Positions 1 to 64,000 of a DNA stretch of 64,000 bases are shown in pieces; within the stretch, counting starts at the first letter, position 1; every line of letters starts with the position of its first letter. Origin of the DNA: Chloroflexota bacterium (GTDB taxonomy: Bacteria > Chloroflexota > Dehalococcoidia > Bin125); assembly GCA_026707145.1 (NCBI GenBank), contig JAPOXK010000010.1:1-64000 (forward strand), in the 5' to 3' direction. The translations under genes were made by a program, and so were the position numbers. The notes beneath the pieces are model-generated. The model saw only the letters and a program-made list of their open reading frames with translations. It was not told where the DNA came from and searched no databases.

Positions 1-1008
<1,008 letters not shown>

Positions 1009-1071
1009 TTCTGCGGTTTCAGCAGTGTGTCCCCTTCAGCGATTGCGTGGGCTCGTGCACTTTTCGAGCGC

Positions 1072-1146
<75 letters not shown>

Positions 1147-1153
1147 AATGAGC

Positions 1154-1190
1154 AACCGGGCCGGTCGTGAGACCGGCCCGGTTTCTTTCT
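1154..1190 (+). terminator. Rho-independent terminator of the rRNA/tRNA unit
   Basis: A perfect 13-bp stem (AACCGGGCCGGTC paired with GACCGGCCCGGTT) surrounds a GTGA loop and is followed by TTCTTTCT. It starts 8 bases after the tRNA-Met CCA end and separates the rRNA unit from the convergent potassium-transport genes. Confidence 0.9.
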
Positions 1191-1228
1191 GACTGGCTGC
1201 GTGTCCCGTCAATCCCGAGTCGAGAGAC

Positions 1229-1882
1229 TTACTCCAGCATGAGGCGGCGGAGGTCGTCGTCGGAGCCGGCGAAGACGAGCCGGTCCCCGGCTTCGATGGC
1301 TTGGGTGCGCACCGGGTTGAGTTGGACGGTCTCGCCGCGGACGATCATGAGCAGGCGGCGCGTCCCGCTGCCTTCGCCCTTGACGGGGGCGAGGGTCCAC
1401 TCCAGGGTCTGCCCGGTCCAGCTCTCCGGGGAAGTGTAGACGCCGATCCCGTATCCCGGCGTCAGCGGCAGGTAGTCGGCGCTGCCTGGCATCCGGATCA
1501 GGTGCGAGAAGCGCTCGCCGCCCTCTTCCTCGGGGATGACGACGCGTTGCACGCCCAGACGCCGCAGGATCGTGGCGTGCCGTTGGTTGCTCGCCTTGGC
1601 GTGGATGGTAGGGACCTGCAGCGCTTGGAGGTTGAGCGCAGCGAGGACGCTCGCCTCGACCTCCGTCGTGGCGATCACCCCGACCTCGACATGGCCGGCG
1701 CCGACATCCTCCAGAGCTTCGGCATCGGTGATGTCGAGCGTCACGGCTTTGGTCACTTCGTCCGCGAGGTCTTGGACGATCCGTTCATCACGGTCTAAGG
1801 CGAGGACGTTGTGACCCTCGTCCGCCAGGGTGCGGGCGAGCTGCCTGCCGAACCGTCCCAACCCAAGCACTGCGATCTCCAT
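1229..1882 (-). CDS. trkA: Trk/Ktr potassium uptake regulatory subunit (RCK protein)
   Basis: A 217-residue cytosolic protein. It begins with the Rossmann nucleotide-binding signature GLGRFG at residues 7-12 followed by an acidic residue at the end of strand 2 (LALDRD). This is an RCK_N domain (about 1-120) that binds NAD(H) or ATP/ADP, and an RCK_C domain fills residues about 135-217. The size matches KtrA, which has one RCK unit, rather than the doubled TrkA of enterobacteria. It lies 56 bases downstream of the channel gene, and AAGGAGG precedes the ATG. RCK rings gate the partner channel; this role comes from the family. Confidence 0.93.
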   Translation of the reverse strand: MEIAVLGLGRFGRQLARTLADEGHNVLALDRDERIVQDLADEVTKAVTLDITDAEALEDVGAGHVEVGVIATTEVEASVLAALNLQALQVPTIHAKASNQRHATILRRLGVQRVVIPEEEGGERFSHLIRMPGSADYLPLTPGYGIGVYTSPESWTGQTLEWTLAPVKGEGSGTRRLLMIVRGETVQLNPVRTQAIEAGDRLVFAGSDDDLRRLMLE

Positions 1883-1938
1883 CGACCTGCCTCCTTTCGC
1901 TCAGGCGCGTAGCCGCCCCGCGGCCGCCCGAACAGCTG

Positions 1939-3351
1939 TTAGCCAATCCGTACGCCTTCCCTGGGGTAGCGATAGCGCACCTCGGGGCGCTCCGGCACCG
2001 AGAGCGCGATCATTAAGGGCCCGAGTCGGCCGATGAACATCAGCACGGTGAGCGTGATCGCCCCCCCCGCCGACAGGCCGGCCGTCAGTCCTTGCGACCA
2101 GCCCACGTTCGCCAGCGCCGACGTGACCTCGAAGAGGAGCGGTAAGAAGGGCGCGTCTTGATCGGTCCAGCTCACGATCCAGGCTCCCAGGACGAGCGTC
2201 ATGAGCCCCAGGATCACGACCGCGACGGCCCGCAGGATGACGGGCTCCGGGATCTCGCGCCCGAATGCCTCCGCGCGCGACCGTCGTTTGAGGCTGGAGA
2301 GCGCGGCGATCAGGACCACCATGAAAGTTCCGATTTTGATCCCGCTTGCGGTCGAGGTAGAGGCGCCACCGACGAACATAAGCGCCAAGACGATGATGGT
2401 CGTGGACTCACGGATGGCACTCATGTCGACGGTCGTCATGCCCGTGGTGCGGTTTACGGAGAGGAAAAATCCGTTCGCGACGACGTCACCGACCCCTGCT
2501 CGATCGAGCACACGACCCGTTTGGACTTCGCCCAGCGCGAACAGCAGGAGCGCGAGGACCAGCAGCGCCCCCATTCCTACGATCACCAGGCGCGTATCGA
2601 GCGACCACCAGCGCGGCCGCTTGCGCAGGTTGAAGACGGTGACGAACGAGAGGCTGCCGAGCAACGCGGCGAGTCCCAGCACCACCAAGAGGTACGGCGA
2701 CGCGATCTGCCCCGTGAAGCTCGCCCGGCCGCCCATGATGTCGAAGCCGGCGTTGTTGAAGGCGGAGATGGCGTGAAAGAAGGCGCGCCATACGCCTAGC
2801 CCGGTGCCGTCGCTGTGGTCGAGGAACCAGGGGAGCAAGAGAAGGAAGGTCAAAGCCTCGACCACCGCCACATAGATCATCACGCGGCGTAAAAGGCGGC
2901 GGACGTCACGTTCCCCGACCGAGAGCAGCTCGAACCCGAAGAACTCGCGGCCGCGCAGCCCGAAGTGACGTCCCGCGATCAGGAGCAGCATCCCCGCGTA
3001 GATCGTCACGCCCAGCCCGCCCGCTTGGATGAGAGTGAGGATCACCACCTCGCCGAAGCCGCTCCAGTGATCGGCGGTGTCGACGCGCACCAGCCCGGTG
3101 ACGCTGACGGCCGATGTGGCCGTGAAGAGCGCGTCCCAGCCGTTGGTCCAGGTTCGCGCTTCCGATGCCGCCGGGAGCGCTAGGAGCAGGGCGCCGAGGG
3201 CGATGATCAGTGCGAAGGCGAGGGGCACCATCCACAGCTGCGGATGAAAGGTGACGTGCAAGCGGCGCCGGGAGACTTGCACGGTCTCCGGCCGCACCCG
3301 CGAGCGCCGGAGCACCACGTTGCCCGGACGTCTCGGATCGGACTGGTTCAT
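1939..3351 (-). CDS. ktrB: Trk/Ktr potassium transporter, membrane subunit
   Basis: A 470-residue polytopic membrane protein of the TrkH/KtrB superfamily. The four pore-loop repeats of the family are visible as SVTGL, NNAGF, RTTGM and ANVGW, each in the usual position around the central Gly of the selectivity filter. The N-terminal 40 residues are basic and cytosolic, and hydrophobic helices fill the rest. It is upstream of and co-directional with the RCK subunit, so the pair encodes a complete K+ (possibly Na+-coupled) uptake system. The symbol ktrB rather than trkH rests on the short length and the single-RCK partner. Confidence 0.93.
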   Translation of the reverse strand: MNQSDPRRPGNVVLRRSRVRPETVQVSRRRLHVTFHPQLWMVPLAFALIIALGALLLALPAASEARTWTNGWDALFTATSAVSVTGLVRVDTADHWSGFGEVVILTLIQAGGLGVTIYAGMLLLIAGRHFGLRGREFFGFELLSVGERDVRRLLRRVMIYVAVVEALTFLLLLPWFLDHSDGTGLGVWRAFFHAISAFNNAGFDIMGGRASFTGQIASPYLLVVLGLAALLGSLSFVTVFNLRKRPRWWSLDTRLVIVGMGALLVLALLLFALGEVQTGRVLDRAGVGDVVANGFFLSVNRTTGMTTVDMSAIRESTTIIVLALMFVGGASTSTASGIKIGTFMVVLIAALSSLKRRSRAEAFGREIPEPVILRAVAVVILGLMTLVLGAWIVSWTDQDAPFLPLLFEVTSALANVGWSQGLTAGLSAGGAITLTVLMFIGRLGPLMIALSVPERPEVRYRYPREGVRIG

Positions 3352-3509
3352 GTCCGCCCCTGACCGCGAGAGGCGATCGGCCTTCCCGGGGCCGCATCCA
3401 ACTTACGACTGCCTCCCGGATCGGGATACCTCAGGCGTCACAACGCGGCCGCTGCCGAGGTAATCGCACAACACATGCGTGATCTGGGCTTCTAGCCAGG
3501 TGGGCGCGC

Positions 3510-3585
3510 TGGTGCCCCCAGGGGAATTCGAATCCCCGTTACCAGCTTGAAAGGCTGGCGTCCTAGGCCTCTAGACGATGGGGGC
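3510..3585 (-). tRNA. tRNA-Glu (TTC)
   Basis: On the minus strand the gene starts GCCCCCATCG and ends with TGGGGGC, discriminator A and an encoded CCA. The anticodon loop is CTTTCAA in the stem CAGC/GCTG, which gives a TTC anticodon. The T arm is GGGGA/TCCCC around TTCGAAT. It stands alone between the potassium genes and the peroxiredoxin gene. Confidence 0.95.
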
Positions 3586-3750
3586 TTGCGCGCTGGGTGC
3601 GCCCGCTTGCTCCTAGGCTAGCACGTGCGCCGGCCTTTCCTTTTGTGGCCGCCAACACGGCCCGGCCTGAGGATGCTTGCTCGCAGCGGCTATCATCGTC
3701 CCGGCCGCCGATGGCCAACCTGGGAAGAGATGCCAAGAAGGAGAGCCCCC

Positions 3751-4236
3751 ATGCCGATCGCTGCCGGAGCCAAGCTCCCCGCCGATGTTACCGGCTTCGT
3801 GATGGAGAACGAGAAACCGACACCGAAGACGCTTGGGGATCTCACCGCCGGCAAGACGGTCGTCATGTTCGGCGTCCCCGGCGCCTTCACGCCCACTTGC
3901 GATCAGGAGCACCTCCCGAGCTACGTTCAGGAGCTCGCGAACCTGCACGCCAAGGGCGTGGACCAGGTGATCTGCATGTCCATGAACGACATCTTCGTCC
4001 TCCAGGAGTGGAATAAGGTCAGCGGCGCCGCGTCCATCCTCATGCTGTCGGACGGCAATGGGGAGATCACCAACGCGCTCGACCTGGCCCTCGACGGCAC
4101 GGGGTTTGGCTTGGGGCAGCGGACGACACGGTTCGCGCTGATCGCGGAGGACGGCACGGTGAGCGCCATCGAGGTGGAGGCGAAGGCGGGCGAGTGCAGC
4201 GTCAGCGCGGCCCCCAATATCCTCAGCCGGCTGTAG
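3751..4236 (+). CDS. Peroxiredoxin, Prx5/AhpE-like group
   Basis: A 161-residue thiol peroxidase that reduces H2O2 and organic hydroperoxides. The peroxidatic cysteine is Cys50 in the motif PGAFTPTC, which is characteristic of the Prx5 (type II AHP) subfamily. A late cysteine in GECSV near residue 153 is at a plausible position for the Prx5 resolving cysteine. The start is set at the ATG behind AAGGAGAG (3739-3746), because the open frame upstream is arginine/proline-rich and unlike the family. It is transcribed alone or with the next small membrane protein. Confidence 0.9.
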   Translation: MPIAAGAKLPADVTGFVMENEKPTPKTLGDLTAGKTVVMFGVPGAFTPTCDQEHLPSYVQELANLHAKGVDQVICMSMNDIFVLQEWNKVSGAASILMLSDGNGEITNALDLALDGTGFGLGQRTTRFALIAEDGTVSAIEVEAKAGECSVSAAPNILSRL

Positions 4237-4307
4237 ACGCGACCGCGGTCGACAAGCATCCGCGCCTGCGCGCGCGTGACGCGCGCGCCGTCGGCGTGCT
4301 GGGGGAC

Positions 4308-4745
4308 GTGCAAGCCACGCACTCGTACGAGGGAGGCTGGTACAACAACGCCACCTTCGTGCTGCCCCTTCTCGGCGCGATCGGCGTGCTGATCGCCTGG
4401 GGGGTCAGCGGTAGCCTCGAGCTGCTCGGGCTGAGCATGTTCCTCTTCGCCGTCACGGGCGTGATGTTGCCCCTGGTCTGGCTGACGTGGCGGCGCACGC
4501 CCACGGTGATCGTCGTGCGCGCGGCGAGTCTGGACGCCCTGCACCAGGGCCGCACGCTGCAATCGCTGGCGTGGAGCGAAGTCGCCGAGGTGCGGCGCGT
4601 CGAGACCATGGGCAACGTGCGCTGGTACGTGCTGGCCCAGGATGGAGAGCGCATCGCGATCGAAGGGGAGATCGCGGACGTTCCGGCCTTGCTTGCGGCT
4701 GCCCGGCGCCTCGCCGGTCTTCCCGAGGAGTCATCCGCGTCATAA
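4308..4745 (+). CDS. Small membrane protein with PH-like C-terminus
   Basis: No family was recognised with certainty. The protein has two hydrophobic helices near its N-terminus (VLPLLGAIGVLIAWGV and a second one rich in L, F and V), then about 85 soluble residues with alternating strand-like segments. These resemble bacterial PH-like (bPH/YdbT) domains. The frame is open from GTG at 4194, overlapping the peroxiredoxin gene. The GTG at 4308 is preferred because GGGGG lies 3 bases before it, and GTG 4296 is also possible. Function unknown. Confidence 0.6.
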   Translation: MQATHSYEGGWYNNATFVLPLLGAIGVLIAWGVSGSLELLGLSMFLFAVTGVMLPLVWLTWRRTPTVIVVRAASLDALHQGRTLQSLAWSEVAEVRRVETMGNVRWYVLAQDGERIAIEGEIADVPALLAAARRLAGLPEESSAS

Positions 4746-4848
4746 TGGCGTCAGTGTCGGCGCCGTGGTGTTCCACGATTCGGGGAAGGTCGTAGGCTGA
4801 TCGCAACCGTCCCGGTGGGTTCCCAGCGGTTCGCGGAGAGGAGTTTCC

Positions 4849-5049
4849 ATGCCAGAGATCACCGTGTTCTCCGACGGCCCCTATCTGATCGACGCCGAAG
4901 GCTTGATCCTCAAGGATCAGGATGGCAACGCGATCCCGCTCGGTAAGGGGAAGCAAGCCGCCCTCTGCCGCTGCGGCCACTCCGACAGCAAGCCGTTCTG
5001 CGACGGCACTCACAAGCGCGTGGGGTTCACGCACAGTCCCAATCGCTGA
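4849..5049 (+). CDS. CDGSH-type iron-sulfur protein
   Basis: A 66-residue protein with the full CDGSH signature, C-R-C-G-H-S-D-S-K-P-F-C-D-G-T-H (residues about 42-57). Its three cysteines and the histidine bind a 2Fe-2S cluster in the mitoNEET fold. There is no membrane anchor, so it should be a soluble cluster-carrier or redox protein. AGAGGAG precedes the ATG with good spacing. Its exact role in bacteria is not established. Confidence 0.92.
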   Translation: MPEITVFSDGPYLIDAEGLILKDQDGNAIPLGKGKQAALCRCGHSDSKPFCDGTHKRVGFTHSPNR

Positions 5050-5134
5050 TCGCACCCCCATCAGCGCGGCCGCTGGCCGTCTGCGCCGCCGCGTTCCCGG
5101 ATAGGCCGCTGGCCGGCGATCTGCGAACGGCTAC

Positions 5135-5151
5135 GTAACGGTCGCCGTTAC
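5135..5151. promoter_or_regulatory. Inverted repeat upstream of mscS, possible operator
   Basis: GTAACG and CGTTAC form a perfect 6-bp inverted repeat with a 5-base spacer. A second short palindrome, TTCGTTACGAA, follows at 5155-5165. Both are in the 200-base gap before the mechanosensitive channel gene. A regulator-binding role is a guess from symmetry alone. Confidence 0.25.
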
Positions 5152-5250
5152 ACGTTCGTTACGAAAGCGGCGGCCCGACCGTGCCCCGCCGCGCCTCTAC
5201 CATCGCTCTGGTAGCGCCCGCTGAACGGCGCCGCCGCTGGGAGTGTTGCC

Positions 5251-6471
5251 GTGCCGTTGGATCCCCGTCTCGTCTTCACACCGGACTGGTTCAAGAACGA
5301 GTTCATCGGCGTCGCGGTGGAGCAGTGGATCGGCGTCGGGGCGCTTATCGCCATCTTCCTCGTCGCGACGTTCGTCCTGCGGCTGCTGATCACGCTCTAC
5401 GTGCGGCACATCGTTAGCTCGACGAACCGTGACTTTTGGAACCGGGAACGGAAGCGCCTCAATCGGCCACTGCTCCTGCTTGCTTTGGCTGCCACGGTCC
5501 TGATCGGCTTTCCCGTTCTCGATTTCGACTCCGATATCGAAAGTGTCGTCAATCTGATCGCGCGCGTGTTCGGCTCGATTGCGGTCGTGCTGCTGCTGTT
5601 CCGCGCGATCGATATCTTCGCGGACACGCTGCGGCAGCGAGCCGAGTCCACCGAGACGAAGTTCGACGATCAGCTCGTGCCGATCGTGCGCACCACGCTC
5701 AAGATTTTTGCGGTGACCGTGGGCGGGCTCTTCGTTCTGGCCAACCTGAATGTCAACATTGCCTCGCTGGTCGCCGGAGCCGGCATTATCGGCCTGGCCG
5801 TCGCCCTCGCTGCCCAGGACACGATCAAGAATCTCTTGGGCGGTCTCACCGTTTTCACGGACAAGCCGTTCGAGGTCGGCGACTGGGTCGTCATCGGCGA
5901 CGATGAGGGCACCGTGGAGGAGGTCGGCTTCCGCTCGACGAAGATCCGTACCTTCTACAACTCGAAGATCACGATTCCGAACATGAAGATGACCGAGGGG
6001 GTCGTCGACAATATGGGCGCGCGCCAGTGGCGGCGCTACAAGACCACCCTCGGGCTGGCCTATCACACGCCGCCGGAGAAGGTACAAGCTTTCGTGGAGG
6101 GGGTACGGGCGATCATCCGCGCCAACCCCTCCATGCGAACCGACTACTACATGGTTGAACTGCACGGCTTCGGTGCTTCCACGCTGGACGTGCTGCTCTA
6201 CTGCTTTATCGGCGCGCGCGATTGGAACGAAGAGCTGCGCGTCCGCCACGTCCTCAATCTGGACATCCTGCGATTGGCGGAGTCCCTACAGGTCGAATTC
6301 GCGTTCCCTACGCAGACGCTGCATGTGGTTGAGACGCCGGAGCGCAAGCCCAGCCATCCACCGCTTCCCTCGGAGGTCGAGCTGACCCGCACGATTGAGG
6401 ACTTCGGTCCGGAAGGGAGCGCGGGCCAGCGCGTCGACCGGCCCTTGACGGCCGGATACGATAACGGCTAG
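5251..6471 (+). CDS. MscS-family small-conductance mechanosensitive channel
   Basis: A 406-residue inner-membrane channel that releases solutes on hypo-osmotic shock. Hydrophobic helices lie at about 20-50, 70-90, 105-125 and 150-180. The last is a glycine/alanine-rich pore-lining helix (LVAGAGIIGLAVALAAQD) followed directly by the beta domain with the typical GDWVVIGDDEGTVEEVG and IPNMKM sequences. The C-terminal cytosolic vestibule extends to about residue 365. The GTG at 5251 is chosen because it is the first start ahead of the first helix. It probably acts with the K+ uptake genes upstream in turgor control, though not in one operon. Confidence 0.93.
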   Translation: MPLDPRLVFTPDWFKNEFIGVAVEQWIGVGALIAIFLVATFVLRLLITLYVRHIVSSTNRDFWNRERKRLNRPLLLLALAATVLIGFPVLDFDSDIESVVNLIARVFGSIAVVLLLFRAIDIFADTLRQRAESTETKFDDQLVPIVRTTLKIFAVTVGGLFVLANLNVNIASLVAGAGIIGLAVALAAQDTIKNLLGGLTVFTDKPFEVGDWVVIGDDEGTVEEVGFRSTKIRTFYNSKITIPNMKMTEGVVDNMGARQWRRYKTTLGLAYHTPPEKVQAFVEGVRAIIRANPSMRTDYYMVELHGFGASTLDVLLYCFIGARDWNEELRVRHVLNLDILRLAESLQVEFAFPTQTLHVVETPERKPSHPPLPSEVELTRTIEDFGPEGSAGQRVDRPLTAGYDNG

Positions 6472-6505
6472 CCGCGTCGCCGGGCCTTGACGGCGCGTCT
6501 TTCTC

Positions 6506-6562
6506 AGGCCCACGGTTTCTTAGGCCCACGGGTTGCGCCCTCCTTGTCCCGGCCCGGATAAT
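6506..6562 (+). promoter_or_regulatory. Promoter of the aldehyde oxidoreductase gene, with direct repeats
   Basis: TTGCGC (6533-6538) and GATAAT (6557-6562), separated by 18 bases, make a good housekeeping-sigma promoter. It gives a leader of about 50 bases. Immediately upstream, AGGCCCACGG occurs twice with a 16-base period (6506-6515 and 6522-6531), the second copy ending just before the -35 hexamer. The repeats could be an activator or repressor site, which is inference only. Confidence 0.5.
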
Positions 6563-6621
6563 CACGGTGACCGGCGCTTGAGCGAGCGCGGGTTTCCTCA
6601 ATCCCTGGGAAAGGGTGCACC

Positions 6622-8487
6622 ATGGCCGAAGAGCGCGCATACAACGGCAAGATCCTGAACGTCCATCTAGGCTCTGGGGAGGTCACTCCAGAGGAGCTTC
6701 CGGAGCAGATGTACCGCGACTTCCTTGGCGGGTACGGGATCGGGGTGCGCCTGCTTTTCGATCGGATTCCCAAAGGGGCCGATCCGCTGGGTCCGGATAA
6801 CGTGCTCGGCTTGATCTCCGGCCTCATGACAGGGACACCGATCTTCGGTAACCGTTTCCAAGCTGTGTGCAAGAGTCCCTCGACGGGTGGTTGGGGCGAC
6901 GCCAACTGTGGAGGCGATTTCGGCCCGTACTTGAAGTTTGCTGGTTGGGACGGGATCTTGCTCTACGGCCAAGCGGACAAGCCGGTCTACGTCTTTATCG
7001 ATGACGATGAAGTGAGCATCGAAGATGCCTCGGAGTACTGGGGCATCGACGCCATCACCGTCGAGAAGCAGCTCAAGGAGAAGCACGGCAAGAAGGCGTC
7101 GGTCGCCGTGATCGGGCAGAGCGGAGAGAAGCTCTCCTACATGGCGGGAATCTGCAACGATCATGGGCGGCTCGCGGCGCGCTCGGGCGTTGGTGCGGTG
7201 ATGGGGTCTAAGAATCTGAAGGCGGTGGTGGTCAAGTCCAGCCGCCAAATGATTCGCCAGCACGACAAGGCAGCCCGACAGGTGATGCGCTCGTCGCTGG
7301 ACGACTTTGTGGCTCCGGTCCGCGACTTCTTCCGCTCCGTCGGCACCACCGGCATCACCGCCAAGTCTGCCCACAGCGGGGACTCGCCCGTGCAAAATTG
7401 GGGGGGCGTTGGGGTGGAGGTCTTCCAGGATGTCGCCGGCCTGAAGGGCAGGGTCGTCAACGAGAAGATGGAGAAGCATTACGCCTGCTGGCACTGCCCC
7501 CTGGCGTGCGGGGCGGAGAGCGTCGAGTCCACCAACAGCAAGTACCCCTACCCACGCCACACCCACCGTCCCGAGTACGAGACGATGGGCTCCTTCGGGA
7601 CGATGAATCTCATCAACGACCTGGACGCGCTGATCTACGCGAACCACCTCTCCAATGAGTACGGCCTCGACACCATCAGCGCCGGGGGCACGATCTCCTT
7701 TGCGATCGAGTGCTTCGAAAACGGCATCCTGACCGAGGAAGATACGGACGGTCTCGAGCTGCGTTGGGGCAACGACGATGCGATGATCGAGTTGCTCAAG
7801 ATGATCGGCGAGCGCCGCGGTATCGGGGATGTGCTCGCAGACGGAGTGAAGGTGGCTGCGGAGAAGATCGGGAAGGGATCTGAGCAGTATGCGATGCACA
7901 TCGGTGGCGAAGAGCTGCCGATGCACGACCCGAAGCTCCAGCCGGAGTACTTTACCGCTTATAAGATCGACCCGACTCCCGCGCGCCACACGCAGTACGA
8001 AGGTGCGAAGAGCTTGGGAGTGGCGTTCCCGCGGGCTCCCAAGGACAAGCAGGATTACACCAACCGGGGCGAGCACCACAAAGGTGCCGCTGAGTACATG
8101 CACGTCGTCAACGCGACGGGCATGTGCATGTTCATCATGTCGGCGGCGCCGACGGATCGGTTCCCCGAATGGATCAATCAGGTCACCGATTGGGGTATCA
8201 CGGCCGAGGAGCTGCAAAAGGCGGGCGAGCGGATCGGGAACCTGCGGATGGCCTTTGAGGTACGTGAGGGCAACAACCCGGCGAAGCGCGCGGTGCCCGC
8301 GCGCGTGACCGGGGCCGGCGATGCCGTGCAAACCGTGGGCCCGCTGGAAAATGTGACGATCGACGTGGATACGATGCAGCGAGACTTCCTGTCGGCTTGT
8401 GACTGGGACCAGGAGAGCACGGTACCCAGCCGCGCGAAGCTGGAGGAGCTTGGCCTGAAGGATGTCGCGGATGTCGTCCATGCCTAG
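6622..8487 (+). CDS. Aldehyde ferredoxin oxidoreductase family protein (W/Mo-pterin)
   Basis: A 621-residue AOR-family enzyme. It oxidises an aldehyde (or a related substrate) to the acid with ferredoxin as electron acceptor, using a tungsten- or molybdenum-bis-pterin and a 4Fe-4S cluster. The N-terminal AFOR domain (about 5-210) contains the pterin-binding ARSGVGAVMGSKNLKAV stretch. Cluster ligands are Cys289, Cys292, Cys296 (CWHCPLAC) and Cys502 (GMC). Length and Cys spacing match the family. The substrate cannot be told from sequence; bacterial AORs include benzoyl-CoA-related and acetaldehyde types. A MobA-like protein at 62385 could serve its cofactor. Confidence 0.93.
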   Translation: MAEERAYNGKILNVHLGSGEVTPEELPEQMYRDFLGGYGIGVRLLFDRIPKGADPLGPDNVLGLISGLMTGTPIFGNRFQAVCKSPSTGGWGDANCGGDFGPYLKFAGWDGILLYGQADKPVYVFIDDDEVSIEDASEYWGIDAITVEKQLKEKHGKKASVAVIGQSGEKLSYMAGICNDHGRLAARSGVGAVMGSKNLKAVVVKSSRQMIRQHDKAARQVMRSSLDDFVAPVRDFFRSVGTTGITAKSAHSGDSPVQNWGGVGVEVFQDVAGLKGRVVNEKMEKHYACWHCPLACGAESVESTNSKYPYPRHTHRPEYETMGSFGTMNLINDLDALIYANHLSNEYGLDTISAGGTISFAIECFENGILTEEDTDGLELRWGNDDAMIELLKMIGERRGIGDVLADGVKVAAEKIGKGSEQYAMHIGGEELPMHDPKLQPEYFTAYKIDPTPARHTQYEGAKSLGVAFPRAPKDKQDYTNRGEHHKGAAEYMHVVNATGMCMFIMSAAPTDRFPEWINQVTDWGITAEELQKAGERIGNLRMAFEVREGNNPAKRAVPARVTGAGDAVQTVGPLENVTIDVDTMQRDFLSACDWDQESTVPSRAKLEELGLKDVADVVHA

Positions 8488-8550
8488 GCCGGCACGGCGG
8501 TGACGCTGCTACTCTGATCCCCGCTAAGAGTGCGCTTGCGGAGCGCGCTC

Positions 8551-8556
8551 TATACT
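8551..8556 (+). promoter_or_regulatory. Probable -10 element for the SDR cluster
   Basis: TATACT lies 37 bases upstream of the first SDR start, in the 105-base gap after the AOR gene. No good -35 hexamer is at the right distance (GAGTGC at 8528), so this is weak evidence for an independent start of the four-gene SDR unit. Confidence 0.35.
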
Positions 8557-8592
8557 GCTGGCTGCTGTTAGTACCTGGCGAAGGGAGTCTCA

Positions 8593-9492
8593 ATGGCCGA
8601 CTCGAAAGTCGTCCTGATTACAGGCACGTCCACCGGCATCGGCGCTGACACCGCGCGGGAGCTCGCCGCCCGCGGCCACCATGTCATCGCTACAATGCGG
8701 AATCCCGATCGGGATGGTCCGCGGGTGCAGGCCGGCTTCGAGGCGAACATGGACGTGACCCGGTGCGATGTCACCGACCAGTCCAGCATTGATGCGGCGT
8801 TCGCGCTCACGCAGGAGAAGTACGGACGGCTGGACGCGCTGGTGAACAACGCCGGCTACACGACCTACGGCGCCGTTTTGGAGCAGACCGAGGAAGAGGT
8901 CCATCGGGTCTTTGATACGAACCTCTACGGCGTGATCCGGATGATGCGCGCTGCCGCGCCGATCATGCGGGAGAGTGGGGGCGGCAAGATCCTTAACGTC
9001 ACCTCGATCGCCGCTCGCTTGATCGGTCCCTTGTTTGGCGTCTATTGCGCGACGAAGACCGGCTTGGAAGCGGTCTCCGAGGCGACCCGCTACGAGCTTG
9101 CCCGGCACGGCATCCAGGTCTGTCTGGTCGCGCCCGGGATCGTCAAGACGGACAACCAATGGCGGTCGTTCGACACGTCGGGTGCCTTCAACGACGGGGT
9201 CAGCGAGTATCAGGAGACCATGCAAGGCATGCTTGACGAGGTGCGGAAGGTCGCGTCCGGCCGGCCCGGAGGCCGTCTCAATGCCGTGCAGATGGCGGAC
9301 CTGATCGAGATCGACGAGCAGCCGCTGCCTCTGCGTGTCCCCGTCGGTGAGGACACGATCCGGGCGTTCGCGAACCGGGCGGCGATGAGCGATGACGAGT
9401 GGGAAACCATGCTCTGGACCACGGATCAGGAAGGCTACCCCTTCGGGTTCTTCAAGAACGAGCGGGCAGCGCGCGCCCAGCACTTCGGCTAG
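8593..9492 (+). CDS. Short-chain dehydrogenase/reductase, tandem copy 1
   Basis: A 299-residue NAD(P)-dependent oxidoreductase with the classical SDR pattern. It has the glycine-rich TGTSTGIG at the N-terminus, NNAG near residue 86, and the catalytic YxxxK as YCATK near 152. It is the first of four adjacent paralogues that share TMRNPDRD after strand 2 and a C-terminal segment of the type LPLRVPVG...DDEWE...GYPFGFF. This C-terminal block sets the group apart from generic SDRs and probably shapes the substrate pocket. Substrate unknown. GAAGGGAG precedes the ATG. Confidence 0.9.
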   Translation: MADSKVVLITGTSTGIGADTARELAARGHHVIATMRNPDRDGPRVQAGFEANMDVTRCDVTDQSSIDAAFALTQEKYGRLDALVNNAGYTTYGAVLEQTEEEVHRVFDTNLYGVIRMMRAAAPIMRESGGGKILNVTSIAARLIGPLFGVYCATKTGLEAVSEATRYELARHGIQVCLVAPGIVKTDNQWRSFDTSGAFNDGVSEYQETMQGMLDEVRKVASGRPGGRLNAVQMADLIEIDEQPLPLRVPVGEDTIRAFANRAAMSDDEWETMLWTTDQEGYPFGFFKNERAARAQHFG

Positions 9493-9549
9493 CGTTGACG
9501 ACCAACACGGCTGCGCTGGTTGTCCGCAACCATGACGGGAGCGATCTCC

Positions 9550-10437
9550 ATGGCTGATCCGCAAGTCGTTCTGATCACCGGCGCTTCGCAGGGATTCGGC
9601 GCCGCCACGGCGCGGGAACTCGCCGAGCGCGGCCATACGGTCATCGCGACCATGCGCAACCCCGACCGCGATGCGCCGGCTCTCATTGAAGGGTACACGG
9701 GCCGCATCTACCCTCAGCGGCTCGACGTGACGGACGCGAGCATGATCAGCGCCGCCGTCACCGCCGCCCTGGACCAACACGGCCGGATCGATGCCTTGAT
9801 CAACAATGCCGGCGTGAGCCTCTTCGGCGCCGTGGAGGAGATCACGGATGAAGAGCTCCATCACATCTTGGACGTCAACGTGGTTGGCGCGATGCGCGTG
9901 ATCGGCGCCGTCGCTCCCAGCATGCGAGCGCGCTGCAGCGGCAAGATTATCAACGTCTCCTCCATGGCGGGCCTGATCGGCGGCCCCGCAGTGGGCGGCT
10001 ACTGCGCTTCCAAGTTCGCACTCGAGGCGATTACGGAAGCGCTCCGCTATGAGCTGCAGCCCTGGAGCATCCAGGTTGTCGCCGTGGAGCCGGGGGTCGT
10101 CAATACGGAGATGCTTCACGGCAACCTCTCCGCCATCGCGAGCGTTCGCGAGGGCCGCAGTAGGTACCAAGGCCCTACAGAGGCCCTCATTAAGGGTCTC
10201 CGGGCCGCCGCCAACCGCCGTCAAGGCCCGCGCAGCGTCGCGTCCCAGCTCGCCGACCTGGTCGAGATCGCCGAGCCGCTGCCCCTGCGCGTCCCCATCG
10301 GAGACGACGCGATCCGCATCAGTCAGCAGCGTGGCTTGATGACGGACGACGAGTGGGAGGGCTTCCTCACCTCTTTGCGGGACGAAGGCTTCCCCGGATC
10401 CTACTTTCGAGTCGTCGAAGAGCAGGGCGTCGGGTAG
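9550..10437 (+). CDS. Short-chain dehydrogenase/reductase, tandem copy 2
   Basis: A 295-residue SDR. Motifs are TGASQGFG (cofactor), NNAG and YCASK (catalytic Tyr/Lys), plus the TMRNPDRD and LPLRVPIGDD segments shared with its three neighbours. The ATG at 9550 is preferred over the upstream TTG at 9520 because it matches the start of copies 1 and 4 (M-A-D/S-x-x-V) and has GGGAG before it. A Phe at the last variable position of the cofactor loop (GFG instead of GIG) is shared with copy 4. Confidence 0.9.
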   Translation: MADPQVVLITGASQGFGAATARELAERGHTVIATMRNPDRDAPALIEGYTGRIYPQRLDVTDASMISAAVTAALDQHGRIDALINNAGVSLFGAVEEITDEELHHILDVNVVGAMRVIGAVAPSMRARCSGKIINVSSMAGLIGGPAVGGYCASKFALEAITEALRYELQPWSIQVVAVEPGVVNTEMLHGNLSAIASVREGRSRYQGPTEALIKGLRAAANRRQGPRSVASQLADLVEIAEPLPLRVPIGDDAIRISQQRGLMTDDEWEGFLTSLRDEGFPGSYFRVVEEQGVG

Positions 10438-10465
10438 CCGCCTCCAGGCTGGGAGGGGTTCGTCG

Positions 10466-11380
10466 ATGGAAGTCGCTGAGAAGCTCGCTCCGCGTGTCGT
10501 CATCGTCACGGGCGCCTCCCGCGGTGTCGGCCGCGAGACCGCCCGTGAACTTGCCTTTCGTGGCCATCAGGTCGTCGCGACCATGCGCAATCCGGACCGT
10601 GACGGCCCCGCCGTGGTGCAGGGTTTCGAAAGCCATATCCAAGTCGCCGCTTGCGATATCACGAGCCGCAACGCGACAGAGGCCGCTGCCGCTTTCGCTC
10701 TGGAGCAGCACGGCCGCATTGACGCCCTGGTAAACAACGCGGCGCTGCTCCTGATCGGCGCGATCGAAGAGGTCGTGGATCAAGAGATTCATGACCTCTT
10801 CAATACGAATCTCACAGGCCAGATGCGCATGACGCAGGCCGTTCTGCCCGCGATGCGCCGGCAACAGGGCGGCAAGATCATCACGGTGTCTTCACTCGCC
10901 GGGCGCATCGCCGGGCCTGCTTTCGGCAGCTACTGTGCCTCCAAGTGGGCGCTGGAGGGGCTCATGCAAGCACTGCGCTACGAACTCGCGCCCTTCGGCA
11001 TCGAAGTGAGCCTCATCACGATGGGCGCCTACCGCACGGAGATGCAGTTCAAAAGCACGTTCACCACCCAAAAGCTGCAGGACGGTACGAGTGTCTACCA
11101 AGCGCCCTGCGAGGCCTTCATTGAGGGTGAGAAGGTCCGTGCCAATCTCAATCCCAGTGTACGCACCGTGGCCTGCAACATCGCTGACGCCGTTGAGTTC
11201 CCGGACCCCTTGGCTCTGCACATCCCCGTTGGCTTCGACGTGCACCGCGTAATGCCCCTTCGCGAGCGCATGAGCTACGACGAGTTCGAGGCGATGATCA
11301 GCGGCATGCGCAACGAGGGCTTCCCGGGGTCTTGGTTCGGTACGATCGAGGAGAATCCGCCCGTCCCCGTCGCTGAGTAG
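10466..11380 (+). CDS. Short-chain dehydrogenase/reductase, tandem copy 3
   Basis: A 304-residue SDR with TGASRGVG and YCASK. It has NNAA instead of the usual NNAG in the strand-4 motif. It shares TMRNPDRD with the other copies, but its C-terminal block reads LALHIPVG rather than LPLR-type. These differences suggest it is the most diverged of the four and may act on another substrate. GGGAGGGG lies before the ATG. Only 28 bases separate it from copy 2, so the genes are very likely co-transcribed. Confidence 0.9.
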   Translation: MEVAEKLAPRVVIVTGASRGVGRETARELAFRGHQVVATMRNPDRDGPAVVQGFESHIQVAACDITSRNATEAAAAFALEQHGRIDALVNNAALLLIGAIEEVVDQEIHDLFNTNLTGQMRMTQAVLPAMRRQQGGKIITVSSLAGRIAGPAFGSYCASKWALEGLMQALRYELAPFGIEVSLITMGAYRTEMQFKSTFTTQKLQDGTSVYQAPCEAFIEGEKVRANLNPSVRTVACNIADAVEFPDPLALHIPVGFDVHRVMPLRERMSYDEFEAMISGMRNEGFPGSWFGTIEENPPVPVAE

Positions 11381-11438
11381 TCCGCGTCCCGCAGTGCGGA
11401 GTCGGCGATGTGCGCCGGCGAACGCTTGAAGGAGCCCC

Positions 11439-12329
11439 ATGGCCAGTCCTCAGGTCGTCATTCTCACAGGCAGCTCCAGCGGGTTTGGCGCCGCCGCGGC
11501 GCGGGAACTCGCGGTCCGCGGCCACCACGTGATCGCCACCATGCGCGATCCCGATCGCAGCGGCGCCGCCGTCGCGCAGTCGATGGGCGACAATCTCGAG
11601 GTCCACCGTCTTGATGTCAGGGACCGGGCCTCGATCGACGCGGTCGTTGCGATGGCGCTTGGCCGGCATGGCCGTATCGACGCGCTGGTGAACAATGCGG
11701 GCTACCTCTTGTTGGGCGCCATCGAGGATCTTGGCGAGGACGAGCTTGCCAGCCAGATCGACACGAACCTGATCGGCGGCGTGCGCACGGCGCAAGCGGT
11801 CCTGCCCGCCATGCGTCAGCGGAGGAGAGGCAAGATCATCAACGTTTCCTCGGTCGCCGGCCGGATGACCGGTCCTGCCTTCGGCGCCTACTGTGCCTCC
11901 AAGTGGGCGCTCGAAGCGATGAGCGAGACGCTCCGTTTTGAGGTTTCCCCCTGGGGGATCGATGTCGTGATCGTCGAGCCGGGGACGCAGCACACCGGGG
12001 CGCAGTTCGACAACATGGTGCTCGCCCGCAGGCTTCGGGAGGGCGACAGCCCCTACGCCGGCCCTTGCAATGCGCTCATCCGAGGGCACCAAGGATATGC
12101 CGGCCAGCGACCCGGCCCCCGTACCGTTGGCTCCATGATCGCCGACTTGGTCGAGACCGTGGACCCGCTCCCTCTCCGTCTTCCTATCGGCGACGAAGCC
12201 GCTCTCGTCTTGGGAATGCGCGCTCGTATGTCGGACGAGGAGTTTGAAGAGGCGATGCGGACGATGGACAACGATGGCTTTCCCGGCGCCTACTTCAAGG
12301 CAGTCCGCTCGGAAGCCCCTCCGTCGTAG
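11439..12329 (+). CDS. Short-chain dehydrogenase/reductase, tandem copy 4
   Basis: A 296-residue SDR with TGSSSGFG, NNAG and YCASK. Its motif after strand 2 is TMRDPDRS, a slight change from the other copies. The C-terminal LPLRLPIGDEA and GFPGAYF segments match copies 1 and 2. It ends 3 bases before the end of the convergent methyltransferase gene. All four proteins lack signal peptides or membrane helices and should be cytosolic. Confidence 0.9.
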   Translation: MASPQVVILTGSSSGFGAAAARELAVRGHHVIATMRDPDRSGAAVAQSMGDNLEVHRLDVRDRASIDAVVAMALGRHGRIDALVNNAGYLLLGAIEDLGEDELASQIDTNLIGGVRTAQAVLPAMRQRRRGKIINVSSVAGRMTGPAFGAYCASKWALEAMSETLRFEVSPWGIDVVIVEPGTQHTGAQFDNMVLARRLREGDSPYAGPCNALIRGHQGYAGQRPGPRTVGSMIADLVETVDPLPLRLPIGDEAALVLGMRARMSDEEFEEAMRTMDNDGFPGAYFKAVRSEAPPS

Positions 12330-12332
12330 CGG

Positions 12333-13175
12333 CTAGCTTGGCGTCCAAGTCACGAGCACGATGGTATCTGCCGGCCCTTTGAGCGCGTAGCCGTCGTCGC
12401 GCGCGACAAGGTGATCAACGATTATCTGTCGCAGCAAACGCTCTTTAGCCGACCCGGGACGCAGCCACAGTCGCCGGCGGGCGTCGTTGATCGCCGCTTC
12501 CCACGAGTCGAAGCCCCAGGCACGTTCGGTGATCTTTCGCAGCGCCGGGCGACGGCCGCGCGCTTCCAATAGGCGCAGGAACTCAGGCAGCGCCGGCAAC
12601 GGCGCGTAGGGCGATCCGTGGACGGCCTTCCACAAGCCCGCGAACGCTGCTCCCGGTGCGCGCTCGAGCAGGAGCGCGACGCAAAGCCGTTTCGCCGCTG
12701 CCTCGAACGCGTCGAGGAAAGGACCGATCGCCTCAATGTCGTAGCCGACATGGGTGATCAACGCGACATCCGCTTGCAGCGCGCGCTGGAGGGGCCAGCG
12801 TTCGCCGATCAGATTGAGGTTCTCGATGCCGTGTTGGGCGCGCACCTCCTCCAACACCGTCCGCATCGCCTCACTGGGTTCAACGGCGATGACTCGCTGG
12901 ACGTGGCGGGCCAGCGCCAGCGCGAAGCGGCCGCCTCCCGCACCGACGTCCAGCCAGACCTCTTGGGGGTGCGCCAGCGCCAGCAGGGCGTTAAGGCACA
13001 CATCGTCCCTACGGGTGGGATCGGCACGGAATCTCTCGGCGATGGGTGCGTAAAAGTCGTTGCCGTCGTCCCGCTCGGTGAGGCGCTCCACCTGTGCGTT
13101 GTTGGCGTGCACGCGGGCTCTCCAGTCGGCGAGGCAGAGCTGGTAGTCCGGCATGCTTTTGCTCCCGCTGGTCAT
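12333..13175 (-). CDS. Class I SAM-dependent methyltransferase
   Basis: A 280-residue cytosolic protein. Motif I is VWLDVGAGGGRFA near residue 73, followed by an acidic motif II (IAVEPSE), so it should bind S-adenosylmethionine in a Rossmann fold. The C-terminal half has no motif that reveals the acceptor. Either the ATG at 13175 or the one at 13154 (behind GGGAG) could be the start. It is convergent with the SDR cluster and divergent from the PAC2/FTR pair. Confidence 0.8.
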   Translation of the reverse strand: MTSGSKSMPDYQLCLADWRARVHANNAQVERLTERDDGNDFYAPIAERFRADPTRRDDVCLNALLALAHPQEVWLDVGAGGGRFALALARHVQRVIAVEPSEAMRTVLEEVRAQHGIENLNLIGERWPLQRALQADVALITHVGYDIEAIGPFLDAFEAAAKRLCVALLLERAPGAAFAGLWKAVHGSPYAPLPALPEFLRLLEARGRRPALRKITERAWGFDSWEAAINDARRRLWLRPGSAKERLLRQIIVDHLVARDDGYALKGPADTIVLVTWTPS

Positions 13176-13281
13176 TCGTCCGTCCTGCGACAGCCGGCCA
13201 GGCGAACGGACATGCGCGACCTCATTGACGCGACCGCGCTACGGTAGTGGGGCGGCTCGGCTACAATTGCTGGAGCATCTT

Positions 13282-14196
13282 ATGCATCCCGACTTGCATC
13301 TCGACAAGCCTCCGCCGCTGCGCACGCCCGCCATGATCCTGGCTTGGGGCGGCTGGAGCGACGCGGGCAGTGCCGCCACCCATGGTCTCCGGACGCTGGC
13401 CAACGCCATCGACGCGCAGCCATGCGGGTCCATTGACCCGGAGAACTACTACGACTTTTCCGTGACGCGCCCGTTCGCCCGCTACCGCAATGGGGAGCGG
13501 GAGATCGTCTGGCCCAGCACGGACTTCTACTACGGCGCGCCGGCCGAGGCCGATCGCGACTTGGGCATCGCCATCGGTTCCGAACCGGCCAATCGCTGGC
13601 GAAGCTACATGGAGGCGCTGTTTGACGGGGTGGAAGCTTTCGGCACCGAGCTCGTCATTTCACTGGCGGCGGTCGCCGCGCCCGTTCCCCATACGCGGCC
13701 CGTGGTGGTCTGGGGTGCCGCCAACACGGCTGAGCTGGCGGAGAAACATAACATGCACCCCCCCGCCTACGAGGGACCGACCGGCATCGTCGGCGTCTTC
13801 CACGACTACTGCCGCCGCAAGAACGTCGGTGCGATCAGCCTCTGGGCGAGCGTGCCCCACTATCTCGGCGACACGACGAATCCCGTCGGCTCACTGGCGT
13901 TGCTCGAGCGTCTGCAGAAGGTCCTCGATCTGTCCCTCCCGCTCGCCGGGCTGCGCTCGGAGATCTCGCTGTTCCAGGAACAGGTCGATCGGGCGATCGC
14001 TCGTGACGACGACCTCGCCTCCTATGTGCGCCGCCTTGAATCGTCCGGCAGCCAGCTCGCCTCCTTCGAACCGCTTGCGTCGCGTTCGGAGGAGTTGCCA
14101 CCGGCCGAGTCGCTGATCGAGGACTTGGAGCAGTTCCTGCGCGGCACCCAGCAAGATGGCTCCTCACCGCAAGAAGGCGAGCCTCGCGGTGGCTGA
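13282..14196 (+). CDS. PAC2-family protein, copy 1
   Basis: A 304-residue protein of the PAC2 (proteasome assembly chaperone 2-like) family. Recognisable blocks are ILAWGGWSDAGSAA at the N-terminus, YEGPTGIVGVFHDYCR in the middle and the SLWASVPHYL segment. A charged helical tail completes the protein. It is a paralogue of the protein at 25471. PAC2 homologues are common next to or in place of proteasome components in actinobacteria and Chloroflexota, but their role there is unknown. The ATG at 13282 follows TGGAG. Its 3' end overlaps the next gene, which suggests translational coupling. Confidence 0.85.
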   Translation: MHPDLHLDKPPPLRTPAMILAWGGWSDAGSAATHGLRTLANAIDAQPCGSIDPENYYDFSVTRPFARYRNGEREIVWPSTDFYYGAPAEADRDLGIAIGSEPANRWRSYMEALFDGVEAFGTELVISLAAVAAPVPHTRPVVVWGAANTAELAEKHNMHPPAYEGPTGIVGVFHDYCRRKNVGAISLWASVPHYLGDTTNPVGSLALLERLQKVLDLSLPLAGLRSEISLFQEQVDRAIARDDDLASYVRRLESSGSQLASFEPLASRSEELPPAESLIEDLEQFLRGTQQDGSSPQEGEPRGG

Positions 14197-14689
14197 CGTT
14201 CCCAGCGCCGACGACCGCGAGGAGGCTTCCGAGAAAAGCCTCAATCGGATGTGGAAATTCGTCCGTTCCTACACGGCGAAGAGCGGGACGTTCCTGCACC
14301 CCCAGCCCGAGATCACCGAGGCGCTGGTGATCGGCCTCGCCAAGCATGTGGATGAGTTCGGACGGCCCCTCTGCCCCTGCAACTTTTACGAGGATAAGGC
14401 GGAGGAGGTTAAGTCCTCGACCTGGATCTGCCCGTGCGACGAGATGCAGAAGTGGAAGTATTGTCACTGACTGCTCTTTTGCGATTCGGAAGGTCTTCCG
14501 ATCACCGAGTACCTCCCCGAAGATCACGAAGGCCGTGAGATCTATGGGGTGATTCGAGACCCTACGCCCGACAAGGGGCGGGCGATCGGGAAGCTGCAGG
14601 AGAAGACGGGCCGCACGATTCAGAAAAAGAAGCGGGGAGAGGAAAAGAAGCGAGGAGATAGCGAGGGTGTCGAGGGCGCGGGCGACTAA
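14156..14689 (+). CDS. Selenocysteine-containing ferredoxin-thioredoxin reductase catalytic subunit (in-frame TGA)
   Basis: The frame encodes 104 residues, TGA at 14468-14470, then 72 more residues to TAA at 14687. Before the TGA the protein matches the FTR catalytic (beta) subunit: SGTFLHP, GRPLCPCNFYEDKAEEV, STWICPC and KYCH. The family continues C-H-C-x-L-F; here it is C-H-TGA-L-L-F, followed by plausible FTR sequence and a Lys/Glu-rich tail. The missing residue is the second active-site cysteine (Cys87 in Synechocystis), which faces the 4Fe-4S cluster. The other five cysteines of the CPC/CPC/CH set are kept. With the hairpin at 14483-14503 this reads as a selenoprotein with Sec at residue 105. 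FTR passes ferredoxin electrons to a thioredoxin disulfide. A GTG at 14189 behind AAGGCGAG is an alternative start. The gene overlaps PAC2 by up to 41 bases. A standard gene caller would end it at 14470. Confidence 0.85.
14483..14503 (+). promoter_or_regulatory. Bacterial SECIS element in the FTR-like gene
   Basis: The RNA can fold as GAU, bulged U, CGGA, loop AGGUCU, UCCG, AUC. The GGU in the loop starts 21 bases after the TGA. The E. coli fdhF SECIS minihelix has the same AGGUCU loop, a short stem and a bulged U below it, with GGU 18 bases after its UGA. SelB binds this element together with Sec-tRNA to recode UGA. The match is read by eye and has not been scored by a program. Confidence 0.8.
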
Positions 14690-14745
14690 ACGGCCGTGCG
14701 CGGTCGGTCGATTGCGCTGAGGGTGCTTCGCTTGCTTGCTCGGGG

Positions 14746-14775
14746 TTGCGCCTCGCCATTACGCTGAGCCGTAAT
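14746..14775 (+). promoter_or_regulatory. Candidate promoter and operator of rpsN
   Basis: TTGCGC (14746-14751) and CGTAAT (14770-14775), spaced 18 bases apart, form a weak promoter 50 bases before rpsN. The -10 hexamer is one arm of a perfect inverted repeat, ATTACG-CTGAGC-CGTAAT (14758-14775). A repressor bound here would block transcription. Zinc-free S14 paralogues are often Zur-controlled, but the sequence is not a recognised Zur box, so that link is speculation. Confidence 0.35.
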
Positions 14776-14824
14776 CAGTCACGCGCCGGACGAGCATCGG
14801 GCCGCGCGGCATCGGGATGGAGCT

Positions 14825-15130
14825 ATGGCGAAGAAAAGCCAGGTCGCCCGCGACGCGAAGCGCCGCGCCATGTACGACAAGCACAGCGCGCGCCGCGCCG
14901 AACTCAAGGCCAAGCTCAAGGCGTCCTGGGACGCCCCCATGACTCGCTCGGAGATTCAGGCCGAGCTGCAGTCGATGCCGCGCAACAGTAGCCCCACCCG
15001 GCTCAAGAACCGCTGCGCCGTCACGGGACGATCGCGGGGCTACATGCGCAAGTTCGGGCTCTCCCGCATCAGCTTCCGGGAGATGGCTTCCGAAGGTCTC
15101 TTGCCGGGCATTCGCAAGGCCTCCTGGTAG
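14825..15130 (+). CDS. rpsN: 30S ribosomal protein S14
   Basis: A 101-residue S14 of the long, zinc-free type. It starts [10 protein letters not shown] and ends with the conserved [19 protein letters not shown]...[11 protein letters not shown]. The C-x2-C...C-x2-C zinc ribbon of the short form is absent, and only one cysteine is present. It lies alone, away from the spc ribosomal operon where S14 normally sits. That suggests either a dispersed operon or a second, zinc-independent copy made under zinc limitation. Confidence 0.95.
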
Positions 15131-15693
15131 CGCGCGCGGCAACTCTTTCTCTCCGACCGCCTCTCGTCCCAGCGAGCGCATTCCTATGCGCTGGCTGTTC
15201 CGGCGGCCTTTCGCTTCGCTCGTGAGGGATTGTGGCGTGCTTTGGAGCCGCCGCGCGGGGAGTGATTCGCGCTCGATCGATGCGGTGGCGTCTTCGCCAG
15301 CGCTGGATCGCTCTCGAATGAGACCCTTGCCGGAGCCCTCCCCTGCGATCGCCGCTGGAGCCCGGTCTTAGTCGGCGTCTGGCGGAGAGATCTGTAGCGC
15401 GTGCCCCTTGCGCTCCGCGCGACGCCGCGAGCGCGCCAGCATGCCGTCAAGGTAGGTAGGCCCGTAGCGCCGCCGATAGCGGGGCGGCATGAGATCTCGC
15501 AGGACGACGCGATCAAGCGGTCGTTGGGAGTTCCGAGCGTGCTCCTCTTTGGTGCGGACGATCGGGGGCAAGGAGAATAAGCCTCTGGTCATCGATCTAT
15601 CGCCGCTGTTGGAACGAGCGGCTCTCCCATCGGCGTAGTGTAGTGATGCACACATCATTGTGCAATGCTTCTTACTCTCTATGAAAAGATAGC
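15131..15693. other. Gap without a well-supported gene
   Basis: Between rpsN and the iron transporter no convincing coding sequence is visible, apart from a doubtful short frame at 15368-15592 on the minus strand. The last 80 bases before the iron promoter are markedly A/T-richer than the surroundings, as expected for a promoter-bearing region. No tRNA, repeat or mobile-element signature was seen. Confidence 0.5.
15368..15592 (-). CDS. Hypothetical short basic protein, doubtful
   Basis: The frame is open further upstream (to 15700), but the ATG at 15592 gives a 74-residue product rich in Arg, with a PPRYRRRYGPTYLDGML segment that looks protein-like. There is no clear ribosome-binding site and no recognised family. 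It may be a chance frame in GC-rich DNA. Confidence 0.22.
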   Translation of the reverse strand: MTRGLFSLPPIVRTKEEHARNSQRPLDRVVLRDLMPPRYRRRYGPTYLDGMLARSRRRAERKGHALQISPPDAD

Positions 15694-15723
15694 TTGACAA
15701 GTAATCTTAAGGATACCTAATAT
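15694..15723 (+). promoter_or_regulatory. Promoter of the iron ABC operon with possible DtxR-type box
   Basis: TTGACA (15694-15699) and TAATAT (15718-15723) are separated by 18 bases, a strong housekeeping promoter. The minus-strand sequence across the spacer and -10 (15704-15722) begins TTAGGTATCC and matches about 12 of 19 positions of the DtxR/IdeR consensus when compared by eye. Iron repression of an Fe3+ importer would make sense, but the operator call is inference. Confidence 0.55.
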
Positions 15724-15806
15724 TTGGCGCGGTTTACGAGGGCGCACACGACACCCCGCCGATCCAACGCCTTGGATCGCAGACCGTAACAGGAGGATCC
15801 CAACCC

Positions 15807-17045
15807 GTGGTTGCTTCAATCCTCAGGCGATCGCCTTCCCTTCTCATCGTTATCGCTTTGCTGACTTTCGCCCTTGTTGCCGCATGCGGCGACGGCGACG
15901 ATAGCTCCAGTGCTCCGCAACCATCGGTGAGTGAGCAACCGGCGGCCGAGGCCGCTCCCCAGGAGACGGTGTCCACTCCAGAGCCGCCGGCGTCTGAGGA
16001 GGAGATGCCTGCTGCGGAGGAGATGGCTCCCGAGGAGCAGATGGTGGCTGAGGAAGACATGTCTGCTGAGGAAGATATGTCCACCCAGCAGACCGCCTCC
16101 GAAGCCGACATGGACGATCCGCTCACGCTGACGGTCTACTCCGGCCGCGGGGAATCGCTCGTAGGGCCGCTGCTCGATCAATTCGAGACCGATACCGGCG
16201 TCGACGTGCGGGTCCGCTACGGCGGCACCGCGGAGCTCGCGGCGGCTATCCTGGAAGAGGGTGACCGCTCGCCCGCAGACGTATTCTTTGCTCAGGATGC
16301 CGGCGCCCTCGGGGCGCTGCAGGATATGGGCCGCTTCACGGTACTCGACGATGAGTTTCTCGACCGGGTCGACCCAGTCTTCCGCTCGGCCTCGGGTGGT
16401 TGGGTGGGCGTGTCCGGCCGCGCGCGCGTCGTCGTGTACTCCACTCAGCTGAGTGCGGAGGAGCTTCCTGCCTCCATCTTCGATCTGATTGAGCCGGAGT
16501 GGAGTGGCCGCGTGGGCTGGGCCCCTACCAACGGCTCCTTCCAAGCCTTCGTCACGGCGATGCGCCAGGTCTACGGTGACGCGGCGACCGCCGGCTGGCT
16601 CAGCGCCATGATCGATAACGGCGTGCAGGAATATCCTAAGAACACGCCCATCGTGCAGGCGGTGGGCGACGGTGAGATCGATGTTGGGCTCGTCAACCAT
16701 TACTACCTCTGGCGCTTCATCAGCGAAGATCCCGATTTTCCCGCCGCCAACCACTACACCGACGCGGGCGAGCCGGGCGCTCTCGTGAACATCGCCGGCG
16801 TCGGCCTCCTGGGTTCGTCGACTAATCAGGAGGCCGCGCGCGTGTTCGTCGACTATTTGCTGAGTGAGACGGCGCAACAGTACTTCGCGACGGAGACGCA
16901 TGAGTACCCGCTGATCACAGGTGTCGATCCCAACCCCGGCATCCCCGGTCTCGACACCCTCGACCCGCCTTCGCTCGCGCTCACCTCGCTCGCTGATCTG
17001 GAAGGGACGCTCGATCTCTTAAGGGAAGTCGGCGCGCTGCCTTAG
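15807..17045 (+). CDS. Fe(3+) ABC transporter substrate-binding lipoprotein
   Basis: A 412-residue FbpA/FutA-like protein. A lipoprotein signal peptide ends in the lipobox LVAAC (Cys27), so it should be anchored outside the membrane. Residues about 33-95 are a Glu/Met/Ala-rich linker with imperfect repeats (EEMAPEEQM, EEDMSAEEDMS). The binding domain starts at LTVYSGRGESLV, the usual start of this family, and contains the tyrosine pair in NHYYLW that binds Fe(III) in FbpA. GTG at 15807 follows AGGAGG. It is the first gene of an SBP-permease-ATPase operon. Confidence 0.93.
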   Translation: MVASILRRSPSLLIVIALLTFALVAACGDGDDSSSAPQPSVSEQPAAEAAPQETVSTPEPPASEEEMPAAEEMAPEEQMVAEEDMSAEEDMSTQQTASEADMDDPLTLTVYSGRGESLVGPLLDQFETDTGVDVRVRYGGTAELAAAILEEGDRSPADVFFAQDAGALGALQDMGRFTVLDDEFLDRVDPVFRSASGGWVGVSGRARVVVYSTQLSAEELPASIFDLIEPEWSGRVGWAPTNGSFQAFVTAMRQVYGDAATAGWLSAMIDNGVQEYPKNTPIVQAVGDGEIDVGLVNHYYLWRFISEDPDFPAANHYTDAGEPGALVNIAGVGLLGSSTNQEAARVFVDYLLSETAQQYFATETHEYPLITGVDPNPGIPGLDTLDPPSLALTSLADLEGTLDLLREVGALP

Positions 17046-17064
17046 GGCAGCGCCTCCCCGCTCC

Positions 17065-18672
17065 ATGGCCGGAGTCGCTGCTCGCTCAACGGTTCTCGCT
17101 CGCCGTAGGCGGCTCCCAGGCCCAGCATGGCCGCTGGCCCTCGTTGTGGCAGCGGCCATGCTGCTTCCCCTCATCTATCTCATCATCCGGGCGCTTGATG
17201 CCGACGCGGCCGCCTGGAGCGCCTTGGGTGACGCGTCCTCCCTGCGCCTTGTCCTGCGTACGGCCCTTCTCGCCCTCGCCGTCGCCGGCGCCTCACTGGT
17301 GCTGGCGCTTCCAATGGCTTGGCTCACGGTTCGGACCGATCTCCCGCTCCGTCGGCTCTGGAGCGTGCTTGCGATCGTCCCTCTCGTCGTCCCCAGCTAC
17401 GTTGGCGCGGTTGCGTTCATCGCCGCGTTCGGTCCGCGCGGCACACTGCAGGAGATCCTCTCACCGCTGGGAGTCGATACCGTCCCGCAGATTTACGGCT
17501 TTGCGGGGGCCTTCCTGGCTCTCACGCTGTTTAGCTACCCCTACCTCCTCCTGGTTCTGCGGGCGGGCTTGCGCGGGATCGATCCGGCGCTCGAGGACGC
17601 CTCCCGCAGCCTGGGGATGGGGTCCTGGCGGACGTTTTTGCGCGTGACCGTCCCGCAGCTGCGGGTGCCCATCACGGCGGGGTCCCTGCTTGTGGCGCTC
17701 TATGTCGTATCGGACTTCGGTGCCGTGTCGCTTTTACGGACCGATACCCTCACCCGCGCCATCTTCATCCAATACCAGACCTCGTTCGACCGGGCGGCGG
17801 CGGCCGTGCTCGGGCTTGAACTCGTCGGGTTGGTCACGCTCATTTTGGTGCTGGAGTGGCTGTACCGCAGACGCGGTCGCTTCCACGGCGGCGGCCCGGG
17901 CACACCCGGGCCGCCGCGGCTCCTGCGGCTGGGCCGTTGGCGTTGGCCGGCGCTCGCCTTTCTCGCCGCGATCGTGCTGGTCGCTTTGGGCGTGCCCACG
18001 GGTGTCCTCCTGCATTGGCTCGTGCGGGGACTGCAGGCTGGTGAACCGTTCGCGGGCGCATGGGGCGCCGCGCTCAACTCCGCCTGGGTCTCTGCGGTGG
18101 CGGGGCTGGTGGCGGTGGTAGTGGCGATTCCCGTCGCGATCGTCGCCGTGCGCAAGCCGTCGCCGCTCGCGGCGATAGTGGAGCGCGTCGGCTATACGGG
18201 CTTTGCCCTCCCCGGCATCGTGGTCGCGCTGTCGCTGGTGTTCTTCGGCTTGCGGGTCGTACCGGCCGTGTACCAGAGCTGGGTGCTGCTGGTTTTCGCC
18301 TATCTCGTGCTCTTTTTCCCGCTGGCGTTGGGAGGCATCCGGACTTCGTTGGTCCAGATCCGCCCCGGGATCGAAGAGGCCGCCCGCAGCTTGGGCGGAT
18401 CGCCGGGGCGCGTGCTGGCCACGATCACGATTCCCCTGCTCATCCCTGGACTCGTGAGCGGCTTTGCACTGGTTTTCCTCACCGCTATGAAAGAATTGCC
18501 CGCGACGCTCCTTCTCGCTCCGATCGGATTTGATACCCTCGCCACTGAAGTATGGTCTGCCTCTTCCGAAGCCTTCTTCGCCCGTGCTGCGGCGCCCGCA
18601 CTCATTCTGATCCTCGTGGCGGCGCTGCCGCTGGCGCTGTTGGTCGCCCGTGAACACCGAGTTGAACGCTGA
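17065..18672 (+). CDS. Fe(3+) ABC transporter permease
   Basis: A 535-residue FbpB-type permease made of two fused BPD_transp_1 units with about 12 membrane helices in total. The EAA-type loops that contact the ATPase are visible twice: EDASRSLGMGSWRTFLRVTVPQ in the first half (around residue 180) and EEAARSLGGSPGRVLATITIP in the second (around residue 440). It follows the binding protein by 19 bases and overlaps the ATPase gene by 23 bases, consistent with coupled translation. Confidence 0.95.
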   Translation: MAGVAARSTVLARRRRLPGPAWPLALVVAAAMLLPLIYLIIRALDADAAAWSALGDASSLRLVLRTALLALAVAGASLVLALPMAWLTVRTDLPLRRLWSVLAIVPLVVPSYVGAVAFIAAFGPRGTLQEILSPLGVDTVPQIYGFAGAFLALTLFSYPYLLLVLRAGLRGIDPALEDASRSLGMGSWRTFLRVTVPQLRVPITAGSLLVALYVVSDFGAVSLLRTDTLTRAIFIQYQTSFDRAAAAVLGLELVGLVTLILVLEWLYRRRGRFHGGGPGTPGPPRLLRLGRWRWPALAFLAAIVLVALGVPTGVLLHWLVRGLQAGEPFAGAWGAALNSAWVSAVAGLVAVVVAIPVAIVAVRKPSPLAAIVERVGYTGFALPGIVVALSLVFFGLRVVPAVYQSWVLLVFAYLVLFFPLALGGIRTSLVQIRPGIEEAARSLGGSPGRVLATITIPLLIPGLVSGFALVFLTAMKELPATLLLAPIGFDTLATEVWSASSEAFFARAAAPALILILVAALPLALLVAREHRVER

Positions 18673-19846
18673 GGCGCCGGCGGCGTTGGAGTGTGCGGGC
18701 CTGCGGAAGAGCTTCGCGCAGGGTTCGGCTCGCGAGGTGCGCGCCGTTGACGATCTGTCCCTGACCGTCCGCTCCGGTGAAACCGTCGCTCTCCTTGGTC
18801 CCAGTGGCTGCGGCAAGACCACGACCCTGCGGCTCATCGCCGGCTTCGAGTGGCCCGACAGGGGGCGCGTGGTAATCGCGGGACGTGAGGTGGTCGGCGC
18901 GGGCGTCTTCCTGCCCCCCGAGCGGCGCCGGGTGGGAATGGTCTTTCAGGACTATGCGCTCTTCCCCCACCTCACTGTGGCGGACAATGTCGCCTACGGC
19001 TTGGAGCATTCCACCGTCGGGCGCTGGACTCCTGCCCTGCGGCGTCCCCTCGCCGCGCTTCGCGGGCGCTTTCGCTTTGGTGGCGCTGCGACGACGGCGA
19101 TCGACGCGCGTGTTCGGGAAGCGCTTGAGCTTGTGGCGCTGCCGCACGTCGCCGGGCGCTTCCCGCACGAGCTTTCCGGCGGTGAGGCGCAGCGTGTAGC
19201 ACTTGCGCGGGCGCTGGCGCCAGGGCCCGCGCTGCTGTTGCTGGACGAACCCTTCTCGAACCTGGATGCGCCGCTCCGCGCCAGCGTTCGGGGCGAGGTG
19301 CGTGAGATCCTGCGCCGCGCCTCCACCGCGTCCATCTTCGTCACCCACGATCAAGAGGAGGCGTTCGCCATCGCCGATAGGGTGGCCGTGCAGCTGCGCG
19401 GCCGGATCGAGCAAGTGGGCTCGCCCTCCGAGATTTACCATCGTCCTGCGACGCGCGGCGTCGCCGCTTTCGTTGGAGAGGCCGACTTCCTTCCCGGCAC
19501 CTTAACGTCCGACGGCGTCGAGACCGAGATCGGCCGCATCCCGGTCGCGGGCGATTCCGGCGCGGCTGCCGGATCCGTTGATGTGATGCTGCGCCCCGAA
19601 CGCGTTCAGCTCGCGGCGGCGGACGCTACGGGGCCGGGTCATGGTCGGGCGGTCGTCGAGCGACGCGAATTTTACGGTCACGATCAGCTCGTGACGTTGC
19701 GTCTCGATTCTGGAGCACGTATCCGCGCGCGCCTCGGTCCCGATGCCGATTTTCCTCCGGGGCGCCGCGCTAGCGTCTTCGCGACGGGCGCGGGGATTGT
19801 CTACCCGCCGCTCTCCGGCGCTCAGGGACCGGCGCTGGGAGAGTGA
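18650..19846 (+). CDS. Fe(3+) ABC transporter ATP-binding protein
   Basis: A 398-residue FbpC/PotA-like ATPase. Walker A is GPSGCGKTT, the signature is LSGGEAQRVALARAL, Walker B is LLLLDEP, and the switch His is in FVTHDQEEA. A region of about 35 residues between the Q-loop and the signature (GRWTPALRRPLAALRGRFRF) is longer than usual for this family. A TOBE-like C-terminal domain occupies about 280-390. The GTG start lies inside the permease gene. Confidence 0.95.
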   Translation: MNTELNAEAPAALECAGLRKSFAQGSAREVRAVDDLSLTVRSGETVALLGPSGCGKTTTLRLIAGFEWPDRGRVVIAGREVVGAGVFLPPERRRVGMVFQDYALFPHLTVADNVAYGLEHSTVGRWTPALRRPLAALRGRFRFGGAATTAIDARVREALELVALPHVAGRFPHELSGGEAQRVALARALAPGPALLLLDEPFSNLDAPLRASVRGEVREILRRASTASIFVTHDQEEAFAIADRVAVQLRGRIEQVGSPSEIYHRPATRGVAAFVGEADFLPGTLTSDGVETEIGRIPVAGDSGAAAGSVDVMLRPERVQLAAADATGPGHGRAVVERREFYGHDQLVTLRLDSGARIRARLGPDADFPPGRRASVFATGAGIVYPPLSGAQGPALGE

Positions 19847-20098
19847 GTCATGTACGCGGGATGACGGGGCACTTCGCCGGCGCGCCGTGCGAGACCATCG
19901 CCGGACGCTGGCGGCGATCGGCGCGCTGATCGATCGATCTGCTGATAGGCCTGTCCCGTGCCTGTCTCCGTGCGCCTGTTTTCGCTGGGAGCGGAAGGTT
20001 CTCGCAGCGGCCGGCTGGGATCTGCCGGACGACGCTCCCCGCCCTTTCGCTTATCATGCCCTTTGCTGTCGCGGCACAAAGGCGCGAAGGGAACCGCC

Positions 20099-20620
20099 AT
20101 GAAAGAGACTGCCTTCCTCCAGCACTTTATCGGCAAGCTCCACGACGACATCGCCAAGGCTGTCGGCGAGATGTCGGACGAGCAACTCTACTACTACCCG
20201 GAAGGAGGCGTGCACGCTGCCTTCCACGCTTGGCACGTCATTCGTACGGCGGACAACGTGATTAACTTCGTGTGCCAGGACCGCAAGCGGCCCGTGTGGA
20301 TGCGCCAGAATCTCCACGAGGAATGGAGTTTGCCAAAAGCCGCACAAGGCACCGGCATGGATCTTGCCGAGGCCCAGGCACTCCGCCTCCCCAGCAACGA
20401 GGAGTTTCAAAACTACATCGCCGCTGTGAAGAGCGATGTGCTCGGCTACTTCGACGCGATCGGCGATGACGATCTGGCGGTCGAGACGGAGGTGAAGCCG
20501 TTCGGCGTGAAGCCGAAGCTGCAGCACATCGGACAGACCATCCTCTCGCATGGCGGTACCCACCTGGGGCAGATCAAGATGTTGCGCACGATGCAGGGTC
20601 TGAAGGGCGATGAGATCTAG
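20099..20620 (+). CDS. DinB-like four-helix-bundle protein
   Basis: A 173-residue protein of the DinB/YfiT superfamily. The histidines expected to bind a metal are in FHAWHVIRTADN (near residue 45) and LSHGGTHLGQIKML (near 155), the usual first and third family positions. Members are thiol-dependent transferases or have unknown function. The ATG at 20099 follows GAAGGGAA; the longer frame upstream is not family-like. The 250 bases before it, after the iron ATPase, hold no gene that I can support. Confidence 0.8.
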   Translation: MKETAFLQHFIGKLHDDIAKAVGEMSDEQLYYYPEGGVHAAFHAWHVIRTADNVINFVCQDRKRPVWMRQNLHEEWSLPKAAQGTGMDLAEAQALRLPSNEEFQNYIAAVKSDVLGYFDAIGDDDLAVETEVKPFGVKPKLQHIGQTILSHGGTHLGQIKMLRTMQGLKGDEI

Positions 20621-20621
20621 C

Positions 20622-21572
20622 TCAGCCCGAGCGTGGTCCCTGCGGCGGCGCGCCTAGCACGGGCCCGGCGCGGAGTTCCGCGGCGATCATTGCCAGCGCC
20701 GCCGCGTCGTCGTTGCGTGCGGCGCGCGCCGCCGCGCGGACCGAGACGGCGGTACCCAACAGTCGCACGCGCCGCAGCACGTCCGCGCCTATGCGCCCGC
20801 CTCCGCGCCGGTAGGCGTCCACGACGCGCCAGCTGAACTCGGCGCCGGTGTAGCGCACCAATCCCGCGAAGTCGATGGCGGGGTCCCCGAGCGCGGCGCT
20901 CTGAAACCCGTCGACCGCGACCAGTTCCGTCTGCTCGGGATCGACGAGCAGATCGCCGGGCCGCAGGTCACCGTGCACCAAGGTTGGCTCGTCGCTCCAG
21001 TTGCGGTCGTCCGCCGTGAAGCTGCGCCACCAGCGGCGCAAGCGTCCGAACTCCGAGAAGCTGAGTTCCCTGCGCAGTGGCGGCAGGCCCTCGTGTCCCG
21101 CCTCCCCGAGATGCTGGCGCCAAGCCCGCAGTCCCGGGACGGCGAGCCCCTGCGCCTGTTTGACAGGGAAACGGTGCAATCCGAGGAGGAACGTCGCGAT
21201 CGACCCCGCCACCCGCGGGATCAACCGGTCCGGTACCGTCTCTATGCTCAGGGGCACGCCGGGCAAATTTCGTTGCCCCCAGAGGCCGAAGGGTGCCTCG
21301 TCGGAGGGGCCGCTCTCCCATGCAGGTTGGGGCAGCGTTGGCTCGACGTGGCCGCGCAGGAAGGGAAGCAGGCGTGTCTGGGCACCGGCGGCGTTGGCGC
21401 CTCGCTCGCTCAAGGGCAGATGAAAGCGCTCGTCGCCGGCCGTTCGCACGATCAGCAAATCGGCGTCGCGCTCGACGAGCGTCAGGGGCTCGACATCCCG
21501 GAGATTCGGCGCCGCCGTTCGTACCGCGACTGCACAGCGCGCCAGTTCGAAATCATCTGTGGCGGCGATCAT
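20622..21572 (-). CDS. Aminoglycoside phosphotransferase-fold (APH/ChoK) protein
   Basis: A 316-residue protein with the APH kinase-like C-lobe. The Brenner motif reads LVHGDLRPGDLLVD, so the Asn expected after HGDxxxx is replaced by Asp. The downstream metal motif is present as AVDGFQSAALGDPAIDFAGL. The N-lobe (about 1-110) is poorly conserved. Small-molecule kinase activity is possible but uncertain given the substitution. The ATG at 21572 overlaps the stop of the upstream M23 gene (ATGA), a sign of translational coupling. Confidence 0.75.
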   Translation of the reverse strand: MIAATDDFELARCAVAVRTAAPNLRDVEPLTLVERDADLLIVRTAGDERFHLPLSERGANAAGAQTRLLPFLRGHVEPTLPQPAWESGPSDEAPFGLWGQRNLPGVPLSIETVPDRLIPRVAGSIATFLLGLHRFPVKQAQGLAVPGLRAWRQHLGEAGHEGLPPLRRELSFSEFGRLRRWWRSFTADDRNWSDEPTLVHGDLRPGDLLVDPEQTELVAVDGFQSAALGDPAIDFAGLVRYTGAEFSWRVVDAYRRGGGRIGADVLRRVRLLGTAVSVRAAARAARNDDAAALAMIAAELRAGPVLGAPPQGPRSG

Positions 21573-22720
21573 GGGTGCAGCTCCGCCTCCAGCCACTGCA
21601 ATGGGTTAACATCCCGGCCGTTGACGATGACTTCCCAATGCAGGTGCGGGCCGGTTGAGGCGCCGGTCGATCCGATCAGCCCGATCTCGTGGCCCGCCAA
21701 GAGTTCCATGTCTGGGGCGACGCTGATCTTCGCCATGTGCCAGTAGCCGCTGAAAACGCCCGCTCCATGATCGACGATCACGCCCTGGCCGTGGATCGGC
21801 AGCGTTCCGGCGAAGACGACCACGCCCGCTGCCGCAGTCCAAATGGGCTGGCCCTGGTCCGCGACGATGTCATGGCCGTGGTGCCAGCTGATCACGGGGC
21901 CGCCGTTGTATGAGCGCAGGATACCGAAAGGACTGTCGTCTTGGCCGTCGACGGGCCGGATCCAAGGCCCCGACCAACGCGGGGGGCCGCTGACGTTGCT
22001 GTGCAGCTCGAAGCGCACCCTGTCATCGATTGCGGCGTTCTCGGGCGTGAGCAGCGTGATCACCTCGGGCGGCAGCATGATCGCTTCTACCGGCTCTTGC
22101 GCAGCCGTCTCCTCCGGGGTGGGAGGCGGGAGTGACGGCAGGGGCTTCACTATGAACTCCCCTACTAGAGAGTCCAGCAGCTCCCCATCTGCGTTCAAGA
22201 GGCCGACCGTGAGCGTGTGAGTGCCTTCTGCCGCGATCGGGGTCACGGAGATGTAGCCGAGCCAAACGGCGTCGTTGATCGAGACGAGCGGCGCCGTGCG
22301 ACCTTCCGCCGTAACGCGCGCTTTCGCTGCACCGGCTCCTCGGACCTCGACGCGTGCGCTCTCTCCGGGGTGGATCGTCTCTGGCGCGATGATGAGGGTT
22401 GCTTCCGGCTTGGGCGGCGGTTCCGGTTTCGGTCGTGACCTGGGCTCGGGAGGTGGCGGCGGTGAGGGCGACGGCTCCGGCCCGGGCTTTGCTTCCGCGA
22501 GCGGTGATCCTCCCGGCATGGCGCTCGGCATCGTGACGGCGGGCTCTGCGGGCGCTGGCGGCTCTACGGGCGCTGGTGAATCCGGCAGCGTTTGGGGATC
22601 TGCCGGGGGGCCGTCGACTCCGTCACATGCTGCGTATGTGAGGATCGCCGTTGCACAGAGCACCAAAAAGGGCCACGCTGGCCAGCGCCACGCGTACAGT
22701 CGGTTTCTGGACAGGGCCAT
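21569..22720 (-). CDS. M23-family peptidase lipoprotein
   Basis: A 383-residue exported protein. The start at 22720 gives a lipoprotein signal ending in LTYAAC. A Pro/Glu-rich linker with PEPSPSPPPPPEPRSRPKPE-type sequence follows (about 60-125), then a beta-rich region (125-210). The C-terminal LytM/M23 domain has HxGxD as HHGHD and the HxH motif in GPHLHWE. Both metal sites are intact, so it is probably an active peptidoglycan endopeptidase, or an EnvC-like activator if not. It is divergent from the cupin gene. Confidence 0.88.
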   Translation of the reverse strand: MALSRNRLYAWRWPAWPFLVLCATAILTYAACDGVDGPPADPQTLPDSPAPVEPPAPAEPAVTMPSAMPGGSPLAEAKPGPEPSPSPPPPPEPRSRPKPEPPPKPEATLIIAPETIHPGESARVEVRGAGAAKARVTAEGRTAPLVSINDAVWLGYISVTPIAAEGTHTLTVGLLNADGELLDSLVGEFIVKPLPSLPPPTPEETAAQEPVEAIMLPPEVITLLTPENAAIDDRVRFELHSNVSGPPRWSGPWIRPVDGQDDSPFGILRSYNGGPVISWHHGHDIVADQGQPIWTAAAGVVVFAGTLPIHGQGVIVDHGAGVFSGYWHMAKISVAPDMELLAGHEIGLIGSTGASTGPHLHWEVIVNGRDVNPLQWLEAELHP

Positions 22721-22796
22721 TGAAACCTCGCCCCGCGCCATGGAGAAGTCTTGGATAGGGTACGGTACCCTGCGCGCTAAAGCCCGCTGGGAGCCG

Positions 22797-23195
22797 ATGT
22801 CTGTGGCAGAACCTGACTCCTCTCTCCAACCGCGCAAACCGCGCATCATCGAGAAGCCGTGGGGACGCGAGACGATCTTGGCCGAAACCGAGTGCTACGC
22901 GAGCAAGATCCTGTTTGTGGCGCGGGGGAGCCGCCTGAGTCTGCAGCACCACGAGCACAAGAGCGAAACCATGTATCTCCTGCATGGCCGCATCCGTCTC
23001 TCGGTCGGTCGCTCGCAGGACGACCTGCAGGAGATCGAGCTCGGCCAGGGCGAGCTGATCGACCTGCCGGTGGGGACGGTCCACCGCGTGCAGGCGCTTG
23101 AGGATTCGCAGATCATCGAAGCATCGAGTCCGGAGCTGGATGACATCGTCCGGCTGGCCGATGACTTTGGACGAGAGGGCACCTCCGCTCCTTAA
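22797..23195 (+). CDS. Cupin protein, mannose-6-phosphate isomerase type II-like
   Basis: A 132-residue single-domain cupin. It matches the C-terminal isomerase domain of bifunctional GMP/PMI proteins: EKPWGRE at the start, then a motif 1 with SLQHHEHKSE (metal-binding His/Glu) and motif 2 LPVGTVHRV. A stand-alone domain of this kind may isomerise mannose-6-phosphate or another sugar phosphate. The ATG at 22797 is chosen because the frame upstream overlaps the divergent peptidase gene. Confidence 0.82.
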   Translation: MSVAEPDSSLQPRKPRIIEKPWGRETILAETECYASKILFVARGSRLSLQHHEHKSETMYLLHGRIRLSVGRSQDDLQEIELGQGELIDLPVGTVHRVQALEDSQIIEASSPELDDIVRLADDFGREGTSAP

Positions 23196-23255
23196 TCCCG
23201 GCTGCGGTTCCCGCTCGTCCATTTCGCTCCTGGATCGGCCGCCCGGCAACGGGCA

Positions 23256-23285
23256 TGGCGGCCGGCGGCCGGCCGCCGGCCGCCA
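23256..23285. repeat. Perfect 30-bp GC palindrome before the sigma-factor gene
   Basis: The half-site TGGCGGCCGGCGGCC is followed at once by its exact reverse complement, with no spacer. It lies between the cupin stop (23195) and the sigma-factor ribosome-binding site (GTGGAGG, 23292-23299). It could be a hairpin acting as terminator/attenuator, but there is no T run. A dimeric regulator site is the alternative. Confidence 0.7.
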
Positions 23286-23302
23286 CCGAGCTGTGGAGGT
23301 GT

Positions 23303-23887
23303 ATGACGGACCGCGATGTGGTCGTCCGCCTGCTGCAACGGGTCGCCGAGGGCGACGAGGAGGCGCTGCGTCTCCTCTGGCGGGAGAACGGGCGTTTGGC
23401 TTTCACGATCGCCTTCCGGATCCTCGGCCGCGAAGACCGCGCCGAGGACGTGGCCCAAGAGATCTTCATCCGGATCTGGAGGAACGCGGCATCGTTCCAC
23501 TCGACCCGCGCGGGTTTTCACACGTGGCTCACACGCGTGGTGCGGAACCTCTGCGTCGATATGATCCGGCGCGAGGACCCGATCGAGCGCGCGGGCGCCA
23601 TCACGGACATCGAGCACTGGCTCTCCTTCAGTGATCCCGTTGAACCGGCTGCCGTCAACCGGTTCACGGTTCGGGAGGCCTTCCTCCAAGTCCCGGTGAC
23701 GCAGAGTCGCGTGCTTGAGATGGCCTACTTCGAAGGGCTCACGTATCGGGAGATCGCCGAGCGGTTAGGGGTGCCCGCGGGCACGGTCCAGTCACGCATG
23801 CGGCTGGGGCTGCGGGGCATGCGGCGGTACCTGGAGGAGCTGCGGCTCGAGGATTCGGCAGCGGCGCAGGGAGCGAGCCGGCGCTGA
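23303..23887 (+). CDS. ECF-type RNA polymerase sigma factor
   Basis: A 194-residue sigma-70 family protein. Region 2 includes GREDRAEDVAQEIFIRIWR (about 50-68), and region 4 has the helix-turn-helix LTYREIAERLGVPAGTVQSRMRLG near the C-terminus. It resembles the SigK/SigL group. GTGGAGG lies 3-10 bases before the ATG at 23303; the frame is open further up but runs into the palindrome. It overlaps the anti-sigma gene by one base (TGATG), so the pair is co-translated. Confidence 0.93.
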   Translation: MTDRDVVVRLLQRVAEGDEEALRLLWRENGRLAFTIAFRILGREDRAEDVAQEIFIRIWRNAASFHSTRAGFHTWLTRVVRNLCVDMIRREDPIERAGAITDIEHWLSFSDPVEPAAVNRFTVREAFLQVPVTQSRVLEMAYFEGLTYREIAERLGVPAGTVQSRMRLGLRGMRRYLEELRLEDSAAAQGASRR

Positions 23888-24585
23888 TGGACCGCGAGTC
23901 CGCCCGCGAGCTGCTTGCCCCCTATGCGCTGGGCGCCTTGCCGGAAGAGGAGGCGCACGCCCTCCAACAGGCACTGCTTGAGTGGCCCGAGGGACGCGCC
24001 GAGCTCGCGCAACTGATCGCCGTCGCCGATGCGTTGCCCGTCGCGCTCACCGAGGAACGGCCGCCCTTGGGTCTGGAGGGCCGTATCATCGCGAAGGCGC
24101 GCCAGCGCCGCCGGCCGTTCCGTTCCCTCATGACTGGGCGGCGGCCGAAGCGGGCCGCTTTGCGCTTTCTCCCGTATCTGCTGACGGTGGGCTTCGCGGC
24201 GGCCGTGGCGGTGCTGGCGGTGATGCACTTCGTGGAGATCGGGAGCGAAGGCGTGCCCTCCGGAGGCCGCTGGATCGACCTCGCCGGTACGGACAGTGCT
24301 GCTGCCTACGTGACCTACGCCGGCGGCCGGCCGATCGGCATCGTGTTCCGCAGCCTCGATCCGCCGCCGGAGGATCGGATCTACCAGCTGCACCGTCTCC
24401 GTTCGGATGGAGTTCGCATTTCCGACGTGCGCTTTCTCCCTCGGGACGACGGGTGGGCCGCCGTGGCGCTGGTCCTGCCCGCAGACGAGATGCTCGTGGG
24501 ATTTGGGATCACGGTCGAGCCGATCGAAGAGGACGATCCGGATCCTTCCAGCGAATTCCCACCGATCACGTTTCCCGCCCGCTAG
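23887..24585 (+). CDS. Anti-sigma factor, RskA-like, membrane-anchored
   Basis: A 232-residue protein. The N-terminal 75 residues form an anti-sigma domain (ELLAPYALGALPEEEAHALQ) without the zinc-binding HxxxCxxC motif. One membrane helix lies at about 97-115 (LPYLLTVGFAAAVAVLAVMHF), and the C-terminal 115 residues are extracytoplasmic, as in RskA. It should hold the preceding sigma factor at the membrane until a signal outside triggers its release. The domain order and the overlap with the sigma gene are the main support. Confidence 0.88.
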   Translation: MDRESARELLAPYALGALPEEEAHALQQALLEWPEGRAELAQLIAVADALPVALTEERPPLGLEGRIIAKARQRRRPFRSLMTGRRPKRAALRFLPYLLTVGFAAAVAVLAVMHFVEIGSEGVPSGGRWIDLAGTDSAAAYVTYAGGRPIGIVFRSLDPPPEDRIYQLHRLRSDGVRISDVRFLPRDDGWAAVALVLPADEMLVGFGITVEPIEEDDPDPSSEFPPITFPAR

Positions 24586-24715
24586 CGATAGTGTGCGGTG
24601 AACGGCTTGGGCGGATCGAACGGAGCTCCTTGACTCGTTGAGCGACCGCTGGAGAGGTTCCTCCGTATAGGTTTCAGCAACCGAGCCCTACTGCGATTCC
24701 GCCGCTCCTCGTAGC

Positions 24716-25432
24716 ATGAGTGGGATGTCGACGGCGGAGCTTCGGGAATCAACGAAAGAGCGGCCGCCGCTCCGTCCCTCCACGCGCCTGGTGCTGGTGC
24801 GCCACGGGCAAGCGGGGGGAGCTGGCATCCCGTACACCAATGAAGTGCCGTTGACGGCCACCGGCCGGCGGCAGGCCGAGCGTACTGCAACGGCGATTGC
24901 GCTGGACGGATCGGGCGCTGGGGTCGCCGCGATCTACAGCAGCCCGCACCGCCGCGCACTCGACTCGGCCCGCGCACTGGCGGCACGGATGCAACGCGAG
25001 CTGCAGGTCGATGATCGCCTCATGGAGTTTCGGCTGGGCTGCGAGGACACGCAGTCGATCGACGAGATCGTGGAGGAGCTGCGCTACCTCATGCTCTGGC
25101 GTCCTCACGATAGGGAGAGCGATCGAGGAGAGAGCCTGTGGCAGTTCCAGTCCCGGGTCTCCGCTTTTTTGGACGAGGCGAGCAACGCTTGTCTGGGCCG
25201 CAGCGCAGTCATCTTCACGCATGGGGGCACGATCGCGGCGGCGATGCGCTGGGCCTACGGCCTCACGCCCGAGCACGATTGGCACTCCGATGTCGAGATC
25301 TTCAACGCTTCCATCACCGAGGTGGAGTTTTGGCCCAATGGGCGGCATGCCCTGAGTGCGCCCTATGCGTCCGTGGTCCATCGCCTCAATGACATCCGGC
25401 ATCTGCCTGCCGACTTAGTCACGGCCTACTAG
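24716..25432 (+). CDS. Histidine phosphatase (phosphoglycerate mutase-like)
   Basis: A 238-residue protein of histidine phosphatase branch 1. The catalytic RHG is in LVRHGQA (near residue 28), a second conserved Arg lies in SSPHRRALDSA, and the second His is in FTHGGT. These keep all catalytic residues, so phosphatase or mutase activity is likely. The substrate is not evident. Either ATG 24716 or ATG 24725 may be used. The last 39 bases before the next gene hold nothing else. Confidence 0.88.
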   Translation: MSGMSTAELRESTKERPPLRPSTRLVLVRHGQAGGAGIPYTNEVPLTATGRRQAERTATAIALDGSGAGVAAIYSSPHRRALDSARALAARMQRELQVDDRLMEFRLGCEDTQSIDEIVEELRYLMLWRPHDRESDRGESLWQFQSRVSAFLDEASNACLGRSAVIFTHGGTIAAAMRWAYGLTPEHDWHSDVEIFNASITEVEFWPNGRHALSAPYASVVHRLNDIRHLPADLVTAY

Positions 25433-25470
25433 CTATTCCCGCGCTCGGCGCGGGCAGTATCCTGAACCAC

Positions 25471-26376
25471 ATGGATGCGTTGACCGTTCGCGACCACCCG
25501 CCCTTGGAGCGGCCTATCTTGGTCACGGCCTTTCTCGGCTGGAACGACGCAGCCGAGTCGGCGAGCAACGCGGTGCGCTATCTCCGCCGGCTGAAGCCCA
25601 CCAAGCATTTCGCCGAGATCGATCCCGAGGAGTTCTTTGTCTTCACGGAGCGGCGGCCTCAAGTGCGCCTGACGCTCGGGCGCCAGCGGGAGATTAGCTG
25701 GCCGAGCATGAAGTTTTCCTACCTCCAGCTTGATCAGCCGAAGCTCGATCTCGTCCTCGGCCTTGCGACGGAGCCCCACCTCCAATGGAAGCGGTTTACC
25801 CGCCTGATCGTGCAACTCGCCAAGGAGCTGGAGGTGCGGGAGGTCGTGACGCTCGGCGGCTTGCTGGCCGACACGCCCCATACGAGACCCGTGCCGCTCA
25901 CGGGCATCGCGAGTGATCCGGAGCGCGCCGAGGCTCTCGGGTTCAAGCCGTCGCAGTACCAGGGACCGACTGGGATCGTCGGGGTGCTCAACGACGCTTG
26001 CCGCCGGGAAGGGCTCCCCTACGTCAGTCTCTGGGCCAATGTGCCCCACTACGTCGCTGGCATCCATAACCCGCGAGCTACGCAGGCCCTCTTGCGCCAG
26101 TTCAGCGCGATCTATGGGTTGGACCTTAGCCTGGACGACCTCGACCGTCGCGCGCTGCGCTATGAATCGGAGATCGAGAAGGCCGTCAAAGATAATCCGG
26201 AGATCCAGGAATACGTCCAGCGCCTTGAGGCGGCGGCCGAGGAGTCGGAGGACGAAGATGCCGCCGCGCCGCCTCCTCGCCCAGAGCTGCACAGCTCCGA
26301 TGTCCTCGCGGAGGTGGACCGGCTGCTCCGCCGGGATGACTCCCCGCAGGACCCGGATCCGCTGGCAGAGCGCTAG
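25471..26376 (+). CDS. PAC2-family protein, copy 2
   Basis: A 301-residue paralogue of the PAC2 protein at 13282. Shared blocks include FLGWNDAAESASNAVRYL at the N-terminus, YQGPTGIVGVLNDACR and SLWANVPHYVAG. The C-terminal 40 residues are acidic and low-complexity (EESEDEDAAAPPPRPE), which is not seen in copy 1. Function unknown; see copy 1. It is followed 11 bases later by the metallo-hydrolase gene. Confidence 0.87.
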   Translation: MDALTVRDHPPLERPILVTAFLGWNDAAESASNAVRYLRRLKPTKHFAEIDPEEFFVFTERRPQVRLTLGRQREISWPSMKFSYLQLDQPKLDLVLGLATEPHLQWKRFTRLIVQLAKELEVREVVTLGGLLADTPHTRPVPLTGIASDPERAEALGFKPSQYQGPTGIVGVLNDACRREGLPYVSLWANVPHYVAGIHNPRATQALLRQFSAIYGLDLSLDDLDRRALRYESEIEKAVKDNPEIQEYVQRLEAAAEESEDEDAAAPPPRPELHSSDVLAEVDRLLRRDDSPQDPDPLAER

Positions 26377-26387
26377 CCGTTCCGCCG

Positions 26388-27071
26388 ATGCCTGACGCCA
26401 GCGAAGCGCCCTTCGTCAACGAACTCGAAGTTCGAGGCGTGGTCGTCGGCGTGTTCCAGGAGAACTGCTGGATCATCGGCAACCGGCGCACGCGCGAGGC
26501 GATCTGCGTCGACCCGGGCGGGCAGCCCGATGAGATTCTGCATCTCGCCAACGAGATGGGGATGGCGATCAAGCTGATCGCCTGTTCGCACGCGCACATC
26601 GACCACGTCCTCGGCGTGCGGGCGATCCAGGCCCAGACGGGGGCCTCTTTCTTACTGCACGCTGCGGACCTGGAGATCCTGCGTACGGTTCCCCTCAGCG
26701 CCCAGCGATTCGGTTTGAACGCGGAAGCTCCGCCCGCGCCCGACGCTACCCTCGACACCGTTACCAAGCTCGAGATCGACGGACTGTCGCTGGATGTGAT
26801 CCACACACCCGGCCATACGCCCGGCAGCACTTGCTTCTACACCAACGAGCTCCTCTTCAGCGGCGATACGCTCTTCCAGGCCAGCATTGGCCGGACCGAT
26901 CTGCCCGGCGGCGACCATGCCCAAGAGATGGCGAGCATCGTCGACAAGCTGCTGCTCCTTCCGGACGAGACGATCGTCTTGCCCGGACACATGGACCAGA
27001 CGACCATCGGCCACGAGCGGGAGAAGAATCCCTTCGTGCGCATGGAGTTGCAGGCGCGCGGCCGCGCCTAA
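26388..27071 (+). CDS. MBL-fold metallo-hydrolase, glyoxalase II-like
   Basis: A 227-residue metallo-beta-lactamase-fold hydrolase. Metal-binding motifs are complete: HAHIDH (near residue 67), the His of TPGHTPGS, the Asp of FSGDTLF and the His of LPGHMDQTT. The short C-terminus and layout match the stand-alone glyoxalase II-like hydrolases (YcbL type) that cleave thioesters. It is probably in one operon with the PAC2 gene before it and the DinB-like gene after it. Confidence 0.88.
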   Translation: MPDASEAPFVNELEVRGVVVGVFQENCWIIGNRRTREAICVDPGGQPDEILHLANEMGMAIKLIACSHAHIDHVLGVRAIQAQTGASFLLHAADLEILRTVPLSAQRFGLNAEAPPAPDATLDTVTKLEIDGLSLDVIHTPGHTPGSTCFYTNELLFSGDTLFQASIGRTDLPGGDHAQEMASIVDKLLLLPDETIVLPGHMDQTTIGHEREKNPFVRMELQARGRA

Positions 27072-27088
27072 CAAGCAAGGAGGTCACG

Positions 27089-27550
27089 ATGCCCAGCAAG
27101 GCCGAAGAGCTCAGCGCGATGGATGCTGCTTTCGAGCGGCTCATCGACATCGTTCGTCCTGTTGATGATGCCCACGGCACTTGGAAAGAGGCGCACGGTG
27201 CCTGGTCCGTCGTGAACCTGCTCCAGCATATGGACGGGTGGTTGCGCGAGATGACGCCGGCGCTCGAGCGGCTCGCCCGGGGCGAACGTCCGACGCCCGA
27301 GGGCGTCGACTACAGTAACTTCGACGCTTGGAACGCGAAGTTCGTCGAGGTGCGCGGCGAGCAGACCGTGGCCGAGGCGATCGCGGCGATCGAAGAGAGC
27401 TACGCCGCCTTTCGCGCCGCCGCGGAAGGGGTCGACGCTGGCCGTTTCGGCGACAACAAGACCGCCAACCGCCTTGTCGACGCCAGTGGTACGCATCACT
27501 TTAACGAGCATGCCGGCGACATCGAGAAGTACCTCGCCGGCACCCACTAA
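27089..27550 (+). CDS. DinB/ClbS-like protein
   Basis: A 153-residue helical protein of the DinB-like superfamily. WSVVNLLQHMDGWLREM gives the first His position, and HHFNEHAGDIEKYL near the C-terminus gives the others. The start is the ATG behind AAGGAGG at 27089, although the frame is open far upstream inside the metallo-hydrolase gene. It is unlike the DinB-like protein at 20099 except for the fold-level pattern. Function unknown. Confidence 0.78.
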   Translation: MPSKAEELSAMDAAFERLIDIVRPVDDAHGTWKEAHGAWSVVNLLQHMDGWLREMTPALERLARGERPTPEGVDYSNFDAWNAKFVEVRGEQTVAEAIAAIEESYAAFRAAAEGVDAGRFGDNKTANRLVDASGTHHFNEHAGDIEKYLAGTH

Positions 27551-27560
27551 ACTGACGCGC

Positions 27561-28067
27561 ATGTCCGAGCCAACGAACGCCCGCGATGGGCAAGCCGCCG
27601 ACGAGAGCCTCATCACGCCCGCCATGCAAGCCGCCATCGGGAGCGAAGGCGAGCCCGTGCGCGTCGAGATCAGCCGCGAAGTCGTGCGGCGCATGGCGGA
27701 GGCGCTCGACGAGGATGATCCCGCTATCCTCGCCGCCATTGACGGCGACGATCCCCATCCCGTCGTTCCCTCGTACGCCTTGATCTGCATCCTCTCGCAC
27801 ATGAGCGAGATGCGCGTGCCCGACGTCCCCGGCCACGGGCTCATGGCCGCCGACGACTGGACGTACCTCAACCCGGTACGGGTGGGCGATCGCATCACGG
27901 TTCGCCCGCGCGTCGCCGATATCCAGGAGCGCATCGGCGGGCGCGTGGGACATTCGCTGTTCGTGCGGCATGAGTGGATCTGTGCGAACCAGAACGGGGT
28001 CGAGATCGCTCGCGTGCGACGGACGATCGCGCACTATCCGGAGCGCGACCCCGCAGGGAGCGCATGA
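27561..28067 (+). CDS. MaoC-like dehydratase, N-terminal type (FAS1-like dehydratase)
   Basis: A 168-residue hot-dog-fold protein. The segment VPSYALICIL, the DWTYLNPVRVGDRITVRPRV stretch and RVGHSLFVRHEW resemble the MaoC_dehydrat_N half of two-part hydratases. It overlaps the next gene by 4 bases (ATGA). In this group the N- and C-type halves form a heterodimer that hydrates an enoyl-CoA. The CoA substrate is not known here. Confidence 0.75.
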   Translation: MSEPTNARDGQAADESLITPAMQAAIGSEGEPVRVEISREVVRRMAEALDEDDPAILAAIDGDDPHPVVPSYALICILSHMSEMRVPDVPGHGLMAADDWTYLNPVRVGDRITVRPRVADIQERIGGRVGHSLFVRHEWICANQNGVEIARVRRTIAHYPERDPAGSA

Positions 28068-28486
28068 GCGCGCCGCGTACGTATGCCGAGATCCGGGAAG
28101 GGGAAGAGCTTCCGCCGCAGGAGCGCCTCCCCACGCATCGCAAGGTCCTGATGTTCATCGGCGCCTCGTGGCAGTGGGTGCCGCAGTTCCACGAGCAGGC
28201 TACTGCGGAGCGGATGGGACTAGAAGGTCCTATCGTCCCCGGTCCCGCGCGGATGGCCTTCTTGGAGCAGTTCCTGCGGCGCTGGCTCGGCGGCGCCGGT
28301 ACCCTCAAGCGCATTCATATCACCCACCGCCGGCCCGATTACCACGACCGGCCGATCACGATCGGGGGAACGGTCACTCGCAAATACGAGGAGGACGGCG
28401 GCAAGCTCGTCGATTTCGAGCTGTGGATCGAGAACCAGGCGGGCATGCCCTCGGTCCGCGGCAACGCCACCGTCACCTTCGACTAG
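28064..28486 (+). CDS. MaoC-like dehydratase, C-terminal type
   Basis: A 140-residue hot-dog protein that pairs with the preceding gene. In complete MaoC enzymes the catalytic Asp and His lie in D-x4-H. Here the region reads WQWVPQFHEQATAERMG and GPIVPGPARMAFLEQF, so the His is present but the usual Asp is not obvious. Catalytic activity is therefore uncertain. The ATGA overlap indicates stoichiometric synthesis with the upstream subunit. Confidence 0.72.
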   Translation: MSAPRTYAEIREGEELPPQERLPTHRKVLMFIGASWQWVPQFHEQATAERMGLEGPIVPGPARMAFLEQFLRRWLGGAGTLKRIHITHRRPDYHDRPITIGGTVTRKYEEDGGKLVDFELWIENQAGMPSVRGNATVTFD

Positions 28487-28569
28487 TCCCCACGGTCTTT
28501 TCAGCGGCTATCATTCAGCCTGCTTCCCCGCGTCGAGCCCTCTGGGCACTTGGAGGAAAACGCAAGAAG

Positions 28570-28971
28570 ATGTCTCTCAGCACCGAAGACCGACAAGCCA
28601 TACTCGACCTCGCCGCCCGCTATAACCAGGCCATCGATAGCGCCGATGTTGATGGTTGGATCGCTTGCTGGACCCCGGACGCCCACTTCGACCCGCCGGG
28701 CAGGGCCGTGTTCGACGGCCCGGATGGCCTCCGGCAGTTTGCCGAAGGGCACATCGCCCAGTTCCCGAATACCCGGCACTGGAACGCCAATCATGTGATC
28801 GAGGGAGACGGCGAGAGCGCCACGATGTCGTGCTATCTCAACTTCTTCGGCGTGAAGGGCGGTCCCAAGCTGCTTGCGGCCGGGACCTATCAGGACACGC
28901 TGCGCAAGGTCGATGGCGCATGGCTGTTCGCGACGCGCAAGGTGATGATCGACCGCGCACCGGACGGCTAG
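28570..28971 (+). CDS. SnoaL-like / NTF2-fold protein, copy 1
   Basis: A 133-residue protein with the NTF2-like cone fold. ILDLAARYNQAIDSADVDGW at the N-terminus is the typical first helix of SnoaL-type ring cyclases, ketosteroid isomerases and dioxygenase beta subunits. HWNANHVIEGDG and the C-terminal DGAWLFATRKVMIDR complete the fold. No enzymatic residues could be assigned. TTGGAGG lies upstream of the ATG. Confidence 0.8.
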   Translation: MSLSTEDRQAILDLAARYNQAIDSADVDGWIACWTPDAHFDPPGRAVFDGPDGLRQFAEGHIAQFPNTRHWNANHVIEGDGESATMSCYLNFFGVKGGPKLLAAGTYQDTLRKVDGAWLFATRKVMIDRAPDG

Positions 28972-28976
28972 GCGCG

Positions 28977-29408
28977 ATGCCTCTCACCGTGGCCGACAAG
29001 CTGGAGATCCTGGATCTCGTGGGCCGTTACTGCCAGGCGGTCGATGCGGGGGATGGCCCCGGCTACGCCGATACGTACGTTTCGGACGGGACGTTCGAGA
29101 TGCCCGTCGGCCGCGTCGAGGGACGCGAGGCCTTGATCGAGATGGTCGCGGTCATTCAGGCTGCCATGCCCGGAGTCCGCCACATGTCCAGCAACTGGGT
29201 CATTGAGGGCGACGGGGACCTAGCGACGATGCGCTGCTACATGTTGATCAAGGTCCACGATCCCGACAGCGGTGGCCAGAAGACACCGCAGCCGAAGTTG
29301 GTGGCCACAGGGATTTACGACGATAAGCTGCGCCGGGTCGAGGGCGCTTGGAAGTTCGTCTCCCGCAAGATCAACGTCGAGTGCTGGAACTGGCCTGACT
29401 GGCCGTAG
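28977..29408 (+). CDS. SnoaL-like / NTF2-fold protein, copy 2
   Basis: A 143-residue homologue of the preceding protein, starting 6 bases after its stop. The first helix reads ILDLVGRYCQAVDAGDGPGY. NWVIEGDGDLATMRCYM and EGAWKFVSRKINVEC match the corresponding parts of copy 1. The pair probably arose by duplication and may form hetero-oligomers. Substrate unknown. Confidence 0.8.
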   Translation: MPLTVADKLEILDLVGRYCQAVDAGDGPGYADTYVSDGTFEMPVGRVEGREALIEMVAVIQAAMPGVRHMSSNWVIEGDGDLATMRCYMLIKVHDPDSGGQKTPQPKLVATGIYDDKLRRVEGAWKFVSRKINVECWNWPDWP

Positions 29409-29421
29409 CAGGCCGGTGGCG

Positions 29422-30852
29422 CTAGGCGCCGTCGTCGGGCGCTGGCGCCTCGCTCCCGCTGTCGCCCTCGGCCGGCGGCTCCTCGGTCGGCGCTGCTTCT
29501 ACTGCCGGCTGGGGGGGCACGGCCTCCACCGAAAAGGCGACCGGGATATCCAGTACGGCACCGACCGTGATCTGGTTCGTGTTCGTGATGCCGTTGAGAA
29601 CGGCGATCGCCTCCACCGAGGTGCCGAACTCCTGAGCCAGCACCGAGAGAGAGTCGCCATCCTGTACCGTCCATGGAATTTTGTTGGGCCAAGCCAGCAC
29701 CGCCTCCACCACCTCAGGCGGCAGGGACGCGATCGTGGCGCCGAACGGGTCGATGGGCGCGGCCGGTGTCGGCTCCACGGGCGCTTCTGATATCTCGGGT
29801 TCGGACAGCTCCAGAGCGAACCCGATGGGGACATTGAGCACCTGTCCTTCGAAGATCTTTCCAGGATCATCGAGCTGGTTGTAGATCGCGATCGCCTCGA
29901 TCGTCGTCCCGAACTCCCGGGCGATCGCCGCCACCGAGTCCCCACTGCTTACGGTCCATTTCTGGATGACCGGCCACGCCTCCAATTGCTCGAGGGGGGT
30001 GAACTGCTCCTCCGCGGTGACTGCGGCGGCCGGCGTGGCGGCGTCCACATCCGCTGTGTCGGCGGGCGCTACCTCCTCCGTGCTGCTGCCTTCGTCGGCG
30101 GGCTCCTGCGCCGCCGCCACGCTCTCGGCGGCTGGGGATGGATCGTCAGCGGGGGCCGTGGCGTCGATGGCGCTGGTTTCGTCCACCGTTGCAACGATCC
30201 CGAGGCTCTCCTCGTCGTCGCTCATCAGTGCGACCACGGTTCCCAGCACGGCGGGGACGAGCACCACGAACAGTCCCAGAAGGACCCACTGCAGGTTCGT
30301 CGCCGGCAGAGGCACGCGGTTGCGGAAGCGGCGGCCGATGGCGGTCCAAGAGGGCGCGGGCCCCGGTGGCCGTTCGCGCTTGCCCGCGAAGACTTGGCAG
30401 GTGCGGAATTGGGATTGATCGCCGATGCAGAACATCGTCTGATAGCGTTTGTGGATAGCGGCGTCCGCGCCGGTGCGCGTGCAGACATGGTCCTCGCGTG
30501 CGTAGGCTGCTGCGGTCGCGGAGTCGTCACGTAGGGCGAGATAGGGGCAGATCGTTGACGGGGTGGGGATCGTGTAGGGCTCTTCGTCCGCCTCTGCGCG
30601 TTCAATAACGGATGGTTGCTGTTCGAACGGCGCGATCGGGGGTGGCGGGACGGGCAACGCTGTCTCGTGTGCGGACGGCGTTTCCGTTGCAGCGGTTGTC
30701 CCCACCGCGTCGGCGGGTGAGTCGTTTGCCTGTGGGGACTCGGGTGGTGCTTCCGGTGCCTGAGGCGGCAGCGGCGGAGGCGGGTCGGGCTGGCCGTTAG
30801 CGATCTCTGGGGACAAGCCGCACCTCGTTGCCCCGCCCCAACTATTGTGCAT
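29422..30852 (-). CDS. Membrane-anchored protein with Cys motif and two LysM domains
   Basis: A 476-residue protein. The N-terminal half is Pro-rich and cytosolic, with a four-cysteine segment (ICPYLALRDD, HVCTRTG, MFCIGDQ, RTCQVF) at about 100-155 that looks like a small zinc-binding module. One membrane helix lies at about 190-212 (WVLLGLFVVLVPAVLGTVVAL). The outer half carries two LysM domains (VSSGDSVAAIAREFGT and VQDGDSLSVLAQEFGT) that bind peptidoglycan. AGGAG abuts the ATG at 30852, so a TTG at 30816 behind GAGG may be the real start. It is divergent from the LysM/M23 gene. Confidence 0.8.
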   Translation of the reverse strand: MHNSWGGATRCGLSPEIANGQPDPPPPLPPQAPEAPPESPQANDSPADAVGTTAATETPSAHETALPVPPPPIAPFEQQPSVIERAEADEEPYTIPTPSTICPYLALRDDSATAAAYAREDHVCTRTGADAAIHKRYQTMFCIGDQSQFRTCQVFAGKRERPPGPAPSWTAIGRRFRNRVPLPATNLQWVLLGLFVVLVPAVLGTVVALMSDDEESLGIVATVDETSAIDATAPADDPSPAAESVAAAQEPADEGSSTEEVAPADTADVDAATPAAAVTAEEQFTPLEQLEAWPVIQKWTVSSGDSVAAIAREFGTTIEAIAIYNQLDDPGKIFEGQVLNVPIGFALELSEPEISEAPVEPTPAAPIDPFGATIASLPPEVVEAVLAWPNKIPWTVQDGDSLSVLAQEFGTSVEAIAVLNGITNTNQITVGAVLDIPVAFSVEAVPPQPAVEAAPTEEPPAEGDSGSEAPAPDDGA

Positions 30853-30932
30853 CTCCTATCCCTACCCGGCAACTGCGGGCTGTCTGCTGGTGCGATACGG
30901 GCCGGGTGTCTTGTTGCCGCCTTTCCCTTTCC

Positions 30933-30961
30933 TTGCACCGCGGTGCGGCTCGTCGTACAGT
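30933..30961 (+). promoter_or_regulatory. Promoter of the LysM/M23 gene
   Basis: TTGCAC (30933-30938) and TACAGT (30956-30961) are separated by exactly 17 bases. Transcription would start near 30968, ahead of the GTG at 30997. This supports the late start of that gene over the ATG at 30847. Confidence 0.55.
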
Positions 30962-30996
30962 GCCTGTCTTGCGTACCCGGTTCGGGAGCGCTGGCG

Positions 30997-32769
30997 GTGA
31001 GCGGGGATAGTTCGGGTGCTGCCATCCGCTGGCTGATCCTGTTCCTGTCAGCTCGACGTTCGGCGCGCTGGCTCGGCGCGCTGGTCGTGTTCGCGGGGCT
31101 AGCTGCCCACGCTTCTTTCGCTCCGCCCTCGATCGCCGCCGACACGTACGAGGTCCAGCCTGGTGACAGCGCTTCGGCGATCGCCGAGCGTCTCGGAGTG
31201 CCGACCCACCTGCTCCTCGCTCTGAATCCCCAGATTGAATCTCCCAACTTGCTGTTCGCGGGCCAGATCCTTACCGTCCCGGACGGATACGGGTTGCCCG
31301 AGGGATCCACCCTACCCGCCGCTGCCCGACTGGTGCACACGGTGCAGGAGGGGGACACGCTCAGCGTGATCGCGGATCGCTACGGCGTCTCGACGGCCGA
31401 TCTGTTGTTGCTCAACCCCGGGTTGGATCCAGACCTGATCGCCATCGGTGCCCAGATCGTCGTGCTCTCCGAGGGCGGCGCCCCTGTGGTTACTGGTCCG
31501 GCTCCGCCGCTTGCCGTCGATCCCGATCCGGCGGGCGTCTCCTACCGTGTGCAGCCCGGCGACACGTACAGTGCGATCGCGGCGCGGTTCGGCCTCAGCC
31601 CAGCGGAGCTGTTCGCGCTCAACCCCACCATGCCGCCTACCGACGTTCTCTTTGTGGGCGACTCGCTCTTGGTGCCTGCGGCCGCCGTACCGGAGCCTCC
31701 CGCAGGCGATCCACTGCAGGCGCCGCGCACCGTTTACGTTGTGCAGCCCGGCGACACGGCGCTCGCGCTGGCGGAGCTGTACGGCATGACCTTGGCGGAG
31801 CTGCTTGTTCTCAATCCGGGCCTCGCCCCTGATCTGCTCAGCATCGGCCAAGCCCTCATCGTTCCGGACACTGTGCCGCATGCGGCTATTGTCGGAGCGA
31901 ACGCGGGAGCACTCACGGTTTACACAATCCAGGCGGGCGACACGCTTAGTGAGATCGCGGATCGTGGAGGGTTTTCCGTCGACTCGCTGCTGGCGGTCAA
32001 TCCCGGCATCGACCCGGACTTGATCACCCTCGGCGCCACGCTCTTCCTGCCCGTCCCCCCGCCTCCTCCGATCAGCTATTCGACGGTCGTCGTCGAGGCC
32101 AGCGATTTTCCCGAGTACGTCGCGGCGGATATCGGCGTTCTGCCGGAGACACTCTTTGCGAACAATCCCGGACTCGACCCGGCCGGGATCATCGTTGCCG
32201 GAACAGTGTTGACTGTTCCCGATGTCGAGGGCGTCATCGTCACGGTGCAGCCGGGAGACACGCTCGCTGCGATTGCGGCCATCCAGGGCTCTACGGTTGA
32301 TGCGATCTTGGCCGACCCGCGCAATGTTGGGATCGACCCCACCGCATTGGTCGTCGGCCAGCAGATCGTCGTCCCGGTTGCAACGCCGTTTTTCGTTTGG
32401 CCGACGAACGGCGAGATCAGTGACTACTTCGGTGTCTGCCGCTGGGAGTGCGCGAGCCGACACAATGGCTTAGACCTCGCCACCACTGCGGGTTCCGATA
32501 TCCGTGCGATCGCGGGAGGCATCGTTACATTCTCGGGCGGGTCGGTTTGTTGCGGGCTCGGACTCTATGTGGAGATCGATCACGGCAATGGCTGGATCAG
32601 CCGCTATGGCCATCTCGCGTATCTTGGCACCGTCGTCGCGGGACAGTTCGTCGCCCAGGGCGAGGTGATCGGCACGATCGGCTGTACGGGTCTCTGCACC
32701 GGTCCCCACCTGCACCTGGAGCTCGAGCACAACGGCTGGTTCCTGGACCCGTTGAACTATCTGTCCTGA
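30997..32769 (+). CDS. Secreted multi-LysM M23 peptidase
   Basis: A 590-residue exported protein. The GTG start follows GGGAG and a good promoter; a membrane-spanning signal segment (WLGALVVFAGLAAHASFA) ends near residue 47. Seven LysM repeats follow (about 50-460), starting VQPGDSA, VQEGDTL, VQPGDTY, VQPGDTA and IQAGDTL. The sixth is degenerate (VVVEASDF) and the seventh is VQPGDTL. The C-terminal M23 domain keeps HxGxD as HNGLD, the GHLAYLG His and HLHLE, so it should be an active cell-wall endopeptidase. Four Cys (CRWEC, CCGLG) within the peptidase domain are unusual. Confidence 0.9.
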   Translation: MSGDSSGAAIRWLILFLSARRSARWLGALVVFAGLAAHASFAPPSIAADTYEVQPGDSASAIAERLGVPTHLLLALNPQIESPNLLFAGQILTVPDGYGLPEGSTLPAAARLVHTVQEGDTLSVIADRYGVSTADLLLLNPGLDPDLIAIGAQIVVLSEGGAPVVTGPAPPLAVDPDPAGVSYRVQPGDTYSAIAARFGLSPAELFALNPTMPPTDVLFVGDSLLVPAAAVPEPPAGDPLQAPRTVYVVQPGDTALALAELYGMTLAELLVLNPGLAPDLLSIGQALIVPDTVPHAAIVGANAGALTVYTIQAGDTLSEIADRGGFSVDSLLAVNPGIDPDLITLGATLFLPVPPPPPISYSTVVVEASDFPEYVAADIGVLPETLFANNPGLDPAGIIVAGTVLTVPDVEGVIVTVQPGDTLAAIAAIQGSTVDAILADPRNVGIDPTALVVGQQIVVPVATPFFVWPTNGEISDYFGVCRWECASRHNGLDLATTAGSDIRAIAGGIVTFSGGSVCCGLGLYVEIDHGNGWISRYGHLAYLGTVVAGQFVAQGEVIGTIGCTGLCTGPHLHLELEHNGWFLDPLNYLS

Positions 32770-32778
32770 GGAACGGCG

Positions 32779-34500
32779 TTAGAAGCCTCGGTAACGGTTG
32801 GCGATCGGGAAACGGCGCTCCTTGCCGAAGGCCCGCGGGGTGATCTTGATCCCCGGCGCTGCTTGTCGCCGTTTGTACTCCGCTGCCGTCACGAGCGACA
32901 TCACCTGCCGGACCTCCTCTTCCGGGTGACCGTCCGCCACGATCTCCTCCAAGCTCCGATCTTCCTCTACGAACGCTTCAATAATGGGGTCGAGCCGCGC
33001 GTATGGCAGCAAGCCCTCTTCGTCGAGCTGTCCGGGTCGGAGCTCTGCGCTGGGGGGTTTCTCCAAGACCGAGCGGGGGATCAAGTCACGTCCCGCCTGC
33101 TCGTTCACGTAGCGGCTCAGCCGCTGCACCAACAGCTTGGGTACGTCCTGAAGTACCGCCAAGCCGCCTGTCATATCGCCGTACAGCGTGGTGTATCCCG
33201 TTGCCGTTTCGCTCTTGTTGCTCGTGCTTAAGGGGAGCCAGCCGAACTTATTACTCAGGGCCATCACCAGCGTTCCGCGGATCCGCGCCTGCAGGTTCTC
33301 CTCGGTAACGTCCGGCTCCGTGCCGTCGAACGACTCCTGCAGTGCGTCTAGCATGGCCTGGAAGGGCCCCTCTATGGGGATGGAGAGCAACCGGATTCCG
33401 AGGTTCTCCGCCAGTGCTCTGGCGTCCCGCACGCTGCCCTCCGACGAGTATCGCGACGGCATCGACACGCCGACGACGTTCTCCTCTCCCAGTGCGTCCA
33501 CCGCGACGACGGCCGTGAGGCTCGAGTCGATGCCGCCGGATAGCGCAACCACCGCTTTCTCAAAGCCGGTCTTATGCAGGTAGTCGCGCGTGCCGAGGAC
33601 GAGCGCCGCGTAGATCTCCGCCTCTTCGCGTGGGCGCTGCGATAACATGGGCGGAGGTAGCGGATCCCGAGGCGCGGTTGGGATCGAAACCCGTACTGCG
33701 CGTGAGCCGGGCGCGCCGAGGCGCCGGAGACGTGGATCGTGGAGTCGTACCTGCAACACCGCGTCCGGATCGATGTCGACCGCCAGCATGGTTTCCTCGA
33801 ACAGTGGCGCCGCCGCGATCAACTCACCTTGCGCGTTGTAGATCATGCTGCCGCCGTCGAAGACGAGTGCATCCTGTCCGCCGACGAGGTTGAGATAGCA
33901 GAGGGCCACTGCGTTGTCGGATGCTCGCGTCGCCAGCATCTTCTCGCGCTCGGCGCGCTTCCCGGCATGGAAAGGCGAGCCGTTGATGTTGACGATCACC
34001 TCGGCACCGGCAAGCGCTTGCTCGCGCACCGGGCCCGACGAATACCAGATGTCCTCGCAGATGCTCAACCCGACCCGCGTCCCTGCGATCTCGAACACCG
34101 GCGCCTCTTCGCCTGCGCGGAAGCAGCGGCTCTCGTCGAAGACGCCGTAGGTGGGAAGGAACTGTTTGTGGTAGACGCCCTTCCGCTGGCCGTCGTGGAG
34201 GACGGCGGCGGCGTTGTAGGTATCGACGCCGAGGTCGATGAACCCGACGATGGCCGTGACGTGCCGCCTTGCCGTCGCCTCTTGCACGCGTTCGAGTGCT
34301 GCGAGATTGTCGCGCACGAAGCGCCGCCGGAGCGCTAAATCCTCGGGCGGGTAGCCCGTGATCGCGAGTTCCGGGAAGGCGACGAGATCGGCTCCCTGGG
34401 CTTCCGCCGCCGCAATCTGCGCCGTGATCGCGCGCACGTTGCCGTCGAAGTCCCCGACTGTGCAGTTGATCTGCGCTAGTGCGACTCGGAAACGACGCAT
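32779..34500 (-). CDS. nadE: Glutamine-dependent NAD(+) synthetase
   Basis: A 573-residue two-domain enzyme for the last step of NAD synthesis, amidating deamido-NAD with ammonia from glutamine. The N-terminal nitrilase-like glutaminase (about 1-260) has Lys in YHKQFLPTYGVFDE and Cys in LSICEDIWY, and the Glu of FPELAITGYPPED completes the triad. The C-terminal synthetase has the PP-loop LSGGIDSS and the STSNKSE motif. It is convergent with the LysM/M23 gene (9-base gap) and divergent from the ABC exporter genes. Confidence 0.97.
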   Translation of the reverse strand: MRRFRVALAQINCTVGDFDGNVRAITAQIAAAEAQGADLVAFPELAITGYPPEDLALRRRFVRDNLAALERVQEATARRHVTAIVGFIDLGVDTYNAAAVLHDGQRKGVYHKQFLPTYGVFDESRCFRAGEEAPVFEIAGTRVGLSICEDIWYSSGPVREQALAGAEVIVNINGSPFHAGKRAEREKMLATRASDNAVALCYLNLVGGQDALVFDGGSMIYNAQGELIAAAPLFEETMLAVDIDPDAVLQVRLHDPRLRRLGAPGSRAVRVSIPTAPRDPLPPPMLSQRPREEAEIYAALVLGTRDYLHKTGFEKAVVALSGGIDSSLTAVVAVDALGEENVVGVSMPSRYSSEGSVRDARALAENLGIRLLSIPIEGPFQAMLDALQESFDGTEPDVTEENLQARIRGTLVMALSNKFGWLPLSTSNKSETATGYTTLYGDMTGGLAVLQDVPKLLVQRLSRYVNEQAGRDLIPRSVLEKPPSAELRPGQLDEEGLLPYARLDPIIEAFVEEDRSLEEIVADGHPEEEVRQVMSLVTAAEYKRRQAAPGIKITPRAFGKERRFPIANRYRGF

Positions 34501-34534
34501 CGTACCTCACCGTTCCCGCTGGGACGCGCTATAG

Positions 34535-34559
34535 AGTTAGTGTCATCTATACACTAACT
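34535..34559. promoter_or_regulatory. Operator-like inverted repeat between nadE and the ABC exporter
   Basis: AGTTAGTGT and ACACTAACT form a perfect 9-bp inverted repeat around CATCTAT, 25 bases in all. It sits 34 bases upstream of nadE and about 100 bases upstream of the ABC ATPase start. TATACA at 34548-34553 overlaps the right arm and could be a -10 element. Dimers of GntR- or TetR-type regulators bind sites of this size. The regulator is not encoded nearby. Confidence 0.5.
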
Positions 34560-34655
34560 GTCTTCAACTCTACGAGCGGGCCGGTGGGGCGGTCAATCAA
34601 CGGGACCGATACACTCGACGCGTTTGATGGCCAGTTGAATGGGTTACTGAGTACC

Positions 34656-35621
34656 GTGCAAGAAGCAAACACCGCCACGCAAGAGGCTGTGGTCGCTCTG
34701 GAGCGAGCCTGCTTCCGCTACGCAGGCGGTTACGGTGTCCGAGACATCACCCTCGATCTCCCAGCCGGTGCCATCTTCGGGTTACTCGGTCCGAACGGAG
34801 CCGGGAAAAGCACCATCCTGAGCCTCGCCGCCGGCTCCCGCGCGCCCCAGGAGGGCGCCGTACGCGTTCTGGGTTCTTCCCTCGCCGAGAAAGGCAACGA
34901 TCGCCTGCGCGCTCGTGTGGGCGTGCTGTTTCAGGATACGAGTCTCGACCCGCTGATGTCGGTCCGCGAGACGCTGTGGCTGCATGGGCGTCTCTTCGGC
35001 TTGGCCGCTGGTGATCTGCACGCACGCATCGGCGAGCTGCTCGTTCTCATCGGGCTGAGCGACCGAAGTTCCGACGCCATCGGGGCGCTCTCCGGCGGCA
35101 TGCAGCGCCGGCTGGAGCTTGCACGGGCGATCCTGCATTGGCCCGATCTCCTCTTGCTCGACGAGCCGACGCTGGCCCTGGATCCGGATTCCAAGGTGGC
35201 CCTCTGGCAACTGCTGCAAAGCGTCAACGCACAAGGGACGGCGCTTCTCGTCGCAACGAACGATGTTGCCGAAGCGGAGCGCTACTGTCATACGGTCGCT
35301 TTTCTGGACGCCGGCCGCCTGGTTCGGAGCGGTACTCCGGCCGAACTCAAGCGCGGCCTGCGCCGTGATTCGGTTCGCGTGGAGTGGGCCGATCCTCCTG
35401 ATGCGATCGAGGGCACTCTGTCGGCCTGGGAGGGCGTCGGCTCCGTGACCCGCGCCGGTCCGCACCTCCACGCTACCGTCGACGATGCCTCCGTCTTTGT
35501 GCCACGGCTGTTCGCATTTGCTCAAGGCGGCATTCGCGCCGTCCAGATCCACGAATCGACCTTGGAGGACGCCTACTTTCAGGCCGTCCGTCACCCCTTC
35601 GCTCCAAACGGCCGTGAGTAG
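34656..35621 (+). CDS. ABC transporter ATP-binding protein (ABC-2 type exporter)
   Basis: About 320 residues. Walker A is GPNGAGKST, the signature is LSGGMQRRLELARA and Walker B is LLLLDEPTLALD. The switch position reads LLVATNDVAEAE, with Asn in place of the usual His (normally T-H-D), which would weaken hydrolysis. The C-terminal 90 residues resemble those of NatA/DrrA-type exporters. The start is uncertain: GTG 34656 is used here, GTG 34689 behind AGAGG is also possible, and the frame is open from 34479 through the operator repeat. The permease gene follows. Confidence 0.85.
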   Translation: MQEANTATQEAVVALERACFRYAGGYGVRDITLDLPAGAIFGLLGPNGAGKSTILSLAAGSRAPQEGAVRVLGSSLAEKGNDRLRARVGVLFQDTSLDPLMSVRETLWLHGRLFGLAAGDLHARIGELLVLIGLSDRSSDAIGALSGGMQRRLELARAILHWPDLLLLDEPTLALDPDSKVALWQLLQSVNAQGTALLVATNDVAEAERYCHTVAFLDAGRLVRSGTPAELKRGLRRDSVRVEWADPPDAIEGTLSAWEGVGSVTRAGPHLHATVDDASVFVPRLFAFAQGGIRAVQIHESTLEDAYFQAVRHPFAPNGRE

Positions 35622-35675
35622 CTCTGCGGCCTACGGCGGCGGTGCGCCTACCGTCCTGACCGCTACCCTCGCCTG

Positions 35676-36542
35676 GTGATGACGACGCGCGCGATCTCGG
35701 CCACTGCTGCCACGGCGGAGCATTCGCCTGTCCGGAGACGCTCAGGGCCGCTGGCCGGCGCCGTCATCGCTTGCTGGGCGCTGCTCTGTCGCGATCTGCG
35801 CGTCGTCCTGCGATCGCGCTCTCAGCTCTACTCTTCGCTGCTGCTTCCCTTAATGTTGCTCGCCGTTTTGGGGATCGGCATCTCCGATGGGTTGGAGCCT
35901 TCCTCCTCCGTCATTCGCGATGGCGACTACGTCTCGTACCTTGCTGCGGGCATGATCGCGCTCACGGCCCTTTTCTCATCCACGTTCTCCAGCGCGTCGT
36001 TCTACCGTGACCGCGATAGCGGTATGTTGCGCACGGTCCTTGCCTCTCCCCACAGTCCTCGCACGATCTTCCTGGGGAAAGCGCTCGCCGCCATCGTGAT
36101 CGGCTCGGTGCAGGCGCTCGTCCTCCTCGCGGTAGCCGTCGTGATCCCGGGGATCGATCTCGACTGGCAGTACGGCTGGTTGGGAGGCTTCGGCATGGTC
36201 ATTGCTGCCGTGCTGCTGCTGAACTTGCTGCTTTCCGGTTTCGCCCTCGTCGTCGCTACCCGCATCCGGACCATGCAGGGCTTCCATCTGGTCATGAACT
36301 TGGTGCTCTTTCCTCTCTTTTTTCTCTCCGGTGCTTTCTTTCCTCTCGGCGATCTTCCTGGGTGGCTCTATGTCATTGGGCTCGCCAATCCGCTTAGCTA
36401 CGCGGTGGACGCGCTCCAAGTAGCCGCTTATGCGGCCGACACGCGTGGCTTTATCGGCCCGGCTATCGACTTTGCGGTGCTCGGTGGTCTTGCCGTGGTC
36501 CTCTTTACGCTGGGACTCAAGCGCTCGCCGCAGGTCATCTGA
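35676..36542 (+). CDS. ABC-2 type transporter permease
   Basis: A 288-residue membrane protein with six predicted helices and the ABC2_membrane pattern: SQLYSSLLLPLMLLAVLGIG in the first helix, the SFYRDRDSGMLRTVLASPHSP coupling region, and FFLSGAFFPLGDLPGWL near the end. It is preceded by GTG-ATG, so either may start it. Together with the ATPase it forms an exporter of unknown substrate (drug, lipid or polysaccharide types are in this family). Confidence 0.9.
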   Translation: MMTTRAISATAATAEHSPVRRRSGPLAGAVIACWALLCRDLRVVLRSRSQLYSSLLLPLMLLAVLGIGISDGLEPSSSVIRDGDYVSYLAAGMIALTALFSSTFSSASFYRDRDSGMLRTVLASPHSPRTIFLGKALAAIVIGSVQALVLLAVAVVIPGIDLDWQYGWLGGFGMVIAAVLLLNLLLSGFALVVATRIRTMQGFHLVMNLVLFPLFFLSGAFFPLGDLPGWLYVIGLANPLSYAVDALQVAAYAADTRGFIGPAIDFAVLGGLAVVLFTLGLKRSPQVI

Positions 36543-36622
36543 TCCAGACGATCTCCGTCGAGAACGGGGTGCATGCGGGTCCTGCGCGGTCAAGAAGAGC
36601 CGGACGGCGTTCCTTGGGGCCG

Positions 36623-37564
36623 CTAGAGGGCAGCGTCCACTCCGGCCACGATGAATAGCACCGGAAGGTACGCGATCGAGGCAAAGAACACCGACATCGG
36701 CTGAACCCGCCCTCGCCACAAGAATCCCGCCATCCCTACGAAGCCCGCTCCAAGCGCCAGCGCCACTCCGAGGTAGAGCCAGCCCGCTCCGCTCAAGGGA
36801 AAAAGGAGAACCGACGCCGCCGTTAGTAGCAGGGCGTAGAGCAGAATCTGTCGTTTGGTCGTGGCCTCACCGCTGATTACCGGCAACATCGGCACTTGCG
36901 CGCGTGCGTAGTCGTCCTTGTAGCGCAGCGCCAAGGCCCAGAAGTGAGGCGGCGTCCAGAGGAAGATGATCAAGAAGAGGAGCAGCGGCGTAAGATCCAG
37001 ATCGTTTCGTACCGCAGCCCAGCCAACCAGCGGCGGTATCGACCCGGCGGCGCCGCCGATGACGATGTTCTGCGGTGTCCAGCGCTTCAGCCAGATCGTG
37101 TAGACGAGCACGTAAAACGCTACGGCCCCAAGAGCCAATCCCGCGCTCAGGAGGTTGACCGTGAGTGCCAGTTGCACGCCTCCCACCGCGGCCAACGTGC
37201 TGCCGAAGAGCAGCGCGTGCCTGGGCGTCACCCGTCCCTGCGGGATGGGGCGGTTGCGGGTGCGATGCATCAGAGCGTCGATATCGCGGTCGAACCATTG
37301 GTTGAGCGCGTTGGCTCCACCGGACGTCAGCACGCCGCCGAGGAGCACGAGCGCGACGAGATCGAGTCCTGGCCAGCCCTGCTCCGCCATAACCATCGCG
37401 GGCACCGTAGTGACTAACAGCAGCCAGATGATCCCCGGCTTGGCGAGCGTCGCGTAGGCACGCGCTATGAGCCACGCTTCGCGCGGCCAGGAGCGATTTT
37501 CGAGGGGGAAGGCCGTTGCGCGGCGTGCCGTTGGAGATGAGCGCAACGCTGGCTCGCTAGTCAC
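36623..37564 (-). CDS. ctaB: Protoheme IX farnesyltransferase (heme O synthase)
   Basis: A 313-residue UbiA-family enzyme with about nine membrane helices. The prenyl-diphosphate site is NQWFDRDIDALMHRTRNRP, and the second Asp-rich region is YKDDYARAQVPMLPV. It farnesylates heme B to heme O for the oxidase encoded upstream. The GTG at 37564 overlaps the end of ctaA by 8 bases and gives a normal-length protein. A longer frame from 37666 would add a non-family, Arg/Ser-rich N-terminus. Confidence 0.95.
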   Translation of the reverse strand: MTSEPALRSSPTARRATAFPLENRSWPREAWLIARAYATLAKPGIIWLLLVTTVPAMVMAEQGWPGLDLVALVLLGGVLTSGGANALNQWFDRDIDALMHRTRNRPIPQGRVTPRHALLFGSTLAAVGGVQLALTVNLLSAGLALGAVAFYVLVYTIWLKRWTPQNIVIGGAAGSIPPLVGWAAVRNDLDLTPLLLFLIIFLWTPPHFWALALRYKDDYARAQVPMLPVISGEATTKRQILLYALLLTAASVLLFPLSGAGWLYLGVALALGAGFVGMAGFLWRGRVQPMSVFFASIAYLPVLFIVAGVDAAL

Positions 37565-38543
37565 CCGAGTGGCTTCCTTCCGCCTTGACGCGCGAGCCGG
37601 CGCGGAGCGTGGGAAACGGCCGCTCCGAGCGGACATCCGGGACCCACCCGGCCCGGTACGCCCCAAGTGCTGTGAGCAGGATCACGACTATCCAGATCCA
37701 CGAAGCGAGGACGACGTGCGCGACGCGCCAGCCCTCGGCCAGCGTGGTCCAGATGTTCGCGGCTCCCACCATTATCTGTGCGATGTAGAGTGCCGCCGCC
37801 AACAGCGACAGGCTTAGGAGCGCCCCTTGCTGTCGGCGTCCGGCCCAGGCCGAGCTGACGAGTGCTACTACGAGCAGCGCCACGAAGGCGGCGAGGTAGC
37901 GGTGCGCGACCTGGATGCTGGCCGTCCGGCCGCCTGGCAGCACCGAGTCGTTGCAGAGCGGCCACCCCGAGCAGGCGAAACCTGCGTCGGTGCCGGATAC
38001 GTAGGCGCCCAGAAGGATCACGGACAGCAATCCGCCGGCGGTTGCCAGGGCCAGTCGGGTCGTGCGGGTCGTGTGCCTGGAGTTCGGCGGTCGGGGGCTG
38101 TCCCCTGTCCGTGCGAAGCTGGCGAGCAGGCCGAGCGTCAGCAACATCGCGATTAGCAAGGCCACTCCCAAGTGCGCCGTCACGATCTGCGCCGGCAGGT
38201 CTTCGGTCACGGTGAGCCCGCCGAGCACCACTTGAATCCCCAGCGCGATCAGCGCGGCGGTGATGGGCCAGAGTACCCAGGGCCGTTCGCGGTATCGCAC
38301 CCAGGTCGTGACGGCGAAGGCGAGGATGATCAGACCGACGACGCTCGCCACCAGCCGGTGGGTCCATTCGATCCAGACGTGGTAGTCGCCCGTGGGAATG
38401 ACGCGTCCATGGCAGAGGGGCCAGTCCGGGCACGCGAGCCCGGAGTCGGTTACGCGCACCGTCGCGCCAAGCGCGATCAGCGCCAACACGCCGAGAAGGG
38501 TTGCGATCCCTAGTCTCTGATAGCCGCTGATGTGTTTCCTCAT
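37557..38543 (-). CDS. ctaA: Heme A synthase
   Basis: A 328-residue membrane protein with eight helices in two homologous halves, each with paired histidines (EWTHRLVAS, TAHLGVALL and HRYLAAF). Both extracellular loops carry the cysteine pair (CPDWPLC and CSGWPLC). This is the Cys-containing form found in B. subtilis and actinobacteria. It oxidises heme O to heme A. It is co-transcribed with ctaG upstream and ctaB downstream. Confidence 0.95.
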   Translation of the reverse strand: MRKHISGYQRLGIATLLGVLALIALGATVRVTDSGLACPDWPLCHGRVIPTGDYHVWIEWTHRLVASVVGLIILAFAVTTWVRYRERPWVLWPITAALIALGIQVVLGGLTVTEDLPAQIVTAHLGVALLIAMLLTLGLLASFARTGDSPRPPNSRHTTRTTRLALATAGGLLSVILLGAYVSGTDAGFACSGWPLCNDSVLPGGRTASIQVAHRYLAAFVALLVVALVSSAWAGRRQQGALLSLSLLAAALYIAQIMVGAANIWTTLAEGWRVAHVVLASWIWIVVILLTALGAYRAGWVPDVRSERPFPTLRAGSRVKAEGSHSGD

Positions 38544-38603
38544 ACTCCGATTTCCCGCGCCGATTTAGGGTCGCGCCCTCTCCTCCGGCTGGTCAAGCTG
38601 GGA

Positions 38604-39581
38604 TCATGGTGCCCGGCGCTCCGTGAGTTCGCGGAGCATGTCCCCGCGGCGCCCGTTGAAGTGCTCGCGCTCTGCCCAGTAATACACCGTCACCAGGATG
38701 CCGAAGAAGAACATCATCGCTCCGGGAACCCACATCACGCCGGCGCCGATCCGTTGATCGATCAGGGCGCTCGGTCCCCAGTCCCGCGTGAGGTCCACGT
38801 ATCGGTCGTAGACGGGTTCGTCGATGCTCGTGAGGATGAGCGCCAGAGCGATGTTTTGCAAAAGCGCTGCGATCAGCAGCGCGATGCGGCCGACGTGGGC
38901 GGGCCGCAACCGTGTCGCGTCCACCGCGACCACGAGCCACCAGAAGAGTATCGCGCCGCCGAGGAAACTGCCGTGCTCGAATGCGTGCAACGTGGCGTTG
39001 TCGATCGCCGCTTCGTAGGCCGCGGGAAGATGCCAGACCCAGATCGACGCGATGAACAGCAGGAGGGCGACGGGAGGGTACGTTATCACGCGGGCGAAGC
39101 GGCTTTCGATGAGCGGGATCAGGTATTCGCGCCGCACGCGGTTGGACGAGGCCCGTAGCGCCAGCGTGACGGGGGCGCCCAACAGGAGCAGCGGCGCCAC
39201 GAGCATCACCATGATCATGTGTTGCACCATGTGAACCCAAAAGAGATCGTCGCCGTAGCTGTCGATCGGTGAGACGAGCGCCAGCAGTAACAGCAGCGCC
39301 CCCGTTCCGAACGCCGCGAGGTGCCAGCGGGGAAAGTGGAAACGTCGCGGATCCCGCCGGAGCCGCCAGTAGGCCCAGGCGTACAGTCCAACGAGGAGGG
39401 CCACGATGCTGAACCCGAACGGCTCCAGCGACCACTCCCCAAGCGCATCCGGGAACCGTCCGGACACGTCGGCCCCGCTGTGGGCGGCTGCCGTGCCCGT
39501 CGTTGTCAGCCAGGCAGCGCCAGTCAGCAGCCCCGCGACTGCCGCGAGCCCCAGACGCCTTAGTCGTTTGACGTCGCACAC
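38604..39581 (-). CDS. ctaG: Cytochrome c oxidase assembly factor, caa3-type CtaG
   Basis: A 325-residue membrane protein with a signal-like first helix and about seven further helices. The pattern FWVHMVQHMIMVMLVAPLLLLGAP and the VWHLPAAYEAA segment are typical of the caa3_CtaG family. This family differs from the copper chaperone Cox11/CtaG of proteobacteria despite the shared name. It assists assembly of caa3-type oxidases, here those encoded immediately upstream. Confidence 0.93.
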   Translation of the reverse strand: MCDVKRLRRLGLAAVAGLLTGAAWLTTTGTAAAHSGADVSGRFPDALGEWSLEPFGFSIVALLVGLYAWAYWRLRRDPRRFHFPRWHLAAFGTGALLLLLALVSPIDSYGDDLFWVHMVQHMIMVMLVAPLLLLGAPVTLALRASSNRVRREYLIPLIESRFARVITYPPVALLLFIASIWVWHLPAAYEAAIDNATLHAFEHGSFLGGAILFWWLVVAVDATRLRPAHVGRIALLIAALLQNIALALILTSIDEPVYDRYVDLTRDWGPSALIDQRIGAGVMWVPGAMMFFFGILVTVYYWAEREHFNGRRGDMLRELTERRAP

Positions 39582-39648
39582 GGCTCGATCCTAGCGGCGC
39601 CCAGCGAACCATCCGGCGCCGTGACCACGCACATGCCGTGCGGATGTC

Positions 39649-40260
39649 TTATGCCAAGAAGAGGAGGGAGAAAACCAAGATCCAGACGACATCCACGAAG
39701 TGCCAGTACATCGACGCCGCCTCCACGGCCGTGTTGCGTTCTGCGTCGAAGTGGCCCAGGTAGGTCCGCAACCAGAGCGTGAAGATGAAGATCAAGCCAC
39801 CGATCACGTGCGCCCCGTGGAACCCGGTGAGGATGTAGAAGGTTGCGCCGTAGGGTCCGTCGCCGATTCCAAAGTCGAGAGTTGCCCACTCCACCCCCGT
39901 GTTGATGATGAAAGCGATCCCAAGGAACAAAGTCAGGAACAGCCCCCAGCGGAGTTGCCTCCGCTTGCCTTGGCGGATCGCCATCGCGGCCCACTGCATG
40001 GGGATGCTGCTCAGGACGAGTAGGATGGTGAAGAACACGGGCCGGAAGTCCGCTCCCAACACGTGGCCGCCGTTGGTCGGCGCCCAGACCACCGCGTCTT
40101 CCCGCAGTGCCAGGTAGGCGGCGATCAACCCGGAGAAGAACATGAGCTCCGAGAAGATGAAGAAGACCATGCCCCACAGCCCGACGGTCATGGGTTCGTC
40201 CCCAACGAAGATCCGCCGGAGGAAGGGGGTCTGCGGCATCGGTCGCGTCTGAGTCGCCAT
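39649..40260 (-). CDS. ctaE: Cytochrome c oxidase subunit III
   Basis: A 203-residue membrane protein with five helices. MFFIFSELMFFSGLIAAY near the N-terminus and TGFHGAHVIGGL in the middle are strong family signatures. YWHFVDVVWILVF is the conserved end. It is a core, non-catalytic subunit that stabilises subunit I and its proton path. It starts 8 bases after subunit I. Confidence 0.96.
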   Translation of the reverse strand: MATQTRPMPQTPFLRRIFVGDEPMTVGLWGMVFFIFSELMFFSGLIAAYLALREDAVVWAPTNGGHVLGADFRPVFFTILLVLSSIPMQWAAMAIRQGKRRQLRWGLFLTLFLGIAFIINTGVEWATLDFGIGDGPYGATFYILTGFHGAHVIGGLIFIFTLWLRTYLGHFDAERNTAVEAASMYWHFVDVVWILVFSLLFLA

Positions 40261-40268
40261 AGCCGTCC

Positions 40269-41963
40269 TTAGCCGTCCTGTGCCGCGGCCGGCTGCGTAG
40301 CCGATGCGCTACCCGCGCCCGTTCCACTCTCCACCATCCGGTGATCGAACAGAGGCCGCTCGGACTTCACCGGGATCAGGCGGTCGAAGTTATGGGCTGG
40401 TGGCGGTGAGCTGGTCGCCCACTCCAGGGTGTTCGCCTCCCAGGGATCGTCGCCCGCCTCTTCGCCGTACTTCCACGAGTAGAGGATGTTGAAGAGGAAG
40501 GGAATCATGCCCGCAGCCACGACGAAAGCCCCGACTGTCGAGATCAGGTTCATCAGTTCCCAGCCACCGTAGGGCGCGTAGTCGTTGATCCGGCGCGGCA
40601 TCCCATCCAATCCCAGCATCAACTGGGGCCAGAACAGCATGTTGGCGCCGATGAAGGCGGACCAGAAGTGCAGCTTGCCCAGCCCTTCGTTCAAAAGCCG
40701 GCCGATCATCTTCGGGAACCAGAAGTACACCGCAGCCAGAATCCCAAAGGCCGCGCCGGTGGCGAGGACGTAGTGGAGGTGGCTCACCACGAAGTAGGTG
40801 TCATGGAGGTGGAAGTCGACCGGCACCGCGGCATGGAAGACTCCTGTGATCCCGCCGATCAGGAACAGCATGAGGAAGCCAATGGCGAAGAGCATCGCCG
40901 TTGGCAGGGTCACGGCTCCTCGGAACATCGTCGAGATCCAGTTGAAGAACTTCACGCCCGTTGGTACGGCGATGAGGAAGGTGGAGGCCATGAAGAACGG
41001 CAGGAAGACGCCACCGGTCGTGAACATATGGTGCGCCCAGACGATGAACCCCAATAATCCGATCCCCACGATCGCCAGCACCATGGAGCGGTAGCCGAAG
41101 AGGGGTTTGCGGCTGAAGACGGGGATGATCTCGGAGACAACTCCCATGGGCGGCAAGATCATGATGTAGACCGCTGGGTGCGAGTAGAACCAGAAGAGGT
41201 TCTGCCACAGCAGTACCTGTCCGCCTTGGCCCGTCGGGTCGAAGAAGGCGCCACCGGCACCGTTGCGGTCCACGAACAGCATGATCAGCGCCGAGGCCAG
41301 CACCGGCGTCGCGAGGAGGACCAGGAATGAGGTGACGAGCGTTGTCCACGTGAACAGCGGCAGCCGGAACATCGTCATTCCGGGTGCGCGCAGCTTGAAG
41401 ATCGTCGTGAGGAAGTTGATGGCGCCGGCGGTTGACGCGGCTCCCAGGATCACGACGCCGACAAGCCAGAGATCCGTCCCCGCTCCCAGCGGTTGCGCGT
41501 TCGCGCCCGTGTTGCTCGCCACGGGCGGGTACGAGGTCCAGCCAGCCGAGGCGCTGCCGCCGGAAAACGCGAAGGAGCTGACCATCATGATCCCGCCAAA
41601 GGCGAACATCCAGTAGGACAGCGCGTTCATCCGCGGGAACGCCATGTCGGGCGCGCCGATCTGCAGGGGCACGATGTAGTTCATGAAGCCCGCGGCGACG
41701 GGCAGGATGAAGAGGAACAGCATGATGCTGCCGTGCATCGTGAAGAGCTGGTTGTACGTTTCGTCGCCGATGATGGTCCCGGTCTGCGCCAATTCGGTGC
41801 GCATCACCAAGGAGAACGCCCCGCCCACGAGGGCGAACCCCAGCGCGGTGAAGATGTAGAGGAGCCCGATCTTTTTGTGATCCGTGGTGGACAGCCACTC
41901 GATGATCACATCGACGGCGCGCATCCCTGCGTAACCGGGGGCTGTTGGTGCGACCGTTGCCAT
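40269..41963 (-). CDS. ctaD: Cytochrome c oxidase subunit I
   Basis: A 564-residue catalytic subunit with 12 helices. Heme and CuB ligands are in FTMHGSIMLF, HPAVYIMILP, WAHHMFTTG and FVVSHLHYVL. The helix VI motif reads YSHPAVY rather than the GHPEVY of A1 oxidases. The D-channel Glu is therefore replaced by the Tyr-Ser pair that marks A2-type oxidases such as those of Thermus and Rhodothermus. The K-channel Lys is present in TGVKFFNW. It reduces O2 and pumps protons. It is 22 bases after subunit II. Confidence 0.97.
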   Translation of the reverse strand: MATVAPTAPGYAGMRAVDVIIEWLSTTDHKKIGLLYIFTALGFALVGGAFSLVMRTELAQTGTIIGDETYNQLFTMHGSIMLFLFILPVAAGFMNYIVPLQIGAPDMAFPRMNALSYWMFAFGGIMMVSSFAFSGGSASAGWTSYPPVASNTGANAQPLGAGTDLWLVGVVILGAASTAGAINFLTTIFKLRAPGMTMFRLPLFTWTTLVTSFLVLLATPVLASALIMLFVDRNGAGGAFFDPTGQGGQVLLWQNLFWFYSHPAVYIMILPPMGVVSEIIPVFSRKPLFGYRSMVLAIVGIGLLGFIVWAHHMFTTGGVFLPFFMASTFLIAVPTGVKFFNWISTMFRGAVTLPTAMLFAIGFLMLFLIGGITGVFHAAVPVDFHLHDTYFVVSHLHYVLATGAAFGILAAVYFWFPKMIGRLLNEGLGKLHFWSAFIGANMLFWPQLMLGLDGMPRRINDYAPYGGWELMNLISTVGAFVVAAGMIPFLFNILYSWKYGEEAGDDPWEANTLEWATSSPPPAHNFDRLIPVKSERPLFDHRMVESGTGAGSASATQPAAAQDG

Positions 41964-41985
41964 CGCTTCTCTTCTCTTCTTTCCG

Positions 41986-43338
41986 CTACTGGCTTGGCAG
42001 GGTTTGCAGCCAGGCGTAGGTGTCGGCTATGTCCTCGTCGGGTATCACGTCGGGAGGGAAGACCGGCATTTGATCGCGCGGGTTGCGGTACTGGTCGATC
42101 ACTTCCTCCAGCGCCAGCGCGGTCCCCGCGATCGTCAGTCCGATACCGCCCTCTCCCTGGTCGCCGTGGCAGACGTTGCAGCCGTTGGTAAAGAAGAGCT
42201 GCTGACCCCTCACGGGGTCGCCCACGGCCGCTGAGGCAGCTTCACCAGCGGGCTCTGCGCCTGGGGGAGGTTCCGGAAGCGGCTTCAGGCGTTCCAGCGC
42301 CTCCGCCAGTTGGGTATCGAACCACTCCGTGTACGCATCGAGCGGCAGGGCGTGGACCGTGAACAGCATGCGCGCGTGCTCGCGTCCGCAGAACTCCGCA
42401 CACTGTCCCTCGTAGTACACGCCCTCCGGCCCGACATCTTCTTCATTGAGGTCCACCCACATCGCATGCACCCGGCCCGGCACCAAGTCCAACTTGTAGA
42501 GGAACTCCGGCGTATAGAAGGAGTGAATCACGTCGACCGCCGCGAGATTGAAGCGCACCGTTTTGCCGATGGGTACGGTCACCACCGGAGTGGGAACGCC
42601 GTCTTCCTCTAAGCCGCCCAAGCGCTCCTCGGCCCGTGTCTCCGTGCCGTCGAACAGCAGCCAGATCTTCGATCCGCTGGGATGCTCCTCTGCGACCGTT
42701 CCATCGATCGCGCGGTCGACGACGATACCGTCCTCTTGTACTTCGACCAGGCGCACATGCTCCACGTCGATCCGGAGCGAAGTGGTGAACGGCGCCAGCT
42801 CCGCAAATGCTTCTGGGTTCGTGACGGCAAGAGTGCTCTGGGCCTCTCCCTCCGGCAGCACGGAGGCCGTTGCCGTATTCAACTCGGCCGAGTAGCGGAA
42901 GGCCCAAGTCCACTGCCGCCCCAGTACGTCGATCGTTTCGACGGGTTCTCCGGCGTCCGGCGACGATTCGACGTTCTCCAGAATGATGAACGAGTAGACG
43001 AAGAGGGCGATCACGATGACCGCCGGTGTGACCGTCCACACCACCTCGGCCATCATGTTGCCGTGTGTCTGCTTTGGTAGTGCGTCACCGCGCCGCCGGT
43101 AGCGGAAGATGATGTAGACGATCGCGATCTCGACCGCGACGAACACCACCGCTGCCACGATGAAGACGACCATGTAGAGCGTTCGGATCTCGTCGCCCTG
43201 CTCGGTGCGTGCCTGGGGCGGAAAGGCCTGGGCGCCGACCACCTCCAGCGTCGCCAGCATCGCCAGGAGTGCAGCGGCCACGGCGACGATCGTCAGCCGC
43301 AGCATCCGAGAACTCCAGAGGTCGTGCAGCGTCTCCAA
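41986..43338 (-). CDS. ctaC: Cytochrome c oxidase subunit II with fused cytochrome c
   Basis: A 450-residue protein with two membrane helices after a signal segment. The CuA site is complete: His in DVIHSFYTPE, then CAEFCGREHARM (Cys313, Cys317, His321, Met324). The C-terminus carries a class I cytochrome c with CNVCH near residue 390, which makes this a caa3-type subunit. Odd: about 100 residues separate WTWAFRY (near 149) from TVPIGKTVRFN (near 250), where most homologues have about 20. The insert is acidic and contains strand-like segments. Confidence 0.95.
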   Translation of the reverse strand: METLHDLWSSRMLRLTIVAVAAALLAMLATLEVVGAQAFPPQARTEQGDEIRTLYMVVFIVAAVVFVAVEIAIVYIIFRYRRRGDALPKQTHGNMMAEVVWTVTPAVIVIALFVYSFIILENVESSPDAGEPVETIDVLGRQWTWAFRYSAELNTATASVLPEGEAQSTLAVTNPEAFAELAPFTTSLRIDVEHVRLVEVQEDGIVVDRAIDGTVAEEHPSGSKIWLLFDGTETRAEERLGGLEEDGVPTPVVTVPIGKTVRFNLAAVDVIHSFYTPEFLYKLDLVPGRVHAMWVDLNEEDVGPEGVYYEGQCAEFCGREHARMLFTVHALPLDAYTEWFDTQLAEALERLKPLPEPPPGAEPAGEAASAAVGDPVRGQQLFFTNGCNVCHGDQGEGGIGLTIAGTALALEEVIDQYRNPRDQMPVFPPDVIPDEDIADTYAWLQTLPSQ

Positions 43339-43377
43339 TGCCGTTCCGTTTCTTGGTCCGCCGCGCCTACGTTCGCT

Positions 43378-44397
43378 CTAATGACCGGTGGCGAAGCTTT
43401 TGATGTCTTCGCCCAGCCAGCCCAAGGTCCCCAAAATCGCGAGCGTCAGGCCGGCGCCCAACAGTTCTGCCGGAAACACCATGCCGAATGCGGTCATGAC
43501 CGCGCCGATCGCGACGATGATAGGGCTCCAGGATGGGGGTGCGGTATGGAAGCCCTCTGGCAAGTCCGCCGCCGCTTCGTGTGGCGCGACCGCAGGGACG
43601 GCGGCGTGTCCCTTAGCTCCATCCCCATCACGGGTGAAGTTCAGAATGTCTTCCCAGAGCCAGCCGAGCGTGCCGAGGATGGCGGTCGCCAGGCCCGCCC
43701 CGAGGAGTTCGGCAGGGAATACCATTCCGAAGGCGGTGAGCGCTGCTCCCAATCCGATCAGAATCGGGAAGGGCGATGGCGGCGCCGTATGGAATGCGTG
43801 TTCCTCTTTCGCAGCTCCCGCTTCCAGTAAGGCCGCGGTTCCCGCAGGCAGGGCCGTCCCGGCGGCTGGTACGGAGTAGGCTGCCTCTTGCTCGCGCCGC
43901 TGCCGCTGATAGCTCCGCGAGCGGAGGAACGGCGGCAGAATCGCGGCGACGAGCTGCCCCACGTCGACGCCCGTGTACGCCTCTTCGACTTCAAGTCCGA
44001 AGGCGCGTGTCCATCTCCATGCCCGGATCCCCGCGAGCTTGATGCCGAGTTCGTTGCAGAGTCGATTTGCCCTGCCCGCTTGCCCGGCCGGGACGAACAG
44101 GTAGAGCGGCCCCGCCTTGGAGAGCGGGAGCCAGTGCTTCCGCGCCGTTGTTTCCGTTACTTCATGGCGCAGTGCAACGAGGCCGAGTAGCTCGATGAAG
44201 TGGCCTGGCTCCTCGACGACGACGATATCGGGGTAAATCCAGCCTCCCCCGCGCACTTGTATCCCAATCTGCTCGTTGGGCACGTTCACGAAGGTTTGCC
44301 AGCTGGAGTGCTCGGCGCTTGGGTACGAGAAACGCTCCGCAGCGATCTGCTCGACGATATCTGCTGCCCTGGTGCGCTCTACATCAACCGTCGGCAT
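43378..44397 (-). CDS. Nuclease-like domain fused to two subunit-IV-like membrane repeats
   Basis: A 339-residue protein at the head of the oxidase operon. The N-terminal half (about 1-180) has YPDIVVVEEPGHFIELLGLV and PLYLFVPAGQAGRANRL, which resemble a restriction-endonuclease-like fold but lack an obvious D-ExK site. The C-terminal half contains the same two-helix unit twice: TAPPSPFPILIGLGAALTAF and TAPPSWSPIIVAIGAVMTAF, each followed by GMVFPAELLGAGL and AILGTLGWLxED. This unit resembles the small subunit IV of aa3-type oxidases. A role in oxidase assembly or structure is inferred from location. ATG 44397 fits GGGGAG upstream. Confidence 0.75.
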   Translation of the reverse strand: MPTVDVERTRAADIVEQIAAERFSYPSAEHSSWQTFVNVPNEQIGIQVRGGGWIYPDIVVVEEPGHFIELLGLVALRHEVTETTARKHWLPLSKAGPLYLFVPAGQAGRANRLCNELGIKLAGIRAWRWTRAFGLEVEEAYTGVDVGQLVAAILPPFLRSRSYQRQRREQEAAYSVPAAGTALPAGTAALLEAGAAKEEHAFHTAPPSPFPILIGLGAALTAFGMVFPAELLGAGLATAILGTLGWLWEDILNFTRDGDGAKGHAAVPAVAPHEAAADLPEGFHTAPPSWSPIIVAIGAVMTAFGMVFPAELLGAGLTLAILGTLGWLGEDIKSFATGH

Positions 44398-44456
44398 GCG
44401 GCCCGCGCGCTCCCCACCCCGTTTGGGCTGCCCGGCTCGATCGCCAGTGTGACCGA

Positions 44457-44474
44457 TTGTGCACGATCGCACAA
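44457..44474. promoter_or_regulatory. CRP/FNR-type palindrome upstream of the oxidase operon
   Basis: TTGTGC-ACGATC-GCACAA is a perfect inverted repeat of 6-bp arms. It contains TGTG and CACA eight bases apart, the geometry of CRP-family sites. It is 60 bases upstream of the first gene of the minus-strand oxidase operon and downstream of citrate synthase. Control by a CRP/FNR or GlxR-like protein is plausible but not proven by sequence. Confidence 0.45.
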
Positions 44475-44569
44475 CCAGACACCACCGATAACGCGGTCGA
44501 CGATACCGGAGCGTGATGCGGTCTAGGGTGGGCGGCGACGGTCAGATGAGCAAGCACGCAAACGGCTGG

Positions 44570-45739
44570 TTAGGGCGAGAGAGTCTGCGTGGGCTGGTTT
44601 ACCGGCACGTACTTCGGGCGGTAGATCGCTACGCCTTTGCCGTTGCGGAAGGCCAGACGCTCGTCGACGATCTGAGCTCCGATGCCTGCGATTCGTGCCC
44701 AGCCGAAGAGCGTTGTGTAGTACTCCGGATCGGTGAACCCGACTGCGTTAAGCAGACTGCCTGAGACGAGGTCCACGTTGGGGTAAGGGTTGGCGATCTT
44801 CGGGTTCTCCTTGAGGATCGGTGGCACGACCTTGCGCAGAGTTTTCACGATCCGGAACTCGCGGTTGTCTGGCGCGATCCGCTCGCCCACGGCGATCTGC
44901 ACCTGTGCTCGCGGATCCTCTTCACGCAATACGGCGTGTCCGAAGCCGAAGATCAGCCCCCCTTCCGCAATGCGCTCCCGCACCCAGCGCTCGACCAAGG
45001 CCTCGTCGTCCGTATTCACTTGGCGCACGAACTCCAGGCAGTCTTGATTCGCCCGCCCGTGTCGTGGCCCCGCTAACCCGTTCATCGCCGAAGCCAGGGA
45101 TTGATAGAGATCCGCCAGACCGGAGGCCACCGCCTTGCCCGTGAAGGTCGAGAGGTTCCCGCCGCCGTGATCCATGTGGAGGACGTAGAAGGTGCGCAGC
45201 AGGGTTGTGAGCTTTTCCAAATCGCCGCTGGGCATGCCCAGCATGTGGACGAAGTTCGCCACGTAATCCAACGCTGGATCGCTTTCGATCGGGTCGCCCC
45301 AGCCCTCTCGAATGCGGAAGATCGCCGCCAACACGCTCGGGATCCGCGCCACCAGGTTCAGGGCATCTTCTTTGTAGTCGCCGGTCTTGGCGGTCATGCC
45401 GAGCAACTGAATCCCTACGCACAACATCTCCATGGGATGAGCGCCCGGCGGCAGTCCCTTAAGCGAGGCGTACACCGCTGGGTCGACCTCGGCCCGCTGC
45501 TGGAGGTCACGCCTGAAGGCTGCGGCCTCGTCCGCGCTCGGCAGGTGCTTATGGAAGAGGAGGTAGATCACGTCCTCAGGCGGGAGATGCGCGATCTCCG
45601 CGATCGGGTAGCCTACATACGAGACGCCCCGTTGCGGATCGACGCCGCTGGTCCAGCATGTTCCCACGGGATAGCCGCGGAGGCCGGTATCCAACTGCTT
45701 CTCCGTGATGGTGAATTCGATCACGGGCCGGTCGCTCAT
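44570..45739 (-). CDS. gltA: Citrate synthase
   Basis: A 389-residue enzyme that condenses acetyl-CoA with oxaloacetate. Catalytic residues are in LHMDHGGGNLS (first His), GFGHAVLREEDPRA (second His) and YPNVDLVSG (Asp). The ATG at 45739 gives the normal start; upstream frame is Arg-rich. It resembles the citrate/2-methylcitrate synthase group of Gram-positives, so methylcitrate activity is possible. It precedes the oxidase operon on the same strand. Confidence 0.95.
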   Translation of the reverse strand: MSDRPVIEFTITEKQLDTGLRGYPVGTCWTSGVDPQRGVSYVGYPIAEIAHLPPEDVIYLLFHKHLPSADEAAAFRRDLQQRAEVDPAVYASLKGLPPGAHPMEMLCVGIQLLGMTAKTGDYKEDALNLVARIPSVLAAIFRIREGWGDPIESDPALDYVANFVHMLGMPSGDLEKLTTLLRTFYVLHMDHGGGNLSTFTGKAVASGLADLYQSLASAMNGLAGPRHGRANQDCLEFVRQVNTDDEALVERWVRERIAEGGLIFGFGHAVLREEDPRAQVQIAVGERIAPDNREFRIVKTLRKVVPPILKENPKIANPYPNVDLVSGSLLNAVGFTDPEYYTTLFGWARIAGIGAQIVDERLAFRNGKGVAIYRPKYVPVNQPTQTLSP

Positions 45740-45773
45740 CGTCGCTCCATTGTCCCTATGCCGCGTCGACCCA

Positions 45774-46577
45774 TCACCCGACGACGGTTTCGATCCGGAA
45801 GCGCACCTTACCCGAGGGGATCGTGACTTCGACTTCGTCCCCCGGCCCGCGCCCAACGAATGCCTGACCCACTGGGCTGGCTATAGAGATCTTGCCAGCG
45901 GTCGCGTCGACCTCATTGTGACCGACGAGAGTGTAATCAACGGTCCTACCTGAAACAAGATTGATTGCCGTGACGCTGCTTCCGAGGTGCGCGCGGCCAC
46001 TCTCCTCTTCCCCGGCGACGACCACGGCGTGCTTGATGTCGTACTCGAGCTGGCGGATGCGTCCCTCCAGGTGCCCCTGCGCGTCACGAGCGGCGTCCAG
46101 CGGAGCGTTCTCACGGAAATCCTTGTCCGCCATCGCCGATTTCAGCGCTTGTTGGATCTGGGGCCGCTGCGCGTGCAATCGCTCGAGTTCCGTCTTGGCG
46201 GCGGCCAGGCCGTCCGCGGTCATTTCCACCACTTCGGCCTGTTCGGGGACGGCCGCTGCGCTTGTATTGGCCCTCTTTGTGCGCTTGACGCGCAAGTGCG
46301 CGCCCAAGTTGGTCGCGGTCCATTTCTTCTTTTTGGCGTAGGCCAAGAACTCCTTGACGGGCGGTAGGCGATCCATCACGTCGGTCGTGGTTCCGAGCGC
46401 TTCCTGGTATTGCGTCACTTGGTGACCTGTGAGCGCGTCGAGCCTGCGATCCGATCCGTACCATGAGGTAAAGCGGGTGATCTCAACCCGGGCCCGCTGG
46501 TCCACCGATTGGGCTACGGCCTCCAGATACAAGGCCGCGGCCTCTTCAAGCGTCGTGGGTCGTTGTTGGTCCGCCAC
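45774..46577 (-). CDS. GreA/GreB-family factor with extra N-terminal recombinase-like domain
   Basis: A 267-residue protein. Residues about 105-190 form the Gre coiled coil with a canonical catalytic tip, DKDFRENAPLDAARDAQG, keeping the Asp and Glu that hold Mg in RNA polymerase. The C-terminal FKBP-like domain ends IPSGKVRFRIETV. The N-terminal 95 residues (TLEEAAALYLEAVAQSVDQ, WYGSDRRLDALTGHQVTQYQ) look like the SAM-like core-binding domain of tyrosine recombinases, which Gre factors do not normally have. GTG at 46577 follows GAGGAG. It likely rescues backtracked polymerase. Confidence 0.82.
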   Translation of the reverse strand: MADQQRPTTLEEAAALYLEAVAQSVDQRARVEITRFTSWYGSDRRLDALTGHQVTQYQEALGTTTDVMDRLPPVKEFLAYAKKKKWTATNLGAHLRVKRTKRANTSAAAVPEQAEVVEMTADGLAAAKTELERLHAQRPQIQQALKSAMADKDFRENAPLDAARDAQGHLEGRIRQLEYDIKHAVVVAGEEESGRAHLGSSVTAINLVSGRTVDYTLVGHNEVDATAGKISIASPVGQAFVGRGPGDEVEVTIPSGKVRFRIETVVG

Positions 46578-46764
46578 CGTCCGCTCCTCTTCAGACCGCT
46601 CCGCCTGGCGATGCAGGCTGGGATCGGCGCTGCTGCATGCCCATCGTACGAGCGCCGCGCCGTGGGATTCAACGCGTGTGGAGTTCCGCGGGGAGAATTC
46701 AGCGCTTGCCCACGCCGCGCATGCACCGCAGCATGCCGTGGTGGCGATCGGCAAACGAACTCAG

Positions 46765-47499
46765 ATGCATCCTCCACCCTCCTCTCCTACGCCCAGGGAT
46801 GTTCGGGCCGCCCTGACCGCCGCCGGCCTGCCGCTCGATCCCGACGCCGTCCATCGCTTGGCTGCTTTTCTCGGCGCACTGCTGCGCGCCAACACGCGTC
46901 TCAACCTGACCCGCATCACCGATCCCGGCGATGCGTTGGTTCGGCACGTGATCGAGCCGCTGGCGGGCTGGCGGCTCTTGGCCCCTCGCCTTGCGTCGGG
47001 CTCCTTGTTCGATGTGGGCAGCGGCGGCGGCGCGCCGGGTCTCCCGATCGCGATCGCCGATCCCGGCCGCGAGGTAGTGCTCGTCGAAGCGCGTCGGCGG
47101 AAGGCTGATTACCTCCAAGCGACCGTGGAGGAGCTGGCTTTGCCGAACGTTCGCGTGATCCAAGCGCGTGCCGAGGCCGTCGCTCGAGGAAGGGAGCGCG
47201 GGACGGCGGCGGCGGCGGTGGCGCGCGCGCTGGCCCCGCTGCCCGCTGCGCTGGAGCTGCTTCTGCCGATCGTTGCGGTCGACGGCTGGACGGCGGTCTT
47301 CGCTGGCCCTGCGCTTGCATCGCAGCTTCCCGCTGCCGTTCTCTCCGCCGCGCACCTCGGCGCTGCGCCTCCCCTCGTTCTCGACATGACTTGGGTCGGC
47401 TCGTCGCGCGCGGCGAAGCTGGCGCTCGCACGGAAGCGCGTGCCGACTCCCGATCGCTTTCCGCGCGCACCCGCGGCGCTGCGCCGTCCCCTGGGCTGA
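46765..47499 (+). CDS. rsmG: 16S rRNA (guanine-527-N7) methyltransferase
   Basis: A 244-residue SAM-dependent enzyme of the GidB family. Motif I is LFDVGSGGGAPGLPIAI near residue 90, followed by VVLVEARRRKADYL, the characteristic GidB stretch. The N-terminal LLRANTRLNLTRITDP and HVIEPLAGW match the family's RNA-binding portion. ATG 46765 is chosen; a GTG at 46741 is in frame. The last 40 residues are Arg-rich. It is convergent with the quinone-reductase-like gene 4 bases away. Confidence 0.92.
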   Translation: MHPPPSSPTPRDVRAALTAAGLPLDPDAVHRLAAFLGALLRANTRLNLTRITDPGDALVRHVIEPLAGWRLLAPRLASGSLFDVGSGGGAPGLPIAIADPGREVVLVEARRRKADYLQATVEELALPNVRVIQARAEAVARGRERGTAAAAVARALAPLPAALELLLPIVAVDGWTAVFAGPALASQLPAAVLSAAHLGAAPPLVLDMTWVGSSRAAKLALARKRVPTPDRFPRAPAALRRPLG

Positions 47500-47503
47500 G
47501 GTG

Positions 47504-48532
47504 CTATGGCTCGAGGACCAACCGGCCGTACACTTCCCGGCTCTCGATCAGGGTCTGTGCCGCGCCCGCGTTCGCGAGGGGGAACCGCTGTTGGATGACC
47601 GGTTGCAACTTTCCTTCGGCGACGAGATCCAGTACCCGCCGTCCGATGGCTCGTGTCGAGCGTCCACAGCCGTACAACGTCGCGTGCTTGCGGAATAGCT
47701 GGATCATGTCCACCGGAACGACTTCGCCCGCATGTGCGCCGACGCTCAGCAGCCGGCCGCCGGGCGCGAGTGCGGCGATGCTCTGCTGCAAGACGTCGCC
47801 GCCGACGCAATCGAAGACACAGTCAACGCCGCGGCCTTCGGTGAGGTCGCGCACGCGTTCGTCGATCGGCTCGTCGCGGTAGTTGATCGTGCCTTCGGCG
47901 CCGGCGGCGCGAGCCCGCTCGAGCTTTGCCGCCGACCCCGCCGTCGCGATGATCCGTGCTCCCATCAGCGCCGCGACCTGCAGGCCCGCGGATCCGACAC
48001 CGCTGCCCGCCGCGTTAATGAGCAGCGTCTCTCCCCCTTGCAGATGTCCCACCTCGACCAATGCCTCCCAGGCCGTCGCGAACGGTATGTAGGCCGAGAC
48101 GGCTTCCGCGTCATCGGGGCCGTCCGGAACGCGCACGAGGTGCTGGCGTCCCACTTTGACGTATTCGGCATAGGTGCCCCAGACGGTCGCTCCCAGAATG
48201 TCGGCTGCCTGGCAAGTGTTCTCCCGTCCCGCTGTGCAGGCAGCGCATGAACCGCAATGCAGGATGAAGTGCGGAGCCACTCGCTCGCCTAGCTGCCACT
48301 CTTCGACGCCCGTGCCGAGGGCTGCCACCTCGCCCACGGCGTCCACCCCCATGACGTGTGGGAAGGCACCGGCCATCCCCGCACTGCCGTTGCGGATGTC
48401 GAGGTCGATGTGGTTAACGCCGGCCGCGCGCACCCGGACCAGCACTTCGCCGGGACCAGGATCGGGAGTGGGGAGGGTTTCGTAGCGCAGTGCGTCGACG
48501 CCGCCGTGCTGATGAAGAGCGATCGCTTTCAT
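47504..48532 (-). CDS. Zinc-type alcohol dehydrogenase / quinone oxidoreductase family protein
   Basis: A 342-residue MDR-superfamily enzyme. The GroES-like N-domain has a structural zinc site with four Cys (CGSCAACTAGRENTC). The catalytic-zinc Cys expected near residue 40 is absent (GVNHIDLDIR), which suggests a quinone-reductase-like or enoyl-reductase-like reaction without catalytic zinc. The Rossmann domain binds NADP(H) at AAGSGVGSAGLQ. Substrate unknown. Confidence 0.88.
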   Translation of the reverse strand: MKAIALHQHGGVDALRYETLPTPDPGPGEVLVRVRAAGVNHIDLDIRNGSAGMAGAFPHVMGVDAVGEVAALGTGVEEWQLGERVAPHFILHCGSCAACTAGRENTCQAADILGATVWGTYAEYVKVGRQHLVRVPDGPDDAEAVSAYIPFATAWEALVEVGHLQGGETLLINAAGSGVGSAGLQVAALMGARIIATAGSAAKLERARAAGAEGTINYRDEPIDERVRDLTEGRGVDCVFDCVGGDVLQQSIAALAPGGRLLSVGAHAGEVVPVDMIQLFRKHATLYGCGRSTRAIGRRVLDLVAEGKLQPVIQQRFPLANAGAAQTLIESREVYGRLVLEP

Positions 48533-48894
48533 AGAGGCATCAGGTTTCCTGCACTGTGAATGGAGGTCACCGCAAGGGTCGTCGGCGCGGGGCTTTCGAA
48601 TGCCGCCAGCCCGAACCCGCTCGGTGCCCGGCCCGCTTATGGACCCGTGCGCTGGATTGTGTCACAAGTGCGGTTCAACGGACGTGGATCGTGGTCTTGC
48701 GGAACGTAAACGTTGCTGCTTCCTAAAATCGTGAGGTCGGCTGGACGGGCGGGCACGCAACCGCGGCAGTCTGCGAGGAGCCGGAAGTCGCGGCAGGGCG
48801 ACAGGCCATACCAGCGACTGGTGCGGATGGTGGTCGCCGCTTTGCCGTGACCGTCGCATCGCCGGAAGGTGACTCGCTTCTGAACGCGGCTTCA
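48533..48894. other. 360-base non-coding stretch upstream of the leuS promoter
   Basis: No convincing gene is visible. Minus-strand frames here are Arg/Pro-rich with no family character. The region lies between two divergent genes and upstream of the leuS promoter at 48895, so it is not part of the leuS leader. GC-rich short inverted repeats exist but none stands out. Confidence 0.4.
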
Positions 48895-48924
48895 TTGACC
48901 AAGTGATGGTGCCCTTCGGATAAT
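48895..48924 (+). promoter_or_regulatory. Promoter of leuS
   Basis: TTGACC (48895-48900) and GATAAT (48919-48924) are 18 bases apart. Transcription would start near 48931, about 30 bases before the ATG at 48960. The short leader leaves no room for a T-box. Confidence 0.65.
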
Positions 48925-48959
48925 CGAGTACACGCGCCCAACAGAAGGATTGCGGTTCC

Positions 48960-51449
48960 ATGACGAAGTCAGCGGCGTCCAGCGGCGCGGAGCTTCCTGT
49001 CTACCGGCCGAACGTAATCGAGCCCAAATGGCAGTCGCGCTGGGAGGCGGACGGGCTCTATCGGATGCCGGATGGCGACGTTACAGCGCGCGATCGTTGG
49101 TACTTGCTGACAATGTTTCCCTACACGAGCGGGGATCTGCACATCGGGCATTGGTACGCGATTGCGCCGTCCGATACGGCAGCGCGCTACCAGCGGATGC
49201 GGGGCAAGGACGTGCTGTTCCCGATCGGCTTCGATGCGTTCGGACTGCCAGCGGAGAACGCGGCCATTCGCGAGGGGATCCACCCCATGACTTGGACGGC
49301 CACGAATGTGGAGACGATGCGGGAGCAGCTACGGCGGATGGGGCCGTCTTTTGACTGGACGCGCGAGATCGTGACGTCGGATCCGGACTACTACCGCTGG
49401 ACGCAGTGGTGGTTCCTACAGTTGCTGCGGCACGATTTGGCCTACCGCAAGCTGGCGCCGGCGAATTGGTGCCCCTCGTGCCAGACGGTACTAGCGAACG
49501 AGCAGGTGATCCGGGGAGATGACGAGGTGGGACGCTGTGAGCGCTGCGGGTCCGTGGTGGAGAGACGGGACTTGGAGCAGTGGTTCTTCCGGATTACGAA
49601 GTACGCCGATGAGTTGCTGGACTTCCGCACGATCGACTGGCCGTCGCGGATCGAGACGATGCAGACGAACTGGATCGGCCGCTCGGAAGGAGCGGAGATC
49701 CGCTTTCCGCTGGGGGCTGGGGGGGGAGGTGGCGACGCGATTCCGGTCTTCACGACGCGCGCGGACACGGTCTTCGGCGTGACCTATCTGGTGTTGGCGC
49801 CGGAACACCCGTTGGTCGAAGTACTGACCATGCCGGAGCAGCGGGACGCCGTGGAGGCGTATGTGGCGGCAGCGCGGCAGGCGTCGGAGATCGAACGGCA
49901 GTCGACGACGCGGGAGAAGACCGGAGTGTTCACGGGTGGATCTGTGCTGCATCCGCTGACGGGAGCGGAAGTCCCTGTGTGGGTGGCGGACTATGTGTTG
50001 CCGTCTTACGGGACCGGCGCGGTGATGGGAGTGCCGGCCCACGATACGCGCGATTTCGCGTTCGCGACGAAGTTCCAGTTGCCGATCGCGGTGGTGATCG
50101 CCCCACCGGATTGGGATGGTCAGCCGTTGATCGAGGCCTACGTGGGGGATGGGCGGATGGTGAACTCTGGGGAGTTCGATGGATTGAGCGTGGAGGCCGG
50201 GAAAGCGGCGGTGACGGCGCAGCTGGCGGCAGTGGGCTTGGGCGGCGCTAGTGTGAGCTACCGGCTCCGCGACTGGCTGATCAGCCGGCAGCGCTACTGG
50301 GGCGCACCCATTCCCGTCGTCTATTGCGACCGCTGTGGGATCGTCCCGGTGCCGGAAGACGAATTACCCGTCCTGCTTCCGCCCGACGCGGAATTCCTGC
50401 CGACGGGTGAGTCGCCGTTGGCGCGACATGAGGGCTTCACACAGGTCGCCTGTCCTGAGTGTGAAGGGCCCGCACGGCGTGAGACGGACACGATGGACAC
50501 GTTTGTATGTTCGTCGTGGTACATGTTCCGCTATCTCGATCCGCACAACGATGACGCGCCGCTGCAGATGGTGCAGGCGCGGCGCTGGCTGCCTGTCGAC
50601 CAGTACACGGGCGGAGCAGAGCACGCGGTCATGCACCTGCTTTACGCGCGCTTCTTCACGAAGGCCGCGCGCGATATGGGAGTGCTGCCGGTGGGGGAGC
50701 CGTTTCAGCGGCTTTTCAATCAAGGGACGATCCTCAAGGGCGGCCAGAAGATGTCCAAGAGTCGAGGCAACGTGGTGAACCCGGATGCGTTCGTACAACG
50801 CCTCGGTGCCGATGTCGTGCGCTCTTATCTGATGTTCTTGGGGCCGTGGGACCGGGGCGGCGATTGGGACGACAGCGGGATCCAGGGGCTCCGGCGCTGG
50901 CTTAATCGAGTTTGGCAGCTAGTGCTGGGGCCCGTGAAGCGCGGCGAGGACGCGGGAAGCGCCCGCGTGATTCGGCGACTCACACACCAGATGATCCGCC
51001 GGGTGACGGAGGATATGGAGCGGTTCCACTTCAACACGATGCTGGCGGCGATGATGGAGTTTACGAACGCCCTTACGGGAGAGCGAGAGCGCGGTCTCGT
51101 GGACGGGTCGGCGTGGGACGAGGCGATCGAGGCGTTGGTGCTGTGTCTGGCGCCATCGGCGCCACACGTGGCGGAGGAGCTATGGGAGCGACTGGGCCAG
51201 CCGTACTCGGTGCACCAGCAGGCGTGGCCGGCGTGGGATGCGGAGTTGGCGGCGGCGGCGGTGGTGACGCTCGTCGTACAGGTCAACGGGAAGGTACGCG
51301 ACCGGCTGGCCGTAGCGGTCGGGTTGGGGGAAGACGAGGCGCGGGCAGCAGCGGAGGGTTCGGCGAGGGTGGCGGCTCAGTTGACGGGCATGTCGATCCG
51401 GAAGGTTGTGTACGTCCCAGACAAGTTGATTAACTTAGTGGCGAGCTAG
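48960..51449 (+). CDS. leuS: Leucyl-tRNA synthetase
   Basis: An 829-residue class I aminoacyl-tRNA synthetase. The HIGH motif is in YTSGDLHIGHWY (near residue 60), and KMSKS is in GGQKMSKSRGNVV (near 598). The CP1 editing domain lies between, with the conserved threonine-rich TTREKTGVFTG stretch and the GTGAVMGVPAHDTRD segment. Length and domain order match bacterial LeuRS. It is expressed from its own promoter. Confidence 0.97.
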   Translation: MTKSAASSGAELPVYRPNVIEPKWQSRWEADGLYRMPDGDVTARDRWYLLTMFPYTSGDLHIGHWYAIAPSDTAARYQRMRGKDVLFPIGFDAFGLPAENAAIREGIHPMTWTATNVETMREQLRRMGPSFDWTREIVTSDPDYYRWTQWWFLQLLRHDLAYRKLAPANWCPSCQTVLANEQVIRGDDEVGRCERCGSVVERRDLEQWFFRITKYADELLDFRTIDWPSRIETMQTNWIGRSEGAEIRFPLGAGGGGGDAIPVFTTRADTVFGVTYLVLAPEHPLVEVLTMPEQRDAVEAYVAAARQASEIERQSTTREKTGVFTGGSVLHPLTGAEVPVWVADYVLPSYGTGAVMGVPAHDTRDFAFATKFQLPIAVVIAPPDWDGQPLIEAYVGDGRMVNSGEFDGLSVEAGKAAVTAQLAAVGLGGASVSYRLRDWLISRQRYWGAPIPVVYCDRCGIVPVPEDELPVLLPPDAEFLPTGESPLARHEGFTQVACPECEGPARRETDTMDTFVCSSWYMFRYLDPHNDDAPLQMVQARRWLPVDQYTGGAEHAVMHLLYARFFTKAARDMGVLPVGEPFQRLFNQGTILKGGQKMSKSRGNVVNPDAFVQRLGADVVRSYLMFLGPWDRGGDWDDSGIQGLRRWLNRVWQLVLGPVKRGEDAGSARVIRRLTHQMIRRVTEDMERFHFNTMLAAMMEFTNALTGERERGLVDGSAWDEAIEALVLCLAPSAPHVAEELWERLGQPYSVHQQAWPAWDAELAAAAVVTLVVQVNGKVRDRLAVAVGLGEDEARAAAEGSARVAAQLTGMSIRKVVYVPDKLINLVAS

Positions 51450-51453
51450 CCGT

Positions 51454-52035
51454 TCAGTCGATCTCGCTGGGGACGTGCTGCTCGCGGATGCGAGCGTCGC
51501 GGAGGGCGACAGAGCGCTGCTCCTGTTCCTGATCGAGCTTTTGGCTGAGTTGCTCGATCCCGGCGCGGATGCTGGTGAGCAGGGCAGCGAGCTGACTCTC
51601 GAGGCGCCGGAGTACGTCGAGCGAGTAGCGGTCGGCTTCGATCGCTTGCTCGATCGCTTGACTCGTGGCGCTGCCGCGGATGGCGGTAGCTTCAGTCCGT
51701 GCCTCTTTCGTGATCTGCTGGGCTTGTTGTGTGGCTTCTTTGATGATCTCGGCGGCACGGAGCTGAGCCTGACGGGCCAGGTCGTGTCCATTGAGTTGGG
51801 TGTCGGCTTCCTGCCGGGCCTTGGCGACGATCACATCCGCTTCCTCGTTGGCGCGGGCAACGATCTGTTGTCGGTCGTGGAGGACGTTCTGGGCGTCTGC
51901 GATGGCTGTGGGGACGGAGGCGCGAATTCGATCGACGAGATCGAGGAGGCGATCACGATCGACGGAGACGCCGCCGCCAAACCGCGCCCGCCGCCCGGCG
52001 AGCAGCGTCTCTTCGAACTGGTCGATGAGATCCAA
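51454..52035 (-). CDS. Coiled-coil protein, DivIVA-like
   Basis: A 193-residue, almost entirely helical protein. It is rich in Ala, Gln, Glu and Arg, with heptad-like runs (QAQLRAAEIIKEATQQAQQI and neighbours). The first 35 residues include VSVDRDRLLDLVDRIRASVP, which resembles the start of DivIVA/SepIVA or ATP-synthase b-like proteins. No signal peptide or membrane helix is seen. It is probably a scaffold or cell-division protein and lies 29 bases downstream of coaD. Confidence 0.6.
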   Translation of the reverse strand: MDLIDQFEETLLAGRRARFGGGVSVDRDRLLDLVDRIRASVPTAIADAQNVLHDRQQIVARANEEADVIVAKARQEADTQLNGHDLARQAQLRAAEIIKEATQQAQQITKEARTEATAIRGSATSQAIEQAIEADRYSLDVLRRLESQLAALLTSIRAGIEQLSQKLDQEQEQRSVALRDARIREQHVPSEID

Positions 52036-52064
52036 GATGTTGATGGCAGGTTCCTTAAATTCGG

Positions 52065-52550
52065 CTAAGTCGGGCGCGGGGGGCCAAGCTTCGCTTTGAG
52101 TGCCTCGGCCACATGCGCCGGGACGAGATCGTCGACGGGATGGCCGAGACCGGCGAGCTCGCGGATACGGCTGGCGGAGATGTAAAGGTGCTCGAGACTG
52201 GCCATGAGATAGACTGATTCTATCTCCGGGGCCATTTTGTTGTTCATCAAGGCCATGTCGAACTCGGCTTCGAAGCCGGTGACGGCGCGAATGCCCCGGA
52301 CAAGGACGGTCGCGTCGAGCGAGCGGGCAAAGTCGACGACGAGGCCATCGAAGACGGCGACGCGGACGTTGGGGTACGAGCGGACCGCCTCCTCAATGAG
52401 GGCGCGGCGCTCTGGGAGGGTGAAGAGCTGCTGATCGCGCCGATAGATGCCGACGGTTAACTCGTCGAAGAGACGGGCGGCGCGCGCGACGATGTCCAAA
52501 TGCCCGTTAGTTACTGGATCGAAGCCGCCGGGGTAGACCGCTGTGGTCAT
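52065..52550 (-). CDS. coaD: Phosphopantetheine adenylyltransferase
   Basis: A 161-residue nucleotidyltransferase for the penultimate step of CoA synthesis (4'-phosphopantetheine to dephospho-CoA). The T/HxGH motif is YPGGFDPVTNGHLDI, and VRGIRAVTGFEAEFDMALMN is a strong family block. The usual ISSSLVKE is ISASRIRE here. It overlaps the end of rsmD by 4 bases (ATGA), the frequent rsmD-coaD pairing. Confidence 0.97.
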   Translation of the reverse strand: MTTAVYPGGFDPVTNGHLDIVARAARLFDELTVGIYRRDQQLFTLPERRALIEEAVRSYPNVRVAVFDGLVVDFARSLDATVLVRGIRAVTGFEAEFDMALMNNKMAPEIESVYLMASLEHLYISASRIRELAGLGHPVDDLVPAHVAEALKAKLGPPRPT

Positions 52551-53140
52551 GGTGCGCTCTCGTCTTGACCTGGAGGTGGGTCACCCAGCACGAGGCGATA
52601 GGTTTCCAGGACTGCATCACCGTAGCGACGCGTGTCGCGGCGTGCCAGCGTTCCAAGCGCCTCGGGTGCGGGGCGGCTCCGGGGATGGCGCCAGAGAACG
52701 AGAGCAGTCGGGGCGAGGATGCCCATGTGGACGACCGCTTCGGCGACTGCCGTGGCATCTTCTCGGTATGGCGGGTCCACAAAGCACAGGCCGTAGGGCC
52801 CGTGTAATCGCCGGATGGCCCGCTCGGCTGGGAGACAGAGGACGCGGGCCCCGGCGGAGATCTCTAGCGTGGCAAGGTTGCGACGGATGACGTCGCAGGC
52901 GGCGCGATCGCGCTCGACGAAGTCGACGCCGGGGGCACCATGGCTGAGCGCTTCGATGCCGAGGAAGCCGGCACCGGCGTAGAGGTCGAGAACTGGTGCG
53001 TCCAGGCAACTGCGCACGTCAAGACGGTTGAAGATGGAGTCGCGAAGCCGGGCAGTGGTGGGACGGGTACCCGTGGCGGGGGCGAAGAGGCGTCGCCCCT
53101 TGAGCCGTCCGCCGGTGACGCGAGGTGGAGAGAACGCCAG
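52547..53140 (-). CDS. rsmD: 16S rRNA (guanine-966-N2) methyltransferase, apparent CTG start
   Basis: About 197 residues. Motif I is VLDLYAGAGFLGIEAL and the catalytic motif is DPPY near residue 128. The family's conserved N-terminus is encoded (RVTGGRLKGRRLFAP, TRPTTARLRDSIF), but the frame contains no ATG, GTG or TTG between it and an in-frame TAG at 53150-53152. The only good candidate is CTG at 53140, six bases after AGGAG; the next GTG (53017) would remove the N-terminal motif. The TAG is the stop of the preceding gene in the same frame, so reinitiation, readthrough or a sequencing error must be considered. Confidence 0.85.
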   Translation of the reverse strand: MAFSPPRVTGGRLKGRRLFAPATGTRPTTARLRDSIFNRLDVRSCLDAPVLDLYAGAGFLGIEALSHGAPGVDFVERDRAACDVIRRNLATLEISAGARVLCLPAERAIRRLHGPYGLCFVDPPYREDATAVAEAVVHMGILAPTALVLWRHPRSRPAPEALGTLARRDTRRYGDAVLETYRLVLGDPPPGQDESAP

Positions 53141-53149
53141 GGGGTACTC

Positions 53150-54880
53150 CTAGGGCTCAACTGTGACGGCGAGCGCGCGGCCCACGCGGACATCGCCGTC
53201 GCTGAGGATGAGCCGTGCTTCGTACTGACCGGGAATGGCTGGACTCTCCCAGACGACCCAGCCTTCCCTGCCGGAGCCGCTGAGCTCACCTGCGTCGACC
53301 TCCCAGATTGGGACGAAGAGTTGATCATTCGGGAGAGTGGGGCTGACAGTGCCCTGCTCCAGGAATTCGATGACGGGCTCCCATACGCTGGCAGCGCCGT
53401 CCGTGGCCGAGACATCCTCGATGGCGAGGCCGCCGAGTTCGAACTCACTGATCGCTTGGAGCTTGAAGGCGATACTGAAGCGGTTCTCGATCCAGACCGT
53501 GACCGGGTCTTCGGTCTGTCCGGCCGCGACAAACGAGACCATGCGCGCGAATCGGTCCCAGAAAAGTCCGCTGGCGCCTGCGTCTTGGAAGATGTTGTCG
53601 CCGACCAACGTGACGCGCTGGCCGGAGCGGATCGGTCCAGCCTCCCGCACACTGATCTGGGCAGCGAGTCCGAGCGCCTCGCGTTGCGTGAGTAGGCGAA
53701 AGCCTTGCAGGCTCTTCTCAACGCTATGCGATGAGAGGGAGAGGAGGAGCTTCTCGGCGGGAATGCGGTCCAGCACCCAAGGCAGGGCGACTTGGATGCT
53801 GTCCAGCCAGATCGATGGGTCGCGAGGGGCGACGAGCTTGACGAGGTCTGCGGCAGCGCCGAGGGCGGTGATGTTATAGGCGCCCTCGTTGATCCCTGAG
53901 GCGTCGCGGCGAGGCAGGGGGACGGCGATGGTAAGGCCACGGCCGTCGCGACGGAGTTCGTCCGCGAGCGTGGTGACGAATTCCGTGAAGGCATCCCGGA
54001 GAGCCGGACTGATGACTTGGTAGTCGATGTCGACGCCATCGTAGCGGCCCGTCTGCACCATCAGCAGGATATTGTTGATGTGTTGTCGTCGCAGTTGGGT
54101 CGAGGCGATGACTTGATTGACGATGTCGGCCTCGGGCTCGCCGGCGAACACAACGGGGTAGACGGGTTGGGTAAGGTCCGGCGGGATCGCTTCAACACGT
54201 CCGAGGAGGGAGGCGTCCTCGCCCGGGGTGAAGCCGACCGGGTTGATGATGGTGAGGTTATTGGTGGCGACGGACGAGATCTCCGCGCCGGCCGGGAGGC
54301 GGCCGGTGACCGTGTTGCGGAACTGCAGGCGGCGCAGGATAGCGATGTTCGGGGGGGCGACTTCCAGAGCGATGCGGGCACTGGCGCCGTCGTCGGTAAG
54401 GATCGCGGAAGTGAGACGCTCCCATGCGCCGCCCTGGAACGTGTAGGCGCCGAGGTTGCGCTGGTCTTGGGTCGGTTGGATGAGACGGAGGGTGAAGGCG
54501 TAGGGGCCCGGGAGCCGCGTGGGGACTCGCACGGTGTAGAGGAAGCTGGCGGGCGTGAGGAAATCCGGAAGATCGGGCATCTGGTCGACGGTGGCGACCT
54601 CGACATCTGAGGCGGGCATCACGATGCCGGTGGCCGTTGCTGAGGCCGGATCGGATTCCTCATCGCTGTCGAGCAAGGCGATGGGAGGAACGAAGAGAAT
54701 GACGATCAGCGCGGCGATCGCGACGGTGGCGCTGAGGACGAGGAGGACAAGGAAGATCCCGCTGCGGTCCTTCGAACGCTGCGGGGCTCGCTCCTCAGGT
54801 TCGGGAGGGTCGTAGTGCCGCGCCGCGCCGGCGCTGATCCGGCGCGGCTGCCGTGGGCGGAAGGGGCTGTCTTCAGTCAT
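53150..54880 (-). CDS. GH18-like (chitinase-fold) membrane-anchored protein, probably inactive
   Basis: A 576-residue protein. The N-terminus is Pro/Arg-rich and cytosolic, with one membrane helix at about 42-65 and the rest outside. The central domain resembles GH18 enzymes, including YDGVDIDYQ at 281-288. The catalytic Glu of DxxDxDxE is Gln288, so hydrolysis is unlikely. Glycan binding is a better guess. The C-terminal 50 residues resemble a bacterial Ig-like fold (VVWESPAIPGQYEARLIL). It ends 9 bases before the rsmD CTG, in the same frame. Confidence 0.8.
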   Translation of the reverse strand: MTEDSPFRPRQPRRISAGAARHYDPPEPEERAPQRSKDRSGIFLVLLVLSATVAIAALIVILFVPPIALLDSDEESDPASATATGIVMPASDVEVATVDQMPDLPDFLTPASFLYTVRVPTRLPGPYAFTLRLIQPTQDQRNLGAYTFQGGAWERLTSAILTDDGASARIALEVAPPNIAILRRLQFRNTVTGRLPAGAEISSVATNNLTIINPVGFTPGEDASLLGRVEAIPPDLTQPVYPVVFAGEPEADIVNQVIASTQLRRQHINNILLMVQTGRYDGVDIDYQVISPALRDAFTEFVTTLADELRRDGRGLTIAVPLPRRDASGINEGAYNITALGAAADLVKLVAPRDPSIWLDSIQVALPWVLDRIPAEKLLLSLSSHSVEKSLQGFRLLTQREALGLAAQISVREAGPIRSGQRVTLVGDNIFQDAGASGLFWDRFARMVSFVAAGQTEDPVTVWIENRFSIAFKLQAISEFELGGLAIEDVSATDGAASVWEPVIEFLEQGTVSPTLPNDQLFVPIWEVDAGELSGSGREGWVVWESPAIPGQYEARLILSDGDVRVGRALAVTVEP

Positions 54881-55083
54881 GGCTTAGTCACGCGTGCCAG
54901 GGTTGCTGACGACGCCTGCATCGGCAAGAAGATCGCTTTGCGGAAGGGATCGCCGATCGTGATGACAGACTGGCTCGACCAGGAAACGTCCGGCGCGCCG
55001 GCGCGGCGGGATCGGTCAGTGATGCTGCTTGGGATGCCGACGCCGGTCGCCGCGAGGATGCTGTAAGGCACGGAGTTCTTCAA
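54877..55083 (-). CDS. Hypothetical small protein, doubtful
   Basis: A 68-residue frame with a TTG start (or GTG 55071) whose stop overlaps the GH18-like gene by 4 bases (ATGA). No family was recognised and no clear ribosome-binding site was seen. The overlap arrangement is the only support. The upstream 250 bases to greA contain the greA promoter region instead. Confidence 0.25.
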   Translation of the reverse strand: MKNSVPYSILAATGVGIPSSITDRSRRAGAPDVSWSSQSVITIGDPFRKAIFLPMQASSATLARVTKP

Positions 55084-55218
55084 GGGGTCGCCGGGTTGTG
55101 TGCTCCGGGGCGCGGAAACACTCCAGTCCCGCCCCTACCACACGCCAGTCTATCACTGGCACGGGCTCTCGCCGCGTGGTGAGGGGGCGCCATATTTTCG
55201 TGCGATCGAGGCGGCGAC

Positions 55219-55262
55219 TATAATATTTAGGTCGGCAGCAAAATGTTGGGGTCGGCAGCAAC
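55219..55262 (+). promoter_or_regulatory. greA promoter -10 and 12-bp direct repeats
   Basis: A perfect TATAAT lies at 55219-55224; the -35 region (TTTTCG, 55195-55200) is weak. Just downstream, GGTCGGCAGCAA occurs twice (55230-55241 and 55250-55261) with a period of 20 bases, two helical turns. This places both copies on the same DNA face at the start of the transcript. A regulator site is possible but unproven. Confidence 0.5.
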
Positions 55263-55340
55263 TGACCGTTCGTGGCCGGAGCGCAGAGTCCAGAATGGCT
55301 CTGTTCCGGCCGCCGGGCGTTCAAGAATGGAGTGCGCGAG

Positions 55341-55817
55341 ATGGCGGCCCAGAAGCCCGTCCCTATCACTCGACAAGGGCTGGCGCGGCTGCAGGAGGAG
55401 TTGGACGAGCTTGTCACCGTGAAACGTGTGGCGACTGCGGAGCGCATCCATCAGATCCGAGAGTTGGCGCCGACGACGCAAGGAGACGGTGAGTTCGAGG
55501 AGGCCAAGAACGCGCAGGCCTTCATTGAGGGCCGGATCTTGACGATCGAGAAGATCCTGGCGAACGCGGAAGTGATCGATGAGAGCCAAGCGCACGACGC
55601 GAGCGCGGTGCACTTGGGAGCGACGGTGGAGGTGACGGTGGCGGGGACGGTACAGCAATTCACGATCGTGGGGATGGCGGAAGTCGACCCGGCACATGGG
55701 TTCGTGAGTGACGAATCGCCGGTGGGCCGGGCGCTGCTGGGGCATAAGATCGGCGAGACCGTTGAGGCGGATGCTCCAGCCGGCAAGATCAAGATCAAGA
55801 TCGAGAAGATCCACTAG
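55341..55817 (+). CDS. greA: Transcription elongation factor GreA, variant tip
   Basis: A 158-residue Gre factor at the usual place upstream of lysS. The C-terminal FKBP-like domain is typical (SPVGRALLGHKIGETVEADAPAG). At the coiled-coil tip, however, the expected GDLKENAEY-type sequence reads TTQGDGEFEE. By alignment from EGRI, the residues equal to E. coli Asp41 and Glu44 are Thr and Gly, although an Asp and Glu stand nearby. Its RNA-cleavage activity may therefore be reduced or shifted. Confidence 0.92.
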   Translation: MAAQKPVPITRQGLARLQEELDELVTVKRVATAERIHQIRELAPTTQGDGEFEEAKNAQAFIEGRILTIEKILANAEVIDESQAHDASAVHLGATVEVTVAGTVQQFTIVGMAEVDPAHGFVSDESPVGRALLGHKIGETVEADAPAGKIKIKIEKIH

Positions 55818-55956
55818 CGCAGGCTCTCTGCACGCGCACGTTGCCCTTGAAGTCCTTGAGCCCACCGAGAAGACACCGAGAGCGTCTGCAGTCGGTCGGC
55901 TCTACCATGCCTGCAAGGGTGTCGGCGATGATCTGGGGGCAGAGGATCCAGCTCGG

Positions 55957-57459
55957 ATGACCGAGGAACTCAGCGAGCGGCAGCGCGAACTCCACCAGCA
56001 GCGAAGGCAGAAGGCCGAGTCGCTCCGGGCGGCGGGCAGCGATCCCTATCCGGCACGGACTTCGCGCACGCACACGCTTGCGCAAGCGAAAGCGGAGTTC
56101 GTCGCCTTTGAGGAGGCGGCGAGTGGTGCAGCGCCTTCGGTGGTGGTGGCCGGCCGGGTAACGGCGCTGCGGAACCTCGGGAAGATCGCTTTCCTTGACC
56201 TACGGGATGGCAGCGGCGAGCTGCAACTGCATTGCGGCCGAGACGCGGTGACGCATGAGGGGGAGTCGGCAGGGTGGGGGCTGCTGGAGTCGCTGGACTT
56301 AGGGGATTTTGTGGAGGCCTGGGGGTCGATGATGCGGACGCGGCGGGGCGAGGTGTCCGTGGATGTGGAGGGATGGCGCCTGCTGGCGAAAGCGTTGCGC
56401 TCACCTCCAGAGAAATTCCATGGATTGCGGGACGTGGAGGCGCGGTACCGCCAACGCTACTTGGACATCCAGAGCAATCCGGGGTCGCGGGGGGTGTTCG
56501 AGGTCCGGTCGCGCGTGATTGCAGCATTGCGGCGTTGGATGGACGAACGGGGATTTCTGGAAGTGGAGACGCCGGTGCTGCAGCCGGAGGCGGGGGGAGC
56601 GGCGGCACGCCCGTTCCGGACACACTTCAATGCGCTCGAGGAAACGCGCTACTTGCGCATTGCCTTGGAACTGCACTTGAAGCGGTTGATCGTGGGTGGG
56701 TTCGACAAGGTGTACGAGATCGGGCGGATCTTCCGGAACGAAGGCGTGTCGACTCGTCACAATCCTGAGTTCACCATGATGGAGTCCTACGAGGCGTATA
56801 CGGATTACTTGGGTGTGGCGGCGATGGTGGAGGAGCTCGTGGCCTATCTGGCGGAGACGGCGACGGGATCGACGCGTGTCCCGTGGGGCGATGCGACGAT
56901 CGAGTTGGCGCCGCCGTGGCGGCGCCTGACCGTGGCGGAAGCGGTGCGGGATTATGCGGGGATCGAGTTGGAGCAGTACCGTGATGAGACGGCTCTGCGC
57001 ACGTGGCTGCGCGATCAGGGGATTGCGGTGCCGGAACAGAAGGGCTGGGCCAAGCTGTTCGATACGCTGCTGAGCGAGCGCGTGGAGCCGGAGTTCGTGC
57101 AACCGACGTTCCTTCTCGACTGGCCGGTGGAGACCACGCCACTCGCGAAACGAGTGGCGGGTGACGCCTCGCTAGTGGAGCGGTTCGAAGCGTTCGTGGC
57201 GGGGTGGGAGATCGCGAATGCGTACAGCGAGCTGAACGACCCGGACGACCAACGGTGCCGCTTTGAGGAGCAGCAAGCATTGCGACGGGCGGGAGATGAG
57301 GAGGCGGAGCTGATGGACGAGGACTTTCTCGTGGCGCTGGAGTACGGGATGCCACCGACGGGGGGATTGGGTATGGGGATCGACCGGCTGGTGATGGTGC
57401 TGACGAACTCGCAATCGATCCGGGACGTGATCCTGTTCCCGCAGATGCGCCGTGCTTGA
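55957..57459 (+). CDS. lysS: Lysyl-tRNA synthetase (class II)
   Basis: A 500-residue class II synthetase. It has the N-terminal OB-fold anticodon-binding domain (about 60-150). Motif 2 is near the EIGRIFRNEGVSTRHNPEFT sequence, and motif 3 is GGLGMGIDRLVMVLTNS at the C-terminus. The ATG at 55957 gives a normal start; the frame is open earlier but overlaps greA. It is 139 bases downstream of greA, the usual greA-lysS arrangement. Confidence 0.97.
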   Translation: MTEELSERQRELHQQRRQKAESLRAAGSDPYPARTSRTHTLAQAKAEFVAFEEAASGAAPSVVVAGRVTALRNLGKIAFLDLRDGSGELQLHCGRDAVTHEGESAGWGLLESLDLGDFVEAWGSMMRTRRGEVSVDVEGWRLLAKALRSPPEKFHGLRDVEARYRQRYLDIQSNPGSRGVFEVRSRVIAALRRWMDERGFLEVETPVLQPEAGGAAARPFRTHFNALEETRYLRIALELHLKRLIVGGFDKVYEIGRIFRNEGVSTRHNPEFTMMESYEAYTDYLGVAAMVEELVAYLAETATGSTRVPWGDATIELAPPWRRLTVAEAVRDYAGIELEQYRDETALRTWLRDQGIAVPEQKGWAKLFDTLLSERVEPEFVQPTFLLDWPVETTPLAKRVAGDASLVERFEAFVAGWEIANAYSELNDPDDQRCRFEEQQALRRAGDEEAELMDEDFLVALEYGMPPTGGLGMGIDRLVMVLTNSQSIRDVILFPQMRRA

Positions 57460-57480
57460 TCGTGTTAGCAGTGTCGGCAG

Positions 57481-57996
57481 ATGCAGCGTCACTTTACGGT
57501 GACGGCATTCGTCTCGGCGGAGGGGGCGACGCTGCTGCACTGGCACGCGAAGAACCGAATGTGGTTGCCGCCCGGGGGGCATATTGAACCCGATGAAGAT
57601 CCGCTGGAGGCGGCCTTGCGGGAGACAATGGAGGAGACGGGGATCGCGGTGACGGTGCTGCCGATATCCGAGCCGTTCGGCTTTGCCTCGCCGAGACAGC
57701 TGCCAGCGCCTGTGACGATCATGGTGGAATCGATTCCCGCGTCGGCGAGTGAACCGGCGCATGAGCATCTGGATCTGATCTACTTCACGCGACCCCAGAG
57801 CGAAGGGCGTCCGGAGATGGACGAGACGGACCCATCGGATCAATGGCGCTGGGTCGATGCGGCGGCGCTGCGGGCGGACGCAGCACTGCCGCTGTCGGAG
57901 GGAGGGCTGCGGGACGGTGATCGCCGGGCGCGCGTCTCGCAGGATGTCCGTGTTCTGGGGCTGGCGGCGATCGAGCGGGCGGCGGGGGGGCGGTAG
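57481..57996 (+). CDS. NUDIX hydrolase
   Basis: A 171-residue protein with a full Nudix box, GGHIEPDEDPLEAALRETME followed by ETGI, which matches Gx5Ex7REUxEExGU. It hydrolyses a nucleoside diphosphate linked to another group; substrate unknown. The sequence before the box (MWLPPG) is typical. It is 21 bases after lysS and ends 19 bases before serS, so it is likely in the same transcript. Confidence 0.9.
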   Translation: MQRHFTVTAFVSAEGATLLHWHAKNRMWLPPGGHIEPDEDPLEAALRETMEETGIAVTVLPISEPFGFASPRQLPAPVTIMVESIPASASEPAHEHLDLIYFTRPQSEGRPEMDETDPSDQWRWVDAAALRADAALPLSEGGLRDGDRRARVSQDVRVLGLAAIERAAGGR

Positions 57997-58015
57997 CCAT
58001 GGAGAGCCGGTAGTC

Positions 58016-59281
58016 ATGCTGGCGATGCAGTTCATCCGTGAGCATCCGGACGCGGTCCGGCGATCGCTGGCGTTACGGCATGTGGAAGCGCCGTTGGAGG
58101 AGGCTCTGTCGCTGGACGAAGATCGGCGGCGGCTGCTGCGAGAAGTGGAGGCGCTCAAGGCTGATCGCAACGAGGCCGGGAGGGCGATCGGAAAGGCGCG
58201 GGACGGCGCCACGCGGGAGCAGTTGATCGCTGCGCAACGGGAGGTCGCGGGTCGCATCGACGCGTTGGATGTCGAGCTGCGGGAGGTGGATCGGCGGCTG
58301 TGTGATGCCTTATCGGCGATCCCGAACGTGGTGGATTCGTTGGTGCCGGAGGGTGCGGGCGAGGAAGACAACGTCGTGATGCGCGAGGAGGGAGAACGAC
58401 GGGTGTTCGACTTCGAGCCGAAGCCGCACTGGGATATAGGGGAGGCGTTGGGGATCATCGAATTCGAGGCGGCGGCGGCGATAGCGGGGACGCGGATGTA
58501 CGTACTGAAGGGGAAGGGCGCGCAACTCCAGCGGGCCCTGGTGGGTTACTTCTTGGATACCCACGCTTCGAACGGCTACACGGAGGTGTATCTGCCGGCG
58601 ATCGTGCGTGAGAAGTCGATGTGGGCGTCGGGGCAGCTACCGAAGTTTCGCGACAACCTCTACCACGATGCGGAAGAGGATTACTGGCTCATCCCGACGG
58701 CCGAGGTGCCGCTGACGAATCTGCACCGGGATACGGTATTGGACGAGGGGGATCTCCCGCTGCGCTACGTCGCGCATACCCCTTGCTTCCGCCGCGAGAA
58801 AATGAGTGCGGGGCGGGACGTGCGGGGTATCAAGCGCGTGCACCAGTTCGAGAAAGTGGAGATCTATCAGTTCACGACGCCCGAACAATCCACTGCGGCG
58901 CACCAGGAGATGCTTGCGGCGGCCGAGCTGCTGCTACAGGAGTTGGGGTTGGCCTACCGGGTCGTACAGCTCAGCAGCGGCGACTTGGGGTTCAGTGCCA
59001 CGGCGAGCTATGACCTAGAGGTATGGTCGCCCGGCGTGAGGGAATGGGTGGAGGTCAGCAGCATCTCCAACTGCGCCGCGTTCCAAGCGCGCCGCGCCAA
59101 TGTGCGGGTGCGTGGTTTGAAGCGGAAACCGGAGTTCGTGCACACGCTGAACGGCAGCGGCCTGCCGACAGGCCGTGTGCTGGCGGCGATCTTAGAAACC
59201 TATCAGAGATCCGATGGTGGCGTGGCGGTGCCGGAGGTGCTCCAGCATCGCATGGGCCGCCTGATGCAAGTGACGCCTTAG
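58016..59281 (+). CDS. serS: Seryl-tRNA synthetase
   Basis: A 421-residue class II synthetase. The N-terminal arm is a long coiled coil (about 25-100), used to bind the long variable arm of tRNA-Ser. Catalytic motifs include PCFRREKMSAGRDVRGIKRV (motif 2) and the C-terminal GSGLPTGRVLAAILETYQ (motif 3). The ATG at 58016 was chosen because upstream codons overlap the nudix gene. Confidence 0.97.
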   Translation: MLAMQFIREHPDAVRRSLALRHVEAPLEEALSLDEDRRRLLREVEALKADRNEAGRAIGKARDGATREQLIAAQREVAGRIDALDVELREVDRRLCDALSAIPNVVDSLVPEGAGEEDNVVMREEGERRVFDFEPKPHWDIGEALGIIEFEAAAAIAGTRMYVLKGKGAQLQRALVGYFLDTHASNGYTEVYLPAIVREKSMWASGQLPKFRDNLYHDAEEDYWLIPTAEVPLTNLHRDTVLDEGDLPLRYVAHTPCFRREKMSAGRDVRGIKRVHQFEKVEIYQFTTPEQSTAAHQEMLAAAELLLQELGLAYRVVQLSSGDLGFSATASYDLEVWSPGVREWVEVSSISNCAAFQARRANVRVRGLKRKPEFVHTLNGSGLPTGRVLAAILETYQRSDGGVAVPEVLQHRMGRLMQVTP

Positions 59282-59439
59282 CGGCGCGACGCTACCGCTG
59301 GAGCGACGGTGGGGGCTTGTCTGAGGGCTCGGTGACGAAGAGAGGCAAGCGGCTGGGCGGCGGCATGACAAGCACGCTTACCCCAGAGGGGCCGCACCCT
59401 AGTGGCTGCGCCGATGCGCGTCGGCGGCGATTGAAGTGG

Positions 59440-59970
59440 CTAAGCGGGCACGTTGACGGGTGCGGCCTCGCGCCAGCCGGGGATCTCGAGGCCGTAAAAG
59501 TAGCCGAGGATCATGATCGCAAGGCCTTGTTTGGTCTTACCGATGCCTGGGACGGTACCGATGCGTTTCAAGACTGCGGTGGCGTCCGGCTGGTCTCGCC
59601 AGATATTGTCGGCCTTGCCTCCGTAATCCTCGGCGATGACGGTGCATGCTTGCTGAACACGGCGGCCCATGCTTTTCGGGAAGCGATGGACGGCGGGTTT
59701 CTCCGACATGACTTGGAGGAATTCTTCCTCGGGCATCGCCGCGATGCGTTTGGGGTTGAGGTGCCCGAGGCGGCGCTTAAGCAGGTACGGGCCCATCCAA
59801 GCTCTGGCCATCGGGATCTGCTGATCTAGCACTAGGCCGATCAGAAAGGCGTTGGCGCTGCGACCGAGAAGCTTGTTGGCGGCGCGGCTGTCTGTGAAGG
59901 GAGGGACGGGCGTGCCGTCGGCCTCGAAGGCGGGCTTGAAGTCACGGCAGAGGGCCGCCGGATCTCCCAT
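59440..59970 (-). CDS. HhH-GPD-type base excision repair protein
   Basis: A 176-residue DNA-glycosylase-like protein. The helix-hairpin-helix is in GTVPGIGKTKQGLAIMIL near residue 150. The catalytic Asp/Lys of endonuclease III and the FeS cluster Cys motif are not seen, so it may be a short non-FeS glycosylase-like protein. ATG 59970 follows AAAGGAGC. The 158 bases between it and serS hold nothing recognised. Confidence 0.75.
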   Translation of the reverse strand: MGDPAALCRDFKPAFEADGTPVPPFTDSRAANKLLGRSANAFLIGLVLDQQIPMARAWMGPYLLKRRLGHLNPKRIAAMPEEEFLQVMSEKPAVHRFPKSMGRRVQQACTVIAEDYGGKADNIWRDQPDATAVLKRIGTVPGIGKTKQGLAIMILGYFYGLEIPGWREAAPVNVPA

Positions 59971-60134
59971 GGCATAGTGCTCCTTTCGGAAGCGGTTTTG
60001 CGACTGGACGATTGTAACGGAGCGTGCTGCGACTCCGGTTCTGTCAGCGAGGGCAACGCTGGATAGGTCGGCTGCGCGTGGCGGCGGGCGAATCGCGGAG
60101 GCGCGAAACTGCACCCTTCTCGCGCGCTAGGGGG

Positions 60135-61169
60135 CTAAGACACCGGCATCCATTCGCCTCCGGCCTGAATCTCTTTGGCCTTGGGAATGATCTCTTCTCC
60201 AACTTGCTGGGCCCGCTCGAAGAACTCGTCGACGGTACCGCTCGGGCAATCCTGGAAGAAGACCATCAGCGAGTAGCCGGCCTCGGCGAAAGCCGCGAGG
60301 TCCTCAAGAATCATCTCCGGTGTGCCCGAGCAGTTCGGGCGTCTCTTCCCCGTCGAGAGCCAGGGATCGTCCGGCGCGGTGATGCGGCAGGATGAGAGCG
60401 CGATCAGCTGGAACTGTGAAAGGTCTTTGCCCACGCGATCGGCCTCGTGGCGAATCTCGTCGAGGAAGTGATCGAGGTCGTGGGGCCCGACCTGGGGATT
60501 GGAGAAGATGGGGTAGAAGCCGTCGCAGAGACGGGCGGCGCGGCGGGCGCCGGCCCGGGACTGGCCGCCGAAGATCAGGGGCGGGTAGGGCTTCTGGACG
60601 GGCTTGGGATCCATGGAGAGGTTGGCGAAGTCGTAGAACTCTCCGTGGAACTCGACGATCTCTTCCGTCCAGCAGCGCTTGTAGATCTCGATGCACTCAT
60701 CGGTCTGATCGCCGCGGCGCTCGTAGTCGAGGCCCAACGCTTCGAACTCCTCAAGCGCCCAGCCGGCGCCGACGCCGGCAATCACGCGCCCGTTGGAGAG
60801 CCAGTCGACGGTCGCGAACTGCCGGGCGTCGTGGAGGGGTGGACGGTAGGGCGAGATCAGGACGGAAGTGGCGAGCTTGACCCGCTCGGTGGCGACGGCG
60901 ACGCCCGCCATGGTGGCGAGGGCGTCGTACATGGAGGGGCTGACGGGATAGTGCCGCCGGCCAGTTTCCGGGTTGACGATGTTCACGTTAGTGGTCTGGC
61001 GCGGGAGGGTCACGTGGTCGGGGAACCACAGGGAATGGAAGCCCTGCCGCTCCGCAAGCTGGGCGAACGCGACCGGCTTCTGGTCCTGCGGCTCCGCGCG
61101 CTCCAGCCAGAACTCGTTTTCGTTGCGCATGAAGACCCCGTGGGTGGGCATGTAACTGCCGATCTGCAT
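60135..61169 (-). CDS. Luciferase-like (F420/FMN) oxidoreductase, copy 1
   Basis: A 344-residue TIM-barrel protein of the bacterial luciferase-like monooxygenase family. Typical blocks are GFHSLWFPDHV, ATSVLISPYRPP and WLSNGRVIAGVGAGWALEEFEALG. Its N-terminus begins with the family MQIG start. In this lineage such proteins use F420 or reduced FMN in oxidation of organic compounds. Substrate unknown. It starts upstream of the second family member, on the same strand. Confidence 0.88.
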   Translation of the reverse strand: MQIGSYMPTHGVFMRNENEFWLERAEPQDQKPVAFAQLAERQGFHSLWFPDHVTLPRQTTNVNIVNPETGRRHYPVSPSMYDALATMAGVAVATERVKLATSVLISPYRPPLHDARQFATVDWLSNGRVIAGVGAGWALEEFEALGLDYERRGDQTDECIEIYKRCWTEEIVEFHGEFYDFANLSMDPKPVQKPYPPLIFGGQSRAGARRAARLCDGFYPIFSNPQVGPHDLDHFLDEIRHEADRVGKDLSQFQLIALSSCRITAPDDPWLSTGKRRPNCSGTPEMILEDLAAFAEAGYSLMVFFQDCPSGTVDEFFERAQQVGEEIIPKAKEIQAGGEWMPVS

Positions 61170-61189
61170 CGCCTGTTCCTTTCCGCTGA

Positions 61190-62122
61190 CTAGGGCTGCA
61201 GTGTGAGGAGCGCGCTGCGGATTTCGGCTGCGCGCTCAATGGTCTCTTCGAGAGTGGCCTGGACGGGGATGAGGCTGAAGTGCCGCGCGCCGAGCTCAAC
61301 GTAGGGAGCAAGGTGATCCGCGATCTCCTGTGCGGAACCGTAGGGTGTGTAGCGTTCGAAGCGATCGAAGGGGATCCGGTAAACGTCCTTCATGGCGGCG
61401 GCGACGCGCGCGCGGGCCGCGCCGCGATTATCGTCAACGCTGGTCCAGATTTGGAGACCGAGTTCGACGGCGCTGGCGTCGCGGCCGGCTTCCGTGGCCG
61501 CTGTCGCGATCGTCTCCGCGGCGCTACGGAAACGGTCGAGGGAAAGCCAGATGCCGGTATAGCCGTCGGCGAGGCGGCCGGCGCGATCGAGGGCTGCGGT
61601 GCTGCGACCGCCGATGTGGATGGGGACGGGGCGGGTGGGCTTGGGGTTCATGCTAATGTCGCGCAGCTGGTAGTGGTCGCCTTCGAAGGTGACGTGGTCC
61701 CGGCTCCAGAGCAGCCTGATGATCTGAATCGCCTCATTGGTGCGGGCCCCGCGGGTGTGGAGATCGACACCGCAGGCCTCGAACTCCTTGGGATCCTCCC
61801 CGCCGACGCCGACGCCGAAAATGAGCCGGCCGCCGGAGAGCTGGTCGAGCTGCGCGGCTTGTAGGGCGACCGGCGAAGGATGGCGCAGCGGCAGCAGGTA
61901 GACGCTGGTCTTGAGTTCGATCCGCTCGGTGACGGCGGCGATGGCGGCGAGCGTGAGGAGGCCGTCCGTGCCCTTGCCGTAAAAGGTGACGTGGTCGCCG
62001 GTGTGGATGCCGTCGAGGTTGGCGGCCTCGGCGCGACGACCGGCTTCGAGGGCTTGCTTGGGATCGCGAGCGGTCGCGGCACCCCAGCCACGCGCTGTGA
62101 CCCCGACCTTGAGATTGACCAT
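61190..62122 (-). CDS. Luciferase-like (F420/FMN) oxidoreductase, copy 2
   Basis: A 310-residue homologue of the adjacent protein. Family blocks are LDGIHTGDHVTF, LKTSVYLLPLRHP and LSGGRLIFGVGVGGEDPKEFE. ATG 62122 gives the usual VNLKVGV-type start; longer frame upstream is Arg-rich. It is transcribed before copy 1 in the minus direction (20-base gap), so the two are probably co-transcribed and may work on related substrates. Confidence 0.88.
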   Translation of the reverse strand: MVNLKVGVTARGWGAATARDPKQALEAGRRAEAANLDGIHTGDHVTFYGKGTDGLLTLAAIAAVTERIELKTSVYLLPLRHPSPVALQAAQLDQLSGGRLIFGVGVGGEDPKEFEACGVDLHTRGARTNEAIQIIRLLWSRDHVTFEGDHYQLRDISMNPKPTRPVPIHIGGRSTAALDRAGRLADGYTGIWLSLDRFRSAAETIATAATEAGRDASAVELGLQIWTSVDDNRGAARARVAAAMKDVYRIPFDRFERYTPYGSAQEIADHLAPYVELGARHFSLIPVQATLEETIERAAEIRSALLTLQP

Positions 62123-62384
62123 GGCATTACTCCAACGGCGCAGGGTACTGCGACGCGAGCGCGTGTGGGGAGGATCGCTAGGATGGCATAACGCGATGGG
62201 TGCGCCCGCACGGTCAGCAATCTCGGAGGTTGAGGGTCTGACTGAGCGGTTGACGGCCATCCTGCGGGAGCGCACGCAGGCTGCCATGGTACGTACGGCA
62301 CGGGTTGGCGAGCTACCTGCCGTTGGCAGTGCTGGCCTTCGGGGAAGGTCTTCATTGAGTGGGGCTCCGCCGTAAACTGGCCGG

Positions 62385-63020
62385 GTGAAGGCGCAGTACG
62401 ACCCGGAACCGTTTAGCGTCGCGATCCTGGTGGGTGGTTTTGGGAGGCGGCTGGGGATGGAGAAGGCGCGGGCCCTTGCCGCTGGCCGTCCGTTGCTGCA
62501 CTGGACTGCCGCGGCGGTCGCGCGGCTGACGGACGATCTGATCGTGGTGCGCCGGGTGGATCAGAGGATCGCGAGGGCTGAGGGAGTCGTCTGGCGGGAA
62601 GCGGTCGACCGAGAGGCAGAGCGAGGACCCCTGGCTGGGATCGAAGCGGCGCTTGCGGCTGCTCGGCATGACTTGGTGATCGTATTCGCGTGTGACATGC
62701 CGCTCTTGCGGCCGGCGTTGGTGCGATTGCTGGTGCGCGCGGCGGTTGACGTTGACGTCGCGATTCCGGTGGTCAATGGACGGGAGGAACCGCTCGCGGC
62801 CGCTTATCGTGTGAGTTGCCTGGAGTCCGTGCGAAGCGCGTTGTCTGCCGGCGAGGGCCGTCCGGTCGCGATTCTCAAGGAGTTGCAGGTTCGACGATTG
62901 ACGGCGGCAGAGTTGCGTGCGGAGGACCCGCGTCTGGTGTCGCTGACGAACATCAACTATCCAGAAGATCTGGAACGAGTCGAACGGGAATTGGAAGCGC
63001 GCGCCGCGGCGAATTCGTGA
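62385..63020 (+). CDS. mobA: MobA-like molybdenum cofactor guanylyltransferase
   Basis: A 211-residue NTP-transferase fold. The nucleotide-binding signature is LVGGFGRRLGMEKA near residue 15, corresponding to LxGGxSxRxGxDK, and the metal-binding motif is FACDMPLL. It likely attaches GMP or another nucleotide to molybdopterin. In this window the pterin-dependent enzyme is the AOR at 6622. The GTG start at 62385 is the only start consistent with the motif. Confidence 0.8.
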   Translation: MKAQYDPEPFSVAILVGGFGRRLGMEKARALAAGRPLLHWTAAAVARLTDDLIVVRRVDQRIARAEGVVWREAVDREAERGPLAGIEAALAAARHDLVIVFACDMPLLRPALVRLLVRAAVDVDVAIPVVNGREEPLAAAYRVSCLESVRSALSAGEGRPVAILKELQVRRLTAAELRAEDPRLVSLTNINYPEDLERVERELEARAAANS

Positions 63021-63042
63021 GCGGCGCAGAGGAGGCCGAGCA

Positions 63043-63363
63043 ATGTACCGACGCGTATTCCGGGGGCAGGTGGCGCCGGGACGCCACGGCGAGTTCTTGG
63101 CGGCAGTGGAGGAGGCGCTTCTCTACCAGCACCAGCGCGGGATCCGTGCGCGCTACTCGGTCTGGGACGCACTCACGGGGCGCGCGAGCGAAGTGGAGAT
63201 CGTCTCGGAATTCGAGTCGTTGCAAGACTTGGAGCAATTCGAGGAGCTCGTGGCGCAGGACCAGGCTTTCGCAGGTATCCGGCAGCGCGTGCGGGCGGCG
63301 ATGATGTTCGAGAGTACGACGGTCACGCTGTACCGCCAGCTGGACGTGAGCCCAACGAGCTAG
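63043..63363 (+). CDS. ABM-domain-like small protein
   Basis: A 106-residue ferredoxin-fold alpha/beta-barrel protein like the antibiotic biosynthesis monooxygenase family. YRRVFRGQVAPGRHGEFLAA and SEFESLQDLEQFEELV follow the strand-helix pattern. No catalytic residue can be assigned. It is 23 bases after mobA and ends 4 bases past the start of the convergent gene's stop. Confidence 0.6.
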   Translation: MYRRVFRGQVAPGRHGEFLAAVEEALLYQHQRGIRARYSVWDALTGRASEVEIVSEFESLQDLEQFEELVAQDQAFAGIRQRVRAAMMFESTTVTLYRQLDVSPTS

Positions 63364-64000
63364 GAGCCGCCGCCGGCCGTGCGCGTGGGGGGGAGTCCGA
63401 GCGTTGCGCCCAATTCTTCCTGCACGCGGGCGACGGCGGCCGAATCGGTGCCGATCACGGCCCAGACAGCCGTGTCGTTCCTCGCCACCCAGATCGAGCG
63501 ATTACCGTCAATGGCGGTGACGGCCCGGCCGTCCGTGAACTCGACGATGTTGCTCGCGGTTTCGCTCAGGAGCCGGGCATACTGCTCGAAGAACTCGCTG
63601 GCGTCCTGACTCGTGTCCCATGTGGTGTGCCATGCGAGCAGGCTGGTGTCGTTGGGTCCGATGTAGAGGCTGAGGCGGTCGCCGCCCCAGCCGGCGCCCG
63701 CGCGGGCGGCGTCTGCACGGGGAAGGAAGTGGTCTAGGTACTCGGTGATGATGAACTCGCCGATGGTGTCGTGACCGATCGGCAGCCAGTCGGCGGCGCC
63801 AAGCGCCGTGTAGACATCGGGGTTGGGAAGGACGACGGGCTGCAGCGACGCGGGATCGGCCGGAGGGTCGATGGAGTGAAGGAGCTGCTCGGTGGACTCG
63901 GGAGATATGGCAAGGACGCCATTAACGCCCTCGAATCCGGATCTGTCGCGGATATGAGCAGCGATCAAAGCGCCTTCAATGTAGGGAGAGAAGAAGATCT
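63360..64000 (-). CDS. C-terminal part of a probable exported HExxH-type metalloprotein family member
   Basis: The frame is open to the window edge, so the N-terminus is missing. The visible part starts FFSPYIEGALIAAHIRDRSG and includes SPESTEQLLHSI, IGEFIITEYLDHFLP and LSLYIGPNDTSLLAWHTTWD. This pattern is known from exported proteins that carry an HEYTH-like motif further upstream. That motif would be outside the window, so the call is provisional. Confidence 0.5.
   Translation of the reverse strand, partial: IFFSPYIEGALIAAHIRDRSGFEGVNGVLAISPESTEQLLHSIDPPADPASLQPVVLPNPDVYTALGAADWLPIGHDTIGEFIITEYLDHFLPRADAARAGAGWGGDRLSLYIGPNDTSLLAWHTTWDTSQDASEFFEQYARLLSETASNIVEFTDGRAVTAIDGNRSIWVARNDTAVWAVIGTDSAAVARVQEELGATLGLPPTRTAGGGS

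Follow-up and report, generated by a model that had tools for sequence, protein, structure and literature searches.

The window, meaning the whole stretch of 64,000 nucleotides that was analysed, is contig C3 in a 28-contig genome of 2.42 Mb that is 92.6% complete. The source probably belongs to the class Dehalococcoidia, as the named loci nearest to it come from Dehalococcoidia or Chloroflexi MAGs. The window encodes a protein of the ferredoxin-thioredoxin reductase (FTR) catalytic chain type, whose reading frame contains a single in-frame TGA codon (Table 1). FTR uses an iron-sulfur cluster to cleave a disulfide in successive one-electron steps. The gene order in the family to which the window belongs (f1) is PAC2, the FTR with a predicted selenocysteine (Sec-FTR), S14 and an ABC transporter, and 12 out of 46 compared neighbour loci contain an S14-like gene. 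The initial annotation placed the frame at 14156..14689. Its end and the TGA stand, while the start probably has to be moved to the GTG codon that overlaps the PAC2 stop, since relatives open with MADV.. where the window GTG gives VADV... Elsewhere in the window, an aldehyde ferredoxin oxidoreductase gene (6622-8487) precedes four tandem frames (8593-12329) that are mutually alike and, named by eye, resemble short-chain dehydrogenases.

Table 1. Coordinates of the Sec-FTR gene, its motifs and its neighbours in the window (U, Sec; U+4, fourth residue behind it)
Feature	Position	Strand	Remarks
PAC2-family gene	13153..14196	+	upstream, overlaps FTR start; ends in TGA
Sec-FTR catalytic chain	14189..14689	+	166 residues with UGA read as Sec; probable GTG start
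Alternative FTR start, ATG	14156	+	possible; gives 177 residues
First CPC	14372..14380	+	read from sequence; aligned to solved FTRs
Second CPC	14432..14440	+	read from sequence; aligned to solved FTRs
Cys of CHU	14462..14464	+	sequence and alignment; CH-UGA is 14462-14470, followed by LLF-C
In-frame TGA, predicted Sec	14468..14470	+	residue 94 of 166 (105 from the 14156 start)
TGC, Cys at U+4	14480..14482	+	
Predicted bacterial SECIS hairpin	14486..14501	+	UCGGAA-GGUC-UUCCGA; core 14488-14499
TAA stop of Sec-FTR frame	14687-14689	+	
Ribosomal protein S14 gene	14825..15130	+	downstream

When the UGA is read through, the protein has PF02943 (FeThRed_B) as its sole Pfam match (E 1.2e-24, 86.8 bits against a cut-off of 22), and this match covers residues 29-112, the TGA included. 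An AlphaFold2 model of the protein (pLDDT 85.4) was compared with known structures using Foldseek, and the ten top matches to this predicted model are all FTR chains, the best being 7bzk with an rmsd of 1.5. In the Foldseek alignments, the identity to plant and cyanobacterial FTR is 41-45% over 86-89 columns and 31-38% in longer alignments. The CPC..CPC..CH-TGA pattern with 72 in-frame codons up to a TAA, on which the initial annotation was built, is present in the sequence: five of the six conserved FTR cysteines (CPC, CPC, CHC) are in place and the sixth place is occupied by UGA, so that the set would be complete with Sec inserted there and counted as Cys. We take the first CPC to represent Cys55 (the first cluster Cys) and Cys57 (the exposed active-site Cys) of Synechocystis FTR, the second CPC to represent the cluster ligands Cys74 and Cys76, the Cys of CHU to be the ligand Cys85 and the TGA to align with Cys87. 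The Cys57 place is a regular TGC codon (14378-14380), and the gene holds one in-frame UGA only. The assignment of the replaced residue to the cluster-facing position agrees with the alignment to solved FTRs and with general structural knowledge of the enzyme. A second, remote FTR-like protein is encoded in the same genome (L002, G000:C4:3968-4189); it carries CPC-CVC-CFC, is without Sec and has no NCBIfam match. Two PF02943 matches are found in most f1 genomes.

A frame with one TGA is found in 18 of the 20 genomes of the window's family, the remaining two being G019, in which the contig ends before the site, and G001, which is without a match. The TGA is also found at the same site in other families of the class. 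Of the 393 genomes of the class, 191 contain a match to FTR, and the listed matches carry zero, one or two TGA codons. The ordinary stop without a conserved downstream frame that the initial annotation had proposed to look for in related genomes was not what these relatives display. In a sample of 399 genomes of the phylum, 26 match FTR; two of these lie outside the class and both are without TGA, so that no Sec-FTR was found outside the class in this sample. Two FTR matches carry an in-frame TAG (G063:C376:1010-1261 and G107:C1:2001942-2002388). In addition, Sec-FTRs of the window type are found in L202, L233, L239 and L245, entries titled Thermoflexus hugenholtzii or Dehalococcoides mccartyi, although these titles may be wrong.

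Exchange between Cys and Sec, as suggested by the initial annotation, is seen among the homologues. The 164 profile hits from the loci comprise 109 distinct domain sequences, of which five short or remote ones were left out, and the resulting 104 rows contain 64 single-Sec, 13 double-Sec and 27 non-Sec forms. Sec is confined to two columns, presumably those of the two redox-active residues of FTR: the Cys87 place in 77 rows and the Cys57 place in 13 of those. The cluster-ligand columns hold Sec in none of the 104 rows. A tree of these rows and two solved FTRs was built from 87 columns, which do not include the Sec positions or U+4. It is unrooted, with long branches and unsettled bootstrap values, and gains are not separable from losses in it. 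Three deep groups can be distinguished. Clade A, the window type, has the pattern CPC..CPC..YCHU-LLF-C; clade B has two Sec residues (CPU..CPC..CIU) and occupies one side of a branch with support 100/95; clade C is characterized by CPCR..CPC.YRD..CYU-GLYV. The single-Sec state requires eight changes on this tree, at least six of which are forced by well-supported branches. In an AU test, a single clade of all 64 single-Sec rows is rejected (p 1.4e-80), a value to be taken with caution given the few columns, long branches and unsettled bootstrap. The clade C member L154, the sole one scanned, has a rubredoxin-like domain at its C-terminus. Each of the loci L148-L155 encodes a clade C FTR that shares the place of the window's Sec and immediately follows a glutaredoxin-like gene.

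The conserved stretch behind the UGA is predicted to fold as a SECIS hairpin. In all 56 distinct clade-A Sec genes, GGAA-GGTC-TTCC starts at one fixed distance, 17 bases behind the UGA, and is conserved down to the wobble bases, so that codons U+7 to U+9 read GAA GGT CTT in 56 of 56. The clade-A Cys genes use other codons there (GGT in 1 of 15, CTT in 0 of 15) and the hairpin is found in none of the 15. Likewise, among the best 80 of 340 named loci, many of which are from the same genomes as the first set, the hairpin core is present in all 59 Sec forms and absent from all 21 Cys forms. The GGUC loop is that of the E. coli fdhF SECIS. Covariation is modest, with the four core pairs invariant and double changes in the outer pairs only, and a register slid by one column has a higher covariation score than the proposed hairpin. 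For the 40 bases that follow the UGA in the window, the minimum-energy fold is a structure other than this hairpin (z -0.73; 44 of 200 shuffles fold as well), and an Rfam search of the locus gave no SECIS match, its two matches being far below gathering scores. The sequences behind the UGA in clades B and C are unlike the clade A hairpin.

The selenocysteine machinery, selA, selB, selD and tRNA-Sec, for which the initial annotation had recommended a search, is present in the window's genome. SelA (507 bits), SelB (333.7) and SelD (361.4) all score above the curated cut-offs, SelD carries an in-frame TGA of its own, and a tRNA-SeC with anticodon TCA is located on a contig other than that of the window. 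The UGA is predicted to be read as Sec because the conserved predicted hairpin follows it and the genome holds this machinery. Co-occurrence was assessed in 101 genomes whose FTR domain stayed as a distinct row, with kinship uncorrected throughout. In genomes at least 90% complete, SelB is found in 45 of 45 with Sec-FTR and in 6 of 17 whose FTRs are all of the Cys form; in the full set of 101 genomes these counts are 66 of 76 and 8 of 25. A hand count of tRNA-Sec (E <= 1e-11) gives 67 of 76 Sec-FTR genomes and 12 of 25 Cys-only genomes. The ten Sec-FTR genomes without SelB are all less than 90% complete and eight of them have a tRNA-Sec (G074, G164, G199, G209, G250, G289, G299, G328); in the other two, G242 and G348 (76% and 86% complete), neither SelB nor tRNA-Sec was found. 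Six genomes have SelB and no tRNA-Sec match under strict filters (G006, G014, G024, G134, G309, G358). A Cys clade of five rows (G101, G226, G319, G338, G124) lies near Sec rows with support 100/100. Neither a SelB above the cut-off nor a tRNA-Sec was found in G101 (96% complete), G226 (72%), G319 (72%) and G338 (88%); G124 contains SelB and has a Sec copy as well. SelB is also found in other Cys-form genomes, such as G022, G048 and G093, as expected if Cys is tolerated at this place.

Two alternative readings of the codon have to be weighed against these observations. If the UGA were an ordinary stop, it would end a truncated protein or pseudogene and the frame behind it would decay. UGA does act as a normal stop in this genome, since the PAC2 gene ends in TGA, and a general recoding of UGA was rejected on the same observation. 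Furthermore, a database lists a fragment of 104 residues that stops at the TGA (P0070, the one entry identical to the window protein among the 120 listed out of 2126 matches). The openness of the frame is weak evidence by itself, as 71 open codons have a chance of ~0.17 at 65% GC. However, the frame behind the UGA appears to be under purifying selection, as median pN divided by median pS gives 0.23 over 34 codons in 53 comparisons with relatives (0.11 over the 15 codons before the UGA, against 55 relatives). Taken together with the recurrence of the TGA in the family and the class and with the invariant hairpin bases, this makes an ordinary stop very improbable, and it was rejected on the conserved frame and hairpin bases. 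It is also conceivable that the UGA is read as another residue such as Trp, or by non-programmed readthrough. Database protein P0024 has Trp at the Sec place (CHW-LLFC), which probably reflects a gene caller using a code in which UGA means Trp. This reading is at odds with the TGC or TGT codons found at the UGA place in all 27 non-Sec rows, with the presence of SelA, SelB, SelD and tRNA-Sec and with the correlation of SelB with the Sec form, and we likewise consider it highly unlikely. An FTR in which selenocysteine replaces the final active-site Cys, as originally put forward, is the best reading of the PF02943 match, the machinery and the Cys/Sec exchange.

The Sec of clade A is accompanied by a Cys at U+4, which is present in 54 of 56 Sec rows (TGC in 45, TGT in 9), whereas all 15 Cys rows have Val. 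Since a sign test on independent tree pairs had at most one informative pair and remained below significance, this contrast (54 of 56 against 0 of 15) stays uncorrected for kinship. Among the best 80 of 340 named loci, 56 of the 59 Sec forms and none of the 21 Cys forms have Cys at U+4, and among the 120 database homologues listed out of 2126, 118 have the full Cys motif, with U+4 being Val in 113, Cys in three and Thr in two. The U+4 Cys is absent from clade B and C rows. The hairpin core is kept in Sec forms without this Cys, so the Cys is not required for the hairpin and may rather have a role in the protein. Three clade-A homologues (P0010, P0011, P0023) have CHC and yet a U+4 Cys; these are possibly recent Sec-to-Cys reversals that retained the linked residue.

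The surroundings of the gene differ between the families and clades. In f2, another family of the class, a thioredoxin-like gene is convergent with Sec-FTR in 25 of 34 loci (tblastn) and in 0 of 5 Cys loci, at 0.4-2.1 kb from gene midpoint to site. Nine of these 25 loci also have a divergent NADPH-thioredoxin reductase-like gene upstream, and the two such genes that were scanned (L106 and L134) score above the TIGR01292 cut-off. In the other families, Sec-FTR is accompanied by thioredoxin in 0 of 12 (f1), 1 of 5 (f17, 2.5 kb off), 0 of 4 (f66) and 0 of 2 (f60) loci, and no thioredoxin gene was found in the 64 kb window (best E 1.3). In addition, a tRNA-SeC gene lies upstream of Sec-FTR and divergent from it in 17 of the 31 f2 Sec loci scanned (L101, L103, L104, L106, L107, L114, L116, L119, L121, L126, L128, L132, L134, L138, L140, L143, L146). 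The two are ~70-136 bases apart in twelve loci and 1.3-2.1 kb apart in five, based on estimated start codons. No tRNA-SeC was found in the 29 other loci of the same scan, nor in the 20 loci of a second scan, which included three repeats and one further f2 Sec locus. In clade C, all 12 loci (eight Sec, four Cys) have a glutaredoxin-like gene immediately upstream of the FTR gene. No SelA, SelB or SelD gene was found near Sec-FTR in the loci scanned, except for a SelA-like piece in L152 and a piece resembling the SelB profile in L151; this is a poor test, as the queries were the longest frame per locus strand and those for SelD were probably not SelD.

We predict, with a probability of roughly 0.86, that the UGA is translated as Sec and that the active site likely contains a Cys-Sec pair, and not two Cys, beside a [4Fe-4S] cluster. 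SelB with Sec-tRNA would recognise the hairpin, which lies 16-31 bases behind the UGA, and insert Sec; when this readout fails, the ribosome would stop and leave a 104-residue fragment like that in the database. Ferredoxin and thioredoxin are assumed to be the partners, as in the family at large. By analogy with plant and cyanobacterial FTR, ferredoxin would hand electrons singly to the cluster. The first electron would break the bond between Cys and Sec; the selenolate, which faces the cluster, would stay bound at the oxidised cluster while the exposed Cys attacks the thioredoxin disulfide, and the second electron would free reduced thioredoxin. Selenium at this site would likely change the way in which cluster electrons reduce thioredoxin. 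Sec at the cluster-facing place would allow easier cleavage, a stabler cluster-bound intermediate and resistance to irreversible oxidation, and the U+4 Cys may act as a resolving or spare thiol.

The substrate could also be a different one, in which case the gene would encode a Sec protein of the FTR fold that serves another disulfide, such as that of a glutaredoxin-like protein, or a selenium or sulfur compound, and not thioredoxin. This would fit the lack of an adjoining thioredoxin gene in all 12 loci of the window's family and of any such gene within the window, the position of the clade C relatives behind a glutaredoxin gene, and the tRNA-Sec neighbourhood in f2, which might point to a function in supplying selenium. 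FtrA is the partner subunit of the catalytic chain in plant and cyanobacterial FTR, and FtrA (PF02941) has no match up to E 10 in the window's 92.6% complete genome, which points in the same direction. Nevertheless, the clade-A relatives of f2 are convergent with a thioredoxin gene in most loci, partly together with the thioredoxin reductase-like gene, and the window protein shows the identity to plant and cyanobacterial FTR given above. A substrate other than thioredoxin seems unlikely to us, if less so than the two alternative readings of the codon.

Returning to a Sec-containing, ferredoxin-driven thioredoxin reductase, a broader scheme can be put forward tentatively and is in our judgement rather doubtful as a whole. 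Here, Sec would have taken the cluster-facing FTR residue at least three times in Dehalococcoidia, in a thioredoxin-linked, a double-Sec and a rubredoxin-fused, glutaredoxin-linked form. The thioredoxin-linked form would operate a Cys-Sec-Cys relay in which the selenolate binds the [4Fe-4S] cluster during turnover, and the placement of tRNA-Sec would tie the making of Sec to ferredoxin-driven thiol supply. A natural swap of sulfur to selenium in separate branches, tracked by SelB, would provide ready Sec/Cys pairs with which to test the control that the cluster-facing atom exerts over the cluster-bound intermediate and over tolerance to oxygen. Since automatic annotation can cut Sec-FTRs to fragments, as happened to the window protein, thiol reduction driven by ferredoxin is probably underrepresented in the records for Dehalococcoidia.

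The window protein shares its predicted fold, the CPC-CPC-CHC layout and 41-45% identity with the FTR catalytic chains of Synechocystis and chloroplasts (1dj7, 7bzk, 2pu9). It differs from these in having UGA at the Cys87 place, Cys instead of Leu at the +4 position and a C-terminal tail of its own, and its genome differs from those of plants and cyanobacteria in being without an FtrA match. The FTR fold is also found in the Methanosarcina ferredoxin-dependent disulfide reductase (4tpu) and the Desulfotalea glutaredoxin/FDR fusion (7pwe), which match the window protein weakly (E 4.6e-3 and 1.1e-2, respectively) and, judged by their names, resemble the rubredoxin-fused clade C in kind.

The initial annotation knew of no described Sec-FTR, which proved to be wrong. 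According to Zhang and Gladyshev (2008), two FTR selenoprotein sequences were predicted from Global Ocean Sampling reads, one of them with two Sec residues (PMC2398784); the other may be of the window's single-Sec type. The double-selenoprotein FtrB of NCBIfam (NF041072) shares the UGA-read Sec at the Cys87 place and carries a second Sec at the Cys57 place. The window protein, which belongs to another deep branch, is not a member, as it has one UGA only and its score of 41 bits lies below the cut-off of 160. Four other clade-A members score 38-48, the double-Sec L018 222.7 and the clade C member L154 52.2. Reviews of 2022 (PMC9312934) and 2026 (PMC13188914) list Sec-FTR as CxU, the latter with two Secs and NF041072. 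The passages on FTR in the 2008 paper mention no SelB correlation, thioredoxin neighbour or tRNA-Sec linkage, and a search of the open-licence literature gave no account of a single-Sec family, a rubredoxin-fused form, the U+4 cysteine or the tRNA-Sec linkage. Sec-FTR as such is thus not new, having been predicted in 2008. As far as our searches show, the new elements are the family-wide single-Sec form of FTR, the rubredoxin-fused Sec form, the Sec-linked U+4 Cys and the linkage to tRNA-Sec.
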